Assembly (NCBI GenBank): GCA_029860345.1
Contig: JAOUBJ010000001.1
Coordinates: 507,089 to 571,088 of the forward strand
DNA from: Candidatus Zixiibacteriota bacterium
GTDB lineage: Bacteria > Zixibacteria > MSB-5A5 > GN15 > FEB-12
Reading direction: 5' to 3'
Length of the DNA stretch: 64,000 nt
A program made the position numbers and the translations under genes. Position 1 is the first letter of the stretch. Every line of letters begins with the position of its first letter. The notes under the pieces are model-generated. The model did no database searches. It saw nothing but the letters and a program-made list of their open reading frames with translations, and was not told the DNA's origin. Shown piece after piece: positions 1-64,000 of this stretch.

Positions 1-163
1 TTTGGTTTCGACACCGTTCGACGGCGTGGCCCAAAGCGGCGTCAATGAGGTCATTTGGGAAGGTACAAATTCCGCTGGCGAAGCTGTTGCTTCCGGCATA
101 TACTTCTACCGCCTGAAGACCGAAGGTTTCACTGAAACGAAGAAGATGACTTTGTTGAAATAG
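1..163 (+). CDS. C-terminus of a secreted protein with T9SS-type sorting tail (5' end outside window)
   Basis: The last 53 codons of a gene that begins before the window, read in the frame starting at base 2 and ending at TAG 161-163. The visible protein contains 'SGIYFYRLKTEGFTETKKM' and ends in TLLK, the usual form of the Por/T9SS type A sorting tail that carries proteins across the outer membrane in the FCB group. The next gene downstream ends in a closely similar tail (SGVYFYRLVTDLGQETRKM), so the two are likely paralogues or at least cargo of the same export route. The functional part of the protein lies outside the window. Confidence 0.8.
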   Translation, partial: LVSTPFDGVAQSGVNEVIWEGTNSAGEAVASGIYFYRLKTEGFTETKKMTLLK

Positions 164-240
164 GCGCAAGCCGTACTGGATTGAAAGTAATGAACCACCG
201 ATCGGTTTAGAAGCCGGTCGGGAAGAGATAAGGATCAAGC

Positions 241-1620
241 GTGAACAAGAGATACACGATCGGAAGTCTGGCGATAGGGTTGGTGTTGATGCTGGCTTTG
301 GCGGTGACCGCCGGTGTAACACCTACACCGTGGTACAAGGGATTCATCGGCGAAGCGTTCTACAACGGACAGCCGGCACCCCAGGGAAGCAAGATCGACG
401 CATACGATCCCGATGGTGTTCACTGCGGTTCCTTTACCGTGGGCGCCAACTACGACACGGTCGGCATTTTTGGGATGTTGTTCGCTTACGGCGATGATAT
501 TTACTCAGACGATATCGATGAAGGTGCGCTTACCGGCGATTTGATCACGTTCACGGTGAATCATCGCAATCCAAGCACATCGATTCTTGACGGTGATTTA
601 TACTGGCAGGACAAGGCGCAGGCTGAGGTCAATCTGTCTGTCGATGATGCTGTGATGTGCCTGAGTCCGATCAATCTGCCTGCCGATCGGATCGGAAAGC
701 CAAACAGTATTGTCCGGGTCGAAATTGACGTTAGAAACTGCGGCAACGGCTTGGACTTCTACACGGTCGAAGCGATATCCACCAAAGGCTGGTCGTTGAA
801 CATCCCCAGCGGTTTCACCTACGCCGCTTCAGGCGAAGTGGTTTCGGTCTACTTTGATGTTTCACTGCCCATCTGGCCGGGATCATCAGAAAGTGATCGT
901 ATCGACACCGTTGAATTCGCCGTCACTTCAGAGCTCGATGCCTCTGAGACGACCACCGGCTCGTTGCAGGTCACTGTCGATGCATCCGACGTTTACGCCA
1001 TCGAACTGACCGACCCGCCGATAGCCAAAGAAGGCCAGCCCGAGGAATGGGTACAGTTTGTGGTCGGCGTTCGTAATGTGGGTAATGTCTTCGATGAGTA
1101 CTCGATCACGGCTGAATCCGATTTGGGTTGGGGCATCAGCGTCGAAACGAAAGGGTTGGTCAATGCCAATCCCGGCGAGGAAGTGTACCTGTCGTTTGAG
1201 GTGTTGATCCCCACCGACGCCCCCGACGGGGCAGCCGACCTGCTGAGCTACACAGTGAACTCATTGAATGATGTGTCTGTCTTTGTCGATGGTGAAGTTT
1301 TACTGACCTCCCACTCTCCCACCGATGTCGGCGATGACGGCGCGGGGCTTCTGCCCAATTCGATTCAACTGGCTCAGAACTACCCGAATCCGTTCAACCC
1401 GAGTACGACAATCTCGTATACGCTGCCGTCACGCTCCCGGGTGAGTCTGGCTATCTACGACGTCCTGGGACGGGCGATAGAGCAGATCGATCTCGGAACG
1501 ATGCCGAGCGGTACTCACGAAGTCGAGTATGATGGTTCATCGCTGGCCAGCGGCGTTTATTTCTACCGTCTGGTGACGGACTTGGGACAGGAAACCCGCA
1601 AGATGGTGCTGCTGAAGTAG
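241..1620 (+). CDS. Secreted protein with CARDB-like repeats and T9SS-type C-terminal tail
   Basis: 459 residues from a GTG start, with AAGGA six bases upstream. Residues 1-25 are a signal peptide (Lys-Arg, then a Leu/Ala-rich core ending TAG). Residues about 25-145 form a domain of unknown function. Residues about 150-355 hold two similar beta-sandwich repeats that resemble CARDB or NEW3-type adhesion modules ('VEIDVRNCGNG' and 'VQFVVGVRNVGNV'). After a short linker, residues about 375-459 carry NYPNPFNPSTTISYTLP and a KMVLLK end, the type A sorting domain. Role by inference: a cell-surface or released structural or adhesive protein. There is no catalytic motif. A strong terminator follows. 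Confidence 0.75.
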   Translation: MNKRYTIGSLAIGLVLMLALAVTAGVTPTPWYKGFIGEAFYNGQPAPQGSKIDAYDPDGVHCGSFTVGANYDTVGIFGMLFAYGDDIYSDDIDEGALTGDLITFTVNHRNPSTSILDGDLYWQDKAQAEVNLSVDDAVMCLSPINLPADRIGKPNSIVRVEIDVRNCGNGLDFYTVEAISTKGWSLNIPSGFTYAASGEVVSVYFDVSLPIWPGSSESDRIDTVEFAVTSELDASETTTGSLQVTVDASDVYAIELTDPPIAKEGQPEEWVQFVVGVRNVGNVFDEYSITAESDLGWGISVETKGLVNANPGEEVYLSFEVLIPTDAPDGAADLLSYTVNSLNDVSVFVDGEVLLTSHSPTDVGDDGAGLLPNSIQLAQNYPNPFNPSTTISYTLPSRSRVSLAIYDVLGRAIEQIDLGTMPSGTHEVEYDGSSLASGVYFYRLVTDLGQETRKMVLLK

Positions 1621-1685
1621 TGGTGTTGGGCGACCGCGCCCCAACTCGTTGACAGGGCAGTCAGGTGAGTCGCCATACGGCACCT
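1621..1685 (+). repeat. Dispersed repeat family A, degenerate copy 1
   Basis: Begins GGTGTTGGGCGACC directly after a stop codon and ends GTCAGGTGAGTCGCC..GGCACCT. It matches, with changes, the repeats at 41098, 41303, 49625 and (reversed) 59289. Intact copies have a palindromic hairpin at each end. Confidence 0.6.
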
Positions 1686-1706
1686 GCAAATAATTGAGAT
1701 TTATGA

Positions 1707-1736
1707 AACCCCGATTGACTAATCGGGGTTTTTTTT
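1707..1736 (+). terminator. Rho-independent terminator
   Basis: A perfect 10-bp stem AACCCCGATT / AATCGGGGTT with a GACT loop, followed by a run of T (1729-1736). It ends the transcript of the T9SS-tail gene at 1620, and the repeat copy lies in its 3' untranslated region. Confidence 0.9.
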
Positions 1737-1839
1737 ATTGTCAGACAAGCACACTTTCCTGATATTGCGTCAGGTCAATTTCGTTTCGTTGAAGGGACCA
1801 AATAGCCGTGAACGAATCTGAAAACAGCAGGGTTACATA

Positions 1840-2844
1840 GTGGCACTTCGTTATAATGTCGTCGGGCGAACCGACGTAGGGTTGGTCAGGCCCGGCAATG
1901 AGGATACTCTCCACATCGACCGCGAGAGCAATGTCCTGGCTGTCTGCGACGGTATGGGCGGGCATCAAGCCGGCGAAGTTGCCTCGCAGTCGGCCTCGCA
2001 AACTATTCGAACGATCTTCAAGCATCTTCACGACGAACTTCTGGCCGATCCGGACCTGGCTCTGGAACAAACCTTGCCGTCGTCCGGAGAGCTTTTGGTA
2101 AAGGCCATCCGTCTGGCCAATCGTGAAATCCACAACCGCTCAACCAACGATCCGGCCCTGAGCGGCATGGGCACGACAGTGGTGGCCGTAGCGCTTGAAG
2201 ACAATGTTATGTCGGTGGCGCACGTTGGCGACAGCCGGGCCTATCGCTTGGAAGAACGACAGTTGGTGCCGTTGACCACCGATCATTCCTGGGTGGCTGA
2301 GATGCAGTCCAAGCAACTGATGTCTTCAGCGGAAGGACTTGGCTCGGTCGGCAAAAATGTGATCACGCGTGCTCTCGGGGTTCGTGAAAACGTCGAGGTG
2401 GACTATCGTTTGGTATTTGTCGATCCGGGCGACACGTTTGTCCTCTGTTCGGACGGTCTCTGCGGATTCGCCGAGGACGATGAGATATTCGCAACGGCTG
2501 AAAAAGCAGGTGGTGACCTCAAACGGATCGTCGATGACCTCATTCAGATGGCCAACGACCGTGGCGGCGCCGACAACGTCACGGTGATTGCGTTCAGAGT
2601 CGAGGAAACTTCACCATCCAGTTTTGACGAACTCGATGTCTTCACCCTTGATTCCGAAAACCCGGAACTGTTGGCAATCGAGGACACCTGGCTTAAGCAG
2701 ATGGCAAACTATCGGGCGGAAACTGCCAACGACGAACAGCCGTCGCCTGTTAACGACTCGCCCAATAAGCTACTACTTACCGTCATATTTGCAGCCTTTG
2801 TCATCTTGGCGGCAGCCATCATCTATCTGACTACACAATCGTAG
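1840..2844 (+). CDS. PP2C-family serine/threonine phosphatase with C-terminal membrane anchor
   Basis: 334 residues, GTG start. Removes phosphate from Ser/Thr of proteins using two metal ions, and usually counteracts Hanks-type kinases. All the family motifs are visible: RPGNED at 17-22, the metal-binding CDGMGGH at 36-42, GMGTT at 109-113, VGDSRAYR at 129-136, CSDGL at 203-207 and the terminal GADNVT at 243-248. Residues 311-331 form one transmembrane helix, so the catalytic domain would face the cytoplasm from a C-terminal anchor. The TPR gene follows 10 bases later and is probably co-transcribed. No kinase gene is in the window. Family assignment is secure; the substrate is unknown. Confidence 0.92.
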   Translation: MALRYNVVGRTDVGLVRPGNEDTLHIDRESNVLAVCDGMGGHQAGEVASQSASQTIRTIFKHLHDELLADPDLALEQTLPSSGELLVKAIRLANREIHNRSTNDPALSGMGTTVVAVALEDNVMSVAHVGDSRAYRLEERQLVPLTTDHSWVAEMQSKQLMSSAEGLGSVGKNVITRALGVRENVEVDYRLVFVDPGDTFVLCSDGLCGFAEDDEIFATAEKAGGDLKRIVDDLIQMANDRGGADNVTVIAFRVEETSPSSFDELDVFTLDSENPELLAIEDTWLKQMANYRAETANDEQPSPVNDSPNKLLLTVIFAAFVILAAAIIYLTTQS

Positions 2845-2854
2845 GCTCTCTCCG

Positions 2855-3451
2855 ATGCCCACCCCTTCCCCAGCCTCAAAACAAAAAGCCGTCTGGTGGG
2901 TTATCATTGTTGCGGCGGCTCTGCTGGCGCTGGCCATTCTGATGAAGTCAACATCCGACACCGAAGAGTCCGCCGAAAGATCCCAAGCCGATGAGTACTT
3001 TCTGAAGGGGATGGAGTTAGAGAAAGACGGAGACCCGGTCGGCGCCGTGGCCAACTATCGTGCGGCTCTGAAGCGTTACCCGACCCATCCCGAGGCTTGT
3101 TACCGGCTGGCTTTGATCAATTACGCCAATAAACACTTTGAGCGGGCCGGGCTTTTGTTGGACCGGGCGCTGAAGAGTGATCCGGCCAACCACCTGATTC
3201 ACTACCAACTCGGGCTGGCGTTTGACCGCGTTTCCGAGCCGGATTCGGCGGTGTCATATCTGCGACGGGCAGTTGAACTGGAGCCCGAGTTTGACAAAGC
3301 CGCTTACAGCCTGGGACTTTTGTGGTTGAACCAACAGCAACCGGACTCTGCCGTGAAATATCTCGACCAGTATCTCAAGCTGGTGGATGACGACAGCCCA
3401 CAGGCCGGCGAGGTGCGCGAACTGATCGAGTCTATACAATACGAGCGGTGA
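2855..3451 (+). CDS. Membrane-anchored TPR protein
   Basis: 198 residues. A helix at about 13-31 anchors the N-terminus. The rest (about 45-190) is a solenoid of about four tetratricopeptide repeats, seen from the recurring A..Y..AL...P....A..RL pattern, which normally binds partner proteins. It starts 10 bases after the PP2C phosphatase, so the two probably form a bicistronic unit and may work together at the inner membrane. No enzymatic motif is visible. Confidence 0.8.
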   Translation: MPTPSPASKQKAVWWVIIVAAALLALAILMKSTSDTEESAERSQADEYFLKGMELEKDGDPVGAVANYRAALKRYPTHPEACYRLALINYANKHFERAGLLLDRALKSDPANHLIHYQLGLAFDRVSEPDSAVSYLRRAVELEPEFDKAAYSLGLLWLNQQQPDSAVKYLDQYLKLVDDDSPQAGEVRELIESIQYER

Positions 3452-3484
3452 GGTTTCCCAGGCGGTACCGGTCCCGAAAAAACC

Positions 3485-3513
3485 TTGACTTTCTGAGGTG
3501 TGGCGGTTTATTC
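3485..3513 (+). promoter_or_regulatory. Promoter of tRNA-Arg
   Basis: TTGACT (3485-3490), a 17-base spacer and TTATTC (3508-3513). The predicted start falls a few bases before the tRNA at 3525. Confidence 0.6.
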
Positions 3514-3524
3514 AGGGCTGGAAT

Positions 3525-3598
<74 letters not shown>

Positions 3599-3669
3599 TT
3601 TTTTCTCCAACTCAGTCGCTGTGTTGTCCGTGTCCAACCATTAGCCCAATCAGACCAGACGATCCCAGC

Positions 3670-6420
3670 CTACCTGCAAGGTACCGGTGGCGGGCCGCCG
3701 GTAAATAGATAATCCACCAGGTAAACGAGATCGGCAATGTCTATGGCGCCAAGCCCATTAATGTTGGCTTCATCAAGATTCGGCGGCTCAGGACCACCCT
3801 TGAAAATGAAATCGATCAGCCAGACAAGATCCCACAGGGCAATTATTCCGTCATCGTCATGATCTACGTTACCCCCAACAAGACAGTCGGCCAGTCTCAG
3901 GTTGAACGGATAAACACAAGAGTACTCGGCTGCGCCGACCGGTTTCACCCGCCAGTAGTACAGGTCGGCAAGGGCCGTGTCCAAGGGTGGCGAATGGAGG
4001 TAACTGCCTGAGGGCGTGGCGATGGCCACCAGATTGTTGAACTCAATGTCGGTAGCCAATTGGAAATCGAAACTGCCGCTGCCTTCCCATTCAAAAGTAA
4101 ACTCGGAGCGATATACATAGACACCCGGCGGCGGGTAAACCGGGGAGCGGCTGAACGGGTAGAGCCCAAACTCGTATCCCTGGGTCGACATCGGTGCTTT
4201 GTCGGCGAATCGATAGGGATAGCCACCAACCGTTAGTTCCAGTGAAAACGTCTCGTCCGCCTTGTTCGCATCCGGTTTGGGCTGCACCTTGACGGCATAG
4301 GTGCCCGGTTCAACAGCGCCTACCGTGATGCCGTCGTCCAGGATGGTGTTCAAGTTGACGTTTCGGCGATAGTACTCACCGGACGAAACAGAGCTTCGCA
4401 TCTTGTTTACAACCTGGCCGCTCGGCGCGCGAAGTTCAATCTCCGCGTTGTCCAGGGCCGATACAACTATCGGCATGGTCATGAATCCGTGCGGATCGAG
4501 TTGGTTGCGAAAGAGTATCAGTGAAGCTCCTTCGGTGAGGGTACCCGAGGCAGCCACCACGATATCCAAATCGCCGTCGAGGTCGGCGTCGAAACAGTCC
4601 ATCCGCAGGGGTTGGAAGTGTTCGATTTCAAATCTCAACTCGTTGGTGAAATCTCCGTCACCATCGCCAAACAGAACGGCACAGTAGTTTTCGCTCCCGT
4701 TGACGTATGCGATGTCGAGGTCGCCGTCGTTGTTGAAATCACCCGCACAGTTGGCCATGACATGGCCCAAAGGAGAGCGCACGACTCTCTGCCCGAAAGT
4801 ACCGTCGCCGTTTCCCAGGTAGACCACAATTTCGCTATGGCTACCGTAAGTCGACGGCGTGGCCAAACAGAGGTCGTAGATGTTATCGTTATTGAAATCA
4901 GAACCTGAGTTGGTGATCTCGATGTCAAGCGAACCGTAGGTCTGGTTGTGAAACTCGATAAACTCAAACCCGCCGCTGCCGTCGCTTTTGAAGATTCTCA
5001 ACCCGCTCTCGGTTCCAACAGCCAGATCATCCAACCCATCGCCGTCAAAGTCGGCCGAGTTGACCGACATTGCCTTTTCACCGATGTCGAAGTGGACTGG
5101 CTGCAAGAATACAGGATCGTCGCTACCCGCGCAAATGCGGATGCCGCTGCTTCCGACGTAAACGTAATCAAGGTACTGATCACGAGTGAATTCACCGAGA
5201 ACCGCGCCGCGCGAGTCGACCAAAGGCAGACTGATGCTGTCGCACCAATATCCGTTGTTGCCATCGGAGTAGAAGACCTGCAATCCCTGCGGCAAAGTGC
5301 TGACAATGGCCACGTCGGGGTATGCATCGTTGTTCAGGTGTCCAACTACCGGAGTTCTGAACGGCCGAGCGCGCCCAAAACTGTAGACGTTTGAGAGCGT
5401 CATGTTAGCATTCAAGTCCCACAACGAGGCCGTGATCTCTTTCAACAAACCGCTTGAGCAGATGAACAACTCCGGCTTGGGGTCGTCATCGGTGTTGGCA
5501 TGAGCCATAGCCAGGGTCCCCGGTGCATCGACCGTCTCGACCTGGTGAAAGCTAACCAGATAATTATCATCAGTTACCACCTGGATGGTCACATTGCCGT
5601 TCACACAGGGTCCGGTCACGTCGCAGGCGCGGAAGCCGGCCGACCACAGCCCTACATCGGCCTCGGTAGGCAGCCAACTGAAGTGAGCCGGGTTGTTACC
5701 GTTCAACGAAGGTGCGTTGACAGGCGTCCCGGCCCCACCTTCCAAACGAGCAAATTCGGTCAACTCAATTTCAACGACGTTGTCCTCCGGCGACTCGGCC
5801 TCGACTTTGAATGACACTTTGGTCCCGGCATCGGTGCTGGGTTCTTCGTCGGGCAGAGTCAATAAAGGTGGCAGACTGCCCTGAATGACCGTTAGGGTAT
5901 CGGTGACAAACTGAGGTCTGTATGACGGCCAATAGTCCCCGTGAGGGAACTCATGGATTATCTCGAACTTTCCGACGGGCGGGAAGAACCCGCTATCGAC
6001 CACCATCTCACCCGGCGTCAGCCCGGTCAGGTATAATTCCAAAACAGCATCGTTGCCGGGCGCCAGCATCACAGGGTTGGCGAAAGTCCGCGCCGACACA
6101 ATTGTCATGTCGGGCGACACTCCCCCCGAGTCTCTGAAGACTACGATGCGCCATTCCAACACCTCAGGACTGCCCATGCGATTGACGAAGATAATCGAGT
6201 CGGCCTTGGCGAATCCGCCGTCCAGTGTCTTCGAAATCAAGCCGAAACTGAACAACCGGATGTTGTAATCGTTGGCAATGGCCATTCTGATCGGCATCGA
6301 TACACCCACCTGGAGCGTGTCCCCTTCGATTCTGACCGTGTCCGGGATACCCTCATCATGGGACCATGCGGTCGCAAATAGGCAATTCACCAGTAAGAGT
6401 GTTACAAGTGTGGTTTTCAT
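3670..6420 (-). CDS. Secreted VCBS/FG-GAP repeat protein with dockerin-like C-terminus
   Basis: 916 residues, ATG preceded by a strong AGGAGGG site. Residues 1-20 are a signal peptide. An Ig-like region occupies about 185-290. About 320-640 is a run of calcium-binding FG-GAP/VCBS units (DFDGDGLDDLAVG, DFNNDNIYDLCLA, DFNNDGDLDIAYV, DADLDGDLDIVVA), which should fold as a beta-propeller. Residues about 845-916 hold two dockerin-like EF-hand segments (DHDDDGIIALWDLVWLIDF and GAIDIADLVYLVDYLF). No catalytic site is visible. Role by inference: a surface or extracellular calcium-dependent binding protein. The dockerin's partner is unknown, and no conventional scaffoldin is present in the window. Confidence 0.8.
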   Translation of the reverse strand: MKTTLVTLLLVNCLFATAWSHDEGIPDTVRIEGDTLQVGVSMPIRMAIANDYNIRLFSFGLISKTLDGGFAKADSIIFVNRMGSPEVLEWRIVVFRDSGGVSPDMTIVSARTFANPVMLAPGNDAVLELYLTGLTPGEMVVDSGFFPPVGKFEIIHEFPHGDYWPSYRPQFVTDTLTVIQGSLPPLLTLPDEEPSTDAGTKVSFKVEAESPEDNVVEIELTEFARLEGGAGTPVNAPSLNGNNPAHFSWLPTEADVGLWSAGFRACDVTGPCVNGNVTIQVVTDDNYLVSFHQVETVDAPGTLAMAHANTDDDPKPELFICSSGLLKEITASLWDLNANMTLSNVYSFGRARPFRTPVVGHLNNDAYPDVAIVSTLPQGLQVFYSDGNNGYWCDSISLPLVDSRGAVLGEFTRDQYLDYVYVGSSGIRICAGSDDPVFLQPVHFDIGEKAMSVNSADFDGDGLDDLAVGTESGLRIFKSDGSGGFEFIEFHNQTYGSLDIEITNSGSDFNNDNIYDLCLATPSTYGSHSEIVVYLGNGDGTFGQRVVRSPLGHVMANCAGDFNNDGDLDIAYVNGSENYCAVLFGDGDGDFTNELRFEIEHFQPLRMDCFDADLDGDLDIVVAASGTLTEGASLILFRNQLDPHGFMTMPIVVSALDNAEIELRAPSGQVVNKMRSSVSSGEYYRRNVNLNTILDDGITVGAVEPGTYAVKVQPKPDANKADETFSLELTVGGYPYRFADKAPMSTQGYEFGLYPFSRSPVYPPPGVYVYRSEFTFEWEGSGSFDFQLATDIEFNNLVAIATPSGSYLHSPPLDTALADLYYWRVKPVGAAEYSCVYPFNLRLADCLVGGNVDHDDDGIIALWDLVWLIDFIFKGGPEPPNLDEANINGLGAIDIADLVYLVDYLFTGGPPPVPCR

Positions 6421-6757
6421 GATTCCCTCCTATGAATGTGTCGGCACTGATCCTGTGCCTAAGTGATTGCGTCAGTCATTCCGTTTGAACTGACTCCTCC
6501 GATTGTCGCACTATATTCTACACAAACAAAACAGTCTTCGCACGGAAAAACTGACCCGCAGGCCTATTATCGAGTCGCTTCGAGGGTCCTTGAAATCTAA
6601 AAAAACGTCGTTTCCTGCCTGCAATATTGGACGTGCAAATCGATGAAATGTTTAACCGATTTCCGCAACGAAAGTCCGCCAATGTTAGTCACCGACCACA
6701 GAAAACAGGAGAAGGCATAAATCCTGCTCCGCTTGGTTTTATTTTTCCGCTGGACAC
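6421..6757. other. Intergenic region, 337 bases
   Basis: Lies between two minus-strand secreted-protein genes. It holds the AGGAGGG ribosome site of the upstream-facing gene at its left edge. I see no other gene, repeat or clear terminator. Confidence 0.6.
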
Positions 6758-7804
6758 TCACCGTCCAGGACACGCCCCCGGCGCTGGCCCGTCGTTGAAC
6801 ATGAAATCAACTATGTAGACCAAATCTGCTATGTCGACGACATCGTCACCGTTGAGGTCGGCCTCCTGTGGGCAGGGCGGTGGATCGCCGGCGAGGAACA
6901 TCCAATCGACCGTGTAGACCAGATCGGAGATGTCGGTATTCTCCTCCTGATCACCGTCGACATTGCCGCGGATGCCGGTACAGCAGGAAGGTACCGGGGT
7001 CGGATCGCACGGGCTGGGTACGGGATAGCCGCCATAGGGATCGAACACGCTTAGGCCGAACACGAAGTAATCCTCATAGAGCTCAAAGTCGGCCACATCG
7101 ACCACGTCGTCGCCGTTCAGATTACAGCTATAGAGTTGCGGGGGCTCCGGACCGCCGCTAAAGATAAAAGCGTGAAGGTAGACGAGATCGCCGGTGCTGA
7201 GACCGATACCGTCGTCGTTGGCGTCACCGTCGGCATAGCAGGTGCTCGGTCCACCGATAGTCCAGCAGTACGGCCCGCCCCAACCAGGTGGGGCTGACCC
7301 ACTCGACGTCGCCCACATCCACGCGCCGGTGGGCGTGAGTATGGCGGTGTCCACACAGATTGTATCCCCGAAATCGGTGTCGCTGATCTCACTGCTGAAT
7401 CGAAAGAGTTCCAGACCGGTCTGTCCATCGGGCATACCAGACGTAAACAAGGCCAGCGCCGATATGCCTATCATATCGTCGCTGATGCCATCCAAACTAA
7501 GGACGTTTATACCATTGACGTCGAAGTAAGTGGTGAAGTCCGGACCGACAGCATACGTGGGCACCTGCCAGGTGGCTCCTTGCAGCGAGTATATTCTAAT
7601 ACTGTTGGACATCGAGGTTACGGTACTGCCGACGTCGTTATCCGCTTTGACATACCAGGTCAAGGGCTCATTGGTCGGGAGGGTGTCGAAGATTTCCCAA
7701 TCGGTGGTGTCGACCAGTTCAACATAAACACCGGCCATCACGCCGGATGTCGAAAACAGTATTCCGAAGAGAGTCAGAGTTAGACTAACATAGAAGTTCC
7801 GCAT
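6758..7804 (-). CDS. Secreted protein with two pairs of dockerin-like repeats
   Basis: 348 residues from the ATG at 7804, chosen over a longer frame because GGAG lies just upstream and a signal peptide (MRNFYVSLTLTLFGILF..) begins there. Residues about 25-185 form a beta-rich domain of unknown function. Two dockerin-like pairs follow, at about 190-260 (GDANDDGIGLSTGDLVYLH, NLNGDDVVDVADFELYEDY) and 275-345 (GNVDGDQEENTDISDLVYT, DLNGDDVVDIADLVYIVDF). Most relatives in this window carry one pair. A Pro/Cys-rich linker joins the pairs. The four calcium-loop motifs suggest a protein that docks to two partners or binds four calcium ions. There is no enzyme signature. Confidence 0.75.
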   Translation of the reverse strand: MRNFYVSLTLTLFGILFSTSGVMAGVYVELVDTTDWEIFDTLPTNEPLTWYVKADNDVGSTVTSMSNSIRIYSLQGATWQVPTYAVGPDFTTYFDVNGINVLSLDGISDDMIGISALALFTSGMPDGQTGLELFRFSSEISDTDFGDTICVDTAILTPTGAWMWATSSGSAPPGWGGPYCWTIGGPSTCYADGDANDDGIGLSTGDLVYLHAFIFSGGPEPPQLYSCNLNGDDVVDVADFELYEDYFVFGLSVFDPYGGYPVPSPCDPTPVPSCCTGIRGNVDGDQEENTDISDLVYTVDWMFLAGDPPPCPQEADLNGDDVVDIADLVYIVDFMFNDGPAPGACPGR

Positions 7805-8190
7805 AGAAACACTCCATTCGTGGTGTCTGTCTGGTTGCGATTTACGGGTCCTGCGTTTTTGATATTCGCAATCTCTCCTGATGAGACTTCCGAAGTATCT
7901 GAGAACTCGATATGGTCTGTTTCCTGGGTAAGCTCCTCTCATGGAGCTTGTCCGAGAAGATACAATAGAAAATTCAGTCTACTTATCCACTATTATAGGG
8001 ATTAACGCTGTTTTTGCAAGGCTTTTCGATGTAGGCGTAGTAAATCCCGTGATTGAAGTGGCGCTCCCGACCACCGATCAACAGTCCATCGCCGCTGGAG
8101 CGAGCGCCGTCACGCCGTTGTTTAGCGTGCAACTACATCTGCCGCTTCAAGGGCTTCGTCGTTTTTCTGTGAGCCGAAATCTGAGGGCTC
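7805..8190. other. Intergenic region, 386 bases, with long 5' leader
   Basis: Holds the promoter at 7992-8019 for the minus-strand dockerin gene and about 180 bases of its untranslated leader. The part from 8020 to 8190 shows no gene or repeat that I recognise. Confidence 0.5.
7992..8019 (-). promoter_or_regulatory. Promoter for the four-dockerin gene
   Basis: Read on the minus strand: TTGCAA (8019-8014), a 16-base spacer and a perfect TATAAT (7997-7992). The start codon is at 7804, so the leader would be about 180 bases. Confidence 0.55.
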
Positions 8191-8475
8191 TCAGACCAGC
8201 AACTGCTGGTAGTCGTCGTAGGGAATCACCGGCCAGGTCTCGGTCTCCAACAAACCCAGACCGTTAATCTCCGAGGCCACTTTGAAAGCAACCGTTTGAT
8301 CATCAGCGCTAAACATGGCCAGATAATCATACCGCCCCAGCGTGGCAAACAACTGATCGACATGGACGCCGTGCCGAGCAAAAGCGTTCATCGACTCGTC
8401 GATTTGGTGCGGCAAATCGGCATGTTGCTTCTTGGCGTTCGGATTGAGGGTCATGGCCATGATATAGGCAGCCAT
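8191..8475 (-). CDS. GYD-domain family small protein
   Basis: 94 residues from ATG 8475, chosen over a GTG two codons earlier because AGGAG sits at the correct distance from the ATG. The sequence fits the GYD family of about 95-residue ferredoxin-like alpha/beta barrels: an N-terminal strand (AAYIMAMTL), a central LGRYDYLAMFSADD that contains the family's G-[RY]-YD signature, and a C-terminal P.IPYDDYQQLL segment. The biochemical role of the family is not established. The gene stands alone with its own promoter, facing away from the M1-like gene. Cytoplasmic, as no signal peptide is present. Confidence 0.75.
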   Translation of the reverse strand: MAAYIMAMTLNPNAKKQHADLPHQIDESMNAFARHGVHVDQLFATLGRYDYLAMFSADDQTVAFKVASEINGLGLLETETWPVIPYDDYQQLLV

Positions 8476-8506
8476 AGGCACTCCTTTGCAAAACCGTTTG
8501 ATACAT

Positions 8507-8533
8507 ATTATACGCAGAGCAGATGTTAGTCAA
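8507..8533 (-). promoter_or_regulatory. Promoter for the GYD-domain gene
   Basis: Minus strand: TTGACT (8533-8528), a 15-base spacer (short) and a perfect TATAAT (8512-8507), 32 bases before the start codon. Confidence 0.5.
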
Positions 8534-8580
8534 TAGGGTCCATTTCGATTTGTCCGGATACAGGAGTTGCCTCTTCAGCA

Positions 8581-8607
8581 GTAGGTCAGGACCACTTGCG
8601 GTCCTGA
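8581..8607 (+). repeat. Dispersed palindrome, GTAGGTC family
   Basis: GTAGGTCAGGACC-ACTTGC-GGTCCTGAC holds a perfect 9-bp inverted repeat GTCAGGACC/GGTCCTGAC. A near copy lies reversed at 38635-38660. Confidence 0.65.
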
Positions 8608-8750
8608 CATCCCGCGCCACGCGGGATTCCTTGGTTTTGCCTTGTTCGACACTAGGTTGCCGAGACCGTAATCCGCCGCGCCGGCAGCCTCACAAGATCA
8701 AAGCTATCAGGCGACCTCGCCCGACAGCACCTGCGTTTCGGAATTTCCGT

Positions 8751-8779
8751 TGACAGTAGTGTCTACATCACGTACAGTT
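8751..8779 (+). promoter_or_regulatory. Promoter for the M1-like gene
   Basis: TTGACA (8751-8756), a 17-base spacer and TACAGT (8774-8779), about 120 bases before the start at 8898. Confidence 0.55.
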
Positions 8780-8897
8780 ACTCGGACATAGATTATGACC
8801 GAGTAGGCGCCGGACAGTCACCCGGGCGGGCAACGATTGGACGCTTTTGGCTGTCGGTACGTCTTACTGATAAATTGACTACATGAAGGGAGTCTTA

Positions 8898-11120
8898 ATG
8901 TACCGCCAGAGAATATTGAACATCTGTCTGATCGTCTTGTTGCTCGTCTCTGTTTCTCAGGCTGAAACGGATTTCTTCCGGAAGCTCAAGAGCGACTACG
9001 GAGTGCTTTCTGAAGACCTGATGAACCATGCCTGCGAAAAGGCCACAATCAGCGACTTCGTGTACGAAAAAGATGTGGCCACGTTTACTTTTGAGGAGGG
9101 TGATCTCTATCTACTGCGATATGTGAATGAACGTCCCACCACAGCGATCTTTATCGGTAAGGGTAGTGCCCGGATAGAGATTCCGTCGCACATGGAACGG
9201 CAGTCGTTGATGGCCGTCTCAGGTGACAGTCTGGTCGACCAGGTGTTCAAAACCTGTTTTATCCGAATAGGGGATGACTTCGATCTCAAGGTTAAGGAGA
9301 GATTTACCACCGACACCACTGAGATGAAATGGAAGCAGTTCAACATCGGCGCCAAGAAGCCACAGGGAGAGATTTTCTTCCGACCGATCATCCACCACAC
9401 TTACGACAACTACTTCCAGTTGCTTCGTTCCATCTATGAACGCCGTTCCGATGGTTTCTTCTGGATTGACTTCAATCGATATGTCTACATGTTCGACCCC
9501 AACCGGCCGGAAGAGGTCGAGGTGGCATACGAATACCAGGGCGGTGACATCGTGGCCACCGACGGCGCGCTTTTCCAGAGACAGGAACGCAACGTCTACC
9601 AGGATGCTCTGATGTCGGATATTAACTACTCGACCACGATCCTCGACCGTCAGGCCGAGATTGAGATGTCCGGTCTCGACGGCAAGTTTCTTGAAGGAGC
9701 ACAGACGACTATTCAAGTGCTGGTCAATGCCGACAGCATGAAATTCGTCACTCTGTTCCTGCATCATAACCTGAAGACAGACTCCATATACTACGATGGC
9801 CAGCCGGTCGATTTCCACCGCCGTAAGGATTTCGCCGTTATTGGTGTTGTCCTGCCTCAGTACCGATCGCGGGGAGACACCCTGAGTTTCACTCTGTGGT
9901 ATCATGGGAAACAGTTCGACCACGCCATGCCCTATGTGGCAAACCCACAAGTCAGCCCGCATACATTCACATTTGTCACACCGAAGGACTTCAACTACTT
10001 CATGCCCGGTATCGGCTCGGCTGAGGAGGTCAACGGACGACGCCAGCGCTTCGAAGTAACGCCCCAGAATCCATACCGTGAGTATCTCTATCAGTGTTAC
10101 GCTTCCGGTCTTGACACTATGACGGTCGCTTCCGAATCCGGTCTGCCGCTGAACTTTCTGGTCTGGGAACTGATGGACAAAAAGTATTCGGACTGTTTCA
10201 TCCCTCAGGAAACGTATGAAGAGACAACGCTGGAAGCATTCAATTACATGTCGTCTCAGTTTGGACCGCCTGTTGGCGCCTTCTCTGTTTACGTCAGCCC
10301 GGCCGGAACCTACAGTATGCCCGGCGTCATGTGCATACCTCAGATCGCCTGCGTCACCGAGGGTTCCATGCACGCCCTTGGTGGTTTCCATGCGGTAGCC
10401 GGACGGCAGGTGGCTCGGCAGTGGTTCGGATCATTGATGCGGCCGGCCACGGATCGTGAGATGTGGCTGACTGAAGCTGCGCCTGAGTACGCCGGGGTCC
10501 TGTTTCTACAGTCGGCCCTCGGTGCGGTCGGGTATTCCCACCTGCTGCACCGGCGTGACTCCGTCTATCGTGTCGACGACCTTAAGCGGGATCGCCCGTT
10601 GGCTGTCGGAAGCCGAGCCAAAAAGGAAATCAGGTCGAACAAGGGCCTATGGGTCCTGCACATGCTCAGACTTCTCATGTACGATGTCAGCACGCACACA
10701 GATCAGGTCTTCCTCAAATTCATGCATGAGTTGGCCCTGATCACAAGCATGAAAAGCTACACCAATGACGAAATCGTCAAGCTGGCCGAGAAACACTACG
10801 GTGAACCGCTCGACTGGTTTTTCAAACACTGGCTTTATGAGACCGGATTCCCGGACTATCGTGTTGAGTATAAGATCACAAGCCAGGACGAAGGGTACTA
10901 TGTCGAAGGGGATGTTGTCACACGGGACGTCGATGCGTCTTTCAAGATGCCTGTTGTGATGCGAGTTGTCGCCGGCGATAAAGGATCTGTTTTCCTGCGT
11001 GAAACGATTGACGGTTTGCACGATACTTTCAAGTTGGGACCGTTCAGCGTAGAACCTACCGAACTCGTATTCAACGAGTTCTACAGTGTCCTTTGCAAGC
11101 AGAAGGTGAAGAAAAAGTAG
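8898..11120 (+). CDS. Secreted M1-family peptidase homologue with lost zinc site (probable pseudo-enzyme)
   Basis: 740 residues from ATG 8898, chosen because GAAGGGAG lies 6 bases upstream. An ATG at 8883 is less well placed. Residues 1-22 are a signal peptide. The middle region matches the M1 aminopeptidase core around '..VARQWFGSLM..EMWLTEAAPEY', which aligns with the family's HELAHQWFG..LNEGFATY. Two zinc-binding His and the catalytic Glu are replaced (R503, Q504, R507), while the third ligand Glu (E526) remains at exactly the x18 spacing of HExxH-x18-E. The GAMEN substrate motif is not seen either. The fold is therefore probably M1, but zinc catalysis looks impossible. Role by inference: a periplasmic or outer-surface binding or scaffold protein. 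The C-terminal helical region (MHELALITSMKSYTNDE..) of M1 enzymes is present. Confidence 0.8.
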   Translation: MYRQRILNICLIVLLLVSVSQAETDFFRKLKSDYGVLSEDLMNHACEKATISDFVYEKDVATFTFEEGDLYLLRYVNERPTTAIFIGKGSARIEIPSHMERQSLMAVSGDSLVDQVFKTCFIRIGDDFDLKVKERFTTDTTEMKWKQFNIGAKKPQGEIFFRPIIHHTYDNYFQLLRSIYERRSDGFFWIDFNRYVYMFDPNRPEEVEVAYEYQGGDIVATDGALFQRQERNVYQDALMSDINYSTTILDRQAEIEMSGLDGKFLEGAQTTIQVLVNADSMKFVTLFLHHNLKTDSIYYDGQPVDFHRRKDFAVIGVVLPQYRSRGDTLSFTLWYHGKQFDHAMPYVANPQVSPHTFTFVTPKDFNYFMPGIGSAEEVNGRRQRFEVTPQNPYREYLYQCYASGLDTMTVASESGLPLNFLVWELMDKKYSDCFIPQETYEETTLEAFNYMSSQFGPPVGAFSVYVSPAGTYSMPGVMCIPQIACVTEGSMHALGGFHAVAGRQVARQWFGSLMRPATDREMWLTEAAPEYAGVLFLQSALGAVGYSHLLHRRDSVYRVDDLKRDRPLAVGSRAKKEIRSNKGLWVLHMLRLLMYDVSTHTDQVFLKFMHELALITSMKSYTNDEIVKLAEKHYGEPLDWFFKHWLYETGFPDYRVEYKITSQDEGYYVEGDVVTRDVDASFKMPVVMRVVAGDKGSVFLRETIDGLHDTFKLGPFSVEPTELVFNEFYSVLCKQKVKKK

Positions 11121-11603
11121 GTTCCCTATTTTCGATGTCATTCTGGCGAAGGCCAGAATCCAGTCCTCGATTCGGGCGGCCGCCTCAGACCTTGGTTGGA
11201 CCGGATTGCACGTTCCGCCGGGTCACGCCCCGCATCCAGCGTGCAGGATTCTGCGGATCAAAGAGAACCCGAAGTTCATGGTTCGGCTCCGCTCACCATG
11301 CCGCGGCCAAGCCGCCCGTAAGAGGGTCCCCTGGGTTTCACAACGCGGGACCAAAGAGCACGGACGGCTGAAAACCCCGCGCAGCGCAGGATGTCGCAAC
11401 CACAGGGGTTTCGACCTACTGTTAGTGGAACGAGACTGAGGGTGACGTTGTGGAGGGTCCGGGTAAGAGGGTGAAGAACCAGCGTGAGGCCTTGAGCCGC
11501 GTAGCGTAAGAAACCCATTTATGGGCCGATTTGCACAGGCGGATCAAGCATTTGTGGCCGATATAAGTAGTCATAGACAACCTGGACGATGAAGGAGCCT
11601 TAG
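11121..11603. other. Intergenic region, 483 bases, repeat debris
   Basis: Starts with a hairpin repeat (11136-11166). The rest is GC-rich, with short palindromes but no supported gene. The ribosome site GAAGGAG for the next gene is at its right end. Confidence 0.55.
11136..11166 (+). repeat. Dispersed hairpin, TGTCAT-CTGGC family, copy 1
   Basis: TGTC, then a perfect 8-bp stem ATTCTGGC/GCCAGAAT with a GAAG loop, then CCAGTC. It starts 15 bases after a stop codon. The second copy is at 33314-33344, also just after a stop codon. Confidence 0.65.
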
Positions 11604-14270
11604 TTGGACCCCGTTAGACGAATCATGGGAGCATTAGCTCTCCTTGCAGTTTCGATCATGATTCAACTGCCCACACTTGCCGCACCACCGACAAAAGAAG
11701 CTGTCGAGAAATGGATAGCCGAAGGGGTTTGGGATGATATCGTGGCTGCTCATCAAGCGTTCAGGGCCGCAGGGGGTGACAGCCCCGAAATACATACACC
11801 TCTGAAGCAAGACCGAACCGGCCGGCGGTTGGCCCTGAGCGCGCACGTTATCGACACCGCCTACGTGATTGTCATTCTGGTTGATTTCTCGGACAACCCA
11901 TACACCGTCGGCGGTGTTGCCGCTGAACCATATCAGTTTGACTCGGTACTGTTCAGCCAGGACTTTTACAATCCCACCGGATCGATGACCGATTTCTATC
12001 TGGAAAACTCCTACGGCAACTTCGTTGTCAGAGGGGATATCTTCGGCTGGTACCGGATGCCTGAGACCTACGCTTATTATGTAAGTGATGACGACGGCCT
12101 CACCAGAGGCCGCGAGGTGGCGTCAACAGCCCTGGACTCGGCGCGCAACTACGTGGCTAACTGGAACAGGTACGACTCCAACGGTGATAGCTACTGCGAT
12201 GGGCTGGTCATTATCCATGCCGGTGGCGGCGCCGAGACGGGAGAGTATGGTATCTGGTCGCACAAGAGCAACATCACTCCGGTCTGGATAGATGGCGTCA
12301 GAATCTCCGCTTACACCATGAATCCGGAAGAGACCTACAGCGAGATATCACCGATCGGCGTCTTCTGCCATGAGTACGGTCACTTCCTGGGTTTGCCCGA
12401 TTTATACGATGTAAGTGCCGCACCGCTCTCCAATGGATTGGGCGATTGGGCTTTGATGGCCACCGGAAGTTACAACGGCGCTTCCCGTCAACCGGCGCAC
12501 CTGACCGCCTGGTCCAAAGCCGAGATTGGCTTCCTGCAACTCACCGATGTTGCCGAGAACCTGAGTCAGGTTACGATTTCCAACGTTGAGGACAATGCCC
12601 AGGCCTATCGCCTGCAAAACGACCTCTCCACCGTGTACGAATACTGGGTTGTCGAAAACCGTCAGCAGGTGGGCTTTGATGTTGGTCTGCCGTCATCAGG
12701 ATTGTGCATCTATCATATTGATATGCACGCGCCCGGCCCCAGCAATCAGAACCCCGATTGGTACCACGTGGCTATGGAGCAGGCCGATGGTGACAACGCC
12801 CTGGCCTACAACAACAGTTTCGGCGACGCCGGTGATGTCTGGCCGGGCAGCTCGAACGCTCGCGCTTTTCACGACCTCACCGTTCCCGATACGCGGACCA
12901 ACAACTCGGGACCCTCCAACAACGGCGCTACTACCCGTATCGGTCTCTGGAATATCTCCAACTCTGATTCTACAATGACCGCCGATCTGGATGTAGACTG
13001 GTCGCGTCCCTGGCCGCTTGAGGTCGGAGCCGATCCGTATCAGTTTGATGACAGCCCTCCGGGGGGGGATGGCGACAATGTTCTTGAACCCGGCGAGACT
13101 ATCAGTTTCTACTGCACGCTGACCAACGTAATGCGTCCGGCCCACAACGCCACGATCTTGCTGGCCACTGACAATCCCAACGTGACATTCACCGTGCCCG
13201 AAGTAAGTCTGACAAGCTCGTTCGATGACGGTTCGTACACGAATCTCTCACCGATTGAGTTCGTCCTGGCCGATGCCTTCGTGCCGGTGATCGATTCGTT
13301 CACGCTCACCGTAACCAGTGACTCGACACCGTCGAACGAGGGCAGTGCGTGGTACACAACCGAGTTTCAACTTGAGACCGACCTGGGGCCGCCCCAGATT
13401 TTGATTGTCGACGATGACCGCGGTGCCGACTATGAAGATGTGTATCACGACATTCTCTATCGACAACGTATCCCCCACGTCATCCACCACAAAGATACCG
13501 CCGGCTCTCCATTGGGATCGACTTTGCAGCAATACCACATGGTCTTTTGGCACACCGGTGACTTCGCCGATTCCGTTTTTGATGCGAATGATGTTACAGC
13601 CATGAAGTCGTACTTCGATGCCGGCGGCAACCTGATGGTATCCACTATTTCCGGTGCTCGTCAGCTTCACACGTTGGACTCAGCCTTTATGAGCAACTAT
13701 CTCGGAGCGATTTGGGAGTCCAGTCTGGCCTGGCCGTTTTTTCAGGGCGTTACCGGCAGCGAATTGGGTGACAACACCAAGTACCGCTATATGCCCTCGG
13801 TGCCGTCGCCGTTCGACGTCGACCTGGTCTCGCTTGTTGACAGCAGCCAGGCAGCCATGACCCTGGGGGGACGTCCTGATATCTGCGGTCTGACCTACCG
13901 CAAGTCCTACAACTCTGTGCTACTGACGCTTCCCATCGAATACCTGTCCGATCAGTTCAGTACATACAACACCAAGGACACCCTCATAATGCGCGTGGTC
14001 GACTTCTTCGGTGGCATTCCGATCGTATCCGCCGGGTCGGGTTGTTGTGAGGGAATCAGGGGTGATATCGCCGATCCCATGGACGGTATTATCGACATAG
14101 CTGACCTGGTCTACTTGATCGACTACATGTTCCTCACCGGGCCGGAACCGCCGTGCATGACCGAGGCCGACGTCAACGCCGACGGCTCGGAACAAGTTGA
14201 CATTTCCGACCTTCTGTATTTGATTGACTATATGTTCACCGGCGGATCGCCGCCCGCAGCCTGTCAATGA
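11604..14270 (+). CDS. M6-family (immune inhibitor A-like) secreted metalloprotease with dockerin
   Basis: 888 residues from a TTG start, with GAAGGAG six bases upstream. Residues 1-27 are a signal peptide. The peptidase domain spans about 80-440. Its zinc site is CHEYGHFLGLPDLYD, with H256, E257 and H260 and a downstream D266, and a Met-turn candidate LMATGSY follows at about 285-291. About 445-590 is beta-rich. About 595-790 resembles a class I amidotransferase-like Rossmann domain (PQILIVDDDRGADYE..). A dockerin-like pair closes the protein (IDIADLVYLIDYMF, VDISDLLYLIDYMF). Expected to degrade extracellular protein. The next gene overlaps it by 4 bases and is a paralogue. Confidence 0.9.
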   Translation: MDPVRRIMGALALLAVSIMIQLPTLAAPPTKEAVEKWIAEGVWDDIVAAHQAFRAAGGDSPEIHTPLKQDRTGRRLALSAHVIDTAYVIVILVDFSDNPYTVGGVAAEPYQFDSVLFSQDFYNPTGSMTDFYLENSYGNFVVRGDIFGWYRMPETYAYYVSDDDGLTRGREVASTALDSARNYVANWNRYDSNGDSYCDGLVIIHAGGGAETGEYGIWSHKSNITPVWIDGVRISAYTMNPEETYSEISPIGVFCHEYGHFLGLPDLYDVSAAPLSNGLGDWALMATGSYNGASRQPAHLTAWSKAEIGFLQLTDVAENLSQVTISNVEDNAQAYRLQNDLSTVYEYWVVENRQQVGFDVGLPSSGLCIYHIDMHAPGPSNQNPDWYHVAMEQADGDNALAYNNSFGDAGDVWPGSSNARAFHDLTVPDTRTNNSGPSNNGATTRIGLWNISNSDSTMTADLDVDWSRPWPLEVGADPYQFDDSPPGGDGDNVLEPGETISFYCTLTNVMRPAHNATILLATDNPNVTFTVPEVSLTSSFDDGSYTNLSPIEFVLADAFVPVIDSFTLTVTSDSTPSNEGSAWYTTEFQLETDLGPPQILIVDDDRGADYEDVYHDILYRQRIPHVIHHKDTAGSPLGSTLQQYHMVFWHTGDFADSVFDANDVTAMKSYFDAGGNLMVSTISGARQLHTLDSAFMSNYLGAIWESSLAWPFFQGVTGSELGDNTKYRYMPSVPSPFDVDLVSLVDSSQAAMTLGGRPDICGLTYRKSYNSVLLTLPIEYLSDQFSTYNTKDTLIMRVVDFFGGIPIVSAGSGCCEGIRGDIADPMDGIIDIADLVYLIDYMFLTGPEPPCMTEADVNADGSEQVDISDLLYLIDYMFTGGSPPAACQ

Positions 14271-17041
14271 TTGCGTGGTCTCGCTTTCCGCCTGAAACCG
14301 GCATGTACACGCCTGATTTCGGAACCGACAAGATGACAGAGACCCGCCGCCACACCCCACCACCTCCCAATAAACCACCGCACTCGCATCGATTGTCAGT
14401 CGCTCTCGTCTGTTTGCTTCTCATCGGACTACTGCCGCTGATGACCCGGGCTGTCCCGCCGACCGACGAAGCCATCGAGAAATGGGTGGCCGAGGGAGTC
14501 TGGAAGAAAAAAGTGGAAACCTTCAACGCCTTCCGAATGGCCGGAGGCAACAGCCCGGAAGAGCACACACCGCTCGACCATCGACGTCTTGCCGGTAGCA
14601 TGGCCTTGACCGACGCTATCGATACCGTGCATCTACTGGTCATCCTGGTTGACTTTGTCGACCACCCCTGGCAAAACGGCACTGAAGGTGATCCCAGCCT
14701 GATCGACTCGGTGCTTTTTTCCGAAGGTTACCTCAACCCGACCGGCTCGATGACCGATTTTTTTCTGGAAAATTCCTACGGAACCTTTCTGGTAAAAGGT
14801 GACCTCTACGGCTGGTATCAAGCACCGGAGACGTATGCTTGGTATGAGAACGGTGACGACGGCATGAGTCGCGGCAGAGATTTGGCCCGACACGCCGTGG
14901 AGATCGCTGCGCCGGACGTGCCGGATTTCGGCAAGTACGACTCCAACAACGATGGTTATTGCGATGGCTTGATTATCATCCACTCAGGCGCCGGGGCCGA
15001 GACCGGGGCTTACGGCATCTGGTCGCACAAAAGCAGTATCGAACCGCCGCTGGCCTACGACGGTGTTACCATGTCGGCCTACACCATGAACCCGGAGGAG
15101 TACCAGGGCGGTCTGTCACCGATCGGCGTGTTTTGTCACGAGTATGGACACTTCCTTGGTCTGCCGGACCTGTACGATATCGACTATGATCCTCCCTCGT
15201 CGCGCGGGTTGGGCAATTGGGCGCTGATGGCTTCAGGCAGCTATAACGGCGATTCGCGGGTACCGGCGCAGTTGATCGCCTGGTGCAAATCGGAGGTCGG
15301 CTTTCTAAACCTGATCGATGTCACCGAAAACATGCACCAGGTAGCCATTCCGTCGGTCGAGGACAACCCGGTGGCCTATCGACTGCACAACACCGTTACC
15401 ACCGACAGTGAGTTTTGGGTGGTTGAAAACAAACAACCGTTTGGCTACGACGCGGCCCTGCCTGCATGGGGGTTGTGCATCTTTCATGTCGACAACAACG
15501 CTCCCTGGCCGAACATAAACCACCTCTGGTACCACGTCGCTATGGAGCAGGCCGATGGTCAAAACTCAATCGCCCTGGGCAACAGTCGGGGCGACGCTGG
15601 TGATCCCTTCCCCGGTGCTTCATGGGCGCGTGCTTTTCATGATCTGACCAACCCCAGTACGCACACCAACGATTCAGGCATTACGCACGGCGCCACCACG
15701 CAGATAGGCGTCTGGAATATCTCCAACTCCGACTCGATAATGTACGCCGACTTTGATCTCGAATGGTCACGACCGTATATCGAGCTGAGCAATTACGATT
15801 CGCTGGTGCTCGACGATGCCCCCCCCGGTGGCGATGGCGACGGCTACTTTGAACCGGGCGAAACGATCCGCTTCTACTGCCGAGTCACCAACCAAATGCG
15901 AACGGCCTTCAACGCCCAGGCAACCCTTACCGCCAACAGTCCGCATGTTACCGTCACGGTCGGGCAGGCCGCGGTTGCAGCTACTTTTGACGAGCTGGAC
16001 TACATGAACTCCTCACCCATCGAGTTCGTGCTGGCCGATGCCTTTGTGCCGACTATAGATTCATTCGAACTTACAATAAGCTGTGACTCTACGGGATCGA
16101 CAGCCGGTGGTGACGCCTACTCCAGAAGCTTCAGCTTTGAGGCCAACATCGGCCCGCCGCAGGTGTTGATCGTCGATGATGACCGAGGTCGCAACTATGA
16201 AGAGATGTATGCCGATGTGCTATATCGGCAACGCATCCCTTATGCGATTCACAGTAAAGAAACCGACGGTACCCCGTCCGGCGCAAAACTGTCGGACCAT
16301 CGTATAGTCTTCTGGCACACCGGCGACTCATCGAACAACGTTTTGCAATCAGGCGATCTGGCGGCCATGAATCAGTATCTCGACAACGACGGCAATCTAT
16401 TGCTGTCGACTATCTCAGGCGCCTTTGACCTGACCTTGCTCGACTCATCTTTTCTGCATGACTATCTCGGCGCGGTAGTGATAGGCGCTCATCGATCCTT
16501 TGCTTTCGATGGTGTCGACGGCAATCCTATCGGCGACAGTCGCAAGTTCCGCTATATAGCCGCACCGCCGGTCTGGTCCGACAATGCCATCGTAACCCCG
16601 GTCGGCGGCGGATCGGCTGCTCTTACGGTTTGGAACAATGGCAGTGTCTGCGCCGTCACCGTCGACTCATCGTGGCACAGCCTGTTGGTCAATCTGCCGG
16701 TGGAATATATCACCGACGATTTCGTGGCTCATGGATACGGCACGAAAGACACGCTGCTTTTGAGTTGTATCGATTTCTTCGGTGGCATCCCCATGATCGG
16801 CAACCCGGCGCCCTGCTGCGTCGGCATCCGGGGTGACGCCGCCGATCCTATGGACGGCGTGATCGATATCACCGATCTGGTCTATTTGATCGATTTCATG
16901 TTCCGGGGTGGTCCCGAGCCGCCGTGCTTTGAAGAGGCTGATGTCAACGGCGACTACGCCGACCCGCTTGAGATAACCGATCTGTTGTACTTAATCGATT
17001 ACATGTACACGGGCGGTCCGCCACCGGTTGCATGTCCCTGA
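14267..17041 (+). CDS. M6-family secreted metalloprotease with dockerin, tandem paralogue
   Basis: Up to 924 residues. The ATG at 14267 overlaps the preceding stop (ATGA), which suggests translational coupling. ATG 14333 is an alternative that puts the signal peptide (RLSVALVCLLLIGLLPLM) nearer the N-terminus. Neither has a good Shine-Dalgarno site. The domain order is that of the preceding gene: M6 peptidase with CHEYGHFLGLPDLYD (H291, E292, H295 from the first ATG) and LMASGSY, a beta-rich middle, an amidotransferase-like Rossmann segment (PQVLIVDDDRGRNYE) and a dockerin-like pair (IDITDLVYLIDFMF, LEITDLLYLIDYMY). Active-site residues are intact in both copies, so both are probably active extracellular proteases. 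Duplication is clear from identity along the full length. Confidence 0.88.
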   Translation: MIAWSRFPPETGMYTPDFGTDKMTETRRHTPPPPNKPPHSHRLSVALVCLLLIGLLPLMTRAVPPTDEAIEKWVAEGVWKKKVETFNAFRMAGGNSPEEHTPLDHRRLAGSMALTDAIDTVHLLVILVDFVDHPWQNGTEGDPSLIDSVLFSEGYLNPTGSMTDFFLENSYGTFLVKGDLYGWYQAPETYAWYENGDDGMSRGRDLARHAVEIAAPDVPDFGKYDSNNDGYCDGLIIIHSGAGAETGAYGIWSHKSSIEPPLAYDGVTMSAYTMNPEEYQGGLSPIGVFCHEYGHFLGLPDLYDIDYDPPSSRGLGNWALMASGSYNGDSRVPAQLIAWCKSEVGFLNLIDVTENMHQVAIPSVEDNPVAYRLHNTVTTDSEFWVVENKQPFGYDAALPAWGLCIFHVDNNAPWPNINHLWYHVAMEQADGQNSIALGNSRGDAGDPFPGASWARAFHDLTNPSTHTNDSGITHGATTQIGVWNISNSDSIMYADFDLEWSRPYIELSNYDSLVLDDAPPGGDGDGYFEPGETIRFYCRVTNQMRTAFNAQATLTANSPHVTVTVGQAAVAATFDELDYMNSSPIEFVLADAFVPTIDSFELTISCDSTGSTAGGDAYSRSFSFEANIGPPQVLIVDDDRGRNYEEMYADVLYRQRIPYAIHSKETDGTPSGAKLSDHRIVFWHTGDSSNNVLQSGDLAAMNQYLDNDGNLLLSTISGAFDLTLLDSSFLHDYLGAVVIGAHRSFAFDGVDGNPIGDSRKFRYIAAPPVWSDNAIVTPVGGGSAALTVWNNGSVCAVTVDSSWHSLLVNLPVEYITDDFVAHGYGTKDTLLLSCIDFFGGIPMIGNPAPCCVGIRGDAADPMDGVIDITDLVYLIDFMFRGGPEPPCFEEADVNGDYADPLEITDLLYLIDYMYTGGPPPVACP

Positions 17042-17139
17042 CCACGGTTGCGGCCGACCGTGATCCGCCGAATGCGAGACACAAACTAGTGCTGCGCTTA
17101 CCGCGCAGCGGCGGGCCTTGTGTCCGCCGACTTCAGTCA

Positions 17140-17160
17140 CCCCGAGCGGAGTCGAGGGGG
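17140..17160 (+). repeat. CCCCGAGCGGAGTCGAGGGG-type dispersed repeat
   Basis: The imperfect palindrome CCCCGAGCGGAGTCGAGGGG. Related copies are at 33738 (reversed), 37632, 49918 and, degenerate, 53101. This type of repeat is widespread in bacterial genomes. Confidence 0.65.
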
Positions 17161-17300
17161 AATTCCTTCGGGGCGACGCAAGGCCGCCCCCTACGCGGAA
17201 CCTGGTGCGATACGAACGCCCCTGTATGTCGTGTATACTGAACTCAATTCGGGTCGGGCGGCATCCCTGTGAGGCTGCCATCTTCGCCAAAACCGGAAGA

Positions 17301-17328
17301 CGGCGGAACAAGCGAACTTGTTCCGCCG
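17301..17328. terminator. Bidirectional hairpin between convergent genes
   Basis: A perfect 12-bp stem CGGCGGAACAAG/CTTGTTCCGCCG with a CGAA tetraloop. There is no strong T run, so it may terminate weakly or protect the 3' ends of the two opposing transcripts. Confidence 0.55.
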
Positions 17329-17371
17329 CTTCGTTGCAGCGACAGCCCTACGAGACGCAGAGACGGAGGGT

Positions 17372-19756
17372 CTACTCGACCAGACAGGCTGGGGGGGCCG
17401 CCGCTCCGTTGAACATGTAGTCAACCAGGTACACAAGGTCGGCTATGTCCACTTGTTTGAAAACATCGCCGATCAGATCGCCGTCGATGTTGGCCTCCTT
17501 CCAGCAGGTAGGTTCGGCGCCGCCTGAGAACATAAAGTCGACCAAAAACACCAGGTCGCTGATGTCTACGATATCAGCCGGGTCGCCATCGATGTTACCG
17601 CGGATATCTTTGCAACAGGAAACCGTTTTTACCACGCCGTTTGACGAGATCGGCTCGTATTCGGCCAGCACACCACTGAATGTAGGCCGTCGATCAAACG
17701 AGCTGTACTGATACCCATCCACCTGGATCACCGCACTGTCACCGACATCGGGTATGCCGACGGTGTGAAAGAAAAGTCGCAATATCGGACCCGTGCCCGG
17801 CATAAGTCCGGGGTAGGGGCCTTCTCCCACTCTCATGCGTAAGGTGAATCTCTTCGTCGCCGGCGACAGGTGAATCATCTGCGTATAGGTGAACGATTCG
17901 GTACGACATCCGGCGACGGTGAAGGAGTCGTAATACAACTCGAGATCACCGGAGTATTCGACGGGAATCATGATGTCGTCGGCAGGAGCATTGTTGGTGG
18001 CATACAGTGTGACTTCGACCGAGCCGGCTTTCTCGATTTCGACCTGCTCGCCGACAATGGTATCGGCCAGGACAGTTATGTAATGTTGTCTGTTTCGGGT
18101 GCGAGCATCGGACTGGGCGTCGATGGTGAGACCGACATCGTAGATACCGCCTTCGTTGAAAGTGCGGCTGACTGTCTGACCGCTGGCGGCTTCGCTGTCG
18201 CTGAAAGCCCAGGTCCAACTGTCCACCGATAACGACGAACTCCCTTCAAAGGTCACATCGAACGGCGCCCAGCCAATCACGGTGTCGGCGTGGAAGTTGA
18301 CACCACCGTCGGTGGCGATCATTCGGCTGGAGTCCATGGTGCAGGGCAAACCGGCTGAGTCGGCCAGATAGTTCGCCCAATTGGTCAGACTGTAGTTGTA
18401 GAGACTCCGGGAATCATCCGGGTTCGTTTCGCTACTCGGATACTGGGCGATTGGGGTCAGTATGTGTTTCGCTGAATACCACGATACGGCCACCGGATCG
18501 GTCGAGGCCAACAGCATGTTGGTGCGCACAATCGTGTCGAGCGTTAGGGGCCCGGTACAGGATGTCCAGTTAGCGTCAACAATGTTCAGCCGGGGCCACG
18601 TCTCTTCCATGATCCGGGCCACCAAAGCGTAGGGGCCGAAGTAGAGGACGTCATGCAAGGGGTCGATACCGCCATAGCGTTGATAGTAGTAGGCAATTGT
18701 ACCCATGCCCACCCAGTTCTTTACTGCGATAGTTGCACCGCCGCGAAAGTGCGCCTTGAGCACCGGGAAGTTGATTATGCACAGCTTCTCCAGGTCATAC
18801 GTTTGGCTCTCTGTATCCCAGATTCCTTTACCGGCAGAGATATAGTAGTCTCCCGAGGGAGACTGGAACTTGGGATAGGTCACATGAGTCGATGGATCGT
18901 ACAGATAGCCGTCGCTCATGTCGCCCTGGTCGTACTCCTGCGGTACGGCGTAAAAGATGGAGAACCAGTCCAACAGAAACACCGGGTATCCCTTGGCGTA
19001 AAAAGTGTTCACGACATCACCAATCGACTGCCGAATGTCGTCGGAATTGTTGTCGGCGTCGTTGATGCCGGTGCCGTGATCCTGAGTGTTGTCGGCGACT
19101 ATTATCTCACCGCTAAAGCCGTCGGGATGTTCGAGGATTTGCGTAATCAGTCCCTTGACCCGATCATTGCTGGTAGTATTCTGGGCCGTCCACTGGTAGT
19201 TCCCTTTTATAACGACAACGTTGTCGGCGCCCACGATTCCATCAGGATGTTCGGCGGTACGGTATAGGTGAATTCCTTCGGTCGTCATTACGTTCCGCAG
19301 TTCGTCCATAGCCGCATCCCTGAGCGATGCATCCGGAACCGAGGCACTACCGGCCGCCAATGATGTCAGACTCGGTGCGATATTGTCCAGCACCACAACT
19401 TTTGCAATCGGATCAGGCACCTCCCAGACCGGAGGTACTTCGACTGCACTGGGCGTCCATCGTCTTTCCTCCGATTGAGAAACGTCGGGCGCTCCCGTAA
19501 TCATCCAGACGACACCGGCCAACACCATCGCCACCGCGCTCACTTTGGCGAATCGTCTCAGCAGGAGACTTCCGGCCAGGAAGGCCGCCGCCGCCAATAT
19601 CCACGACCCAGCCACCGGCATTGCGGCTCGCTGGCACGGATAGGTCAGCCGCTTGGGATTGGCCCCGCTTCGCACCAACAGCCAAATCAGGGCCATCGGT
19701 CCCACCAGCCAGTGCCAGTTATCTTTGATTTGACATAGTTTTCGCTTCGCATCCAT
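17372..19756 (-). CDS. DUF362-PKD-dockerin protein, membrane-anchored, tandem copy 1
   Basis: 794 residues. The start at 19756 is set by the paralogue at 19852-22224, where an in-frame stop precedes the same Met and AAGAGGT lies at the same place. Three hydrophobic segments at about 18-90 come first. A DUF362-type domain follows (about 105-470: VVIKGNYQWTAQN, IVADNTQDHGTGIND, INFPVLKAH, AVKNWVGMGTIAYY). Next are a PKD domain (about 485-565), a beta domain that resembles cohesin (about 580-715: DIMIPVEYSGDLELYYD) and a dockerin-like pair (VDISDLVFLVDFMF, VDIADLVYLVDYMF). DUF362 has no agreed function; some members occur with ferredoxin domains, which are absent here. Probably displayed outside the inner membrane. 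Confidence 0.75.
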   Translation of the reverse strand: MDAKRKLCQIKDNWHWLVGPMALIWLLVRSGANPKRLTYPCQRAAMPVAGSWILAAAAFLAGSLLLRRFAKVSAVAMVLAGVVWMITGAPDVSQSEERRWTPSAVEVPPVWEVPDPIAKVVVLDNIAPSLTSLAAGSASVPDASLRDAAMDELRNVMTTEGIHLYRTAEHPDGIVGADNVVVIKGNYQWTAQNTTSNDRVKGLITQILEHPDGFSGEIIVADNTQDHGTGINDADNNSDDIRQSIGDVVNTFYAKGYPVFLLDWFSIFYAVPQEYDQGDMSDGYLYDPSTHVTYPKFQSPSGDYYISAGKGIWDTESQTYDLEKLCIINFPVLKAHFRGGATIAVKNWVGMGTIAYYYQRYGGIDPLHDVLYFGPYALVARIMEETWPRLNIVDANWTSCTGPLTLDTIVRTNMLLASTDPVAVSWYSAKHILTPIAQYPSSETNPDDSRSLYNYSLTNWANYLADSAGLPCTMDSSRMIATDGGVNFHADTVIGWAPFDVTFEGSSSLSVDSWTWAFSDSEAASGQTVSRTFNEGGIYDVGLTIDAQSDARTRNRQHYITVLADTIVGEQVEIEKAGSVEVTLYATNNAPADDIMIPVEYSGDLELYYDSFTVAGCRTESFTYTQMIHLSPATKRFTLRMRVGEGPYPGLMPGTGPILRLFFHTVGIPDVGDSAVIQVDGYQYSSFDRRPTFSGVLAEYEPISSNGVVKTVSCCKDIRGNIDGDPADIVDISDLVFLVDFMFSGGAEPTCWKEANIDGDLIGDVFKQVDIADLVYLVDYMFNGAAAPPACLVE

Positions 19757-19851
19757 TTTTAACCTCTTGAGCTTTTTGTCCACCTTCCAATGGCTGAGGT
19801 GCCGACCTTTCTGATTTCCAGCACCCGGGGGACCATGTCATCACCTACGGT

Positions 19852-22224
19852 TCAGGCCGGGCATGCTCCCGGCGGCGGACCGCCGTTGAACATATAGTCA
19901 ACCAGATGAACCAGGTCGGCGATGGTGATATCATGAGTATAATCGCCCATGAGATCACCGTCGATGTTCGCCTCCTTCCAGCAGTCCGGATCAGCGCCGC
20001 CTGAAAACATAAAGTCGACTAAGTACACAAGGTCACCGATGTCAACGACGTCCAGTGGATCACCGTCGACATTACCTCGTATGTCTTTGCAACAGTCGGA
20101 AATCCGGACGACGCCCGCGACTGTGGCCGGTGCATAATCGGGCCAGACCCCGGCGAATAGCGGCAGATGATCGCTGGCGCCCACTGTGTAGCCATCGAGA
20201 AGAATCGCGACCGAATCGCCCGACGATGCTCCCACGGTGTGAAAGTGCAGCTTCACTACCGACCCGGTTCCAGCCTGCAAACCGGGGTAGTTGCTCGATG
20301 TTTGAAGTTGCAACGTGAGTTTTTTGCCCACGGGCGAGTAATGCAGAATCTGTACATCTTCAAAGAACTCAGTTCGACATCCGGCCACCGACATGGAGTC
20401 GTACTGCAAATCCAATGTACCTGAAAACTCCACCGGAATTGTAATACTATTCAGAGGTAAGACATTGGCGCCATTGATGACCAATTCGATATTCCCTCCG
20501 ATCGGTAAGTCGAAGGTCGAGGCGGCGAGCGTATCGGCCAAGGCTGCGATATAACGATGTTTGGTGCGAGTACGAGTGTCGCCGTCTGAATCGACCGACA
20601 CAGTCACGTCGTACAATCCGGGGTTTTCGTATGTGTGGGTGGCTGATGGTGTGGTGGATGAGCCGCCATCACCGAAATCCCATTCCCAGCTGTTAACGGA
20701 GAGCAGGGAGGTAGCTTCAAAACCGACTTCCAGCGGAACCGATCCAAAGGCAGTATCGACTTGAAAATTGACGCCCCCGTCAGAGACGGTGATCTCAGCC
20801 GAGTCTTTCGTGCACGGCATCCCGGCCGAGTCGACCAGGTAGGCTGTCCAGTTGTCCAGACACTCGCCATACAGCCCCGTTGCCAGATCGGGATCGGTCT
20901 CATTCGGACGATCTGCAACCGGGGTGAGAATGTACTTGGCGGCATACCATGACACCGCTACCGGATCGGTCGAGGCCAGGATCATATTTGTGCGGGCAAG
21001 AGTATCCAAAATGTGCGGACCGTCACAGGTGGTCCAGGAAGCGTCGACGATACTCAGTCTCGGATACGTTGCCTCCATAATCCGTGCCGTGAGCGCATAG
21101 GGAGTAAACAAGTAGGTGTAGTGAAGCGGGTCTATACCGCCGTAGCGCTCGTTGTAATAGGCTATGGTGCCCATGCCTATCCAGTTCTTTACCGCGATAG
21201 TAGCACCGGCCATCCAATGCGCCTTAAGGACGGGGAAGTTGATGATACACAGTTTGGAGGAATCGTAGCTGGATGTCTGCGGATCCCAGATGCCCTTGCC
21301 GGCTGAGATGTAATACTGCTCCGATGGAGATCGGAATTTCGGATACGTTACGCGGGTGTAAGAGTCATAGGTAAAACCATCGCTCATGTCGCCCAGTTCA
21401 TACTCCCACACGACTTCGTAGAACATGCTGAACCAGTCGACCAGGTACACCGGGTAACCTTTGTCGTAGAAGCTGTTGACAACATCAACGATTGATTGTT
21501 CTTGGTCATCCGAGTTGTTGTCGAAATCGTTGATGCCGGTACCGTGATCCTGCGTGTTATCGGCTACTATTATCTCGCCGGTGAAGCCATCGGGGTGATT
21601 CAGGATTTGCCAAATCAGACCCTTGACCCGGTCTGCGCTGGTCACGTTCTGGGCTGTCCACTGGAAATTGCCCTTGATAAGCACGACGTTGTCGGCCCCT
21701 ACAACACCCTCCGGCTGTGACTGATTTCGATACAGGTGAATTCCCTCGGCCGTCATCGCGCCCAGCAGTTCATCCATAACATCGTCGCTGAGATTCTCAT
21801 CCGGCACGGAGGCGTCGCCTGCAGCCAACGTGACCATGGCCGGGCGAAGACCGTCCAGGACCACAACTTTGGAAGTCGGGTCGGGCACTTGCCATACCGG
21901 AGGTGGCGCGATGCTTTCCATCTGCCAGCGAACCGTCCGTGACTGCGAGACATCAGGGGAGCCGGCTATCATCCAAATGACTCCAGCCAGCACCATTGCA
22001 ACCGCGCTCACTTTGGCGAATCGTCTCAGCAGAAGACTGCCGGCGAAAAAGGCGGCAGCCGCCAAGACCCAAGAAGCCGCAACCGGCATCGCCGCCCGCT
22101 GGCACGGATAGGTCAGCCGCTTGGGATTGGCGCCGCTTCTCACCAACAACCATATCAGGGCCATCGGTCCCACCAGCCAGTGCCAGTGGTTCTTGATTTG
22201 ACACAGTCTTCGCTTCGCATCCAT
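19852..22224 (-). CDS. DUF362-PKD-dockerin protein, membrane-anchored, tandem copy 2
   Basis: 790 residues, ATG with AAGAGGT upstream. It shares the whole architecture of the gene at 17372-19756: a nearly identical hydrophobic N-terminus (WHWLVGPMALIWLLVRSGA), DUF362 (VLIKGNFQWTAQN, IVADNTQDHGTGIND, INFPVLKAH, AVKNWIGMGTIAYY), a PKD domain (EWDFGDGGSSTTPSATHTYE), a cohesin-like beta domain and a dockerin-like pair (VDIGDLVYLVDFMF, ITIADLVHLVDYMF). The two copies are most alike in the N-terminus and DUF362 part and differ more in the PKD and cohesin-like parts. The upstream non-coding stretch is also duplicated, so this was a tandem duplication of about 2.47 kb. Function unknown. Confidence 0.75.
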   Translation of the reverse strand: MDAKRRLCQIKNHWHWLVGPMALIWLLVRSGANPKRLTYPCQRAAMPVAASWVLAAAAFFAGSLLLRRFAKVSAVAMVLAGVIWMIAGSPDVSQSRTVRWQMESIAPPPVWQVPDPTSKVVVLDGLRPAMVTLAAGDASVPDENLSDDVMDELLGAMTAEGIHLYRNQSQPEGVVGADNVVLIKGNFQWTAQNVTSADRVKGLIWQILNHPDGFTGEIIVADNTQDHGTGINDFDNNSDDQEQSIVDVVNSFYDKGYPVYLVDWFSMFYEVVWEYELGDMSDGFTYDSYTRVTYPKFRSPSEQYYISAGKGIWDPQTSSYDSSKLCIINFPVLKAHWMAGATIAVKNWIGMGTIAYYNERYGGIDPLHYTYLFTPYALTARIMEATYPRLSIVDASWTTCDGPHILDTLARTNMILASTDPVAVSWYAAKYILTPVADRPNETDPDLATGLYGECLDNWTAYLVDSAGMPCTKDSAEITVSDGGVNFQVDTAFGSVPLEVGFEATSLLSVNSWEWDFGDGGSSTTPSATHTYENPGLYDVTVSVDSDGDTRTRTKHRYIAALADTLAASTFDLPIGGNIELVINGANVLPLNSITIPVEFSGTLDLQYDSMSVAGCRTEFFEDVQILHYSPVGKKLTLQLQTSSNYPGLQAGTGSVVKLHFHTVGASSGDSVAILLDGYTVGASDHLPLFAGVWPDYAPATVAGVVRISDCCKDIRGNVDGDPLDVVDIGDLVYLVDFMFSGGADPDCWKEANIDGDLMGDYTHDITIADLVHLVDYMFNGGPPPGACPA

Positions 22225-22318
22225 TTTTTACCTCTTGAGCTTTCTGTCCGCCGTCCCATAGCTGCGATGTCGACCTCTCTGACTTCCGGCACGTCCGGAC
22301 AGTGTCGTCACCAACGGT

Positions 22319-25300
22319 TCAGGCTGGACAGGCACCCGGCGCCGGTCCGCCGTTGAACATATAGTCAACCAGGTAGACCAGATCAGAAATCGTCACCAAA
22401 GCACCGCCATCAGCGTCGACATCGGCTTGCGTCATGCAAGCCGGGGCATCGCCTCCGGAAAACATAAAGTCCACCATGTAGACCAGGTCCGCGATCGATA
22501 TCTGACCGCCGCCGTCATAGTCAATGTCACCACGTTGGATACAGCAGCAAGCGTCACCAATCCCGTCGCCATTGCTGTCTTCCTGTCCGGGGTTCGGTGT
22601 GCTCGGGCAATTGTCGACCTCGGCGCACCAACCATCGGAATCGATATCGTTTTCAGCATCATTGGGACACAGGTCGCACACATCGCCGATCATGTCACCG
22701 TCGACATCGACCTGTTCCGGGTTGAAAACGTCCGGACAGTTGTCCACGCCGCAGGCGTCGGCCGGCTGGCCGGGGTCGGCGTAACCGTCGCGATCCGAGT
22801 CAACAGCGTAGCAAAGGTCGCCACCTTCGATGGCGTTGACGAATTGATTGACATCAAGGTCGGTATAGATATCTTCAATACCTGACGGCCAGGCAATAAC
22901 CAGCGAATCTATCAACACCGCGTCACCAAGACCGAATTCCGCGTTAAGTGAATTCTGAGTGCAGTATCCGTTTTGCGACGAGATCTCGTGCGTTTGCCAC
23001 ACCGGCGCGCCGTCTATAGTCGCCTTGACCGACAGTCTGGCGCCGACGGCTGAATTGTTGGAGACCACGCCAACACAGTTGACATTGATCCAACTATTGG
23101 CGCTGCCGACCTCGTTGCGATACAGATTGTTGTTCTCCGACTCACCAAACCAACGGGCCACCACCAAGTCCTGGTCACCGTCGTTATCATAGTCACCCCA
23201 GGCGCATCCGTAGGCCCATCCGGTGTCTTTGGTAATTGCATAGTCCGTGATCTGAGCGAAGTTTCCGCTGCCGTCATTCTCATAAAACAAACATGGTTGC
23301 ACGCCACCATAGCCCACGGCTACGAACAGATCGAGATCACCGTCGTTATCATAGTCAATCCAACTGCTGCCGATGGCATTCTTGGAGTCGGATACGACTA
23401 CCCCACTGGTCACGCGCTCAAAAGTACCGTCGCCAAGGTTGCGATAGAGAAAGTTGTTGGACAAGCCGTTGTTGGCAACGAACAGATCAAGGTATCCATC
23501 GTTGTCATAGTCGCCCCAACTGGCCCCCCAGGACTTGCCGTAATTGCTGACGATGTCCTGGCCGGTAACCTGCACAAAGGAACCATCACCCTGGTTCTCA
23601 AAAAGGGAGTTGTGGGCGTTGGACTCGTTGGCCACAAATAGATCGAGATCGCCGTCGTTGTCGTAGTCGCCCCAGACGCCGCAGCGGGAGGGCACTGCCT
23701 CATCGACGATCGGTCCTGAGGTCACGGCTGTGAAGGACTCATCACCATTGTTGAGATAGAGAAAGTTCCGCAAGTTGCCTGAGGAATTGGCCACGAACAG
23801 GTCGAGATCACCATCATTGTCCAGGTCGCCCCAACTGGCTGCTTCGGAATAGCCACTGTTGGTCGCGGGCGGCTGGGCGGTCACCTGGGTGAACGCTCCG
23901 GCGCCGTCGCCCAGGTAGAGCAAATTGTTTTGATTGTACCAGTTGGCCACGAAGGCATCGACATAGCCGTCGTTGTTATAGTCGGCCAGGGTGGCGCCGT
24001 CGGAACTGCGACCGTCGGATACAATGTCGCCGGTAACAACTTCGGTGAAGCTGCCGTCCATGTTGTTTTTGTAAAGCATGTTGTCGTCGCCGCCGCTCTG
24101 CCCGTTGCTGACGAACACATCAAGCCAGCCGTCGTTGTCGACATCGACAAAGTTGGCGCTGCGTGAACCGCGACCATCGGACACGATAGCACTGAAAACG
24201 ACCTCAGTGAACACATCAGCGTCGCACAGATCACCAACACCGTCGCCGTCAGTGTCATCCTGACCCGGATTGAAAACGGCCGGACAATTGTCGGTCGGGC
24301 AGTCACCCTCGCCGACATCAAGCAGACCATCGCCGTCGGAATCGACACCGTTGCAAAGAGCCGACAAACCTTCGACGGCCGTGTAATCCTGGTTGACTGT
24401 CACGTTCAGAATGGTGTCGGCCATGCCGGACGGCCAGGCGATGATTACCTGGTCAACGACCGTGGCATCGCCAAGTCCAAAACTCAGCCGGACGTCACTC
24501 TGGCTGCGGTGGCTATAATTAGTGCGCACCTCTCGCATTTGCGTAACACTGTTGCCGCCGATTGTCGCCGTCAGACGCACCTGCGCCCCGACACCCATAC
24601 TGTTGGACACGACGCCGAGTGTCTTGATTCTGATCCAGTTGCCGGTCGAACTCTCATTGGTATACAAGTAATTGTCGTAGTCTTCCCAGTTGGCCATATA
24701 GATATCAAGGTCGCCGTCGTCATCGTAGTCGGCTGCACCGGTACCGGATGAATTCCCCAGGCGCGTCACGATCTCACCGACAGTTATCTCTGTAAAATCA
24801 CCGGCGCCGTCATTCTCATACAATCGGTTAGGCGCCATGTATCTGGTGATCAGGATATCCAGATCGCCATCGTTGTCGAAATCACCCCACGTACCGCTGC
24901 CTGAAGGGCCGGTGTTGGCGGCCACCACACTGGACGTAAGCTCAACAAACACACCCGCACCGTCATTGCGATAGAGTTTGTCCGGTTCGCCGGGCGGGTT
25001 ATACTGACCGTTGGCCAGCAACAGGTCCAGGTCTCCGTCGTTGTCATAGTCACCCCAGCTACCGCCATGCGAGGATGATGCATCCGAAGTCACCGGACTA
25101 CCGGTCACTTTCGTGAACGTCCCATCACCTTCGTTGTGATAGAGAAAATTGTGTTCATGACCGGTGTTGGCCACGAACAGGTCCAGATATCCGTCGTTGT
25201 CGTAATCGCCCCAGGCGGCGCCCCACGAGTAGCCAATATCCGTTAAGAATGGTTCATCGTAGATACGTGTAAACGTCATGTCTCCGTTGTTATGATAAAG

Positions 25301-25921
25301 AGCATTGGTGCTCAGACTGTTGGGCACAAAGAGATCGAGAAAGCCGTCGTTGTCATAGTCACCCCAGGCACAGGTGTATGACGTGGCCTCGTCGGTCACA
25401 ATGGCGCCCTCGGTGACCTTGGTGAAGCTTTGGTCTCCGTTGTTCAGATAAAGAAAATTCGCACGGTTCGACTGATTGGCTACATAGAGGTCCGGGAAGC
25501 CGTCGTTGTTATAGTCACCCCAACAGGGACCGGACGAAAAGGGCTGGAAACCGCCGCTCGCTTCGTTGACAATCGCCCCGTCGGTGATAAAAGTGAACTG
25601 CGTATCACTCTCATGATGATACAGAAAATTGTTCTGATCTTGCCAATTGGCAATAAACAGATCGACCTGACCATCCCGATCATAATCGCACCAGGCGACA
25701 CCTGCTGAGATACCACCATTCGATACAACTTCGGCGAATTGAAGTCGCGAGAATGAGATTTCGGCGTATACCTGCGGTGACAGTAAGAACCCCGCAACGG
25801 TTACTGCCACCAGCAGGTACACGAACCTTGACTGGGTCGACCGAACCCGCCCGAAAAGGCGGCTGGTCTGTAATTTGTTTTGGATGTAACTTTTTTCCGT
25901 CTGCCTCGTTGTTGCACGCAT
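22319..25921 (-). CDS. Large secreted VCBS / ASPIC-UnbV / thrombospondin-3 protein with dockerin
   Basis: 1200 residues. The start at 25921 is preferred over a TTG at 25942 because TAGGAGA precedes it. A signal peptide or signal anchor lies at about 33-55. Two homologous halves follow. Each has about six or seven FG-GAP/VCBS units of the form WGDYDNDG.LDLFVAN, then an ASPIC/UnbV module (half 1 VVDQVIIAWPSGMADTIL, half 2 LIDSLVIAWPSGIEDIYT), then Asp-rich thrombospondin type 3 calcium repeats (DTDGDGVGDLCD, DVDGDMIGDVCD). A dockerin-like pair (ISIADLVYMVDFMF, VTISDLVYLVDYMF) ends the protein. Two beta-propellers loaded with calcium are expected; CRTAC1-like proteins share the propeller-ASPIC order. 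Probably extracellular or surface adhesion. No catalytic motif is visible. Confidence 0.85.
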   Translation of the reverse strand: MRATTRQTEKSYIQNKLQTSRLFGRVRSTQSRFVYLLVAVTVAGFLLSPQVYAEISFSRLQFAEVVSNGGISAGVAWCDYDRDGQVDLFIANWQDQNNFLYHHESDTQFTFITDGAIVNEASGGFQPFSSGPCWGDYNNDGFPDLYVANQSNRANFLYLNNGDQSFTKVTEGAIVTDEATSYTCAWGDYDNDGFLDLFVPNSLSTNALYHNNGDMTFTRIYDEPFLTDIGYSWGAAWGDYDNDGYLDLFVANTGHEHNFLYHNEGDGTFTKVTGSPVTSDASSSHGGSWGDYDNDGDLDLLLANGQYNPPGEPDKLYRNDGAGVFVELTSSVVAANTGPSGSGTWGDFDNDGDLDILITRYMAPNRLYENDGAGDFTEITVGEIVTRLGNSSGTGAADYDDDGDLDIYMANWEDYDNYLYTNESSTGNWIRIKTLGVVSNSMGVGAQVRLTATIGGNSVTQMREVRTNYSHRSQSDVRLSFGLGDATVVDQVIIAWPSGMADTILNVTVNQDYTAVEGLSALCNGVDSDGDGLLDVGEGDCPTDNCPAVFNPGQDDTDGDGVGDLCDADVFTEVVFSAIVSDGRGSRSANFVDVDNDGWLDVFVSNGQSGGDDNMLYKNNMDGSFTEVVTGDIVSDGRSSDGATLADYNNDGYVDAFVANWYNQNNLLYLGDGAGAFTQVTAQPPATNSGYSEAASWGDLDNDGDLDLFVANSSGNLRNFLYLNNGDESFTAVTSGPIVDEAVPSRCGVWGDYDNDGDLDLFVANESNAHNSLFENQGDGSFVQVTGQDIVSNYGKSWGASWGDYDNDGYLDLFVANNGLSNNFLYRNLGDGTFERVTSGVVVSDSKNAIGSSWIDYDNDGDLDLFVAVGYGGVQPCLFYENDGSGNFAQITDYAITKDTGWAYGCAWGDYDNDGDQDLVVARWFGESENNNLYRNEVGSANSWINVNCVGVVSNNSAVGARLSVKATIDGAPVWQTHEISSQNGYCTQNSLNAEFGLGDAVLIDSLVIAWPSGIEDIYTDLDVNQFVNAIEGGDLCYAVDSDRDGYADPGQPADACGVDNCPDVFNPEQVDVDGDMIGDVCDLCPNDAENDIDSDGWCAEVDNCPSTPNPGQEDSNGDGIGDACCCIQRGDIDYDGGGQISIADLVYMVDFMFSGGDAPACMTQADVDADGGALVTISDLVYLVDYMFNGGPAPGACPA

Positions 25922-26151
25922 CGTGAGTCTCCTATCTCTCAATTGATGTGCTGCGTCTCATAAGTCGTGAGTCCCGCAATCTGTCGACTAGTCGATCAAC
26001 TAAATGGTCGTCCGGATTTCATCAACCTTACATTGATTCCGGATCAACACGACTTACCCCATTGACGAATCAGGTTCCCCGGCGTTGCGGTTGTGTGACC
26101 ACCAGCGGCGGCGCGGGACGAGCGGCTATTGAAGAGTGATAAACGGATTGA

Positions 26152-26922
26152 TCAGAGATCGCCGAGGACTTGATCTAATTGCGGGCGGAACCGTCGGCTC
26201 AGCGGCAAACGGCTGCCGTCCTCAAGCTGCACCAGGTAATCTCCGTGGAGATGAGCTTCAAGTTGCTTGACCCGGTCCAGGTTGACAATTACAGTGCGAT
26301 GGATACGCGCAAATCCGGCCGGGTCCAGTTGCTGCATGATCCCCTTCATGGTTTCGCGCAGAAGATGCGTTCGCCGTCCGACGTGCAGTTTAACGTAGTT
26401 GCCGGCCGATTCGACCCAATCGATCTGGTCGATTTTGAGGATGGTAATGCGCCCACTTTCTCTGATGAGGATACGTCGGCGCAGTCGTTTCTCTTTATAG
26501 AGGCTGTCCATCAGCGACTCCGCCTCGGACGAACCATCGCCCCCCTGCCTTAGAGCCAACTCGCGCAGGGCACGATCGACGGCATCATGAAAGCGGGCCT
26601 GGTCGTATGGTTTGAGCAAGTAGTCCACGGCGTGAACTTCAAACGCTTTGACGGCATATTGGTCATAGGCAGTCACAAAAACCACGACCGGCATCCTCTG
26701 AGGACCTATCGTCTGAAAAACCTCGAATCCATCAAGCTGAGGCATCTGGATATCCAGAAAGACGAGTTGCGGCGCCGTTTCGACAATCGAGTGTACCGCC
26801 TCGCGACCGTTGGCACATTCGCCGATGATTCTGATTCTTGGATGATCTTTCAGCAGGGTGCGAATTCGCCGGCGGGCCAGCGGCTCATCATCAACAATGA
26901 GCGTTTCAACGGCATTGTTCAT
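26152..26922 (-). CDS. LytTR-family response regulator
   Basis: 256 residues. Residues 5-122 are a receiver domain, with acidic residues D11 and D12, the phospho-acceptor D57 in FLDIQMPQ, T/A at the switch (FVTAYDQYA) and a KPYD motif. Residues about 150-253 are a LytTR DNA-binding domain (ILIRESGRI..DWVESAGNYVKLH..FARIHRTVIVNL..SRR). It should bind direct repeats as a dimer when phosphorylated. Its start overlaps the end of the upstream sensor kinase gene by 4 bases, so the kinase is its partner. No target operator was identified. Confidence 0.93.
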   Translation of the reverse strand: MNNAVETLIVDDEPLARRRIRTLLKDHPRIRIIGECANGREAVHSIVETAPQLVFLDIQMPQLDGFEVFQTIGPQRMPVVVFVTAYDQYAVKAFEVHAVDYLLKPYDQARFHDAVDRALRELALRQGGDGSSEAESLMDSLYKEKRLRRRILIRESGRITILKIDQIDWVESAGNYVKLHVGRRTHLLRETMKGIMQQLDPAGFARIHRTVIVNLDRVKQLEAHLHGDYLVQLEDGSRLPLSRRFRPQLDQVLGDL

Positions 26923-28118
26923 TGATGATCTGTTCCGGCCGGAAGCGGCGGCTCAGCGTTAAACGGCAGGCTGATCGTTACCCTCAGGCCCTTTTGGTCA
27001 CCGTTTTCAAACTGAACCGACTGTTGGTTGCCATAGAGTTGTTTGAGCCGCTCACGGGTGTTGGCCAAGCCCAGGCCGTTCGACGAATCGCCGGTCGGGT
27101 CGCCGTTCAGCCCGGGACCGTTATCGGCCACGCAGAGTCTGAGCACAGCACCTTCCTGACGCGCCGTTATCGTGATTTCTCCCTGTCCGGAACCACGCGA
27201 GACGCCATGTTGCACGGCATTCTCCACCAGGGGCTGGAGGATCAGATTCGGTACCCTGGCGTCCAGGGTCTCGCCGGCGATTTCACGATTGACGATGAGC
27301 CGATCCTGAAACCTGAGCTGTTGAATCTCCAGATACCCGTCCAAAAAGGCCAGCTCTTTCCTTAGTGATACTTCCTGCACCGACTCAGAATCTAAGGCCA
27401 CTCGCAACAGATCGCTCAATCGGGTTGTCATTTGATCGGCAGTTTTCGGTTCGGTGTGGATCAGCGCCGTAATGGCATTCAAGGTGTTGAACAAGAAGTG
27501 CGGATGAAGCTGCATCTTCAGCGCCTGCAACCTCGCCTCGGCCAAACGACCTTCCACCGCCACCAGACGCTTTTGCTCGTCGCTGTAACGACGGTAGTAT
27601 CGAATAGCGTAACAAACGAATGCGATCAGAGCATAAGTGAGCACGGCGCCATGCAGCCGCGTCCAGATAGCACCTGTGAACCAGGGCCAGATACTGTCAA
27701 AGGTCATCCCCACCTGCAGATCGTAGAGAAGACGCAGACCGACAAGAATCATTGAATAAAGATAGATGTGTACGAGGCCGATCAGTATCCCCAGTCCCAG
27801 ATGAGCCAGCCCGGCTCGTACCCAGTTCTTTCGGTCGACTGCTATCCATGCTGTAATACGCACTATTAGCAGGCTGAGCAGACCCCACATGTACCATTCG
27901 CCCATCGCCCACATGGCCGCCTGTTTCCAGGGTACCCAGGGAACACCGTCGATACAGTAGATAGCCCATTGGCGCGGCGCCTGCGCCAGCCCCAAAAAAG
28001 TCCAGCCGGCAATCAAGAGCAACCACTTGCGCCACCCCCGCATAGCGAATAAGGCGGAACTGACCTTCGGGCTGGTCGGCTGATCTGACGAGCTGTCTGC
28101 TATCTTTGTAGTATCCAT
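26919..28118 (-). CDS. LytS/YehU-type membrane sensor histidine kinase
   Basis: 399 residues. The N-terminal half holds four to five transmembrane helices (about 30-48, 75-92, 103-130, 155-175) without a recognisable extracellular sensor. The His_kinase domain follows: LHPHFLFNTLN with the phospho-acceptor H207, then an HATPase domain with VPNLILQPLVENAVQHG (N box) and VADNGPGLNG (G1 box) and NGLGLANTRERL (G2). It phosphorylates the LytTR regulator encoded immediately downstream. The signal is unknown; the membrane core may sense lipid, quinone or a transmembrane gradient. Confidence 0.92.
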   Translation of the reverse strand: MDTTKIADSSSDQPTSPKVSSALFAMRGWRKWLLLIAGWTFLGLAQAPRQWAIYCIDGVPWVPWKQAAMWAMGEWYMWGLLSLLIVRITAWIAVDRKNWVRAGLAHLGLGILIGLVHIYLYSMILVGLRLLYDLQVGMTFDSIWPWFTGAIWTRLHGAVLTYALIAFVCYAIRYYRRYSDEQKRLVAVEGRLAEARLQALKMQLHPHFLFNTLNAITALIHTEPKTADQMTTRLSDLLRVALDSESVQEVSLRKELAFLDGYLEIQQLRFQDRLIVNREIAGETLDARVPNLILQPLVENAVQHGVSRGSGQGEITITARQEGAVLRLCVADNGPGLNGDPTGDSSNGLGLANTRERLKQLYGNQQSVQFENGDQKGLRVTISLPFNAEPPLPAGTDHQ

Positions 28119-28257
28119 CGTTTGCTAACCTGGTAAAGGCATCTACCTTCAATTAACGGACATTTGGCACCTTGGCAAGAGGATTCTTGAGAAGCCGTTG
28201 ATGGTCTTGTACGAAATCTGTTTGACAACGTTACAATGTTCTTGCATCTAATCGGCT

Positions 28258-29331
28258 ATGAAAGAAACTACCCAACTGATTTTCGACGGTCACAACGACA
28301 CCGTCATGAACCTCTACTACCCCCACCGTGGAGGTGGTCGGTCTTTTTTTGAACAAAGCGACAAGGGACACATCGACCTGCCCAGAGCCTTAGCCGGTGG
28401 CTTTGGAGGCGGTCTGTTTGCGATTTTTGTCACCAACGATGACTGGATGAAAGGACCGCCCAAAGAAGATGTGACCATTAGCAAGGGTGGGTACTCCGTC
28501 AAACTAGCCTCGCCCGTTTCGCTGGAATCGGCCCGGGCTACGACGCTTATGCTGATGGAGCATCTTTTCCAACTGATAGACGAGTCCGACGGGCAGATGC
28601 GTCTGGTGTGTACAGTTGACGAGATCGAGCAGGCTATGCATGAAAAAGCCCTGGCTGTGGTGTTGCATTTTGAAGGCGCCGAAGTTATCGACACCGGTTT
28701 TGAAGCCTTGCACAAGTACTACCAACAGGGTTTACGATCGCTTGGCATCTGCTGGAGTCGTCCCAACGATTTCGGATGCGGCGTGCCGTTTATGTTTCCA
28801 TCGTCGCCGGATGTCGGCCCCGGCCTGACCGACGCCGGGAAACAACTGGTGCAAGAATGTAACCAACTCGGTGTCATGATTGACCTGGCTCACTTAAACG
28901 AGAAGGGATTCTGGGACACAGCCGCCATCACCGACAGACCTTTGGTGGTGTCACACAGCGCCGCCCATGCCCTCTGTACGTCGGCCCGAAATATGACCGA
29001 CCGTCAACTGGATGCCATCGGCGAGTCAGACGGGCTGATTGGAGTCAGTTTTTTTCGCAATGACCTGCGCGGCGACGGCGAAGTTGAACCGGACACGCCG
29101 CTGTCGGCCCTGGTCGACCAGATAGTGTATCTGGTGGAACGCATCGGTATTGACCATGTCGCCCTTGGGAGTGACTTTGACGGTGCCACAATTCCCAAAG
29201 AACTGGGCGATGTGGCGGGATTGCCCAAACTGGTTGATGCGCTAAGGTTGGTTGGTTTTAATGAGGCAGCCCTGACCAAAGTTTGTCGCGACAACTGGCT
29301 TCGGGTGCTCAGAGCGACTTGGAATTCGTGA
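28258..29331 (+). CDS. Membrane dipeptidase (renal dipeptidase family, M19)
   Basis: 357 residues. Hydrolyses dipeptides with a binuclear zinc centre. The metal-site residues of the family are all visible: H12 and D14 in FDGHNDT, the bridging E139 in LHFEGAE, H212 in DLAHLN and H233 in VSHSAAH, with D306 in LGSDFDGA as the catalytic Asp. The length is normal. There is no signal peptide, so it is probably cytoplasmic. It is transcribed divergently from the two-component pair and stands as a single gene. The real substrates (dipeptides, D-amino acid dipeptides or others) cannot be read from the sequence. Confidence 0.92.
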   Translation: MKETTQLIFDGHNDTVMNLYYPHRGGGRSFFEQSDKGHIDLPRALAGGFGGGLFAIFVTNDDWMKGPPKEDVTISKGGYSVKLASPVSLESARATTLMLMEHLFQLIDESDGQMRLVCTVDEIEQAMHEKALAVVLHFEGAEVIDTGFEALHKYYQQGLRSLGICWSRPNDFGCGVPFMFPSSPDVGPGLTDAGKQLVQECNQLGVMIDLAHLNEKGFWDTAAITDRPLVVSHSAAHALCTSARNMTDRQLDAIGESDGLIGVSFFRNDLRGDGEVEPDTPLSALVDQIVYLVERIGIDHVALGSDFDGATIPKELGDVAGLPKLVDALRLVGFNEAALTKVCRDNWLRVLRATWNS

Positions 29332-29339
29332 AAGTTTTG

Positions 29340-29368
29340 TTGACAACATTCAAATATCAGTCCATGAT
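29340..29368 (+). promoter_or_regulatory. Promoter for the bd-like oxidoreductase operon
   Basis: TTGACA (29340-29345), a 17-base spacer and CATGAT (29363-29368), 55 bases before the start codon at 29424. Confidence 0.5.
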
Positions 29369-29423
29369 TGAGGCGGATGAAAGACAGATTCAGAACTCAA
29401 GTTTGTGTGATCGGTCGACATAG

Positions 29424-30944
29424 ATGAACTATCCGTTTTGGGACATACCATTCGGCTACGGAATGATGATGGCGACCATCGCCACCATCCACGTTTTTGT
29501 CTCCCACTTTGCTATCGGCGGCGGACTCTACCTGGTGGTGGCCGAAACCCTGGCCCGACGAAACCAGGACAAGCTGAAGCTCGACTTCCTCAAAACACTC
29601 AGCCGCTTTTTTATTCTGGTAACGCTGGTTTTCGGTGCTCTGACCGGTGTGGCCATCTGGTTCATCATCGGGTTGTTGAATCCGGCCGGCACCGAGGCGT
29701 TGATTCATCATTTTGTCTGGGGATGGGCAGCCGAGTGGTGTTTCTTCGCCATCGAGATTCTGGCGGCCATCTTGTACTACTATGGTTGGGAGAAAATGTC
29801 GGCGCGCAACCACTTGATCCTCGGCTGGATATATTTCATAGCCGCCTGGATGTCACTTTTCATCATCAACGGCATTCTCTCATTTATGCTGACCCCGGAC
29901 GGCTGGTTGACCAGCGGCAGTTTTTGTGAAGGCTTTTTCAACGACACCTTTTGGTCATCGTTGGTCTTGCGCACCGGTATCTGTGTCATGCTGGCCGGAT
30001 TGTACAGTACGCTGGTCGTGTCGCGTTATAAGAAATCTGACTTCAAAGCAAGTATCGTGCGCCTGAACGCTGTTTGGGGACTGGTAGGGCTGGCTATCAT
30101 GTGGCCGGCCTTTGCCTGGTTCTGGGAGAGTATTCCCGACTCGATTACCACTCTGGCTCGGGAAGCCATGCCCACCACGACAAGTTCCGAAGCGCTGGCC
30201 TGGTGGTTCGGCGAACTGTTGCTTATCGGTTTCCTGTTGGTCGGTCTGCTCTTGCACAAACGGGTCAACCTGGTGGTGAGCATCATAATGATGGCCCTGG
30301 GGCTGGCCTGGTTTGGGTCGTTCGAGTGGATGCGCGAATCAATCCGCAAACCGTATGTCATATACGATTACATGTACGGCAACGGACTGGAACTGGCCAA
30401 GGCCGACACCTACTCAGAAGACGGGCTGTTGCCGCACATCAAATACCGCACCGGCGACGACGGCGCCGATCTATTCAGGCGGGCCTGCCGAAACTGTCAT
30501 ACTATCGATGGATACCATCCGCTGAAACCGGCATTAGATGGTACCGACGAAGTGTTCATCGCCGGGCTTATCAAAGGGGCGGATGTCTTCAAAGGAAACA
30601 TGCCGCCATTCCTGGGAACCGAAGTGGAAGCCAACCTGATCGCCGCACATCTCTACAAACAACTTGACCACAGGTCGCTGAAGGACATTTACAATCTGGA
30701 TGGTGTGGACTTGGGACGCAAAGTGTACCAGGTCCGTTGCGGCAAGTGTCATGAGTTTTACGGTTTCAACGACAAGTCGGAGTCGCTACTGGACCTCGAG
30801 CCCGAGGATGTTCACGACATTCTCGATATGGCCGGCGACTTCGCCGATGAGATGCCGCCATTCACCGGCGACGACACGGAGCGCGAAGCGCTGGTCAGAT
30901 ACCTGCAATACATGACCGAACAGGCCAAGGAGTCCACCGAATGA
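29424..30944 (+). CDS. Cytochrome bd-superfamily subunit fused to two c-type cytochrome domains
   Basis: 506 residues. About eight transmembrane helices fill residues 12-300. The first has IHVFVSHFAIGGG, with H23 and H28 as possible haem ligands, where CydA has its N-terminal haem-ligand His. A segment IRKPYVIYDYMY at about 308-318 resembles the GRQPW region of CydA. The C-terminal 170 residues are two cytochrome c domains: CRNCH (355-359) with Met ligand candidate in NMPPF (M393), and CGKCH (439-443) with EMPPF (M477). Electrons would enter by the c haems rather than only from quinol. Overlap of 4 bases with the next membrane gene suggests a two-subunit complex. The ccm genes downstream would attach its haems. 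Confidence 0.8.
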   Translation: MNYPFWDIPFGYGMMMATIATIHVFVSHFAIGGGLYLVVAETLARRNQDKLKLDFLKTLSRFFILVTLVFGALTGVAIWFIIGLLNPAGTEALIHHFVWGWAAEWCFFAIEILAAILYYYGWEKMSARNHLILGWIYFIAAWMSLFIINGILSFMLTPDGWLTSGSFCEGFFNDTFWSSLVLRTGICVMLAGLYSTLVVSRYKKSDFKASIVRLNAVWGLVGLAIMWPAFAWFWESIPDSITTLAREAMPTTTSSEALAWWFGELLLIGFLLVGLLLHKRVNLVVSIIMMALGLAWFGSFEWMRESIRKPYVIYDYMYGNGLELAKADTYSEDGLLPHIKYRTGDDGADLFRRACRNCHTIDGYHPLKPALDGTDEVFIAGLIKGADVFKGNMPPFLGTEVEANLIAAHLYKQLDHRSLKDIYNLDGVDLGRKVYQVRCGKCHEFYGFNDKSESLLDLEPEDVHDILDMAGDFADEMPPFTGDDTEREALVRYLQYMTEQAKESTE

Positions 30945-31954
30945 ACCTGCCGGATTACAATTTTCTTTCGGTGCCACTGTGGCTGATAACAGCTTTGCAT
31001 CTGTTGACCCTGACGGCGCATTTTGTCGCCATGAATTTTGTCTTCGGCGGCACCATGGTTCTTTTGTTCAGCCGTCTGGAAAACAAATGGCAGCAGGCCG
31101 AAATCAGGAAGTACGTCAAGCTGCTGCCTTCGGTAATGGCCGCCACCGTCACCCTGGGCGTGGCTCCGTTGCTCTTTTTGCAGTTGGTATATGGTCGCGT
31201 AGTCTATTCGGCGGCCATCGTGAGTGGCTGGTTCTTCCTGTTTGTCGTGGTCGCCGCGATGATTGCCTACTACTTGCTCTATGGCGCTTCCTTCGCCGCT
31301 GATAAACCGGACCGTGGCTTTGGACGATATCTCTGGCCCGCTCTGGTCACCCTCGCCTACGTTTCGTTCGCCTACAGTTCCATCTTCTCCCTGGCCGAAC
31401 GTCCCGAACTCATTGAGATGATGTACGCCCAAGATCAAAGCGGTGGCGCCATCAATCCCGATATCGGCGCCTATCTGTTTCGCTGGCTACACATGATTCT
31501 GGGCGCCATCACCGTGGGTGGTTTCTTCGTGGGGATGATTGGACGAAACAACGATGCAGTTTTTCAGATTGCTCGGCGCGCCTTCCTGTACGGTATGGTG
31601 GCGGCAATGGCGGTCGGCTTGGTCTACCTTTTCACCCTTGGTGAATACATATTGGCCTTGATGCGATCGGTCGGAATCTGGGCCCTGACCGTTTCAATCT
31701 TCTTGTCATTGGGCTCGATGCATTTCTTTTTCAAGAAGAAATTCCTACCGGCCGGACTGATGTTATTCGTCTCGATGTTCGGCATGGTCGCCACCAGGCA
31801 TGTATTGCGACTGATCCGTCTCGACGGTGTTTTCGATCCTTCCACCATACCGGTCGATCCACAATGGTCGGTCTTCGCGATCTTCCTGGTCTGTTTTGTC
31901 CTGGCCATCGTTTTGATCACATACATGTTGCGACTTTTCTTTAGTGACCGCTGA
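30941..31954 (+). CDS. Membrane partner subunit of the bd-like oxidoreductase
   Basis: 337 residues, about nine transmembrane helices and few soluble parts. It overlaps the preceding gene by 4 bases (ATGA). The first helix LITALHLLTLTAHFVAMNF has H20 and H27 spaced much like H23 and H28 of the preceding subunit, which suggests that the two are distant duplicates and that this one may also hold a haem. It has no CxxCH. By position it fills the role of CydB or of a second CydA-like chain. Its redox role is inference; the family relation is only moderately clear. Confidence 0.65.
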   Translation: MNLPDYNFLSVPLWLITALHLLTLTAHFVAMNFVFGGTMVLLFSRLENKWQQAEIRKYVKLLPSVMAATVTLGVAPLLFLQLVYGRVVYSAAIVSGWFFLFVVVAAMIAYYLLYGASFAADKPDRGFGRYLWPALVTLAYVSFAYSSIFSLAERPELIEMMYAQDQSGGAINPDIGAYLFRWLHMILGAITVGGFFVGMIGRNNDAVFQIARRAFLYGMVAAMAVGLVYLFTLGEYILALMRSVGIWALTVSIFLSLGSMHFFFKKKFLPAGLMLFVSMFGMVATRHVLRLIRLDGVFDPSTIPVDPQWSVFAIFLVCFVLAIVLITYMLRLFFSDR

Positions 31955-32031
31955 TTATCACCTGATGAAGCCAACTTGTTGGTCGGCACTTTTTGCTTGC
32001 TTTGGCCGCATCTTCCCGCTAATTGGCCGAT

Positions 32032-32646
32032 ATGTTCAGACTCGCCGCACAAGATCTGGCCAAACGGTTCGGTCATCGAAAGCTCTTCAAGGATTTGTCG
32101 TTTGATCTGACAACCGGCGACTCGCTGGCCGTCACCGGCTCCAACGGTTCCGGGAAATCGACCTTGATGATAACCCTGCTGGGTCTGCAACGGCCGACCC
32201 GAGGCAAGATTATCTTCTCGGAAGGTGACACCGAATTGGACGACAGCGGCCGGCGGCGGCGGATAGCCTTTGTCTCGCCTTACTTCAACCTCTACGACCA
32301 CCTGACCGCCGAAGAAAACCTGACCTTTTTCGCAACGGTGTCAGGCGGCAGTCTCACCGGTAAAGAGATCAACAGCGTGATGGAACGGGTCGGCCTTAAG
32401 GGACGGGGCATGGATTTGGTCGCGGAGTTTTCATCCGGAATGAAACAGCGGCTCAAATACGCACTGGCCGTGACATGCAAACCGGATTTTCTTTTTCTGG
32501 ACGAACCGACTTCCAACCTCGACTCCGACGGCAAAAAGTTGGTCTTCGAAATCGTCGAACAGATGCGTTCGGACAGTATCATGGTTATCGCCACCAACGA
32601 AGAAGAGGAGTACCGCCTTGCCACAGCGCAGTGCCGGCTGGGTTAG
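32032..32646 (+). CDS. ccmA: CcmA-like ABC transporter ATPase (cytochrome c maturation)
   Basis: 204 residues from ATG 32032; a TTG three codons upstream is possible and no clear ribosome site was found. It is a short ABC ATPase with Walker A GSNGSGKST, a SSGMKQRLKYALA signature and Walker B FLFLDEPTSNLD. With CcmB and CcmC it powers release of haem-loaded CcmE in the periplasm-facing haem handling complex. The assignment rests on its size and on the overlapping CcmB gene and the nearby ccmCDEF. It is smaller than multi-domain ABC exporters. The stop lies inside the next gene (29-base overlap), so the two subunits are translationally coupled. Confidence 0.85.
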   Translation: MFRLAAQDLAKRFGHRKLFKDLSFDLTTGDSLAVTGSNGSGKSTLMITLLGLQRPTRGKIIFSEGDTELDDSGRRRRIAFVSPYFNLYDHLTAEENLTFFATVSGGSLTGKEINSVMERVGLKGRGMDLVAEFSSGMKQRLKYALAVTCKPDFLFLDEPTSNLDSDGKKLVFEIVEQMRSDSIMVIATNEEEEYRLATAQCRLG

Positions 32647-33301
32647 TAAAGCACTGGCCGTATACGCCAAAGACTTGCGGTTGGAGTTGCGCAGTCGGTA
32701 TGCACTGAACGCGATCCTGATGTTCGCGATAACGACGCTGGCCGTCGTATCGTTCTCGCTGGGCCAAAGCGGCCTCTCTGCAAAACTGTTGGCCGCGCTG
32801 TTTTGGGTGGTGATCTTTTTCTCAGCAATGTCCGGACTGGCCCAGGTGTTTATCCGCGAAGAAGAATCCGGTACCGCCCTGGCGCTGAGATTGTTGGCCG
32901 ATCCCGACCCGGTCTTCATCGGCAAACTGCTCTTCAATTTCAGCCTGCTGGCTATCATGACCCTGATCGTAACGCCCCTCTTTTTCATCTTCACCGATGC
33001 CCCAACCGAACATGCGCTGACTTTTATTCCGGTCTTGGCTCTCGGCGTGATCGGACTCAGCGGTGCGACAACGTTGGTCGCGGCGATCATCTCGCGCGCC
33101 TCGGTCAAGGGAGCGCTGTTTGCCGTGCTCTCGTTCCCCATCCTTATGCCGCTGTTAATGGCGTTGGTGGCGGCGACCGAGACCGTTTTCGACGGCGGCA
33201 ATTTGTGGGCGGTGGCTTCGGAGCTTCAGTTTCTTACCGCCTACGCAGTCGTAATGATTACTGCTTCCATCATGCTCTTCAAGTTCGTCTGGCAGGATTG
33301 A
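32618..33301 (+). CDS. ccmB: CcmB-like haem transporter permease
   Basis: 227 residues from a TTG start with GAGGAG about 7 bases upstream. Six transmembrane helices, and the characteristic start of the second half of CcmB (FSAMSGLAQVFIREEESGT) in which the E-E-[SG]-G-T stretch is conserved. It pairs with the CcmA ATPase, whose gene it overlaps by 29 bases. The next 650 bases carry repeats, after which ccmC begins with its own promoter, so ccmAB and ccmCDEF seem to be two transcription units. Confidence 0.87.
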   Translation: MPQRSAGWVSKALAVYAKDLRLELRSRYALNAILMFAITTLAVVSFSLGQSGLSAKLLAALFWVVIFFSAMSGLAQVFIREEESGTALALRLLADPDPVFIGKLLFNFSLLAIMTLIVTPLFFIFTDAPTEHALTFIPVLALGVIGLSGATTLVAAIISRASVKGALFAVLSFPILMPLLMALVAATETVFDGGNLWAVASELQFLTAYAVVMITASIMLFKFVWQD

Positions 33302-33313
33302 AGTCCGCAGGCT

Positions 33314-33344
33314 TGTCATACTGGCGTAGGCCAGTATCCAGTCT
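33314..33344 (+). repeat. Dispersed hairpin, TGTCAT-CTGGC family, copy 2
   Basis: TGTC, then a perfect 8-bp stem ATACTGGC/GCCAGTAT with a GTAG loop, then CCAGTC, 12 bases after the ccmB stop. Same design as 11136-11166. Confidence 0.65.
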
Positions 33345-33737
33345 TCAAGTACGGTGCCCCATCCAAAGCCTCGCGACAGGTGGGTACCCCAGTATCTACT
33401 AACGATCCCACCCGACGCAAAGCCTCTGGTTGGGGTACCGTTCTTGCCAATAACCGTAGGTCGCCACAGTCAGTCGTCTTCTGAGGGCAGGAGCCCTGTG
33501 CTCCTGCCAATTTAGGCGGCATCGCAGGGATGCCGCCCTACGGTTTCGAGGCGCAGGGTCTCACCCGCCAAGGCGGAAAGGACCCAGCGCAACATTGAGT
33601 CGTCTTCGTTTCGTGGGCGGCAGACGTCCCCGCCTGAACCTGATAACGTGGCGCACGAGAACGTACACCACGCACAGAATTGGCAGGTTTGAAGACAGAC
33701 CTGCCCTACAAAAGAGACCTGAAGTCCGGGCCACCCG

Positions 33738-33761
33738 ACCCTTCGACTCCGCTCAGGGTGA
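33738..33761 (-). repeat. CCGAGCGGAGTCGAGG-type dispersed repeat, reversed
   Basis: Reads CCCTTCGACTCCGCTCAGGG on the plus strand, the reverse complement of the type seen at 17140. Confidence 0.6.
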
Positions 33762-33885
33762 GGCCAGGAGACTCAGGGGGACAAGCGGTGCGGAGCACGC
33801 AAAAGTGATTTATCACCCTCAAAACCGCACCAATCTTGTATAATCTCAGACGCAAAACGACGCCGTTTCGGTGGCCGAAACAATG

Positions 33886-33913
33886 TTGCTTTTTCGCAGG
33901 TTTAGGTTATACT
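33886..33913 (+). promoter_or_regulatory. Promoter for ccmCDEF
   Basis: TTGCTT (33886-33891), a 16-base spacer and TATACT (33908-33913), 37 bases before the ccmC start. Confidence 0.55.
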
Positions 33914-33950
33914 TGCGCCGAGTTGATACGGAATTGGAGACCGGTTCGAT

Positions 33951-34607
33951 ATGTGGTGGAAAATCTTACTATTTCTCGCGATGTCGGCGATGATAATCGC
34001 CAGCTATATCACCCCTATGCCCCAGCAACAGATCGGCGAGTCGAGCCGGATTTTTTACTATCACATCCCACAAGCATGGATATGTGTGCTGGCTTTCGCA
34101 ATGTCGATGATCTACTCAATAGTCTATCTGAAAAAGCACGACATCAGTTTCGATGACCGGGCTGCCGATGCCGCCCGACTAGGGTTGGTCTTCTGTCTGC
34201 TGGCCACATCGACCGGTTCGCTTTTTGCCAAAATCACCTGGGGTTCCTACTGGAACTGGGACCCACGGCAAACCTCGGTGTTCATCCTGCTGCTAATCTA
34301 CGGCGCCTACTTCGCGCTTCGCGGCGCCATACCGGATCAGCAACGGCGCGCGGCCCTTTCGGCCGTCTATTCTATTTTTGCTTTTGTAACGGTGCCGTTC
34401 TTGGTCTTCGTGCTGCCACGCATGATTCCATCGCTACACCCGGCCGACTCGGTGGTCGATTCAGACATGAAATTCACAATGGGACCAATGGTGCGAGTGA
34501 TCTTCTTCTCATCTTTGGCCCTATTCACCGTACTATATCTTTGGATGCTGAACTTGAGCAATCGTGTCAGTCGTCAGGTTCGCGCCCGAGAAGATTTGGA
34601 GTTTTGA
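33951..34607 (+). CDS. ccmC: CcmC-like haem handling protein
   Basis: 218 residues, six transmembrane helices. The periplasmic tryptophan-rich WWD-type loop reads WGSYWNWDPRQTS, and conserved flanking His are seen in YYHIPQAW and near PSLHP. CcmC binds haem at this loop and passes it to CcmE. It is the first gene of ccmCDEF, and ccmD follows with a one-base gap. Confidence 0.92.
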   Translation: MWWKILLFLAMSAMIIASYITPMPQQQIGESSRIFYYHIPQAWICVLAFAMSMIYSIVYLKKHDISFDDRAADAARLGLVFCLLATSTGSLFAKITWGSYWNWDPRQTSVFILLLIYGAYFALRGAIPDQQRRAALSAVYSIFAFVTVPFLVFVLPRMIPSLHPADSVVDSDMKFTMGPMVRVIFFSSLALFTVLYLWMLNLSNRVSRQVRAREDLEF

Positions 34608-34608
34608 A

Positions 34609-34722
34609 ATGGACGGCATATATGTAGCCATGGCCGTGACTTTGGTCGTTTGGATCGGATTGTTCTTGTATCTGGTCCGTCTTGACGGCAAGGTCAAAAA
34701 ACTCGAGGAGAAAAATCGTTGA
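34609..34722 (+). CDS. ccmD: CcmD-like small membrane protein
   Basis: 37 residues, too short for most gene finders. One transmembrane helix (about 4-21: VAMAVTLVVWIGLFLYLV) is followed by a charged tail rich in Lys and Glu (KVKKLEEKN), the usual form of CcmD, which stabilises the CcmC-CcmE complex. It begins one base after the ccmC stop. Its own stop TGA overlaps the TTG start of ccmE. Assigned by size, topology and position. Confidence 0.8.
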   Translation: MDGIYVAMAVTLVVWIGLFLYLVRLDGKVKKLEEKNR

Positions 34723-35159
34723 ACGCTAAGTATATCATCGGGGGCATAATAATTGTCCTGTTCGTTGTTTGGGGCGGATACTCGTTCATGCAGACAACGA
34801 TTCAGTATGTGTCAATCGACGAGGCCCGAACCGCTGAACGAACGGTACAGGTCATGGGTAAGATCGATTTCGATGTGGTCAACTTCAACGCCGAGCAACA
34901 ACGACTGGAGTTTGCGATCTATGACGCTGAGGCTACCAACGAAGCTACAGCCAAGCGGATGCCGGTGGTGTACCACGGCGTCGTTCCGGGCAATTTTGAG
35001 CAGGCAACGTCGGTCGTCCTGAAGGGCAAGAGTTCAGACGGAGTCTTCGAAGCTGAACAGATGCTTGTTAAATGTCCCTCCAAGTATCAGGGTGAAGGAA
35101 CCGATGGTTACCAGGATATCGAGAAGCACCAGGATGGCAATGCAGCCACAGGAGCGTGA
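34719..35159 (+). CDS. ccmE: CcmE haem chaperone, Cys-type (CxxxY)
   Basis: 146 residues from a TTG start that overlaps the ccmD stop; GAGGAG lies upstream. An N-terminal membrane anchor (5-24) precedes an OB-fold domain (about 30-118). In most CcmE proteins haem is held covalently by His in an HxxxY motif. Here the motif is C119-PSK-Y123, the Cys variant known from archaea and some Desulfovibrio-type bacteria, usually together with loss of CcmG and CcmH. Those genes are indeed absent between ccmF and the next locus. Confidence 0.88.
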   Translation: MNAKYIIGGIIIVLFVVWGGYSFMQTTIQYVSIDEARTAERTVQVMGKIDFDVVNFNAEQQRLEFAIYDAEATNEATAKRMPVVYHGVVPGNFEQATSVVLKGKSSDGVFEAEQMLVKCPSKYQGEGTDGYQDIEKHQDGNAATGA

Positions 35160-35165
35160 ATCATT

Positions 35166-37514
35166 ATGAGTTGGAATAGTCCCGGAGAGTTGCTGATTCT
35201 GTGCGCCTTCGGCATGAATCTGTTGATCGGGTTTTCATTTTTCCGCGCCGCCCGCGGCCACCACTCGGCTGACGGACTTGCGCGTAAGAGTTATCACACC
35301 TTTATGATCTGCGCCACTGCGGCGTTGGTTTACTTGTTCTATCTGTTCTTGAGCCATAACTACGCCATCGGATATGTCAACGAATACTCCGACAGCACCC
35401 TCGGTTTCTGGCTTATGTTGTCAGCCGTCTGGGCGGGCCAGGAAGGGAGCTACCTTTTGTGGCTGTTCCTCAGCGCAGCGTTCGGCTATGTCATTCTGAG
35501 ATGGGGCGGACTCTACCGCAATTGGGCGATGGTTGTTTACTCGGCGATCAATCTGTTCTTCCTGTTTATACTGGTGAAGCTCTCACCATTTGCAATGATC
35601 GATCATGTGCCTCCTGACGGCATGGGTCTCAATCCGCTGTTGCAGGATTTCTGGATGGTGATTCATCCGCCGGTCATTTTCGTCGGATATGCCTCTGCCG
35701 GTGTGCCGTTCGCGCTGTGTTTGGCTGCTCTGATCACCAACAAGTACGCCGATTGGGGCAGGCAGATTTTCCCGTGGGTGGCCGTGACCGCTCTTATGAT
35801 CGGCATGGGTAACATCCTCGGTGGTTACTGGGCGTACAAGACGCTGGGTTGGGGCGGCTATTGGGCCTGGGACCCGGTGGAGAATTCTTCGCTGATCCCA
35901 TGGTTCTCATCACTGGCCCTACTGCACGGTCTGCTGATCATGAAACGAACCGATGGTGGACTCCGCAAAACCAATATTCTACTGGGAGCGCTGACCTTCA
36001 TCCTGGTAATCTACGGCACCTTTCTCACCCGCAGTGGCGTGCTGGCCGACTTTTCGGTACACAGTTTTGTCGACCTCGGCACCAATGTCTACCTGATCGG
36101 GTTCTTAATTGCCTTCACTGTGATGACGATAGCCCTCTTTGCGGCCCGCGCTCGATCGGTGGGTCATGTTCGCATCGACTACAATTTCTGGGGACGTGAG
36201 TTCACACTGGTCGCGGCAACGGCGTTGCTGTTTATATTCTCGATGATAGTCTTGTTCTGGAGTTCTCTGCCGTTTTTGACTTCTGTTTTTTCCAACGAGC
36301 CCAGAGCAGCCGACATCAAAACATACAACGACTTCGCTTTGCCGTTAGCAGTCATCTATTCACTTATGCTGGCCGTGTCACCGTTTACCAAGCAGGACAA
36401 TTTCAAACTGGCGTCGTGGCGCACTCGTCTGATTGCGAGTGCTGGTGTGCCGTTGGCTGGTGCTTTCGGTATCTTATGGGCTGTCTTTGGCATCGGCCTC
36501 GTTTTCACCGTTACTTTTTCAATAACCATCGCCGCTATGGCCATGTATCTGGCCAAGCCGGACTGGCGCAAAAAAATGGCGCCATCGCTGGTCGGATTGG
36601 TCATTGGTTTGGGCGTGTCGCTTCTGGTTGGCGTTCGTGAGCCGATGTTTCTTCTGTTGTTTGCAATGACCTCGATGGCTATTGTCACCAATCTCGGCGC
36701 GGCCGCCGGCTGCCTGCCCAATCGATGGAAATCTATGGCCGGACATCTGACTCACTTTGGGTTCGGAATCATGGTTATCGGCGTGGTTGTGTCGTCCGCC
36801 TTTGCAACCAATGAACAACTGATTCTGACTACCGAAGAGGGTGGCGAAAGCTACGGCGTACAGCTGGAATACATCGGCATGGCCAACGGCATTATGCATC
36901 CCAGAAACGAGTTGATTCTCACTCTCGATGACGGGGACGGCGGCCATGAGATCAGGCCGGAGTTGTACTACTCCGAACGCATGGACGGGTTGATGAAACG
37001 CCCACACATTGAGAGATACCTGCTGAACGACCTCTACTTCGCACCTCAGCAGATTCAAGCGGCTGAGGGAGGCGGGTTACAGATAGCCAAAGGCGAGACG
37101 CATCAGCTTGGAGAGTATCAATTGACCTTCCTCGCCTTTGAGATGGGTAGTCATTCAGAAGGGTCGGGAGATCTGAAGGTCTCAGTCAACTTGGCCGTCG
37201 AACATAACGGCCATGTCGACACCCTCACCCCGGGGCTGGTCTATTCGACCGATCAATACGGCGAACCTACGTACATCAGCGAACCGGCCTTTCTTGACGA
37301 TCTCGGTACCATACCGGTCAATGTCGAGAAGGTCCTGGCCGATCAGGGAGCCGTCTTGCTGGATATCCCCGGCTTGATGGAAGGCAGTTCACCCGAAGTG
37401 CTGGTGTTGGACATCACCAAAAAGCCGTTGATTGTGCTCGTATGGATCGGCACCACTCTGTTGTTGGCCGGGTGCGTGGTCTCATTTTTGCGCAGACGCT
37501 CGGACGTAGCCTGA
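35166..37514 (+). CDS. ccmF: CcmF-like cytochrome c haem lyase subunit
   Basis: 782 residues, ATG 6 bases after ccmE. Many transmembrane helices (about 13-15) and the WWD domain WGGYWAWDPVENSSLIPW at about 229-246, with conserved His in the flanking loops (VIHPPVIFVGY at about 160-170 and AFLTRSGVLADFSVHSF-like near 285-300). A periplasmic domain lies at about 560-750. It joins haem from CcmE to the CxxCH Cys of apocytochromes. It is the last ccm gene of the cluster. Confidence 0.92.
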   Translation: MSWNSPGELLILCAFGMNLLIGFSFFRAARGHHSADGLARKSYHTFMICATAALVYLFYLFLSHNYAIGYVNEYSDSTLGFWLMLSAVWAGQEGSYLLWLFLSAAFGYVILRWGGLYRNWAMVVYSAINLFFLFILVKLSPFAMIDHVPPDGMGLNPLLQDFWMVIHPPVIFVGYASAGVPFALCLAALITNKYADWGRQIFPWVAVTALMIGMGNILGGYWAYKTLGWGGYWAWDPVENSSLIPWFSSLALLHGLLIMKRTDGGLRKTNILLGALTFILVIYGTFLTRSGVLADFSVHSFVDLGTNVYLIGFLIAFTVMTIALFAARARSVGHVRIDYNFWGREFTLVAATALLFIFSMIVLFWSSLPFLTSVFSNEPRAADIKTYNDFALPLAVIYSLMLAVSPFTKQDNFKLASWRTRLIASAGVPLAGAFGILWAVFGIGLVFTVTFSITIAAMAMYLAKPDWRKKMAPSLVGLVIGLGVSLLVGVREPMFLLLFAMTSMAIVTNLGAAAGCLPNRWKSMAGHLTHFGFGIMVIGVVVSSAFATNEQLILTTEEGGESYGVQLEYIGMANGIMHPRNELILTLDDGDGGHEIRPELYYSERMDGLMKRPHIERYLLNDLYFAPQQIQAAEGGGLQIAKGETHQLGEYQLTFLAFEMGSHSEGSGDLKVSVNLAVEHNGHVDTLTPGLVYSTDQYGEPTYISEPAFLDDLGTIPVNVEKVLADQGAVLLDIPGLMEGSSPEVLVLDITKKPLIVLVWIGTTLLLAGCVVSFLRRRSDVA

Positions 37515-37566
37515 TCGCCCGGCCGAGTGATCGTTGGTGAGGGAGTGTCGAGAGACCTGCGGAGTC

Positions 37567-37699
37567 GTCATTGCGAGGTATCACGCCAAACGCGTGATGC
37601 CGCGGCAATCTCATTTCGATATACTGATGTCATGCCGAGCGGAGTCAAGGTATGAGATTGCCGTGCTCCTCCGCGAAGCGCGGACTCGCTCACAATGAC
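37567..37699. repeat. MITE-like palindromic repeat between ccmF and the retropepsin gene
   Basis: About 133 bases with inverted ends GTCATTGCGAG / CTCACAATGAC (one mismatch) and a perfect inner inverted repeat CGGCAATCTCAT (37603-37614) / ATGAGATTGCCG (37652-37663). A smaller hairpin TCACGC..GCGTGA and a GAGCGGAGTC repeat (about 37637) lie inside. No coding capacity. GTCATTGCGAG-type palindromes are common in bacterial genomes; mobility is inference. Confidence 0.65.
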
Positions 37700-37740
37700 T
37701 GCAATCAGGACCTGTCCAACAAACCAATGAGGCTTCAACT

Positions 37741-38589
37741 ATGATCGGACGCACGATACCGTTTCTGTTCCCGGCGCTCTTGTGTGTCGTCGCAGTGGTC
37801 GGCGCCGTTGAGGTTCCTTTTCATCCCGATCGTGGGCTGGTCGAGGTCGAGGTGCTGATCGACGGTAGGGTCAAGGGTCGCTTTGGAATCGACACCGGCG
37901 CCGATCGGCTGTACATCGATCAAAAGTTCGCTGAGAAAAACAGCCTGTCAAAAGTTGGGGGACCGCCACCCCGATTGATAGTCGGTGTCGAGGGTTCCAG
38001 TGCCGCCTCATGGGTCGAATTGCGCTCGCTCAAACTCGGTAGCGAGCAACTGTATAACCTGAAAGCATCAGCTATCGATCTGGGCGCACTCATCAAGGAC
38101 CAGCGTCTGGGCTACCCGGACGGCCTGATGGGTCATGAAATCCTGCGGCAGTTCTATGTGACTGTCGACTATCCGCGCCGGAAACTCGAAATGAAGATGG
38201 AAGAACCGGACGTTTTCGCCACGAAGAAATTCGTGAGCATCCCCTTCAAAATCCACCGTCACTTAATAGTGGTCGAGGCTGTGTTCAACGACAAAGTAAC
38301 AGCCCCGATGATTCTTGATTACTGCGCATCAACTACCCTGGTCACCCCAGACTTGGCGAAACGGTTGGGGATATCCAGTCTGGTCGGCGCTCGGGCCAGA
38401 ATGGAGTCGATCCAGGTGGATGACAGTCTCTCGACCACGGGTGTCATGGTGAGCGTGCGGGATTTGAAAAACCTCAGACAATCAGCCGGACAGGTTCAGT
38501 TTGAAGGTATCCTGGGGGGAAGTTTTCTGAATCGTCACAAAATCACGGTCGACTACAAGCGAAAGAAGATCCACCTGCATACGAGATAG
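37741..38589 (+). CDS. Secreted retropepsin-like aspartic protease homologue, two domains
   Basis: 282 residues. Signal peptide at 1-22. The first domain (about 30-150) has the aspartyl-protease motif GIDTGAD (D51-T52-G53) and the later LMGHEILRQFYVTVDY typical of the retropepsin fold. The second domain (about 165-282) has the same layout, but its active-site motif is ILDYCAS (D193-Y194-C195) in place of DTGAS, followed by ILGGSFLNRHKITVDY. A two-lobe monomer with one intact DTG motif and one altered motif is likely, and its activity is uncertain. Exported to the periplasm or surface. Confidence 0.75.
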   Translation: MIGRTIPFLFPALLCVVAVVGAVEVPFHPDRGLVEVEVLIDGRVKGRFGIDTGADRLYIDQKFAEKNSLSKVGGPPPRLIVGVEGSSAASWVELRSLKLGSEQLYNLKASAIDLGALIKDQRLGYPDGLMGHEILRQFYVTVDYPRRKLEMKMEEPDVFATKKFVSIPFKIHRHLIVVEAVFNDKVTAPMILDYCASTTLVTPDLAKRLGISSLVGARARMESIQVDDSLSTTGVMVSVRDLKNLRQSAGQVQFEGILGGSFLNRHKITVDYKRKKIHLHTR

Positions 38590-38634
38590 ATTTGTAGGTC
38601 CGGTCTCTCTTCTCCTGCAGACCTGACGCGACCA

Positions 38635-38660
38635 TCAGGACCGCAAGGGTCCAGACCTAC
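38635..38660 (-). repeat. Dispersed palindrome, GTAGGTC family, reversed copy
   Basis: The reverse complement reads GTAGGTCTGGACC-CTTGC-GGTCCTGA and matches 8581-8607. It overlaps the end of the minus-strand HDOD-GAF gene, whose last codons it supplies. Confidence 0.55.
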
Positions 38661-40129
38661 GACTGGGCCGGTGTCATCTTCGCCTTGAGCAGATTGCGCT
38701 CAAGAACCATACCGGCTTGGTTGGTCAATGACATTATGGAGGCCAGCGTATCGTCCGTGATAGCGCCGCCCTCCCGTGGCGGTGCAGCCAAAACCACATA
38801 CTGGACGTCATCGAGGATTTTCAAGGGAACAGCCGCAAAACAATCTACTTTGAGCCTATGGGCTTCATCTTTGGTCATGGCGAATTCCGGGCTCTTTTTG
38901 TAGAAGGTGACAGCCCGACCGGCTTTGCGCATGTGCTCGAACAATCCCCCCTTGGCCGAAAGGTTTAGAGCCTGTACCGCCTGTTGCGATTCCAGTCCGA
39001 AACCGACTCGACCGGCAAAGCTGTCCCACTTGGAATCGTACTCGAAAACCAGTACCATGCCCATCTGTAACCCTCGGAATAGCGCCTCACAGACGACTTG
39101 CAGAATCTCGTCGGCAGCTTTGGCCTCCATCAGGGCGCTGGTGGCGTTACGCAGAAAAGCCAGTTGCACTTCTTGATTACTGATTTTTTCGCGCATTCCG
39201 TGTTCGTCTTCTTCGGTGGCCTGGGCTGCCTGATGTTCGAACTCGTTATCGATATCTATCTGGAGGTCTTTGGCAATCTCGGATATCTGGTCGCGGCATT
39301 CTGTCAACAATTGCACCATGCTCTCTTTGGATATGTCGATCAGCGCCTTGGCCTGCGCTATTACGGCGCGGTAGGTGGGAGATTCCGGATCGGTGCCGCC
39401 CATGACATGGGAATAGAGGAGATCGGAGAGATAAACAATGTCGACGACGATTTCATCGGAATTGACGCCGGGTGGAAGGTCGATGCGGTGATGACTCGCT
39501 ATAGGTTTGGACAACGTATCGGGCAGGTTCCAAATCCCCGCGACATACTCGCCGGCTTCCTGATGATCGATACCCAGGATGACTCGCTCGGTCTCACAGA
39601 TATCAGGCGCGTCCGGTTCCAGTTTGGCTATCTGTTCGTATTTGTCCGGGAAACCACCGGCCAGAATAGCCTGACCGATGTCGTGAATGAAGCCTGCTAT
39701 GAAAGCCACTTCGATCAGTTTCTTTTGATTGCTTTTGTGCGCAAGATATTTGGCAATCACGCCCGAGCTCAGAGACCGCGTCCAGAATGAGGTCAGATCG
39801 AAATTGCCTTTTTCAGAGAGTTTGTTGACCACCTCATAGACCGACATGGAGATTGCGATATTATGCACAGCCCGAAAGCCCATCATCACAATAGCGTGAG
39901 TAACGGTATTGATCTTGCCTGCGTAGTTGCCATAGTAACTCGAATTGGCCATGCGCAAAATACGGCTGGTCAATTGATGGTCGGAGAGAATGCAGTTGGC
40001 CAGATCAGCCGCTGAGCTTTTGGGGTCTTCCGATACCTGCTTGATTTTGAAAATAATCTGCGGGATCGATGGCAGATTGGAAAACTTCTCGAGTTTCTGT
40101 CTGAGGTCTTTGGCAATTGTTCGCTTCAT
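38657..40129 (-). CDS. HDOD-GAF signalling protein
   Basis: 490 residues. Residues about 14-215 are an HDOD domain (LPSIPQIIFKIKQV..SDHQLTSRILRMANSSYYG, then FIAGFIHDIGQAIL..EVAHHRID-like). HDOD is a relative of HD phosphohydrolases used in signalling, and lacks a full metal site. About 325-480 is a GAF-like sensory domain (ALMEAKAADEILQVVCEALFRGLQMGMVLVFEYD). Cytoplasmic. Its start overlaps the end of the upstream HDOD gene by 4 bases, so the two proteins are co-translated and may form hetero-oligomers. Confidence 0.87.
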   Translation of the reverse strand: MKRTIAKDLRQKLEKFSNLPSIPQIIFKIKQVSEDPKSSAADLANCILSDHQLTSRILRMANSSYYGNYAGKINTVTHAIVMMGFRAVHNIAISMSVYEVVNKLSEKGNFDLTSFWTRSLSSGVIAKYLAHKSNQKKLIEVAFIAGFIHDIGQAILAGGFPDKYEQIAKLEPDAPDICETERVILGIDHQEAGEYVAGIWNLPDTLSKPIASHHRIDLPPGVNSDEIVVDIVYLSDLLYSHVMGGTDPESPTYRAVIAQAKALIDISKESMVQLLTECRDQISEIAKDLQIDIDNEFEHQAAQATEEDEHGMREKISNQEVQLAFLRNATSALMEAKAADEILQVVCEALFRGLQMGMVLVFEYDSKWDSFAGRVGFGLESQQAVQALNLSAKGGLFEHMRKAGRAVTFYKKSPEFAMTKDEAHRLKVDCFAAVPLKILDDVQYVVLAAPPREGGAITDDTLASIMSLTNQAGMVLERNLLKAKMTPAQS

Positions 40130-40995
40130 GATTCTTCAAATATGGAGATTTCGGCTTCGTAATGTTCGGTGATTTCCTCAAGTAACTGCTCGATCCCGGC
40201 TTCGTCCAGCGAGAGCGCCTGGGCGGATCTAAGATCGCTCAGATTCTCGACGACGGCGTCGCCAAAACCGACACCCAGCCTCTTGGCCAGACAATTGCCC
40301 AGATGCACCACATGGGCCACCGGTGCAGCTTTGCCTTCCTCAACCGGCGGCAGCAGATGGTGAGCGAAGATAGCTTCGGTCAGGGCGGTCGGAAAATCCC
40401 AGGCTTCCAGCAGTAAAGCAGCGACATCGCAATGGTTGAAACCCAACTCGCGGGTCTCGACGTTTAGAAAGGTCTTCTTCTGTTCCTCCACTTCGGCCAC
40501 GATCTCTTGGTAGCGGGTGGGCATCTTCTGCAAAAGCACCAGCTTGCCAATGTCGTGCAAGAGCGCTGCGATAAAAGCCTGTTCCGCCTCCGGATGCCGG
40601 ACCGACTTGGCCACCTGACGCGCCGCCACGGCCGCCGAAAGCGAATGACGCCATAACTTAGCCTTGTATCCCTCGGCGTCATCCTTGGTGTACATAGAGT
40701 GGGCTGAGGTGGCCACTACCATCGACTGCACCGTGAAGAAGCCGAGTATCATTATGGCTTCTTCCAGGGTGGTGACGTTCTTGGGCCGTCCATAGAAGGA
40801 AGAATTGGAGAGTTTCAGCACTTTGGCAGTCAGTGACTGATCGCTCATCAGCACTTTTGAGATATCCTCAACCCGCGAGTCAAGATCGGCCGTCAGACCC
40901 ATGACGGTGCTGACGATTGTCGGCGAGGCGGGCAGTTCGCCCACCGTTGCGATGATATTATCAAGTTCGACTTTGGTGTCTGTGTTCTGTTCCAT
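40126..40995 (-). CDS. HDOD-domain protein
   Basis: 289 residues from ATG 40995. A longer frame runs back into the dispersed repeats at 41072 onward, and its extra 70 residues are rich in Cys and Arg and of no known type, so it was discarded. The HDOD domain covers almost the whole protein (LPASPTIVSTVMGL, DQSLTAKVLKLSNSSFYG, FIAALLHDIGKLVLLQKMPTRY, FNHCDVAALLLEAWDFP). LLHDIGKL is a better HD-like motif than in its neighbour. Probably a signalling adaptor, with the HDOD-GAF protein encoded downstream as partner. Confidence 0.87.
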   Translation of the reverse strand: MEQNTDTKVELDNIIATVGELPASPTIVSTVMGLTADLDSRVEDISKVLMSDQSLTAKVLKLSNSSFYGRPKNVTTLEEAIMILGFFTVQSMVVATSAHSMYTKDDAEGYKAKLWRHSLSAAVAARQVAKSVRHPEAEQAFIAALLHDIGKLVLLQKMPTRYQEIVAEVEEQKKTFLNVETRELGFNHCDVAALLLEAWDFPTALTEAIFAHHLLPPVEEGKAAPVAHVVHLGNCLAKRLGVGFGDAVVENLSDLRSAQALSLDEAGIEQLLEEITEHYEAEISIFEES

Positions 40996-41071
40996 TAACG
41001 TTAGTCCCCGTTTTCTGGCATACAATGAATTATCGGCAGTTTGGCTGGTTTGATTGAGCCGGTGACCAATA

Positions 41072-41170
41072 AAGACGCGGCCAACACAACGACACGTGGT
41101 GTTGGGCGATCCCGGACGACACCTTCCATATCTCTCACCGGCCGTCAGGCGAGTCGACTGACAGCACCTG
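41072..41170 (+). repeat. Dispersed repeat family A, copy 2 (tandem unit 1)
   Basis: Starts AAGACGCGGCCAACACAACG. It continues as the family core GGTGTTGGGCGATCC..GACACC (41098) and ends GTCAGGCGAGTCGACTGACAGCACC. The two ends of the core are each palindromic. The next copy starts at 41277. Confidence 0.75.
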
Positions 41171-41276
41171 ACCCGTCCCGAACAAAGGTTGAGACGGCCA
41201 CCCACATCCGCCCGGCAGCACCCTCCATCGTGCCCGCGTGATCTTCAGATCGCGTGGGGCCAGGTAGCCGAGTCTG

Positions 41277-41375
41277 AAGACGCGGCCAACACAACGACAC
41301 GTGGTGTTGGGCGACCCCGCCCGACACCTTCCATATCCCTCACCGGCCGTCAGGCGAGTCGCCCGGCAGCACCTT
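41277..41375 (+). repeat. Dispersed repeat family A, copy 3 (tandem unit 2)
   Basis: Nearly identical to 41072-41170, displaced by 205 bases. Its core reads GGTGTTGGGCGACC..GCCCGACACC and ends GTCAGGCGAGTCGCCCGGCAGCACC. Its end lies close to the stop of the TonB-like gene. Confidence 0.75.
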
Positions 41376-41385
41376 ATGGCATCCC

Positions 41386-42159
41386 TTATTCCATCTCAAA
41401 TCTCACCGGTATGGCCACCCAACAACGTACCGGTTGATGGTTGGCGATAGCCGGACTGAACACAGCCGACTTGGCGGCTCGTATGGCGCTCTCAGCAAAA
41501 CCGAAGTTGGGGTTGGTCACTTTCTCGACCCGGACCTCGGCTACCTTACCGGCCGCATCGACAAGTATGTGTATGATTACTTCCGCCTCCACTTCGGCCC
41601 GTCTGGCCAGCGGTGGGTATTCAGGCTGGTCCATGGCGATAAAAACCGGCGGCCGATCAAGATCGGGCGAGTTGGGTTCGTAGTCTCTGGTGTCCGGTTT
41701 ATAGACGGTTCCACCACCACCACCGGGTGGGGCGAAGGGGTCGTAATCATCGAACGAACCGTCCTCGTACTCTCCGCCCTGACCGAGTTCCAATTCCTGT
41801 TCGATATCAAGATCGTCTTCGACCAACGTAACGTCATCAACGAAGGGACCGGTCATGCCCGGTTTCGGGGGCGGATTACTACCGCCTGACTGGCCAGGCC
41901 TCTGTTTGATGATCTCATATTGCTCGAAGAACAAGTTGACGCTGACGGTGTCCTTACCTGTAGCATCCCTTTCAATGACAAGCATCTTTTCCGCCGGCCA
42001 CAATGAGATTACCAGGACGGGCACCAGGACGACCACCAGAGCCACAGCCCAGCCGTACAGCATGTGCCGTTGGTAGTTTGCCTTCATGAGGAAGGCTGTA
42101 GTTTCGCGAAAGAGGGTTGGGGTGTTCGCGTGAACAGCGGTTTGATAGTGACCAGTCAT
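41386..42159 (-). CDS. TonB-family energy transducer, copy 2
   Basis: 257 residues from ATG 42159, with GGAGG 6 bases upstream (a longer frame starts 6 codons earlier without that spacing). One N-terminal membrane helix (about 37-55), a Pro/Gly- and acid-rich periplasmic linker that is much shorter than the classical Pro-Lys type (FAPPGGGGGTVYKP), then a TonB C-terminal domain (about 175-257) with YPPLARRAEVEAEVIIHILVD and FSPAIANHQPVRCWVAIP. It passes energy from ExbBD to outer-membrane receptors. Last gene of the energisation cluster. Confidence 0.87.
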   Translation of the reverse strand: MTGHYQTAVHANTPTLFRETTAFLMKANYQRHMLYGWAVALVVVLVPVLVISLWPAEKMLVIERDATGKDTVSVNLFFEQYEIIKQRPGQSGGSNPPPKPGMTGPFVDDVTLVEDDLDIEQELELGQGGEYEDGSFDDYDPFAPPGGGGGTVYKPDTRDYEPNSPDLDRPPVFIAMDQPEYPPLARRAEVEAEVIIHILVDAAGKVAEVRVEKVTNPNFGFAESAIRAAKSAVFSPAIANHQPVRCWVAIPVRFEME

Positions 42160-42214
42160 TGGGCACCTCCCATTCATGGCAGATGCCCGCTACCGGACGA
42201 TTTATGAGCGTCGT

Positions 42215-42937
42215 TTAATCAAGGACAAAGTCTACCTTGTAGACCACACGGCACCTAACGGGCCGACCGTTCTGGATACCCGGCTTGAACTTACAATTCC
42301 AGGAGGCTTTAGCCGCAGCCTCATCAAGGGCCACGGTTCCGGATGATTTGGCAATTACTACGTCGATGACTTTGCCTGTTTCATCCAAGGCAGCGTTGAC
42401 CCAGACGATTCCGGTAATCCCGGCCTGTTTGGCCAATCTGGGATAATCCGGAACCTCCTGATAAATCATTTCCGGCTGGATCTCCAGCGGAATGAATTCG
42501 TCCGGCGCCGGGAGATAGTCGTCCTCGGAGATATCTATCTCAATGCCGCCTTCACCGGCAGCGGTGGCGATATCGGGGGCCACGATCTCGGCCAACTCGT
42601 CACGAGTAGCCAACTGAACATCGTCGTCCAACACTTCATCGTCGGCAACAGGTTTGGGGATTCCTACCTTGGGCGCAATGGCCTGCGGCGCTTCCACCTT
42701 GACCTGGGGAGGTTTGCGGGCAATACTGGGTGGCGGCCCCAAATCAGCAACAGTCTTAATAACCACAGCAGCAGCCATGTCGGTATCAACCTCGCCCTTC
42801 ATAGAGGTAATCCAGGCAACCAGCAGGACCAACAGTACCATACCGGTTGTAAGGCCGGTGCCATAGAGGAAGTTACGCTGATATTTCGACTTCAGCTCAA
42901 ATGCGCCGTAAGGAGACCACAAAGAGTATACTGACAT
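42215..42937 (-). CDS. TonB-family energy transducer, copy 1
   Basis: 240 residues. N-terminal helix at about 27-44, linker rich in Pro, Ala and acidic residues, and a TonB_C domain at about 155-240 (YPRLAKQAGITGIVWVNAALD, CKFKPGIQNGRPVRCRVVYKV). The N-terminal ELKSKYQRNFLYGTGL is alike to KANYQRHMLYGWAV of the TonB that follows, which marks the two as duplicates. It starts 17 bases after the preceding ExbD gene. Confidence 0.87.
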   Translation of the reverse strand: MSVYSLWSPYGAFELKSKYQRNFLYGTGLTTGMVLLVLLVAWITSMKGEVDTDMAAAVVIKTVADLGPPPSIARKPPQVKVEAPQAIAPKVGIPKPVADDEVLDDDVQLATRDELAEIVAPDIATAAGEGGIEIDISEDDYLPAPDEFIPLEIQPEMIYQEVPDYPRLAKQAGITGIVWVNAALDETGKVIDVVIAKSSGTVALDEAAAKASWNCKFKPGIQNGRPVRCRVVYKVDFVLD

Positions 42938-42954
42938 TTTCTAACTCACCTCTT

Positions 42955-43599
42955 TCACAGGCCGATGGCGTCACGGGCCGCCTGTACTTTTCTATTATCG
43001 GTGACTTCATCCCATTCGCCGAGAGCATAACGGTAGGAGAACTTCTCGTCTTTGGGAATGTCCCCCACCTCAATGCCCTTCTGCTCCGCCGTAAAAGCAT
43101 TCCAGGATCGTTCGATTAGATCGATCTCGTCGAGGATATTAACCATATCCGCGTAGGTTGCATCGCGGTGTATCAAAATCAGCGTGTTCAGTTTGTCGTT
43201 GGCCCGGTTCTTGGCCACCAGCAGCCCCTGAAGCGTATCCGGGTTAAGCCTGTATACAATGGAATCGGGCGTATCCGGATGGGTCGGCAATAGTTCAGGC
43301 AAGCTGTCAGGTTTTACAAAGCCAATATTCCACCAGTAGCGACCGTCTTCGTCAACACGGATGGTCAGGAGATTGGATGCCCGAATGTCGACCTTTTTCT
43401 CAATCTCTTCTTCCGGCGGCAGATTGATTTCCATCGCCTGCGGCATGGCGAACACCGTCGTCACCATGTAGAAAATCAACAAGAGGAAGGCGATATCGAC
43501 CATTGGCGTCATATCGATGCGGATGGCGATTCTCCGCTTTGGTCGCCTGAGACCCTTCTTTTGACCCTTTGATGCTCGTTCTGCTACTTCACCGCCCAT
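42955..43599 (-). CDS. exbD: ExbD/TolR-family proton-channel subunit with large periplasmic domain
   Basis: 214 residues, longer than the usual 135-150. A basic N-terminus leads to the membrane helix with the family motif IDMTPMVDIAFLLLIFYM, whose Asp carries protons. The periplasmic part (about 65-200) has an insertion around WWNIGFVKPDSLPELLPTH. It works with ExbB and the second ExbD to drive TonB. Two distinct ExbD genes next to one ExbB are common in Bacteroidetes-like systems. Confidence 0.9.
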   Translation of the reverse strand: MGGEVAERASKGQKKGLRRPKRRIAIRIDMTPMVDIAFLLLIFYMVTTVFAMPQAMEINLPPEEEIEKKVDIRASNLLTIRVDEDGRYWWNIGFVKPDSLPELLPTHPDTPDSIVYRLNPDTLQGLLVAKNRANDKLNTLILIHRDATYADMVNILDEIDLIERSWNAFTAEQKGIEVGDIPKDEKFSYRYALGEWDEVTDNRKVQAARDAIGL

Positions 43600-43665
43600 A
43601 TATAATCACTCTCCTTCGGTCCATTTCCGTCTCTATATATTAAACGATCAAAAAGGTCCAATCGT

Positions 43666-44139
43666 TCATTCGTCCTCGCCGAGCGACGTTTCCAGATCGG
43701 TGATGATCAGGAAGCGTTCCAGTTCGTTTTCCTGCATAGACTTCATAACGTCCTGCATCGTGCCGAATGAAGCCTGGTTGTCACCCTTGACCACAATCAG
43801 CGCTTTGTAGCTAACGGCACGGGCTCGGTTAACCTCGTTGTGCACCGAATATTTATCGCATGGCCGAACCGTCCGCGCGTTTACCATCATCGGCTTACCT
43901 TCGACCTCAATCTCAACCTTGGTGATATAGTCGACGTAGATCGAATCGTACTTGGTGACGGTGATGTTGATGACATCTTTGTCCGGCAACTCGATCTGTG
44001 AATGTGACTGAGGCAACTCGACCGCGCGGGCTTCCGGCGGTTTGAACTGCGTCGTGGCCATATAAAAGATCAACAGCAAGAAGGCAATATCCACCATTGG
44101 AGTCATATCGATCCTGATGGCTACGCGTCTCTTACCCAT
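43666..44139 (-). CDS. exbD: ExbD/TolR-family proton-channel subunit
   Basis: 157 residues. It has the same membrane motif IDMTPMVDIAFLLLIFYMA as the ExbD that follows, but a normal-length periplasmic domain (about 35-150). It starts 3 bases after the ExbB gene ends. The two ExbD proteins may make a hetero-dimer inside the ExbB pentamer, as proposed for other double-ExbD loci. Confidence 0.92.
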   Translation of the reverse strand: MGKRRVAIRIDMTPMVDIAFLLLIFYMATTQFKPPEARAVELPQSHSQIELPDKDVINITVTKYDSIYVDYITKVEIEVEGKPMMVNARTVRPCDKYSVHNEVNRARAVSYKALIVVKGDNQASFGTMQDVMKSMQENELERFLIITDLETSLGEDE

Positions 44140-44142
44140 AGA

Positions 44143-44901
44143 TTAGATCCCTTCCTTCTCTTTGAGAATCTGCAGGACTTCAAAGGTAGCTTCATCAGTG
44201 GTGTAGTTGAAGGCATCCACTTTGTTCACGAAGAAGTTGTAGAAGAAAATACCGAGAATACCGGACGCCAGGCCACCGGCGGTGTTAACCAACGCCTCAG
44301 AAATACCGACGGCCAGCGCCGAAGCGTCGATGACACCACCCTCAACGTTACCGGTGGCGGCGAAGGCGCGGATCATGCCTATGGTAGTACCCAACAAACC
44401 GACCATGGTAGCGATCGATGCAATTGTCGACAGAGCGATCAGGTTGCGCTCCAAAAGCGGTCCTTCCAGGGCATTGGCTTCTTCAATCGCCGACTGGGTC
44501 AGTTGGATTCGCTTTTCGCCGTCCAGATCAGACTGAGCTTTGACTTCGCGATAGCGATCAATACCGGCTCTGAGCACGTTGGCGGTGGTACCGCGCTGCT
44601 TGTCACAAGCAGCCATAGCACCGTCGAGATCGTCCTTCTGGATTTCACCGATCAGGTTCTTAAAGAAAACCTGCACCGAGCTCTTGCCCTTGGCCACGCC
44701 GTAAAGCGAAAAGTAGCGCTCGACGACAAATACCAGACACATGATGAAGATCATAATCAACAGCACGACCAGGGGGCCACCCTGATAAATCGAGTGTACA
44801 ATTGGGTTATCCGATGTTCTGAAAACACCGTACCACAGACCGAAACCGATTGCGAATGCTATCAGCGCATTCAGGGTCACAAAGATTGTTTGTTTAACCA
44901 C
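44143..44901 (-). CDS. exbB: ExbB/TolQ-family proton-channel subunit
   Basis: 252 residues, three transmembrane helices (about 10-25, 38-60 and 160-200), and the family motif TIASIATMVGLLGTTIGMIRAF with the Thr pair of the proton path, then ISEALVNTAGGLASGILGIFFY. It forms the cytoplasmic-membrane ring around the ExbD dimers. It begins 30 bases after the gene for the four-helix protein ends and is followed 3 bases later by exbD. Confidence 0.93.
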   Translation of the reverse strand: MVKQTIFVTLNALIAFAIGFGLWYGVFRTSDNPIVHSIYQGGPLVVLLIMIFIMCLVFVVERYFSLYGVAKGKSSVQVFFKNLIGEIQKDDLDGAMAACDKQRGTTANVLRAGIDRYREVKAQSDLDGEKRIQLTQSAIEEANALEGPLLERNLIALSTIASIATMVGLLGTTIGMIRAFAATGNVEGGVIDASALAVGISEALVNTAGGLASGILGIFFYNFFVNKVDAFNYTTDEATFEVLQILKEKEGI

Positions 44902-44931
44902 TTCTTTTCATCCTCTCAAAAACAGACCAAC

Positions 44932-45894
44932 CTAAATTTCTATTCCTTTGACAGCTAACATTATCGAGGCTCCCAGGGTTACGAAAACACCCCAGGAGAG
45001 ACTCTCCATGAACGCGCCGGGTCCATAGCTGTCACCCAGACTGTGATACAAAGCAGGCGCATCGAAACTGTAGTCACCACCCACAAATGAGGCGGCCAGC
45101 GCTACCGTGAAAACCAGCACCGGTACCCAGTTCAATCTCAAAATCGATTTTAGTTTCAGCGCCTTCTGGTCGGCAGTACCCTTGAGTCCGAAGAGACCAA
45201 ACAGAGTGTAAGCCGGCAACAAAAGGCTAGCCAAAGTCAGAACCAGGAATATTAACCCGGTCAAAATAAGGACTATCCCTGAAGAAAAGACCTGTCCACC
45301 AACTGAACCCAAAGCAGCCAAAGATCCCAAGCCGGTCAAACGCGAGTAATCCTTGGTGATTTTCTTTTTGGCAACGTAGCCGTGAATCACTTCCTCCTTG
45401 GGCGCTGCACTGTAACCATCATCAACCCCGGCTCCGTCGTCCACCTGACCAGCAGCGCCGGTGGTGTCCCCTGGTTCATCGGTGGCGGCTTCGGTGGCGA
45501 AGGCGGCTGAATCGGTGGCCAGGCTGTCGTCGGCCACACTGCTGTCAGCTACTTCGGCCACGGCCTCGACCTGTGACTCTTCGATTGTCTCGTTGTAGGC
45601 CGAATACCAAGGGAGAAACAGCGCCGCCACCATGGCCACACAAGACGCGGCCAAAACGATTCGATCCGAGAACGATACGCGGTCTTCGAGCAGCGTACAT
45701 TCGTCGCGCAACGCACCCAAGTCACTCCTATGGTCACGTTTCTCGCGAACCCGCTCGACTAACTTCTTTCGTTCGGTGTCGGACTTGAACTGATCCTTGA
45801 TGCGTCCGGGATGGACATCGAAGCCGACATATCTATACCGTTGTTGCTCGCTGATTCGGCTCGCCGAGGGTTTCTTTTTGTTGTCTTCAGCCAT
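44932..45894 (-). CDS. Four-helix membrane protein of the TonB cluster, function unknown
   Basis: 320 residues. Cytoplasmic basic N-terminus of about 75 residues (QRYRYVGFDVHPG..KLVERVREKRDHR), then four to five transmembrane helices (about 78-98, 200-245, 265-285, 298-320). Between the first and second helix is an acidic periplasmic loop of about 100 residues (DSSVADDSLATDSAAFATE). I do not recognise a family. Its position between the TPR protein and ExbB suggests it links the cytoplasmic-membrane motor to the cell envelope. It may scaffold the double ExbD/TonB machine. Confidence 0.65.
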   Translation of the reverse strand: MAEDNKKKPSASRISEQQRYRYVGFDVHPGRIKDQFKSDTERKKLVERVREKRDHRSDLGALRDECTLLEDRVSFSDRIVLAASCVAMVAALFLPWYSAYNETIEESQVEAVAEVADSSVADDSLATDSAAFATEAATDEPGDTTGAAGQVDDGAGVDDGYSAAPKEEVIHGYVAKKKITKDYSRLTGLGSLAALGSVGGQVFSSGIVLILTGLIFLVLTLASLLLPAYTLFGLFGLKGTADQKALKLKSILRLNWVPVLVFTVALAASFVGGDYSFDAPALYHSLGDSYGPGAFMESLSWGVFVTLGASIMLAVKGIEI

Positions 45895-45927
45895 TCAGAC
45901 TCCTGTTTGACCGACGGTCACCACGAG

Positions 45928-47853
45928 CTAAAACTCGAAACTGGTGTCGTCACGTCCTTGCTTACATACCTGATTACCCGGTTCGCAGTTCAGACACTTG
46001 GTGTACCATTGATTGGCTTTCTGAAAGTCATCTGAGGACGCTGCCTTGTCTGAACTGTTTTCAGCCGCTCTGGTATGGTAACACTGGGCAATCCACACAA
46101 TGAGATCTACATCGTTACAGGCGCCGTCGGTTGCTGCCAGGCACTGTTGCGCACTCAGCAGATGGGTCAACGCCTTTGAATAGTTCTTGGTACACACGCC
46201 GCCAAAATAGGCATATCCCAAAGCCTTCTTGGCGTCACAATTGTTGGGCTCTACCTCCAACAAACGTTTGAAGTACTTAACACCGTTTTCGCAGTCGGAC
46301 AACTGATAAAGATAGGTGTTGGCCACCAAAAGAATGGTCTTGACCTCTTCCGGCTTGATGGCCAGATACTGTTCCATGTAGCCGACAGCTACCTCGTAAT
46401 AATTGAGATTAGGGTCTATCCCTGAGTCGACTGGTTCTTCCATGTCCTCTTCTTCGAGGCTCTCCTCGTCGTCCGAACCGTCCTGGTTGGCGATGTTCAG
46501 GGCGCAATAGCCGGCGTTTTTGTAGATACCGGCGTTCTTGGAGGTATCGATACCCATGTCGATTCGCCGCTGATAGTAATCGAGGGCCTGCGCGTATTGT
46601 TTCTCATTGTGATAGGAAACCGCGACATTATACAGAAGTCGTTTTTGGTCGGGACGTTCATCCAGCGAAAGACTGTAGTACTTGATGGCGCTGTAGAAGT
46701 CCTTGTCCTTGCGGTAGTAGTAAGCGTCGCCCAGATATTGGTATAGTTCGACCGGCTTGATCCTTGTGGCTTCGGCGTTGTCGGGGTCTTCCAGCCATGT
46801 CAGATGTTTCTGAAGAGCCTCGCCACTCTTGACAAAATCCTGCACGCCCCAGAGCGCTTTGCCGTATTGAAAATATATATCTCTGGGCACATAGGGAATC
46901 GACAGAACATCTTCAAAATACTTCACCGCTTGCTCGGCGCCACCGACGTTAACATAGCCCATGGCAATCTCGAAATAGACGCGAACATTGGCCGTGTCCG
47001 GTTTAACTTCGGACAATTCCAGATAACGCTGGTAGGCGCCGATGGCTTCCATGAACCGGGCTTTGCGTTCATCCCGCGTACTGATCGACATGGCTGCCTT
47101 GAAATAAATACCTCCGGCACGCATCCAGGCCGGGGCGTGGGTGCTATCCTTTTGGAGAACCACCTTAAGCTTATCGATGGCACAAGTGTAGTCTCTCATC
47201 TCAAGACAAGCTTCCGCCCAATGGTAATACACCTCCAACGATGCCGTGTCGACTTGCAGGGCCAACTCGTATTCGCTGATGGCCAGAGAAGGGATGCCCT
47301 GATAAAAATTGGCATCACCAAGATGGAGGTGATACTCGGCGTTGCTTGAATCGAGAATGAGCGCAGCCCGGAAGGCCAAGTCGGCATCGGAGAACCGTTC
47401 GCGAGCCATCATCACCAGGCCAAAGCCGTTATCAAACTGTGCAACGTCGAACTTGCGTGCGCGCTTGCGGCCGTCGCTCATAGTTTTTTCGGCCTCGTCA
47501 ATCTCGCCCAGCTCCAATTGACATCGACCCAGGAGATAAAGAGACTCCCAATGTTTCTTTTTCTTCTGGACGGCTAACTGGAAATTGTCCCTGGCCGGAC
47601 CAAACTGGCGGCGTTCATAATATATCTTGCCCAGTTGGTTGTAATTCATGTGGTAGCCCGGATCAAGTCCGATCTCGGCTTCCAACAACTCCATCGCCTT
47701 GACCGTGTCGGCCGCGTCCAGAGCTTCGACAATGTTCGGCTTCAAATCATCAGCCGAGTATGCGACCGTAGCGCCGAACACAATGATCAACGCGGTCGCG
47801 AGAACAGATAGGCGCCAATTCCGAGGCGTAATGTACAAATCAAGAACCCTCAT
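45928..47853 (-). CDS. Secreted TPR-repeat protein
   Basis: 641 residues from ATG 47853, chosen because a signal peptide (RNWRLSVLATALIIVFGATVAYSA) begins there and a promoter lies just upstream. An ATG at 47928 overlaps the preceding gene (ATGA) and would add 25 residues. About twelve TPR units are spread over residues 40-620, e.g. NYNQLGKIYYERRQFGPARD, NYELALQVDTASLEVYYHWA-like and YLGDAYYYRKDKDFYSAIKY. The periplasmic helical solenoid probably binds partner proteins of the ExbBD/TonB machine. It heads the cluster. Confidence 0.85.
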   Translation of the reverse strand: MRVLDLYITPRNWRLSVLATALIIVFGATVAYSADDLKPNIVEALDAADTVKAMELLEAEIGLDPGYHMNYNQLGKIYYERRQFGPARDNFQLAVQKKKKHWESLYLLGRCQLELGEIDEAEKTMSDGRKRARKFDVAQFDNGFGLVMMARERFSDADLAFRAALILDSSNAEYHLHLGDANFYQGIPSLAISEYELALQVDTASLEVYYHWAEACLEMRDYTCAIDKLKVVLQKDSTHAPAWMRAGGIYFKAAMSISTRDERKARFMEAIGAYQRYLELSEVKPDTANVRVYFEIAMGYVNVGGAEQAVKYFEDVLSIPYVPRDIYFQYGKALWGVQDFVKSGEALQKHLTWLEDPDNAEATRIKPVELYQYLGDAYYYRKDKDFYSAIKYYSLSLDERPDQKRLLYNVAVSYHNEKQYAQALDYYQRRIDMGIDTSKNAGIYKNAGYCALNIANQDGSDDEESLEEEDMEEPVDSGIDPNLNYYEVAVGYMEQYLAIKPEEVKTILLVANTYLYQLSDCENGVKYFKRLLEVEPNNCDAKKALGYAYFGGVCTKNYSKALTHLLSAQQCLAATDGACNDVDLIVWIAQCYHTRAAENSSDKAASSDDFQKANQWYTKCLNCEPGNQVCKQGRDDTSFEF

Positions 47854-47878
47854 ACGAAGAATCCCAAAATAAGGGGCC

Positions 47879-47906
47879 AAAATACAGGATATGTCGTTAA
47901 AGTCAA
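47879..47906 (-). promoter_or_regulatory. Promoter for the TPR/Exb/TonB cluster
   Basis: Minus strand: TTGACT (47906-47901), a 16-base spacer and TATTTT (47884-47879), about 26 bases before the ATG at 47853. It supports that start rather than the one at 47928. Confidence 0.4.
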
Positions 47907-47924
47907 GGGAATATTTCGAGGCGG

Positions 47925-48131
47925 TCATGGGGTCGTGCGACGTCCCATTCGCTGCATGTTTTTCACCCAGGGAACCAGCCGCACCAAGGCATAAAGAGTC
48001 GCCAAAATACCGATTAGAGCCCGGGTCTCAAGCCCTAATAGGTCGGCAAACGAGTAGTCGATGTATATTCCACTTGCCAAAACAATTACTCCTGACGCTA
48101 CGTTCATAGCGCGTGTCGCTCGTTTAATCAC
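47925..48131 (-). CDS. Small two-helix membrane protein
   Basis: 68 residues from GTG 48131, where AAGGAG lies 8 bases upstream; an earlier frame start at 48179 lacks one. Two hydrophobic segments (NVASGVIVLASGIYIDYSF at about 9-27 and LIGILATLYALVRLVPWV at about 38-56) and a basic C-terminus (MQRMGRR). I do not recognise a family. DUF2892-type proteins have a comparable size and layout. It lies just upstream of the TPR gene and may be co-transcribed. Confidence 0.55.
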   Translation of the reverse strand: MIKRATRAMNVASGVIVLASGIYIDYSFADLLGLETRALIGILATLYALVRLVPWVKNMQRMGRRTTP

Positions 48132-48434
48132 AACACTTCTCCTTCGCCTTATACAATCGAACCTACGTTCTCTTCCCATTCATCCAGGCGGCTCAAAAAC
48201 CGCTATATGACCGTCTGATAAGACAATTACTGTGCCGGTTAGGCTAGCCAAGCCTGTGACGCATCGTTTAGTTGTTGTAAGGCACGAGCTTACAAGGAAA
48301 GAGAATCTGGCGAGAAAAAGTGCAGAGTCAACCGACGCAGATTATGCGTCGACCCGGAAGGCTGGCGGCGCACATTTGACACAGTTATATAGATGCACCA
48401 CAACAGGTTACCATGAAGGGCGGGGGCCTACGGC
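48132..48434. other. Intergenic region, 303 bases
   Basis: Lies between two minus-strand genes. The right part carries the ribosome site of the 68-residue gene at its left edge. I see no gene, clear terminator or family repeat in it. Confidence 0.5.
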
Positions 48435-49547
48435 TCAACGCAGCCAGGCACAATGAACTCGTACATTGGCTTCACCGGTAAACTCGAAAACGGCCCGGCC
48501 CGAGTAGTTTTGGGCTCGACCTTGAAAATCCAGGGCCGGGAAAAACTTGATTTTGGGCACTATCCGGCCGAGAACGGAGCGAATCTCCGAGTTTGTCTGC
48601 TCCGAGCCCATAAAACGACATTGCCCCAGAGTGTCAATTTGAACACGGGCCGAAACAGTATCCCGATGAAGCACCGGGTCCGCCCCCAGCGGATAGATAT
48701 AGGAAGGCAGGCGTTGCGGAAGAGGCAGAGACATAAGACCGGACTGGTCGGCAAAGGACCGTAGTCTGAGAAACTCAAGAGGGTTCGATGTACTGTCCGG
48801 ATTCGGAGGCCAAACCGGGGTTGGATAAGCCTCCGGACCAAAGAAGGAAACCAACAGATACAGGCTGGACGGGATCGACCGACCTTTTACACTGGCCGGA
48901 GCGAACTCGCTCCACAATATAGCCGTCAGCACCTGTTCATCGAATACGGGATAAGTACTTCTCACTATGCGTCTTTCAAGGACGGCGCCCGTTGCGTCCA
49001 GATCGATTGCGAACAGAACATAACGATACGATCCTGCCGTGGTGTCCACGTTGGGCGTAGCGTAATATGATCCGAACCGTGTCACCCTGGGCTGTGTGAT
49101 GTCGTTTTGTTCAAGACAGTGATCATACAATCGTCGGTTGTTAAGATGGCCGAGCGAATCCACAGGAAAAGTGAATATCGGCCAACGATCCCCCGGCCAG
49201 AGAAGCACCTCCACGGGTAGCGTGGACGACACCTCTTGGTCATTCAACTTTGCCGGTGCGAACTTAATCTGCTTCAGGTATGGATCGATGTACTTGGCCA
49301 GGCGGGCATGAGCGGTTGGGGCGGTCAGGACATTCGACACCACGCCGTCGGCATCGATCTGAAGGTCTATGGCCACGATGGTTTCTCTTTGCAGCATGGG
49401 AGCGTTACCATCGCCGACGAATGTCGGCATTGATTGCGGGTAGGCTGCGGCAAAATCGTACAGGCTGATCCGTTCACTTTGGCCGGCCGCCGAAGCGGCG
49501 ATTGACAGAATCGTAATAACTATGGTAGACAGGTATCTTGTGTACAT
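48435..49547 (-). CDS. Secreted protein with TonB_C-like repeats
   Basis: 370 residues, ATG with AAGGAGA upstream. Signal peptide at 1-22. It seems to hold three modules resembling TonB C-terminal domains: about 45-120 (TIVAIDLQIDADGVVSNVLT .. IKFAPAKLNDQEVSSTLPV), about 160-235 (YVLFAIDLDATGAVLERRIV .. FAPASVKGRSIPSSLYLLV) and about 280-360 (VSARVQIDTLGQCRFMGS .. IKFFPALDFQGRAQNYSGRA). No membrane helix other than the signal, so it is not a classical transducer. By inference a periplasmic partner of the TonB/ExbBD cluster next door. Confidence 0.7.
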   Translation of the reverse strand: MYTRYLSTIVITILSIAASAAGQSERISLYDFAAAYPQSMPTFVGDGNAPMLQRETIVAIDLQIDADGVVSNVLTAPTAHARLAKYIDPYLKQIKFAPAKLNDQEVSSTLPVEVLLWPGDRWPIFTFPVDSLGHLNNRRLYDHCLEQNDITQPRVTRFGSYYATPNVDTTAGSYRYVLFAIDLDATGAVLERRIVRSTYPVFDEQVLTAILWSEFAPASVKGRSIPSSLYLLVSFFGPEAYPTPVWPPNPDSTSNPLEFLRLRSFADQSGLMSLPLPQRLPSYIYPLGADPVLHRDTVSARVQIDTLGQCRFMGSEQTNSEIRSVLGRIVPKIKFFPALDFQGRAQNYSGRAVFEFTGEANVRVHCAWLR

Positions 49548-49624
49548 GTGATCTCCTTTGTCGTTATACGTTGGTGGTCACGACAGGTACCCCACCCAAC
49601 GGGTGGGTTTATTGGTTCGCCGGT

Positions 49625-49757
49625 GGTGTTGGGCGACCCCGCCCGACACAGGTAAACCTGATTCTCGCGCTTCGCGCGCTTGCACTCCGGTTTCCGTGGT
49701 AGCCAGGTCAATCTCATCCTCAATTTCATGGCCGTCAGGCGAGTCGCCTGGCAGCAC
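49625..49757 (+). repeat. Dispersed repeat family A, copy 4
   Basis: Starts GGTGTTGGGCGACC..GCCCGACAC and ends GGCCGTCAGGCGAGTCGCC..GCAGCAC. The end sequences match the other copies, but the middle is longer (about 80 bases) and unrelated, and includes the palindrome GCGCTTCGCGCGC. Confidence 0.7.
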
Positions 49758-49917
49758 ATAAAACGCCGGTGGTCAAGATGCGACCGCACAGCCTTGCGAT
49801 TCGATCCAAGATATGGCCCAAAGCAGGTAAAGGGAATAGTAAAAACTGGCGTATGTGTCAGAGGTCAAGGTTGGGTTCGACAACGCCCTAAGGACGAAAA
49901 ACCGATTTATCGATATC

Positions 49918-49938
49918 ACCCCGAGCGGAGTCGAGGGG
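49918..49938 (+). repeat. CCGAGCGGAGTCGAGG-type dispersed repeat
   Basis: ACCCCGAGCGGAGTCGAGGGG, an imperfect palindrome, the same as at 17140. Confidence 0.65.
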
Positions 49939-50068
49939 TGAGCAGAGTTGAAGTCTGTATGTCCCGACGGGGGCAGACCGGTAGGTCTGCCCCGTGGTTG
50001 GGGTCCGGAAACGTTAGAATCAGAATCTGCTAAGGCGACGAGCGATGTCAGACCTCGCCACCTATATC

Positions 50069-50365
50069 TCAGGGAGGCTCATACCCGGGCGCATCCCATT
50101 TGCGGCCCTCGTGCTTATTCGCCTCCGAGTCATCGAATTTCTCACCTTTGTTTTTCCAGGCGTCCACCGCAAGACGCGATGCGTCATCGAGACCTTCCGG
50201 CATCTCCGTGCCGGCCATGGTCAGGCTATCCACCGCCAAATCTTCAGGTATCCGCGCTACAAATACACAGCGACCAAACTGCTGAGTGACAGCACCGCCC
50301 ATGGATTCGACTTCGGCCTTGGCGGCGTCGAAGTCTGAAGTGAACAATAACAGGTCACGAGTCAT
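50069..50365 (-). CDS. Stand-alone homologue of the N-terminal domain of the tectonin-metalloprotease
   Basis: 98 residues from ATG 50365 (GGGAG 7 bases upstream). It aligns with residues 1-105 of the large protein encoded just upstream: LLLFTSDFDAAKAEVESMGG with LMVYTKNFKKTKKEVEEKGG, then GRCVFVARIPE with GDSVSIVELPK, AVDAWKN with IAKAWKA, and EGRKWDAPGYEPP with EGAKWDSQDFKSP. The fold (strand-helix-GG-strand-strand) is reminiscent of the I9-type propeptide of subtilases, which is inference. No signal peptide. It could be an inhibitor, chaperone or immunity-like partner of the protease; it starts 44 bases after the protease stop. Confidence 0.65.
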   Translation of the reverse strand: MTRDLLLFTSDFDAAKAEVESMGGAVTQQFGRCVFVARIPEDLAVDSLTMAGTEMPEGLDDASRLAVDAWKNKGEKFDDSEANKHEGRKWDAPGYEPP

Positions 50366-50408
50366 CACAGAACTCCCGGGTGACAGAGGTGTTTTGAGCA
50401 TCGACTTC

Positions 50409-52724
50409 TCATGGTGTGGCCAGTACCTTTCGTCTGTAAATGTTGTCATTCACGTTGACGCCCCACACCTTATCACTGGCACCGGCGGAAACCTGCTTGA
50501 GTCCGCCGGAGACCCGCTGCCACGAATTGCCCGCACGGCGATAGATATAGTCGCTAGAGTTGACACCCCAGACAGTGCCGTCCTTGGCCACCGATACATG
50601 TTTGAGCCCGCCGGAAATCCTCACCCATCTACTACCAACGCGCTGATAAATATAGTCTTTAGAGTTGACACCCCAGACTTGGGTCGAGCTACCAACGGAG
50701 ATCTGTTTCAGGCCGCCGGGAATCCTCTCCCAACTATTACCAACGCGTCGGTAAATGTAGTTTTTGGAATTGACACCCCAGACCGTGCCGTCGGCGGCCA
50801 CCGATACATATTTGAGCCCGCCGGGAATCCTCTCCCATCTATTGCCAACGCGCCGATAAATATAATCTTTAGAGTTGACTCCCCAGATTTGGGTCGAACT
50901 GCCAACCGAGATCTGTTTCAGGCCGCCGGGAATCCTCTCCCAACTATTACCAACGCGCCGATAGATATAGTCTTTGGAGTTGACTCCCCAGGTCGTGCCG
51001 TCGGCAGCCACTGATACATGCTTGAGCCCGCCCGGGATCTGCTCCCAGAAGCTCCAGCCGATTTGACCTCGGCTCCAACCACAGAGCGACAGAACGTTGG
51101 CATCCATGAGACAAGCTGCTTGGTTACTGGTGCAGTTTACGCAGTTCTTATTCGGAATCCCATAATAGCCGCTGTTGCCGCATCCGCACGAACCATACTC
51201 GTCCGCGGCGCCAAAGATATGGCATGTCTCGTGGGCGAAAACGCGGTTGATGGAATCGGGTCCCCAGCCATCGTTATCATAGTCCATTACTGTTCTAACG
51301 CCACCGGCATAAGCAAAATGGTTGAGAGGATACTGCGTGAAGAAAGCCGCATAGGCCCAGTTGGTGCTCAGTTTCTGCTTCAATGCGTTGACATAGTCTA
51401 CCACACCCTGGTAATTCGCCGAGTAACCCAGCTTCTTCATAGCTGCGTTACGCCACGGATCTTCGTATTTGGCATAGGCGCCTGAGATGTTGGGGTCCGG
51501 CCCGGGTACAGCGTCGACTGTGACGAAGTTCAAGTCGTAGTGAAATGAGACGTTAGCGAGGGGATTGACATTGGCCAGGAAGTTCAATCCTTCAATTACC
51601 TCGGCTATGATCTTCTGGTATTGGGCCGAACTGATACTCAATCCGGAAGCGCTCGACCCTGAGTAGATATAATCTCTAGAGTTGACACCCCAGATATTGT
51701 TGACCGTTCCCGCGGAGACCTGCTTGAGTCCGCCGGGTACCCGCTGCCACGAATTGCCCGCACGGCGATAGATATTGTCGTTGGAGTTGACACCCCAGAC
51801 AGTGCCGTCCTTGGCCACCGATACATGTTTGAGCCCGCCGGAAATCCTCACCCATCTACTACCAACGCGCTGATAAATATAGTCTTTAGAGTTGACACCC
51901 CAGACTTGGGTCGAGCTACCAACGGAGATCTGTTTCAGGCCGCCGGGAATCCTCTCCCAACTATTACCAACGCGTCGGTAAATGTAGTTTTTGGAATTGA
52001 CACCCCAGACCGTGCCGTCGGCGGCCACCGATACATATTTGAGCCCGCCGGGAATCCTCTCCCATCTATTGCCAACGCGCCGATAAATATAATCTTTAGA
52101 GTTGACTCCCCAGATTTGGGTCGAACTGCCAACCGAGATCTGTTTCAGGCCGCCGGGAATCCTCTCCCAACTATTACCAACGCGCCGATAGATATAGTCT
52201 TTGGAGTTGACTCCCCAGGTCGTGCCGTCGGCAGCCACTGATACATGCTTGAGCCCGCCCGGGATCCTGTGCCAACTGTCGCCGCCAACGACAACTACGC
52301 CGACCGCAACAGAATCGGTCATATAGAGACTAGTACCGGTGCCGGTGGACATCGATGCCATGGTCGCTGCGCCTCGGCCTTTTAGTTTGAGCCCGCGACC
52401 GGCATCATGGTGGCGGGGAGACTTGAAATCTTGCGAATCCCATTTGGCGCCCTCCCTTGTCGACCTTGTCATCAGGCTTTCAAGTTCGGTGCCTTTGCAG
52501 GCATGGGTGGCTTTCCAGGCCTTGGCAATGAGCTTCTGCTGCTCATCGAGAAATTGTTGCACCTTTGTGTCGTGGGTGCTGAGGTCACGGAGTTTATGGG
52601 GCTTGGGAAGTTCCACGATTGATACGCTGTCTCCCAATCGGTGCAGGATGCGACCGCCTTTTTCCTCGACTTCCTTCTTGGTCTTCTTGAAGTTCTTGGT
52701 GTACACCATTAAAGGTTTGCTCAT
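50409..52724 (-). CDS. Two-propeller tectonin metalloprotease with I9-like N-terminal domain
   Basis: 771 residues. ATG preceded by GGAGG. Residues 1-105 form the domain shared with the 98-residue protein. About 150-355 are six tectonin repeats of about 35 residues (pattern IPGGLKHVSVAADGTTWGVN..IYRRVGN). About 365-555 is a metallopeptidase domain with HETCHIFGAADEY (H498, E499, H502, D508), an HExxHxxGxxD zinc site, a Cys-rich stretch (four to six Cys at 513-538) and Met-turn candidate CLMDANV (M540). About 559-771 are six more tectonin repeats. There is no signal peptide, so export (if any) needs another route. Substrate unknown; the propellers suggest binding of sugar or LPS, as in tachylectin and tectonin relatives (inference). 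Confidence 0.85.
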   Translation of the reverse strand: MSKPLMVYTKNFKKTKKEVEEKGGRILHRLGDSVSIVELPKPHKLRDLSTHDTKVQQFLDEQQKLIAKAWKATHACKGTELESLMTRSTREGAKWDSQDFKSPRHHDAGRGLKLKGRGAATMASMSTGTGTSLYMTDSVAVGVVVVGGDSWHRIPGGLKHVSVAADGTTWGVNSKDYIYRRVGNSWERIPGGLKQISVGSSTQIWGVNSKDYIYRRVGNRWERIPGGLKYVSVAADGTVWGVNSKNYIYRRVGNSWERIPGGLKQISVGSSTQVWGVNSKDYIYQRVGSRWVRISGGLKHVSVAKDGTVWGVNSNDNIYRRAGNSWQRVPGGLKQVSAGTVNNIWGVNSRDYIYSGSSASGLSISSAQYQKIIAEVIEGLNFLANVNPLANVSFHYDLNFVTVDAVPGPDPNISGAYAKYEDPWRNAAMKKLGYSANYQGVVDYVNALKQKLSTNWAYAAFFTQYPLNHFAYAGGVRTVMDYDNDGWGPDSINRVFAHETCHIFGAADEYGSCGCGNSGYYGIPNKNCVNCTSNQAACLMDANVLSLCGWSRGQIGWSFWEQIPGGLKHVSVAADGTTWGVNSKDYIYRRVGNSWERIPGGLKQISVGSSTQIWGVNSKDYIYRRVGNRWERIPGGLKYVSVAADGTVWGVNSKNYIYRRVGNSWERIPGGLKQISVGSSTQVWGVNSKDYIYQRVGSRWVRISGGLKHVSVAKDGTVWGVNSSDYIYRRAGNSWQRVSGGLKQVSAGASDKVWGVNVNDNIYRRKVLATP
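50485..51039 (-). repeat. Long direct repeat, copy in the C-terminal propeller
   Basis: About 555 bases that encode the C-terminal propeller. Matches 51712-52266 at a constant offset of 1227 bases with only a handful of mismatches, and the boundary at 51039/52266 is sharp (GGGATCT against GGGATCC). Confidence 0.85.
51712..52266 (-). repeat. Long direct repeat, copy in the N-terminal propeller
   Basis: Partner of 50485-51039. The few differences concentrate near the 5' plus-strand edge (for example TATAGTCGCT against TATTGTCGTT). Confidence 0.85.
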
Positions 52725-52867
52725 GACAAGCCTCCATTCCTGTTTAAGGGTCGGTTGTGATCATACTGATTCGCGATACGCGTCCTTTCAGCCACAAGGT
52801 AGCTGAGTTGATCTGCATCCGACGTCGGGTGTGTACAGCAAGTGGTGTGCGGTTTACGTCTGAGCTT

Positions 52868-52900
52868 TGACGTTCCACGTCATCCGCCTCCCAAAGGCGG
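52868..52900 (-). promoter_or_regulatory. Inverted repeats in the leader of the tectonin-protease gene
   Basis: TGACGT-TCC-ACGTCA (52868-52882), a perfect 6-bp inverted repeat, lies next to CCGCCT-CCCAA-AGGCGG (52884-52900). They lie downstream of the promoter, so they may fold in the mRNA or be an operator. Function is inference. Confidence 0.45.
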
Positions 52901-52982
52901 AGAAGTCGGTAAGGCAGTCGGCCATATTTGCCGAACCCATTCGATGGTTTCGCAAACAAGGAGTAGTCCTTTTAGTAATTTG

Positions 52983-53011
52983 AGTATACCGAAACGCTCC
53001 CCAGTTGTCAA
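52983..53011 (-). promoter_or_regulatory. Promoter for the tectonin-protease module
   Basis: Minus strand: TTGACA (53011-53006), exactly 17 bases, TATACT (52988-52983). It is the closest match to a housekeeping promoter in the window. It gives a leader of about 250 bases before the ATG at 52724. Confidence 0.65.
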
Positions 53012-53361
53012 GTGGTAAAGAAAAAATGGGTCCACTTTCCAACCCACTACTTTCGGCAGGTCTCGTGTGCGCTCTGCGTCCTCGTGCGCCACGCGGATGT
53101 CATGCTGAGCGCAGTCAAAGCACAGCAGCAGACGAGGACGTCTGCCGCGCACAAGTCGCAGGGTCACAATCCCGACTGCGTCGAGATCAGGACCCTGCGA
53201 AACGCTATTTATGACACATCCTCCTTAGTTTGGGACGGAAATAGGGCAGTTCCCATAGGTCGGTCACCCTTGGTGGTCCCGACTCTGGGTGGCCGTTTCA
53301 AACCTCGTTTGGGACTGGAAAGGGGCGGAGGAGGATGTCTGCCGCCCATCGATGCACCTTG

Positions 53362-55536
53362 CTAAATCCCCTGCAACTGCGCCCGTAATTCGGCTACCGA
53401 GGAAACCGGGAGTTTGCAGACAGAATTACGGCAAACATAAGCCTTGACCTCGCCGTTTTCAGAACGGCGCCCCTCAAAAAGTGGCGTGGGACCGGACCCG
53501 GTGGAATTCGTGCCGATGGCAATGATGCGATTCGGCAGGTAGCTTGAATACAGTTCCTCGAGCATCGCATTACGAACCTCGCCTTCACCAACCAGCACGA
53601 TTTCAATCTTGTCGGAGAGATAATAGTCCAGTGCGATCATGGCCGAAGACATACTGCCGGGACTGGCTTTCATCCTGCCGGACAGAGCATCAAGCGCCTT
53701 TTGTCCGGCATCGAAAAACGAATGTTCGTCGGTCAGGCGGTTGAGCCTGAGCAGATTGGAGGCCATAATAGATGCAGGTGCGGGGACCGACTCATCATGC
53801 TCACTTCGAGGACGGACGATCAGATCGTCGGCATTGGCCGGCCGGAGGTAAAAGACGCCTGAGTCATCCATAAACAACTCAACGGCGTTGGTGGTTAGTT
53901 CCTTAGCGAACTCAAGCCACCGTCCATTGCCCGAGGGGTCGGATTCGTACAGATTCAGCAGGCCCTGAGTGTAGTATGCGTAATCTTCCAAAAACTCTCC
54001 ATCCGAGCGACGTCCCTCACGAAACGAATGTGTCAGCTTCCCACTCCGATAGAGTTGCTCCTGCACGAAATCTGCGTTTTTCAGGGCTGCTTCAAGGTAT
54101 CTCTTGTCACCGGTGACTTGATACCCTTTGCACAGCGCCGTCAAGCCCAGTCCGTTCCACGAAGTCAGGATTTTATCATCGGTCAGCGGGCGTACTCTCT
54201 TGCTGCGCGCTTTGAACAGTTTAGCCCGACAGTCGCTAAGGAAACTGTCAAAGTCTTCGCGATCCGATCCTTCTCTTACCTTGCGGGAGTTTGGATCTAT
54301 GTTCAAAATGTTATGACCTTCGAAATTGCCGCCAACGGTAACATTGTAGAAGCGATTGAACAACGCCGCGTCCTCTTTACCGAGCACGTTTACGATTTCT
54401 CTTTCGCTCCAGACATAGAACTTCCCTTCCTCCCCCTCGCTGTCGGCATCGAGGGTGGAGTAGATACCGCCGTTGTCATCGACCATCTCCCTGAGCAGCC
54501 AGTCCAAACTGCGCCGAACGATATCGAGATACCTCTCTTCGCCGGTGATTTGATAGGCGTCGACATAAAGCGGCACCAGCAGGCCGTTGTCATACAGCAT
54601 TTTCTCAAAGTGCGGTACCAGCCAGGCTCGATCCGTGCTGTAGCGCGCAAAGCCGCCGCCCAGATGGTCGAAAATACCGCCGTTGGCCATTCCGTCCAGA
54701 GCCTTTTGAGCATCTGTCAGATAGACCGAATCGCCCGAGTGCTGAAAGTGACGCAGGAAAAGTGATAGTTCCATCGCGTGTGGAAACTTCGGGCGATCAC
54801 CAAAGCCACCGTACATGTCATCGAAGTTGCCACGAAGATTCTGCACCGCCGACTTAAGCATTTCACGGCTTAAATTGCTCTTGGTCAGGCGGGTCTCAAA
54901 ACGTTGCGAGACCTGAACAAACACCTGGCTTGCCTGGTCGGCAATCCCCTTGGGGTTATCGCGGTAGGCGGTTGCTATCTGAGTGAGGAGGTCCATAAAA
55001 GACGGCCGCCCATACCTGGCCTCAGAGGGAAAGTAAGTACCGGCGTAGAATGGTTTCAACTCGGGTGTCAGCCATACCGACATCGGCCATCCACCGCTCC
55101 CGCTGATCGCTGTGGTGAAAGCCATGTAGATACGATCAAGGTCCGGCCGCTGTTCCCGATCCACCTTGATACTGACAAAGTGTTCGTTGAGAAGGGCCGC
55201 GACCGTCTCATCCTCGAACGACTCTCGTTCCATTACATGACACCAGTGACAGGCGGCATAGCCGATGGACAGAAAGATCGGTTTGTTTTCTTCACGCGCC
55301 CGCTTCAGCGCCTCGTCGCCCCATGGATACCAGTTCACCGGATTGTGAGCGTGCGACAAGAGGTATGGAGAGTTTTCGTCGATCAAGTAGTTGGTATGTT
55401 TGTGTTCGGTTTGTTCGGCCTGTTCCATTTTGGCATCCTCCTGCGAGCGGCACGCGGCAGTACCTGTGATCATAACCCCGAGAAGCAAAGCACCAACCGT
55501 GCGAGCCGGCAGGGAGCAGATCTTGTTCATACCCAT
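53362..55536 (-). CDS. DUF255 thioredoxin-fold protein (YyaL/SPATA20 family), lipoprotein-like
   Basis: About 724 residues from ATG 55536, chosen because a signal peptide with a lipobox-like end ([12 protein letters not shown]) starts there and because the frame upstream runs back into the terminator hairpin at 55631-55660. Ribosome site weak; ATG 55530 or 55593 are alternatives. Residues about 45-190 are the N-terminal thioredoxin domain with [10 protein letters not shown] and the CxxC motif AACHWCHVM. The rest is an alpha/alpha-barrel of the six-hairpin glycosidase type ([36 protein letters not shown]). The family is widespread and its reaction is unknown. Here it would sit in the periplasm on a lipid anchor, which is not the usual cytoplasmic form. 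Confidence 0.85.
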
Positions 55537-55630
55537 TGAGCGACTGAAACCCTTGCTGGTGTTTAGATTTGGGGACCTCTCATCTATCTTCATTCTTTGG
55601 ACATCTTTCAGGTGTAGATTTGAACAAGCA

Positions 55631-55660
55631 AAACCGCCCGGTCCGGACACCGAGCGGTTT
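55631..55660. terminator. Bidirectional Rho-independent terminator
   Basis: AAACCGCCCGGT / ACCGAGCGGTTT, a 12-bp stem with one mismatch, T tracts on both strands (GGTTTTT on the plus strand, GGTTTTG on the minus strand). It ends the transcript of the Cys-rich gene on the minus strand. Confidence 0.8.
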
Positions 55661-55706
55661 TTCACTTTATGCTATTACCAAGCGGAGTGTTGTTTCACAA
55701 TACTAT

Positions 55707-56156
55707 CTACTTGCCGGTCGAACCTTTGGAAGCGTAACCGCATCCGTCCATTGACTTGCAGCCGTCGCACCAGCCTTTTTGCTTTCCGTCGACGGTGAAT
55801 GTTTCAACGTCAAGCTGGTTGGCCGTGGCATGATAGACACCATGAACCTTGACAAGCTTGTTGTGATACTTGTCCCCGGCCAGCAGATCTTTCGAATACT
55901 GGTTTTCAAGCAGGTTGACATAGATGCCGTCGGCCGTTTTTACAGCATGTTTGTGACCGAAGGCAGAGCAAGAGGCGCGGGCTCCTTCCGCTTTCTTCAG
56001 GTCACAGCCCATACAGACGAGGGTGCCGTCAAAAGTCTTATGGGCAGCCTCGGTTGTAACGGCTGCTGTTTTTGTGGCTCCCTGGTCATCACAGGCCTGT
56101 GCGCCTGCGGCCGCAACCAGCAATACTGCGCTTAGAATGGTCAGACTCTTTCTCAC
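55707..56156 (-). CDS. Secreted Cys-rich protein, function unknown
   Basis: 149 residues from GTG 56156, where AGGAG lies 7 bases upstream; a longer frame lacks one. Signal peptide at 1-22 ending GAQAC, where the Cys might be lipidated. The mature part has a TLVCMGCDLKKAEGARASCS cluster with CxxC, then KHAVKTADGIYVNLLENQ and KVHGVYHATANQLDVETFTVDG, a beta-strand pattern, and a C-terminal GWCDGCKSMDGCGY cluster. The two Cys clusters may bind metal or form disulfides. I do not recognise a family. It follows the Wzi-like gene on the same strand by about 180 bases and ends at a strong terminator. Confidence 0.7.
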   Translation of the reverse strand: MRKSLTILSAVLLVAAAGAQACDDQGATKTAAVTTEAAHKTFDGTLVCMGCDLKKAEGARASCSAFGHKHAVKTADGIYVNLLENQYSKDLLAGDKYHNKLVKVHGVYHATANQLDVETFTVDGKQKGWCDGCKSMDGCGYASKGSTGK

Positions 56157-56339
56157 GGTTGGACTCCTTTGGTTGTTGCTTGTTCGCTTCATCCGACTGG
56201 ACGGATAACAATCAAGCCACCATCGATGTTCCCCACCGGACGCTGCGGCAAGCCTTCCGCCGACCACGACGCGATGGTAACCCTAAGTCAAACTATGCTT
56301 TACGATTTGTGGAGAAAATTGGTCCGAATTACCCAAGAC

Positions 56340-57803
56340 TCAGTCTACGCCGACGGTGGTGAAGATAAACGACGATAGCTGAATGCTGATGAAAGGTCGG
56401 TTTTGGTTCTCACCCTCGATGTGCTCGAAGTTCTTCCTCCAATCCAGACCAGCGGTGATATGCACGAAAAAGTTGTTGCCCACAAAGCCTCGCCCTCCGA
56501 CTGCGAACAAGCGGCTGCTTTCGACAACGCCGGTGGGGAACGATTCTGTGTATGTCCCTTCAATCTCCATCCAGGGGCTGCTCCATTCGTCCGAGACCCG
56601 ACCCTCGCCCTGCCGGTGGATATCGATTGTTGCCGACAATGCGATCTGCTCACCGAACCACCGGGTCAGATTGATCGACCAGTGATCGTAATCATTACCC
56701 AACGCCCCGCCCAGTAACTGTCCATGATAGAGATAACGGTTGCGTTCATGCATCTGGTTGAAGGTTCGGTTGGTGACCTTACTGTACTCAAGTTGGAGGT
56801 CGAGCGACGGCATCAGGTCGACAAGATGTGTCCCCAGGATGAGGCCTATCTCGTCAGGTTCCTGATCCTGCTGCTCCCGGCTGTCGATCTGGAAGTCGTC
56901 GATGAGGAGTTGGCCATACAGCTTATAGCCGACTTTCGGTTTGAAGGTGAAATCGAGGCCGATCATGCTGTTGTCGTTGGCCCCTTCGTTAAGTTGCGAT
57001 CCATGAAAGAAGATCAGCGGGTTGAGATAGTAGAAATCGAGCTGTCGACCGGCGCCGCCGAACACTATCGTCTCGAACAGGCCAACACGCAGTCGCTTGT
57101 GCAGATGGATGTCCAGACGGTGACCGGCGAAATACCGGTTTTCAAACTGGGCCGTGCTGTCCTGATCCGGATTCATGCCGTCAAGCCGAGCCAGCCGGTA
57201 TGACAAGGTGAGCCGACCCCATTTGACACGGTACGCCAAACCGTCCAGGCTGACATTCGATGACAGCACCAGCGAGTTGGGCAAGCCCCAGAACGATGCA
57301 AAGCGACCAACCGTGAGTTTGAATCGTTGCGTGTTAAACTGGGCGAAAGCGTTTTCGACGCCGCCCGCAAAACCGCGCCATTTCTTCCCGGTGTACGTTT
57401 CATCCTGCGCTCTGGCTTCATCCAAAACGAAATTGCCATATACGAACAAACGGTCGGTCGGACGTGCAGCCACGGCGCCGCGAAAAGATTCCAGGCTGAT
57501 GGCCGATGACTCTTTTATACTGCGGAAATTCTCCAAAGCGAAGGCGGAGAGGCGTAAACTCCGCTGAGGGATATCTTTCAAAGGAGACAGCGGACCCAGC
57601 ATGAGATCGTCCCGATCCAAGGTATAAGGTCCCAACTGAAAATCGTACCGATCCAGGTTGAGGGCATCGAGACGTTGAAAGCGCTCGTACAGGAATCCCT
57701 GTTCGGGGCCGCCTAATGGGAGCAACTCTGCGCCGACCGAGCCTGTAGCAAAAACCAGGAACAGCAGGGCCAGCAATATTCTGTAGATCATTGAACGATT
57801 CAT
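56340..57803 (-). CDS. Outer-membrane beta-barrel, Wzi/capsule-assembly-like
   Basis: 487 residues. Signal peptide at 1-25. The rest has the alternating pattern of outer-membrane strands, and the stretch LRVGLFETIVFGGAGRQLD, FYYLNPLIFFHGSQLNEGAN, DNSMIGLDF resembles the conserved centre of Wzi-type capsule-assembly proteins, which hold the polymer at the surface. A soluble N-terminal domain of about 100 residues precedes the barrel. The neighbouring genes encode a sugar transferase and a Wza-type exporter, which supports this role. Barrel topology is likely; the Wzi assignment is moderate. Confidence 0.7.
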   Translation of the reverse strand: MNRSMIYRILLALLFLVFATGSVGAELLPLGGPEQGFLYERFQRLDALNLDRYDFQLGPYTLDRDDLMLGPLSPLKDIPQRSLRLSAFALENFRSIKESSAISLESFRGAVAARPTDRLFVYGNFVLDEARAQDETYTGKKWRGFAGGVENAFAQFNTQRFKLTVGRFASFWGLPNSLVLSSNVSLDGLAYRVKWGRLTLSYRLARLDGMNPDQDSTAQFENRYFAGHRLDIHLHKRLRVGLFETIVFGGAGRQLDFYYLNPLIFFHGSQLNEGANDNSMIGLDFTFKPKVGYKLYGQLLIDDFQIDSREQQDQEPDEIGLILGTHLVDLMPSLDLQLEYSKVTNRTFNQMHERNRYLYHGQLLGGALGNDYDHWSINLTRWFGEQIALSATIDIHRQGEGRVSDEWSSPWMEIEGTYTESFPTGVVESSRLFAVGGRGFVGNNFFVHITAGLDWRKNFEHIEGENQNRPFISIQLSSFIFTTVGVD

Positions 57804-57863
57804 AACAGCATCCTATGCTTCGAGTAGGCCGGGGCAGCCGTCCCGACGGTCTGGAATGACCGC

Positions 57864-59264
57864 TCAGGTACCGGAACCCTTGATCACCGCCGGAATGGTT
57901 CTGGCCAGTATCTTGGCATCGAGCCATAGCGACCAATGATCGATATACTCCAGGTCGAGCCGCATCCAGTCTTCGAAATCGATCTGGTTGCGACCGTTGA
58001 CCTGCCACAAACAAGTCACGCCCGGTTTCACTGAGAGTTTGCGATGTTGCCAGGGGTCGTACTCGGCCACTTCCCTGGGCAGGGGCGGGCGTGGTCCCAC
58101 CAGCGACATCTCGCCGCGCAAAACGTTGAAGAACTGCGGTACTTCATCGATCGAGTACTTGCGCAGGATTCGTCCGATCTTTGTAATCCGAGGATCACGC
58201 GCTATCTTGAAGACCGGGCCGCTCATTTCGTTTTGCTCCTTCAAGGTATCTTTCTTTTCTTCGGCGTCGGCACACATAGTGCGAAATTTGAACAGCTTGA
58301 ATGTCTTGCCGTTCAAGCCGGAGCGTTCCTGACGGAAAAAAACCGGTCCGCGGCTTTCCAGTTTGATTGCCATAGCTGTAGCCAGCATCAGCGGCGCGGC
58401 CAGTAACAACCCGACCAAGGCACCAATACGGTCAACCAGAGCTTTTACCAAAAGGAGAGACTGATCCTCAGGTACGGCTCGATAGACCACTGTCGGCAAT
58501 CCGCACATGAAGCCGGGACGCATTCTGGCCACTTTCGGCCGGAACGGTTCCGGCAGGAAACAGATAGTGACACCCATACGCTCAGCCAACTCAAACAGTG
58601 GGCGCGTGCGCAACAGATCGGGCGGTTCCACGGCGACAATCAGAGCGTCGATTTGACAGGTAGCTATCAATTTCTCCAGTGCTTCGGGTCGACCGATCAA
58701 CGGCACGTCGCGGTAGCGCCATAGGTAGTCCTTGTGATAATCCAAAAAACCGATCAATAGCGTGTCGACATCCGGGGAGTCGAGAATCCGGTCGGCTAAA
58801 CGTTGGGCCTGACGCCCGGTGCCGACAATGACGGCCTGCTTCTCAAAGGTGAGAGTTTTGCTCACGCGCGCTCTTTCCCTCAGGTAGGCGAGCGTGACCC
58901 GTGACAGAAACATGCCGGTTGACTGCAAAAGCAGATCTATGGCAAAATACACGCCCATGGTCAGGTTGGTAACAGCCCAGTTGAGCATAAATGCAGATGC
59001 GGACAAAGCCAACAGGATTGTCAACTCATCCACCATTACACCACCTAACCGTCGGCGGATCGAGGCCGATGTCAGCACCGGCTTGGGTCCCCTGGTCAAC
59101 CGGTATACCAAACGGATCAGTACCAAAATGGCTGCCATCTCGATGAAGTTCGATCCCAACGTTTCGGTCAGGACCAAAGCACCGACCAGCGCCAATACCG
59201 AAAGGAAAGCGGAGCCTATCTGGCCGTGGATCGACAACAGTAGCTTTTTGGTAAACCGTTTCAC
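57864..59264 (-). CDS. Exopolysaccharide polyprenyl-phosphate glycosyl-1-phosphate transferase (WcaJ/PssY-type)
   Basis: 466 residues. Four to five N-terminal helices (about 15-125), a central CoA-binding-like Rossmann segment (about 145-235: AVIVGTGRQAQRLADRIL), another helix (about 275-295), and the C-terminal bacterial sugar transferase domain with GPVFFRQERSGLNGKTFKLF, KFRTM, RKYSIDEVPQFFNVLRGEMS, LVGPRPP and a C-terminal GVTCLWQVNGRNQ. It transfers a sugar phosphate to undecaprenyl phosphate, the first step of exopolysaccharide assembly on the inner membrane. Confidence 0.92.
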   Translation of the reverse strand: MKRFTKKLLLSIHGQIGSAFLSVLALVGALVLTETLGSNFIEMAAILVLIRLVYRLTRGPKPVLTSASIRRRLGGVMVDELTILLALSASAFMLNWAVTNLTMGVYFAIDLLLQSTGMFLSRVTLAYLRERARVSKTLTFEKQAVIVGTGRQAQRLADRILDSPDVDTLLIGFLDYHKDYLWRYRDVPLIGRPEALEKLIATCQIDALIVAVEPPDLLRTRPLFELAERMGVTICFLPEPFRPKVARMRPGFMCGLPTVVYRAVPEDQSLLLVKALVDRIGALVGLLLAAPLMLATAMAIKLESRGPVFFRQERSGLNGKTFKLFKFRTMCADAEEKKDTLKEQNEMSGPVFKIARDPRITKIGRILRKYSIDEVPQFFNVLRGEMSLVGPRPPLPREVAEYDPWQHRKLSVKPGVTCLWQVNGRNQIDFEDWMRLDLEYIDHWSLWLDAKILARTIPAVIKGSGT

Positions 59265-59288
59265 CGCGCTCCCCCTTGACCGGGGATC

Positions 59289-59358
59289 GTGCTGTCAGGC
59301 GACTCGCCTGACGGCCATTGCTTTTGAAGGCGAGTGTCGGGCGGGGTCGACCGACACC
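59289..59358 (-). repeat. Dispersed repeat family A, copy 5, reversed
   Basis: Reads GTGCTGTCAGGCGACTCGCC..GTGTCGGGCGGGGTCGACC..ACACC on the plus strand, so the reverse complement begins GGTGTCGGTCGACCCC and ends GCGAGTCGCCTGACAGCAC, as in the other copies. It sits between the start of the sugar transferase gene and the stop of the aminotransferase-fold gene. Confidence 0.7.
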
Positions 59359-59518
59359 ACTCTGGTGATAATTCTGCAGGTGAGTAGAACATATAAGCAG
59401 CCCGCCTTTTATAAGGATTTCCCCATCTCTGAGCCTGCCGGCCCTGTGGATAGTTATCGACGCTGCTGTTCCCGGCTTTAGTTTTCATCAGTTCCAAGCT
59501 GTCTAATCAATGTCGGTG

Positions 59519-60577
59519 CTATTCGTTCTCGACCGTCTCCTCCAGGCGGTTTGAAGCCTTTGTCTCCGTGACTGATTGCAGTCTGCTTTGCACCGGCGAC
59601 GGCACAATTGTCTCTTCGCCGTGGTGCGTTTTGGTCGGACGGGCATCCGGACGCTTCATGCGGAAGTGATCCGGAATCATTCGCTGTACGGCCCTGATAA
59701 GGTGATCGTTGTTCAACGGAGACTCGATGCGATAACGAACGTAGTTTTTCATTTGAGGATAGCCGTGAAGATTGTCCACTGCGATTTTGTCGGCAGCCAG
59801 GGCGTTGCCGAATGATTTCGGGTCGGCGACACGCATGAGTAGAAAATCGGCGGGAGTTGTGCGACAAAACAGACCGCAAGCATCCAGCGCCTGGGCGATA
59901 CGCAACGATTCCTGACGCACTTCGGCCATGCGATTAACCACGGCCTCCTCGTTGGTCAGGACCGATTCGACAGTGCGGCAGAGAGCCTTTGTGAACACTG
60001 ATCCGCTGTGGGCCTGGGCGATCTTCTCAATGGCAGGACGACCGGCCAACACTAATCCGATATCGGCCGAGTTGATCGAGAAGGCGGCGGTGAACGACCT
60101 GAGCACGATAACATTGGAGTGTGTCTCGGTTAACGGCAGCGCCGACACACCGTAGTAGTCGAAGTAGTATTCGTCGACAATCAGCGCTCCTTCAGGGACG
60201 GCGTTGGCTATCTCTTCGAGATTAGACAAGGAGTAAGTAGCGCCGGTAATTCGATTGGGATTGGCTATGTAAACGATGTCGGACCGGGCGTTGACGCCCT
60301 CTATCACCGACTGCGGACGGCTGGAGAACGGCGACGGCGACAGCCGTTCCTCAATTTCAATCTGCGAGCGGTCAGCCGCCTGTGCTACTTCCGAAGTCAC
60401 CTGACCGGCAGCGACCAGGCGCGACGTGGGACCGCCGAACTGGGTCAGCAGGTCGCCCAGAAGGTCAATGTAGTCGGCGAACGGCAGGATCGTCTGAGGA
60501 TCGACGGCCAGCTTTCTTGCGATGTCGGCCGTCAACTGATCCAGACGAACACTGTTGCTGGTGGTAGTCGTTATCAT
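59519..60577 (-). CDS. HisC-like aminotransferase-fold protein without the catalytic lysine
   Basis: 352 residues, ATG with AAAGGA upstream. The PLP-enzyme framework is visible: VYIANPNRITGA (106-112 in place of NPNNPTG), LIVDEYYFDYYG with D135, and the Arg region YRIESPLNNDHLIRAV near the C-terminus. The lysine that binds PLP in HisC-type enzymes (RTFSKAF) is replaced: RSFTAAF, A164. The following Arg-containing LAGLR is also changed to INSAD. A tail of about 50 residues is Pro/Thr/Glu-rich. Transamination by the usual mechanism is not possible. Role in the exopolysaccharide locus unknown; a sensor or scaffold is inference. Confidence 0.75.
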   Translation of the reverse strand: MITTTTSNSVRLDQLTADIARKLAVDPQTILPFADYIDLLGDLLTQFGGPTSRLVAAGQVTSEVAQAADRSQIEIEERLSPSPFSSRPQSVIEGVNARSDIVYIANPNRITGATYSLSNLEEIANAVPEGALIVDEYYFDYYGVSALPLTETHSNVIVLRSFTAAFSINSADIGLVLAGRPAIEKIAQAHSGSVFTKALCRTVESVLTNEEAVVNRMAEVRQESLRIAQALDACGLFCRTTPADFLLMRVADPKSFGNALAADKIAVDNLHGYPQMKNYVRYRIESPLNNDHLIRAVQRMIPDHFRMKRPDARPTKTHHGEETIVPSPVQSRLQSVTETKASNRLEETVENE

Positions 60578-60983
60578 AGGTACTGTCCTTTCGGAAAGGG
60601 AGCTTTCTTTTGCGCTTGATATCGATGAGCCAAGAACTGCTCACCTGGGGCGTGATGATTGAGGATCGCTTGCGTGTGTCTCTGTTTTTTGTCTTCCATG
60701 ACTTTACAGTGCACAAAGGGTTCTTGTCACCCTCAGGTATTGCAAGCTCTGTGCCGGTTCGCGCAGATACTGGGCCGCGCGCGTAAGCGATTGCCTTTCA
60801 ACACACAAGGAGTGTGATTACAATGCGAAGCGGGCCGACGCTGAAACAATCAACGCAGCCATGGGGAGCTTTATTCCTGTCTTGATGGGCATTTCTTTCG
60901 CCGCAAATAAGACCGCCGCCTCCGCAACAGCGAAGGCGGCAGCCCTTAGGAAGGTAAGATAAGATGCGTGTGATCTTGTTTGA
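60578..60983. other. Intergenic region, 406 bases
   Basis: Contains the leader and AAAGGA ribosome site of the aminotransferase-fold gene (60578-60600) and the terminator of the exporter gene (60915-60940). No coding sequence is supported between these. Confidence 0.6.
60915..60940 (-). terminator. Terminator of the polysaccharide exporter gene
   Basis: GCCGCCTCCGC-AACA-GCGAAGGCGGC, an 11-bp stem with one mismatch, about 45 bases after the stop. On the minus strand it is followed by GGTCTTATTT, a weak T tract. It suggests that the aminotransferase-fold gene has its own promoter. Confidence 0.6.
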
Positions 60984-63305
60984 TCAGAGCTTGCTGATGA
61001 TATAAACCGAGGTCAGAACACCGGTAGCTGCCGACAGCCAGGTGCCGATGCTCTTACCCCAGTTGCGATCTTTTTGTATGCGTGTGGGAACGACAATCAT
61101 GTCGCCCAGTTCCACTCGTTTGCCGAGCGCACCCCCGGACAAGACCTCACCGCCGGCTCGCACAATGCGAACCTCACTCTTGTCCGCGCGGCGGGTGAAA
61201 TCTCCGGCTCGCTTGATATAGTGTTTGGCTTTCTTACCCCGTTCAAAACCGATTGTCCCATTGGCGCCAACGGCGCCGATAACCGGCACGCCGGTCGGGA
61301 TGGTCGGTACGTAGATGCGGTCATTCGGCTTGAGCACGATGTTGGAGTTACACTCGACCAGGCTGGAAATCTTGTCGGTGTCTATTATAATCCGTTTCAT
61401 GGCTCCCTGATCGTAATCGATTTCTGTCTGTTTCTCCGGACGACCCAGACTATCAACCACCAGGGGCTGGGATCGTGCCAAGAGTAATGGTAGATTTGCG
61501 CGCTGCAAATCCTGGGCGATTGAAGGCCGTTCCAGGACCAATCCCTTGGGAAAGGCTGCCTGTGTGTAACCACCGGCGCGGTTTAGAATCTGGCACAACG
61601 TCTCACCCCTTTCGGTCAGCACGTATTCTCCCGGAAAGACAACCTCGCCCTCGATTCTCACCGAACGCTCCTGTTGCCAGCGCGGTATCTGTCTGATGAA
61701 CAGATGGTCGTCTTCCCGAAGCGTTACAGCTTGACGCTTGGCGTCCTGTACCAGGTCAATATACTCAAGAGTCACACCGCCGGCCAAATCTATGCGAGCC
61801 AGTTCCGCCTGTGAGCGATCGGCCGAGCGCGTATATGAACCGGCCAGAAAGACCAGATCGTCGGCTGACATACCATCATAGAGTGGATACCAGCCGGGCC
61901 GGCTGACCTCACCCTCGATATAAACGCGGCGGCGGTGGCGAACGTCGTCAATTGAATAAACATGGATCGAATCATGATCGGCCAGCAGGATATCAACAGC
62001 CGGGTCGCCATTCAGCACCTTTGTCAAGTCCAGCGCAATCACCTCGACCCGCCGGTCACGATGACGGCGGAAGAGGTCGGCTCGGTCCATATAGACATCG
62101 TAGGGCTGCAATTTCGATTGGCCTAAGACGTCGGAAACGCGAGTAGAGTCGTTTCGTTCGTAATAACCGGGATGTTTGACCAGTCCAAACAGGGCCACCA
62201 GGTTCTTTTTGGCGTTGAATATCGAATTGATAGTAATGTGATCGCCATCCTGCAAGGCTACCGTGTGAGTAGCTTCGGCCGGGTCGTTGCTCAGATTCAG
62301 ATCCAGCACCTCCCACTGATCGTGCTCGGAAACCCGTTCCAGCAGGACGTGCTCCAAATACGCTTCGGCGGTGGCGTGGCCGGCCAGATTGATAAGGTCC
62401 TCAGCCGTTTCGCCACCCTTCAGTTCATAGATGGCCGGTCGCTTGATCTCACCTTTGATGGCTACACGCGCCCCGGCCACCGGGACAAAGATCACATCAC
62501 CGGACTCCAAACGAACGTCGGTGGAATTGTCACCTTCCAACAAAAGTCGGTAAAGATCGACGATGGCCTTGGCTTTCCCTTGTTTCATCAACTTGATTAG
62601 GCGCATAGACCCGCGCTCGTTCGGTCCCCCGGCCATCGACAGAGCATTGAACAACGAAACCAGTGATGACACCGTGTATGCTCCCGGTCTCTGAACCTCG
62701 CCGGTGATGTAAATACGGATGGAACGAATCTTTCCGAGCGAACAGGTCAGTTCGAAATCGGAAAAGACTTTCCCGAACCGCTTTTGCGCGCGCTGAGTGA
62801 ACTGGCCGAGCGTAAGACCCCAAACGGTCAACTCGCCCACGGTGGGAATGAACAGTTTGCCTTCGCGGTCGACGGTCAGGTTATACTCTTTCTCCACCCG
62901 ACCCCACAGAAAGATGATCAGGTTGTCGCCGGGTCCTAAGACGTAGTCATCCAGCGACGCGACATCAGCCGGCGGCGACGTTTCCGCCGTGCGCTCAAAG
63001 AACTCAATGCCGAACGGTCTAAGCGATGCGACAGTCGCAGGCTTCACTTCCGGTTGGTTAGGCACCAACTCGGCCGGGCTTTCATAGTCAAAACTGCGAC
63101 TTGGGTCGCCATCGATCTCAACCGGTGATGTGTAGTTCCCTACTTTGCCGGTTGATGCAGATTTTCGATGGTACTCTTCGAGTAGTTTTGACCTCTGCTC
63201 GTCCGTAAGCCTGTTGAGGTCCTGTGCTATCAGTTGCTCAAACCAGTTTAGGGCCACCAACACGATCATCAGGGCCACTATGAGTAGAATCTTTTTGAAC
63301 ATCAT
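60984..63305 (-). CDS. Polysaccharide export outer-membrane protein with multiple SLBB domains (Wza-like)
   Basis: 773 residues, twice the length of Wza. A signal anchor lies at about 4-25. The Poly_export domain covers about 118-195 (YVLGPGDNLIIFLWGR). At least six SLBB-type repeats follow, with IYITGEVQRPGAYTVSS, VAIKGEIKRPAIYELKG, VALFGLVKHPGYYERN, VYIEGEVSRPGWYPLYD, VRIEGEVVFPGEYVLTE and VPVIGAVGANGTIGFERG. A hydrophobic C-terminus (LSAATGVLTSVYIISKL) may be an outer-membrane helix. It should form the channel for the exopolysaccharide. It leads the locus. Confidence 0.92.
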   Translation of the reverse strand: MMFKKILLIVALMIVLVALNWFEQLIAQDLNRLTDEQRSKLLEEYHRKSASTGKVGNYTSPVEIDGDPSRSFDYESPAELVPNQPEVKPATVASLRPFGIEFFERTAETSPPADVASLDDYVLGPGDNLIIFLWGRVEKEYNLTVDREGKLFIPTVGELTVWGLTLGQFTQRAQKRFGKVFSDFELTCSLGKIRSIRIYITGEVQRPGAYTVSSLVSLFNALSMAGGPNERGSMRLIKLMKQGKAKAIVDLYRLLLEGDNSTDVRLESGDVIFVPVAGARVAIKGEIKRPAIYELKGGETAEDLINLAGHATAEAYLEHVLLERVSEHDQWEVLDLNLSNDPAEATHTVALQDGDHITINSIFNAKKNLVALFGLVKHPGYYERNDSTRVSDVLGQSKLQPYDVYMDRADLFRRHRDRRVEVIALDLTKVLNGDPAVDILLADHDSIHVYSIDDVRHRRRVYIEGEVSRPGWYPLYDGMSADDLVFLAGSYTRSADRSQAELARIDLAGGVTLEYIDLVQDAKRQAVTLREDDHLFIRQIPRWQQERSVRIEGEVVFPGEYVLTERGETLCQILNRAGGYTQAAFPKGLVLERPSIAQDLQRANLPLLLARSQPLVVDSLGRPEKQTEIDYDQGAMKRIIIDTDKISSLVECNSNIVLKPNDRIYVPTIPTGVPVIGAVGANGTIGFERGKKAKHYIKRAGDFTRRADKSEVRIVRAGGEVLSGGALGKRVELGDMIVVPTRIQKDRNWGKSIGTWLSAATGVLTSVYIISKL

Positions 63306-63392
63306 TACCTTCCTATCAACGCAACCTTCCTAAAGTCGTCGGCGTCCTGCCAACAGCGTCGAACCATGTCATTGCAATGATGATGCCGAAGC

Positions 63393-63424
63393 GCTGCACA
63401 ATGCATAAGTGCATACTCTGCAGC
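63393..63424. other. Nested inverted repeat
   Basis: GCTGCA..ATGCA-TAAG-TGCAT..TGCAGC: a perfect 5-bp inner stem inside a perfect 6-bp outer stem. It lies in the leader of the exporter gene on the minus strand. It may be an operator or an RNA hairpin; function is inference. Confidence 0.45.
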
Positions 63425-63509
63425 GTGATAACTGTGCGAACCACGGCCGGCTAAAGAGCCGCCGAAGCGCTCTTTGGAAAAAGATTCTATTTGGTTTGGG
63501 AAAACTTCT

Positions 63510-63553
63510 CCGCTCGCATCCGGACATATACCCCGCCTTCCGAATGCGAGCGG
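63510..63553 (-). terminator. Terminator of the TonB-dependent receptor gene
   Basis: CCGCTCGCAT / ATGCGAGCGG, a perfect 10-bp stem with a long loop (24 bases), 9 bases after the receptor stop. On the minus strand it is followed by AGAAGTTTTCCC. Confidence 0.55.
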
Positions 63554-63562
63554 TTTATGAGT

Positions 63563-64000
63563 CTAGAAACTGTACATCACGCCGATCGAAGGCATTATCT
63601 TAAACCAATGCTCTTCGTTACGAGTCAGGCGCATACTTCTTCCGTTCCACTGGCGGTTGTAAGTGTAGTGCCGGACGTTCTTTTGATTCAGCAAATTGAT
63701 GACCTCCGCAAAGAGCGTGATCTGGCCTCGCGATGTGTTGAAATACCGATTAATTCGCAAATCAACACGGCTAAAAGCAGGATAACGCTCGGAGTACGGT
63801 TTACCCGCGTCAAAGTCGTAGTAGGTTCCATCGATTGTTGCAACTTCCTTCACGACGGCGGGTGTAAACGGCCAACCGGTGTGATAGTTCCAGGCAAGGT
63901 TCATCTGCCACTTGTGGTTCGGCCTGTAGTTGGCGTCAAAGTAGATCGTGTGACGCTGATCGGACGGGCCGGCAAGAGTTTGGTTTATGGGGACACTTGT
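63563..64000 (-). CDS. TonB-dependent receptor, C-terminal part (5' end outside window)
   Basis: The last 145 codons of a gene that continues beyond base 64000. The visible part ends in a C-terminal aromatic, MPSIGVMYSF, typical of outer-membrane barrels, and has the receptor strands WNYHTGWPFTP, FSRVDLRINRYFN and ITLFAEVINLLNQKNVRHY (the FAEVINLLN strand is diagnostic for TonB-dependent receptors). A frame open up to the window edge shows the gene is longer. It would be energised by a TonB/ExbBD machine of the kind at 41-48 kb. Ligand unknown. Confidence 0.88.
   Translation of the reverse strand, partial: TSVPINQTLAGPSDQRHTIYFDANYRPNHKWQMNLAWNYHTGWPFTPAVVKEVATIDGTYYDFDAGKPYSERYPAFSRVDLRINRYFNTSRGQITLFAEVINLLNQKNVRHYTYNRQWNGRSMRLTRNEEHWFKIMPSIGVMYSF

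What the first reader, a model, noticed from the sequence alone, without database searches (positions are those of the whole stretch)
50069..52724. Two-gene module: propeller-protease-propeller protein plus a free copy of its own N-terminal domain
The 771-residue protein places an HExxHxxGxxD metalloprotease between two six-repeat tectonin propellers and starts with a domain that is repeated as a separate 98-residue gene 44 bases downstream. A protease whose leader domain also exists alone is the design of a zymogen with a trans-acting inhibitor, or of a toxin with a matching protective protein. Neither protein has a signal peptide. I know of no described system with this architecture, although single tectonin propellers and HExxH proteases are each well known.
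Basis: partly seen in the sequence, partly recalled or inferred. Interest (0 to 1): 0.8.

Follow-up and report, generated by a model that had tools for sequence, protein, structure and literature searches.

The report
Protease with a spare safety cap
This two-gene unit encodes a zinc protease that carries a built-in cap domain, plus a second gene that makes the cap on its own; the same pair turns up side by side in distantly related bacteria, which suggests the spare cap keeps the protease in check inside the cell that makes it.

Summary
The 771-aa protein starts with a domain repeated in the 98-aa gene 43 nt downstream (30% identity, E 1.7e-9), and neither has a signal peptide. Two corrections and one extension follow. 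(1) The first tectonin propeller is inserted inside the protease domain, between its first strand (residues 133-149) and first helix (about 363). (2) The enzyme belongs to an uncurated metzincin family (HExxHxxGxxD, Met-turn). Its relatives in the window's own phylum are secreted, with a signal peptide and a homologous N-terminal prodomain. The window protein instead falls in a separate clade without signal peptides (Frankia, Streptomyces, Alphaproteobacteria, Magnetococcales), whose C-terminal repeats vary. (3) The free copy is conserved: 29 of 44 loci of that clade carry it next to the protease, several with overlapping or nearly touching genes; none was found away from the protease in 31 searched genomes. 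Its predicted fold resembles subtilisin propeptides. Best reading: a zymogen plus a trans-acting propeptide-like inhibitor, possibly also a chaperone. The design is known for cysteine and serine proteases (SpeB-Spi, ASP-ORF2); a metzincin version was not found in the literature searched. Inhibition itself is untested.

The parts
52983..53011 (-). promoter-like site TTGACA-17-TATACT upstream of the 771-aa gene
   Evidence: consensus scan, 11 of 12 matches, the only site found in 49500-53400; no evidence of function by itself
50409..52724 (-). 771-aa metzincin zymogen-like protease gene with two tectonin propellers
52413..52724 (-). N-terminal prodomain-like domain (residues 1-104)
   Evidence: 30% identical to the 98-aa protein; profile match to N-domains of secreted relatives, hhalign E 2.9e-6, probability 88%
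52278..52328 (-). first strand of the catalytic domain, LYMTDSVAVGVVVVGGD (residues 133-149)
   Evidence: profile scan 22.4 bits, next-best 1.7, 0 of 2000 shuffles as high
51663..52277 (-). tectonin propeller 1 (residues 150-354), inserted inside the catalytic domain
   Evidence: six repeats; Tectonin 2 of PDB 5fsb E 1.2e-70
51051..51650 (-). rest of the metzincin catalytic domain (residues 359-558)
   Evidence: up to 51% identity to Frankia proteins; alignment A5
51201..51233 (-). zinc-binding motif HETCHIFGAAD (residues 498-508)
   Evidence: H, E, H and D invariant in alignments A2, A5, A9
51105..51113 (-). Met-turn C-L-M (residues 538-540)
   Evidence: Cys and Met invariant in the family
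50430..51050 (-). tectonin propeller 2 (residues 559-765), 98.7% identical in DNA to propeller 1 over 558 nt
50069..50365 (-). 98-aa free copy of the prodomain (proposed trans-acting propeptide-like inhibitor)
   Evidence: HMM of fused prodomains from other genomes, window left out, finds it at E 9.3e-8; predicted beta-alpha-beta-beta-alpha fold, nearest PDB folds are subtilisin propeptides
50072..50110 (-). conserved C-terminal tail EGRKWDAPGYEPP of the free copy
   Evidence: the G and W of G-x-x-W are invariant in free copies of other genomes

Best explanation
The locus is a two-gene protease control unit. Gene 1 makes a metzincin that is held inactive by its own N-terminal prodomain; the catalytic domain carries one glycan-binding-type propeller as an internal insertion and another as a C-terminal tail. 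Gene 2, translated right after it, makes the prodomain alone. The free prodomain most likely binds the active-site cleft of protease molecules whose own prodomain has been lost or displaced, with its conserved C-terminal tail (G-x-x-W-D-x-P-G-Y-x-x-P) lying in or near the cleft, and so protects the producing cell from premature activity. It may also help the protease fold, as subtilisin-type propeptides do. Shown here: the domain repeat, its recurrence beside the protease in many genomes, homology to the N-domain of secreted relatives, the predicted propeptide-like fold, the split catalytic domain. Inferred: inhibition, binding mode, site of action, glycan targeting by the propellers.
For: Free copy next to the protease in 29 of 44 loci of the same clade, across Actinomycetota, Pseudomonadota and the window's phylum. 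The first hits came from an HMM without any free copy or window sequence (L037 E 1.2e-7, L038 4.7e-7, L043 4.1e-5, window 9.3e-8). In 31 searched genomes no free copy lies away from the protease. Gaps of -13, -4 (ATGA overlap), -4, 1, 10, 27 and 38 nt in same-strand pairs suggest translational coupling. Frankia free genes evolve under constraint (median dN/dS 0.48; protease domain 0.29). Relatives in the window's phylum and elsewhere have signal peptide, homologous N-domain, protease: zymogen order. Predicted fold of the free copy: PDB ranks 1-20 are all subtilisin propeptides or pro-subtilisins; MIC5 (prodomain mimic) and POIA1 are also listed. In a hemopexin-bearing branch the prodomain sits in a separate upstream gene and the protease ORF of L052 starts just before strand 1, so the domain seems able to work in trans.
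Against: No biochemical data. Foldseek E-values are weak (best 0.055) and rest on an 11-sequence alignment (pLDDT 76.7). 15 of 44 clade members have no detectable free copy (one Frankiaceae group, Actinokineospora, two Streptomyces and others), so it is not obligatory, or has diverged. In Frankia and Croceibacterium the two genes are convergent, not an operon. No invariant Cys, and the Asp after Trp is not invariant, so no clear cysteine or aspartate switch residue was found.
Confidence: 0.6

Rival explanations
1. The free copy is a trans-acting folding chaperone, not primarily an inhibitor. It helps fold the protease, whose own prodomain is interrupted from the catalytic core by the inserted propeller, and then leaves or is degraded.
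For: ASP-ORF2 of Aeromonas sobria works this way: the chaperone is encoded just downstream of the protease, contacts the catalytic site with its C-terminus and is needed for maturation (PMC5638518); ORF2 structures are among the weak fold matches (ranks 26 and 35). Split-gene branch L052, L056, L068.
Against: Most partners still carry their own prodomain, including proteins with no insertion (L036-L040), so a second foldase would be redundant. ORF2 itself also inhibits (IC50 84 nM), so the two roles are not exclusive.
Confidence: 0.2
2. Toxin and immunity pair: the protease is released or delivered to kill or damage other cells recognised by its propeller, and the free prodomain is the immunity protein of the producer.
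For: No signal peptide in the clade, patchy distribution (1 of 296 genomes in one family, 3 of 344 in Streptomyces), exchangeable lectin-like C-terminal modules, small neighbouring gene evolving faster than the enzyme.
Against: No secretion, phage-tail or toxin-system genes recognised around six of the loci by reading ORFs; no match in the defence library; 28 of 35 Frankiaceae genomes keep the protease, unlike a polymorphic toxin.
Confidence: 0.1
3. The repeated domain is a dimerisation, localisation or scaffolding module; the free copy pairs with the N-domain of the enzyme and does not touch the active site.
For: Same-fold domains often form homotypic pairs (general knowledge); the conserved tail could be an interaction motif. 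No switch residue is invariant.
Against: Fold matches and gene order point to a propeptide. The tail is the most conserved part and stops where the linker to the protease begins, as in propeptide-like inhibitors.
Confidence: 0.08
4. Decaying or accidental duplicate: the 98-aa ORF is a leftover of an N-domain duplication without function.
For: Low identity of the two copies (30%).
Against: Recurrence beside the protease in several bacterial groups and dN/dS below 1; good ribosome-binding site.
Confidence: 0.02

Closest known systems
SpeB-Spi of Streptococcus pyogenes (C10 cysteine protease and propeptide-analogue inhibitor)
   Same: Protease gene juxtaposed to a small gene for an inhibitor described as a propeptide analogue (PMC2873492)
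   Different: Cysteine protease of another fold and secreted; no homology of Spi to the present domain is known to me; no propellers
ASP-ORF2 of Aeromonas sobria (subtilisin-family protease and external chaperone)
   Same: Downstream gene encodes a protein that binds the catalytic site, inhibits and helps folding (PMC5638518); ORF2 structures are weak fold matches
   Different: Serine protease that lacks its own propeptide; here the enzyme keeps a fused copy
Inhibitor_I9 / subtilisin propeptides, POIA1, MIC5
   Same: Predicted fold: top 20 PDB matches are subtilisin propeptides or pro-subtilisins; POIA1 and MIC5 also found
   Different: No sequence match to the Pfam family; partner is a metzincin, not a subtilisin
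AprA-AprI and Mep72-BamI of Pseudomonas aeruginosa
   Same: Metzincin with an inhibitor encoded next to it; Mep72 also carries carbohydrate-binding modules and needs BamI to be tolerated in E. coli (PMC4334185)
   Different: Inhibitors are not described as copies of the enzyme's own prodomain; both enzymes are exported by known routes
Snapalysin (peptidase M7) and adamalysin-type (M12) metzincins
   Same: HExxHxxGxxD as in snapalysin, Met-turn; PDB profile hits 4hx3 and 1c7k E 0.0022; fold matches to snake-venom and ADAM proteases
   Different: All protease-library matches fall below curated cut-offs

Membership tests
Metzincin metalloproteases (clan MA(M)) | HExxHxxGxx(H/D) zinc motif | tested here: met
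   H498, E499, H502, D508; invariant across A2, A5, A9
Metzincin metalloproteases (clan MA(M)) | Met-turn downstream of the zinc motif | tested here: met
   Cys-x-Met invariant, M540 in the window protein
Metzincin metalloproteases (clan MA(M)) | metzincin fold | tested here: met
   model of relative L036 (pLDDT 83.7, pTM 0.87) matches venom and ADAM metzincins, best E 8.7e-4; TM-scores are modest (0.3-0.6)
Peptidase M7 (snapalysin) | match above the Pfam or NCBIfam cut-off | tested here: not met
   PF02031 18 bits against 25; NF033628 17.9 against 300
Inhibitor_I9 propeptide family | sequence match to the family profile | tested here: not met
   no I9 match for the 98-aa protein or any of 11 members
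Inhibitor_I9 propeptide family | propeptide fold (beta-alpha-beta-beta-alpha-beta) | tested here: inconclusive
   predicted E2-8 H12-21 E25-30 E34-40 H61-71; 20 best PDB hits are subtilisin propeptides but E >= 0.055
Protease / propeptide-like inhibitor pair (SpeB-Spi type) | small protein homologous to the protease's own prodomain | tested here: met
Protease / propeptide-like inhibitor pair (SpeB-Spi type) | neighbouring genes, conserved | tested here: met
   29 of 44 loci of the clade
Protease / propeptide-like inhibitor pair (SpeB-Spi type) | the small protein inhibits the protease | not testable with these tools
   needs purified proteins
Cysteine-switch or aspartate-switch zymogens | invariant Cys or Asp in the prodomain that binds zinc | tested here: not met
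   no invariant Cys in the clade; Asp after Trp replaced in several members
Tectonin lectins | tandem tectonin repeats forming a six-bladed propeller | tested here: met
   Pfam Tectonin E 7e-144, six repeats each, PDB 5fsb E 1e-70
Tectonin lectins | glycan binding | not testable with these tools
   not assayed
Toxin-immunity systems | delivery system or toxicity | not tested
   no secretion genes recognised by reading the ORFs around six loci; toxicity not testable

The most novel reading that the evidence does not exclude
A previously undescribed family of signal-peptide-less metzincins, spread by horizontal transfer, in which a subtilisin-propeptide-like prodomain is used twice: fused as zymogen cap and free as a dedicated intracellular inhibitor. 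The enzyme swaps its targeting module (tectonin, hemopexin, lectin, FG-GAP, BTRD1, ricin-B) and has twice independently accepted a propeller inside the catalytic domain, at two different loops.
Probability: 0.45. Interest if true: 0.75.

Novelty: new variant of a known kind. Interest (0 to 1): 0.62.

Why it matters
It would extend the propeptide-copy inhibitor design, known for cysteine and serine proteases, to zinc metzincins, with a ready test set of natural pairs in several bacterial groups. It would point to a propeptide fold shared between subtilisins and metzincins. It also gives two natural examples of a whole beta-propeller inserted into a catalytic domain. The free proteins are small, genetically paired candidate protease inhibitors that can be tested directly, and the near-universal presence of the enzyme in Frankiaceae offers a defined place to ask what it does.

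Tried and rejected
Direct searches with the 98-aa/N-domain pair alone found no convincing relatives in genome contigs, viral contigs, phages, plasmids or the other genomes of the phylum; relatives appeared only after searching with the protease domain. Pfam, NCBIfam, PHROGs and PADLOC gave no family for the 98-aa protein. The linear reading (propeller, protease, propeller) was rejected by the position of strand beta-1. A family-wide cysteine switch was considered because many secreted relatives and some clade members have a Cys in that region, but it is not conserved. An alignment of the full 771-aa protein for structure prediction failed because of the insertion, so relative L036 was folded instead; no coordinates were available to measure prodomain-zinc distances. 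A search for another conserved small gene beside clade members without a free copy was not informative. Phage or contractile-injection context: no secretion genes recognised by reading the ORFs of six loci.

Full report
Observation. The two ORFs are present as described on the minus strand. The 98-aa protein (50069-50365) and residues 1-103 of the 771-aa protein (50409-52724) share 30% identity over the whole domain, E 1.7e-9 in a search of the whole 4.76-Mb genome, and these are the only two copies there. The gap is 43 nt, both starts have good ribosome-binding sites, and the only consensus promoter found in the region lies upstream of the 771-aa gene. Neither protein has a hydrophobic N-terminus. 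Base composition of the pair is like that of its neighbours.

What the enzyme is. Residues 359-558 contain HETCHIFGAADE and a C-x-M Met-turn. Pfam and NCBIfam give only sub-threshold hits to reprolysins and snapalysin, the PDB profile search gives snapalysin at E 0.0022, and a model of the relative L036 (pLDDT 83.7, pTM 0.87) matches venom and ADAM metzincins. It is therefore a metzincin of a family without a curated profile in these libraries.

The catalytic domain is split. All close relatives begin the catalytic domain with a strand of the form xLxGrVAVGliiVxGP, followed directly by the first helix. A profile of that strand, built without the window, finds one site in the window protein, LYMTDSVAVGVVVVGGD at 133-149, with 22.4 bits; the next site scores 1.7 and no shuffle of 2000 reached the score. 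Tectonin propeller 1 (150-354) thus sits between strand 1 and helix 1. Propeller 2 (559-765) follows the catalytic domain, and the two are 98.7% identical over 558 nt, so the duplication is recent or the copies are being homogenised; an assembly error is not excluded. These are the only tectonins in the genome; the nearest solved structure by sequence is Tectonin 2 (PDB 5fsb), E 1e-70. In Cellulomonas, Cryobacterium, Marinosulfonomonas and a Hyphomicrobiales bacterium a hemopexin unit is inserted at another loop of the same domain, with a second unit at the C-terminus where the gene is complete: the same layout reached separately.

Relatives and tree. Ten other genomes of the window's phylum, and the window's own genome at another place, encode members of a secreted branch: signal peptide where the start is seen, N-domain, protease, and in several a dockerin-like C-terminus. 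The nearest relatives of the window protein are elsewhere: Frankia, Streptomyces, Croceibacterium, Magnetococcales, Methylobacterium, Ruegeria (43-51% identity). In a tree of 77 catalytic domains the window falls in a 27-row clade of signal-peptide-less proteins (support 99), apart from its phylum. This implies horizontal transfer. C-terminal modules in this clade and its hemopexin sister branch are exchanged: FG-GAP, BTRD1, CV39L-type propeller lectin, hemopexin, ricin-B; some alphaproteobacterial and Magnetococcales members have none.

The N-domain is a conserved prodomain. The window pair matches the profile of N-domains of secreted relatives (hhalign E 2.9e-6, probability 88%), free copies from other genomes match it too (E 1.6e-5), and free and fused copies match each other without any window sequence (E 3e-9). 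The fused copies of the clade alone do not match the secreted N-domains (E 0.22), perhaps because their first half is shortened. The position after a signal peptide and before the catalytic domain is that of a zymogen propeptide.

The free copy is conserved. An HMM made only from fused N-domains of other genomes was run on 15,116 ORFs of all loci then held. It found, beside the protease gene, standalone copies in Croceibacterium (E 1.2e-7), Magnetococcales (4.7e-7) and Rhodobacterales (4.1e-5), and the window's 98-aa gene (9.3e-8). Weaker neighbours in Methylobacterium, Ruegeria, Streptomyces and Frankia share the C-terminal motif G-x-x-W-(D/G/E); these were added by position and motif, so their later high scores are not independent. 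Independent confirmations with the extended model: Acetobacteraceae L047 (E 5.7e-10), 17 further Frankia loci, and L164 and L165. In total 29 of 44 loci of the clade have it. In 31 searched genomes no copy was found away from the protease. Gene order varies: downstream on the same strand, with ATGA overlaps in L040 and L043; upstream in L036 and L164; convergent in Frankia and Croceibacterium. Changing order with constant proximity speaks for a functional link. The Frankia free genes show median dN/dS 0.48 at 53% amino-acid identity. In the hemopexin branch L052, L056 and L068 the prodomain lies in a separate upstream ORF, and the L052 protease ORF begins just before strand 1.

Fold of the free copy. 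AlphaFold2 with 11 sequences gives beta-alpha-beta-beta-alpha (pLDDT 76.7). Foldseek against the PDB has no hit below 0.001, but ranks 1-20 of 350,542 chains are all subtilisin propeptides or pro-subtilisins (E 0.055-0.33), and MIC5, POIA1 and the ASP chaperone ORF2 are also listed. The consistency of the list is better evidence than any single score.

Mechanism. The most economical reading is a zymogen whose prodomain is also made in trans, to bind and silence enzyme that has lost or displaced its own prodomain. The free proteins end a few residues after W-D-x-P-G-Y, just where the fused version runs into the linker; in ASP-ORF2 the C-terminal end of the partner contacts the catalytic site (PMC5638518). 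Inhibitor and chaperone roles overlap in this class. Binding, inhibition and the site of action are inferred.

Comparison with what is known. SpeB and Spi (propeptide analogue; PMC2873492) and ASP and ORF2 have the same design for cysteine and serine proteases. AprA-AprI and Mep72-BamI (PMC4334185) are metzincins with neighbouring inhibitors that are not described as copies of the prodomain. In the library searched (open-licence PMC papers only) I found no described metzincin with a free copy of its own prodomain, nor one with a propeller inserted in the catalytic domain; subscription papers were not covered. Hence: a new variant of a known kind.

Noticed in passing
own genome G000:C26:11521-12075 (locus L016): The genome also encodes a member of the secreted branch of the same protease family (signal peptide, N-domain, protease, in a long open frame), so two branches of the family coexist in one genome.
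   Followed up: partly
L049 6282-9107, L051 5727-9056, L052 7074-9140, L056 7122-9155, L068 6419-7786: Cellulomonas, Cryobacterium, Marinosulfonomonas and Hyphomicrobiales relatives carry a hemopexin unit inserted in the protease domain, at another loop than in the window; where the gene is complete a second unit follows at the C-terminus.
   Followed up: partly
L052 6683-7114, L056 6345-7118, L068 5918-6415: The prodomain is encoded by a separate upstream ORF that ends in a Cys-containing tail (PGESPEEQL...C), with the protease ORF following; a natural split of cap and enzyme.
   Followed up: partly
window 51663-52277 and 50430-51050: The two propellers are 98.7% identical over 558 nt although they flank an unrelated domain: recent duplication, gene conversion or assembly error.
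   Followed up: partly
Frankiaceae genomes, loci L103-L130 and L138-L163: 28 of 35 Frankiaceae genomes keep this protease; one subgroup (L154-L160) lacks a detectable free prodomain gene.
   Followed up: partly
L087 6298-7698: A viral-collection contig encodes a protease of the secreted branch that groups with planctomycete sequences.
   Followed up: no
loci L004-L007, L010, L013, L016: Secreted relatives in the window's phylum have a Cys between the N-domain and the first catalytic strand (for example AGGCVIK, LTGCVKY, LYDCVSY), a possible cysteine switch that the window protein lacks at this place.
   Followed up: partly
window 50286-51014 and 51825-52241, plus strand: Long open frames antisense to the propellers; a by-product of the repeats, probably not genes.
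   Followed up: no
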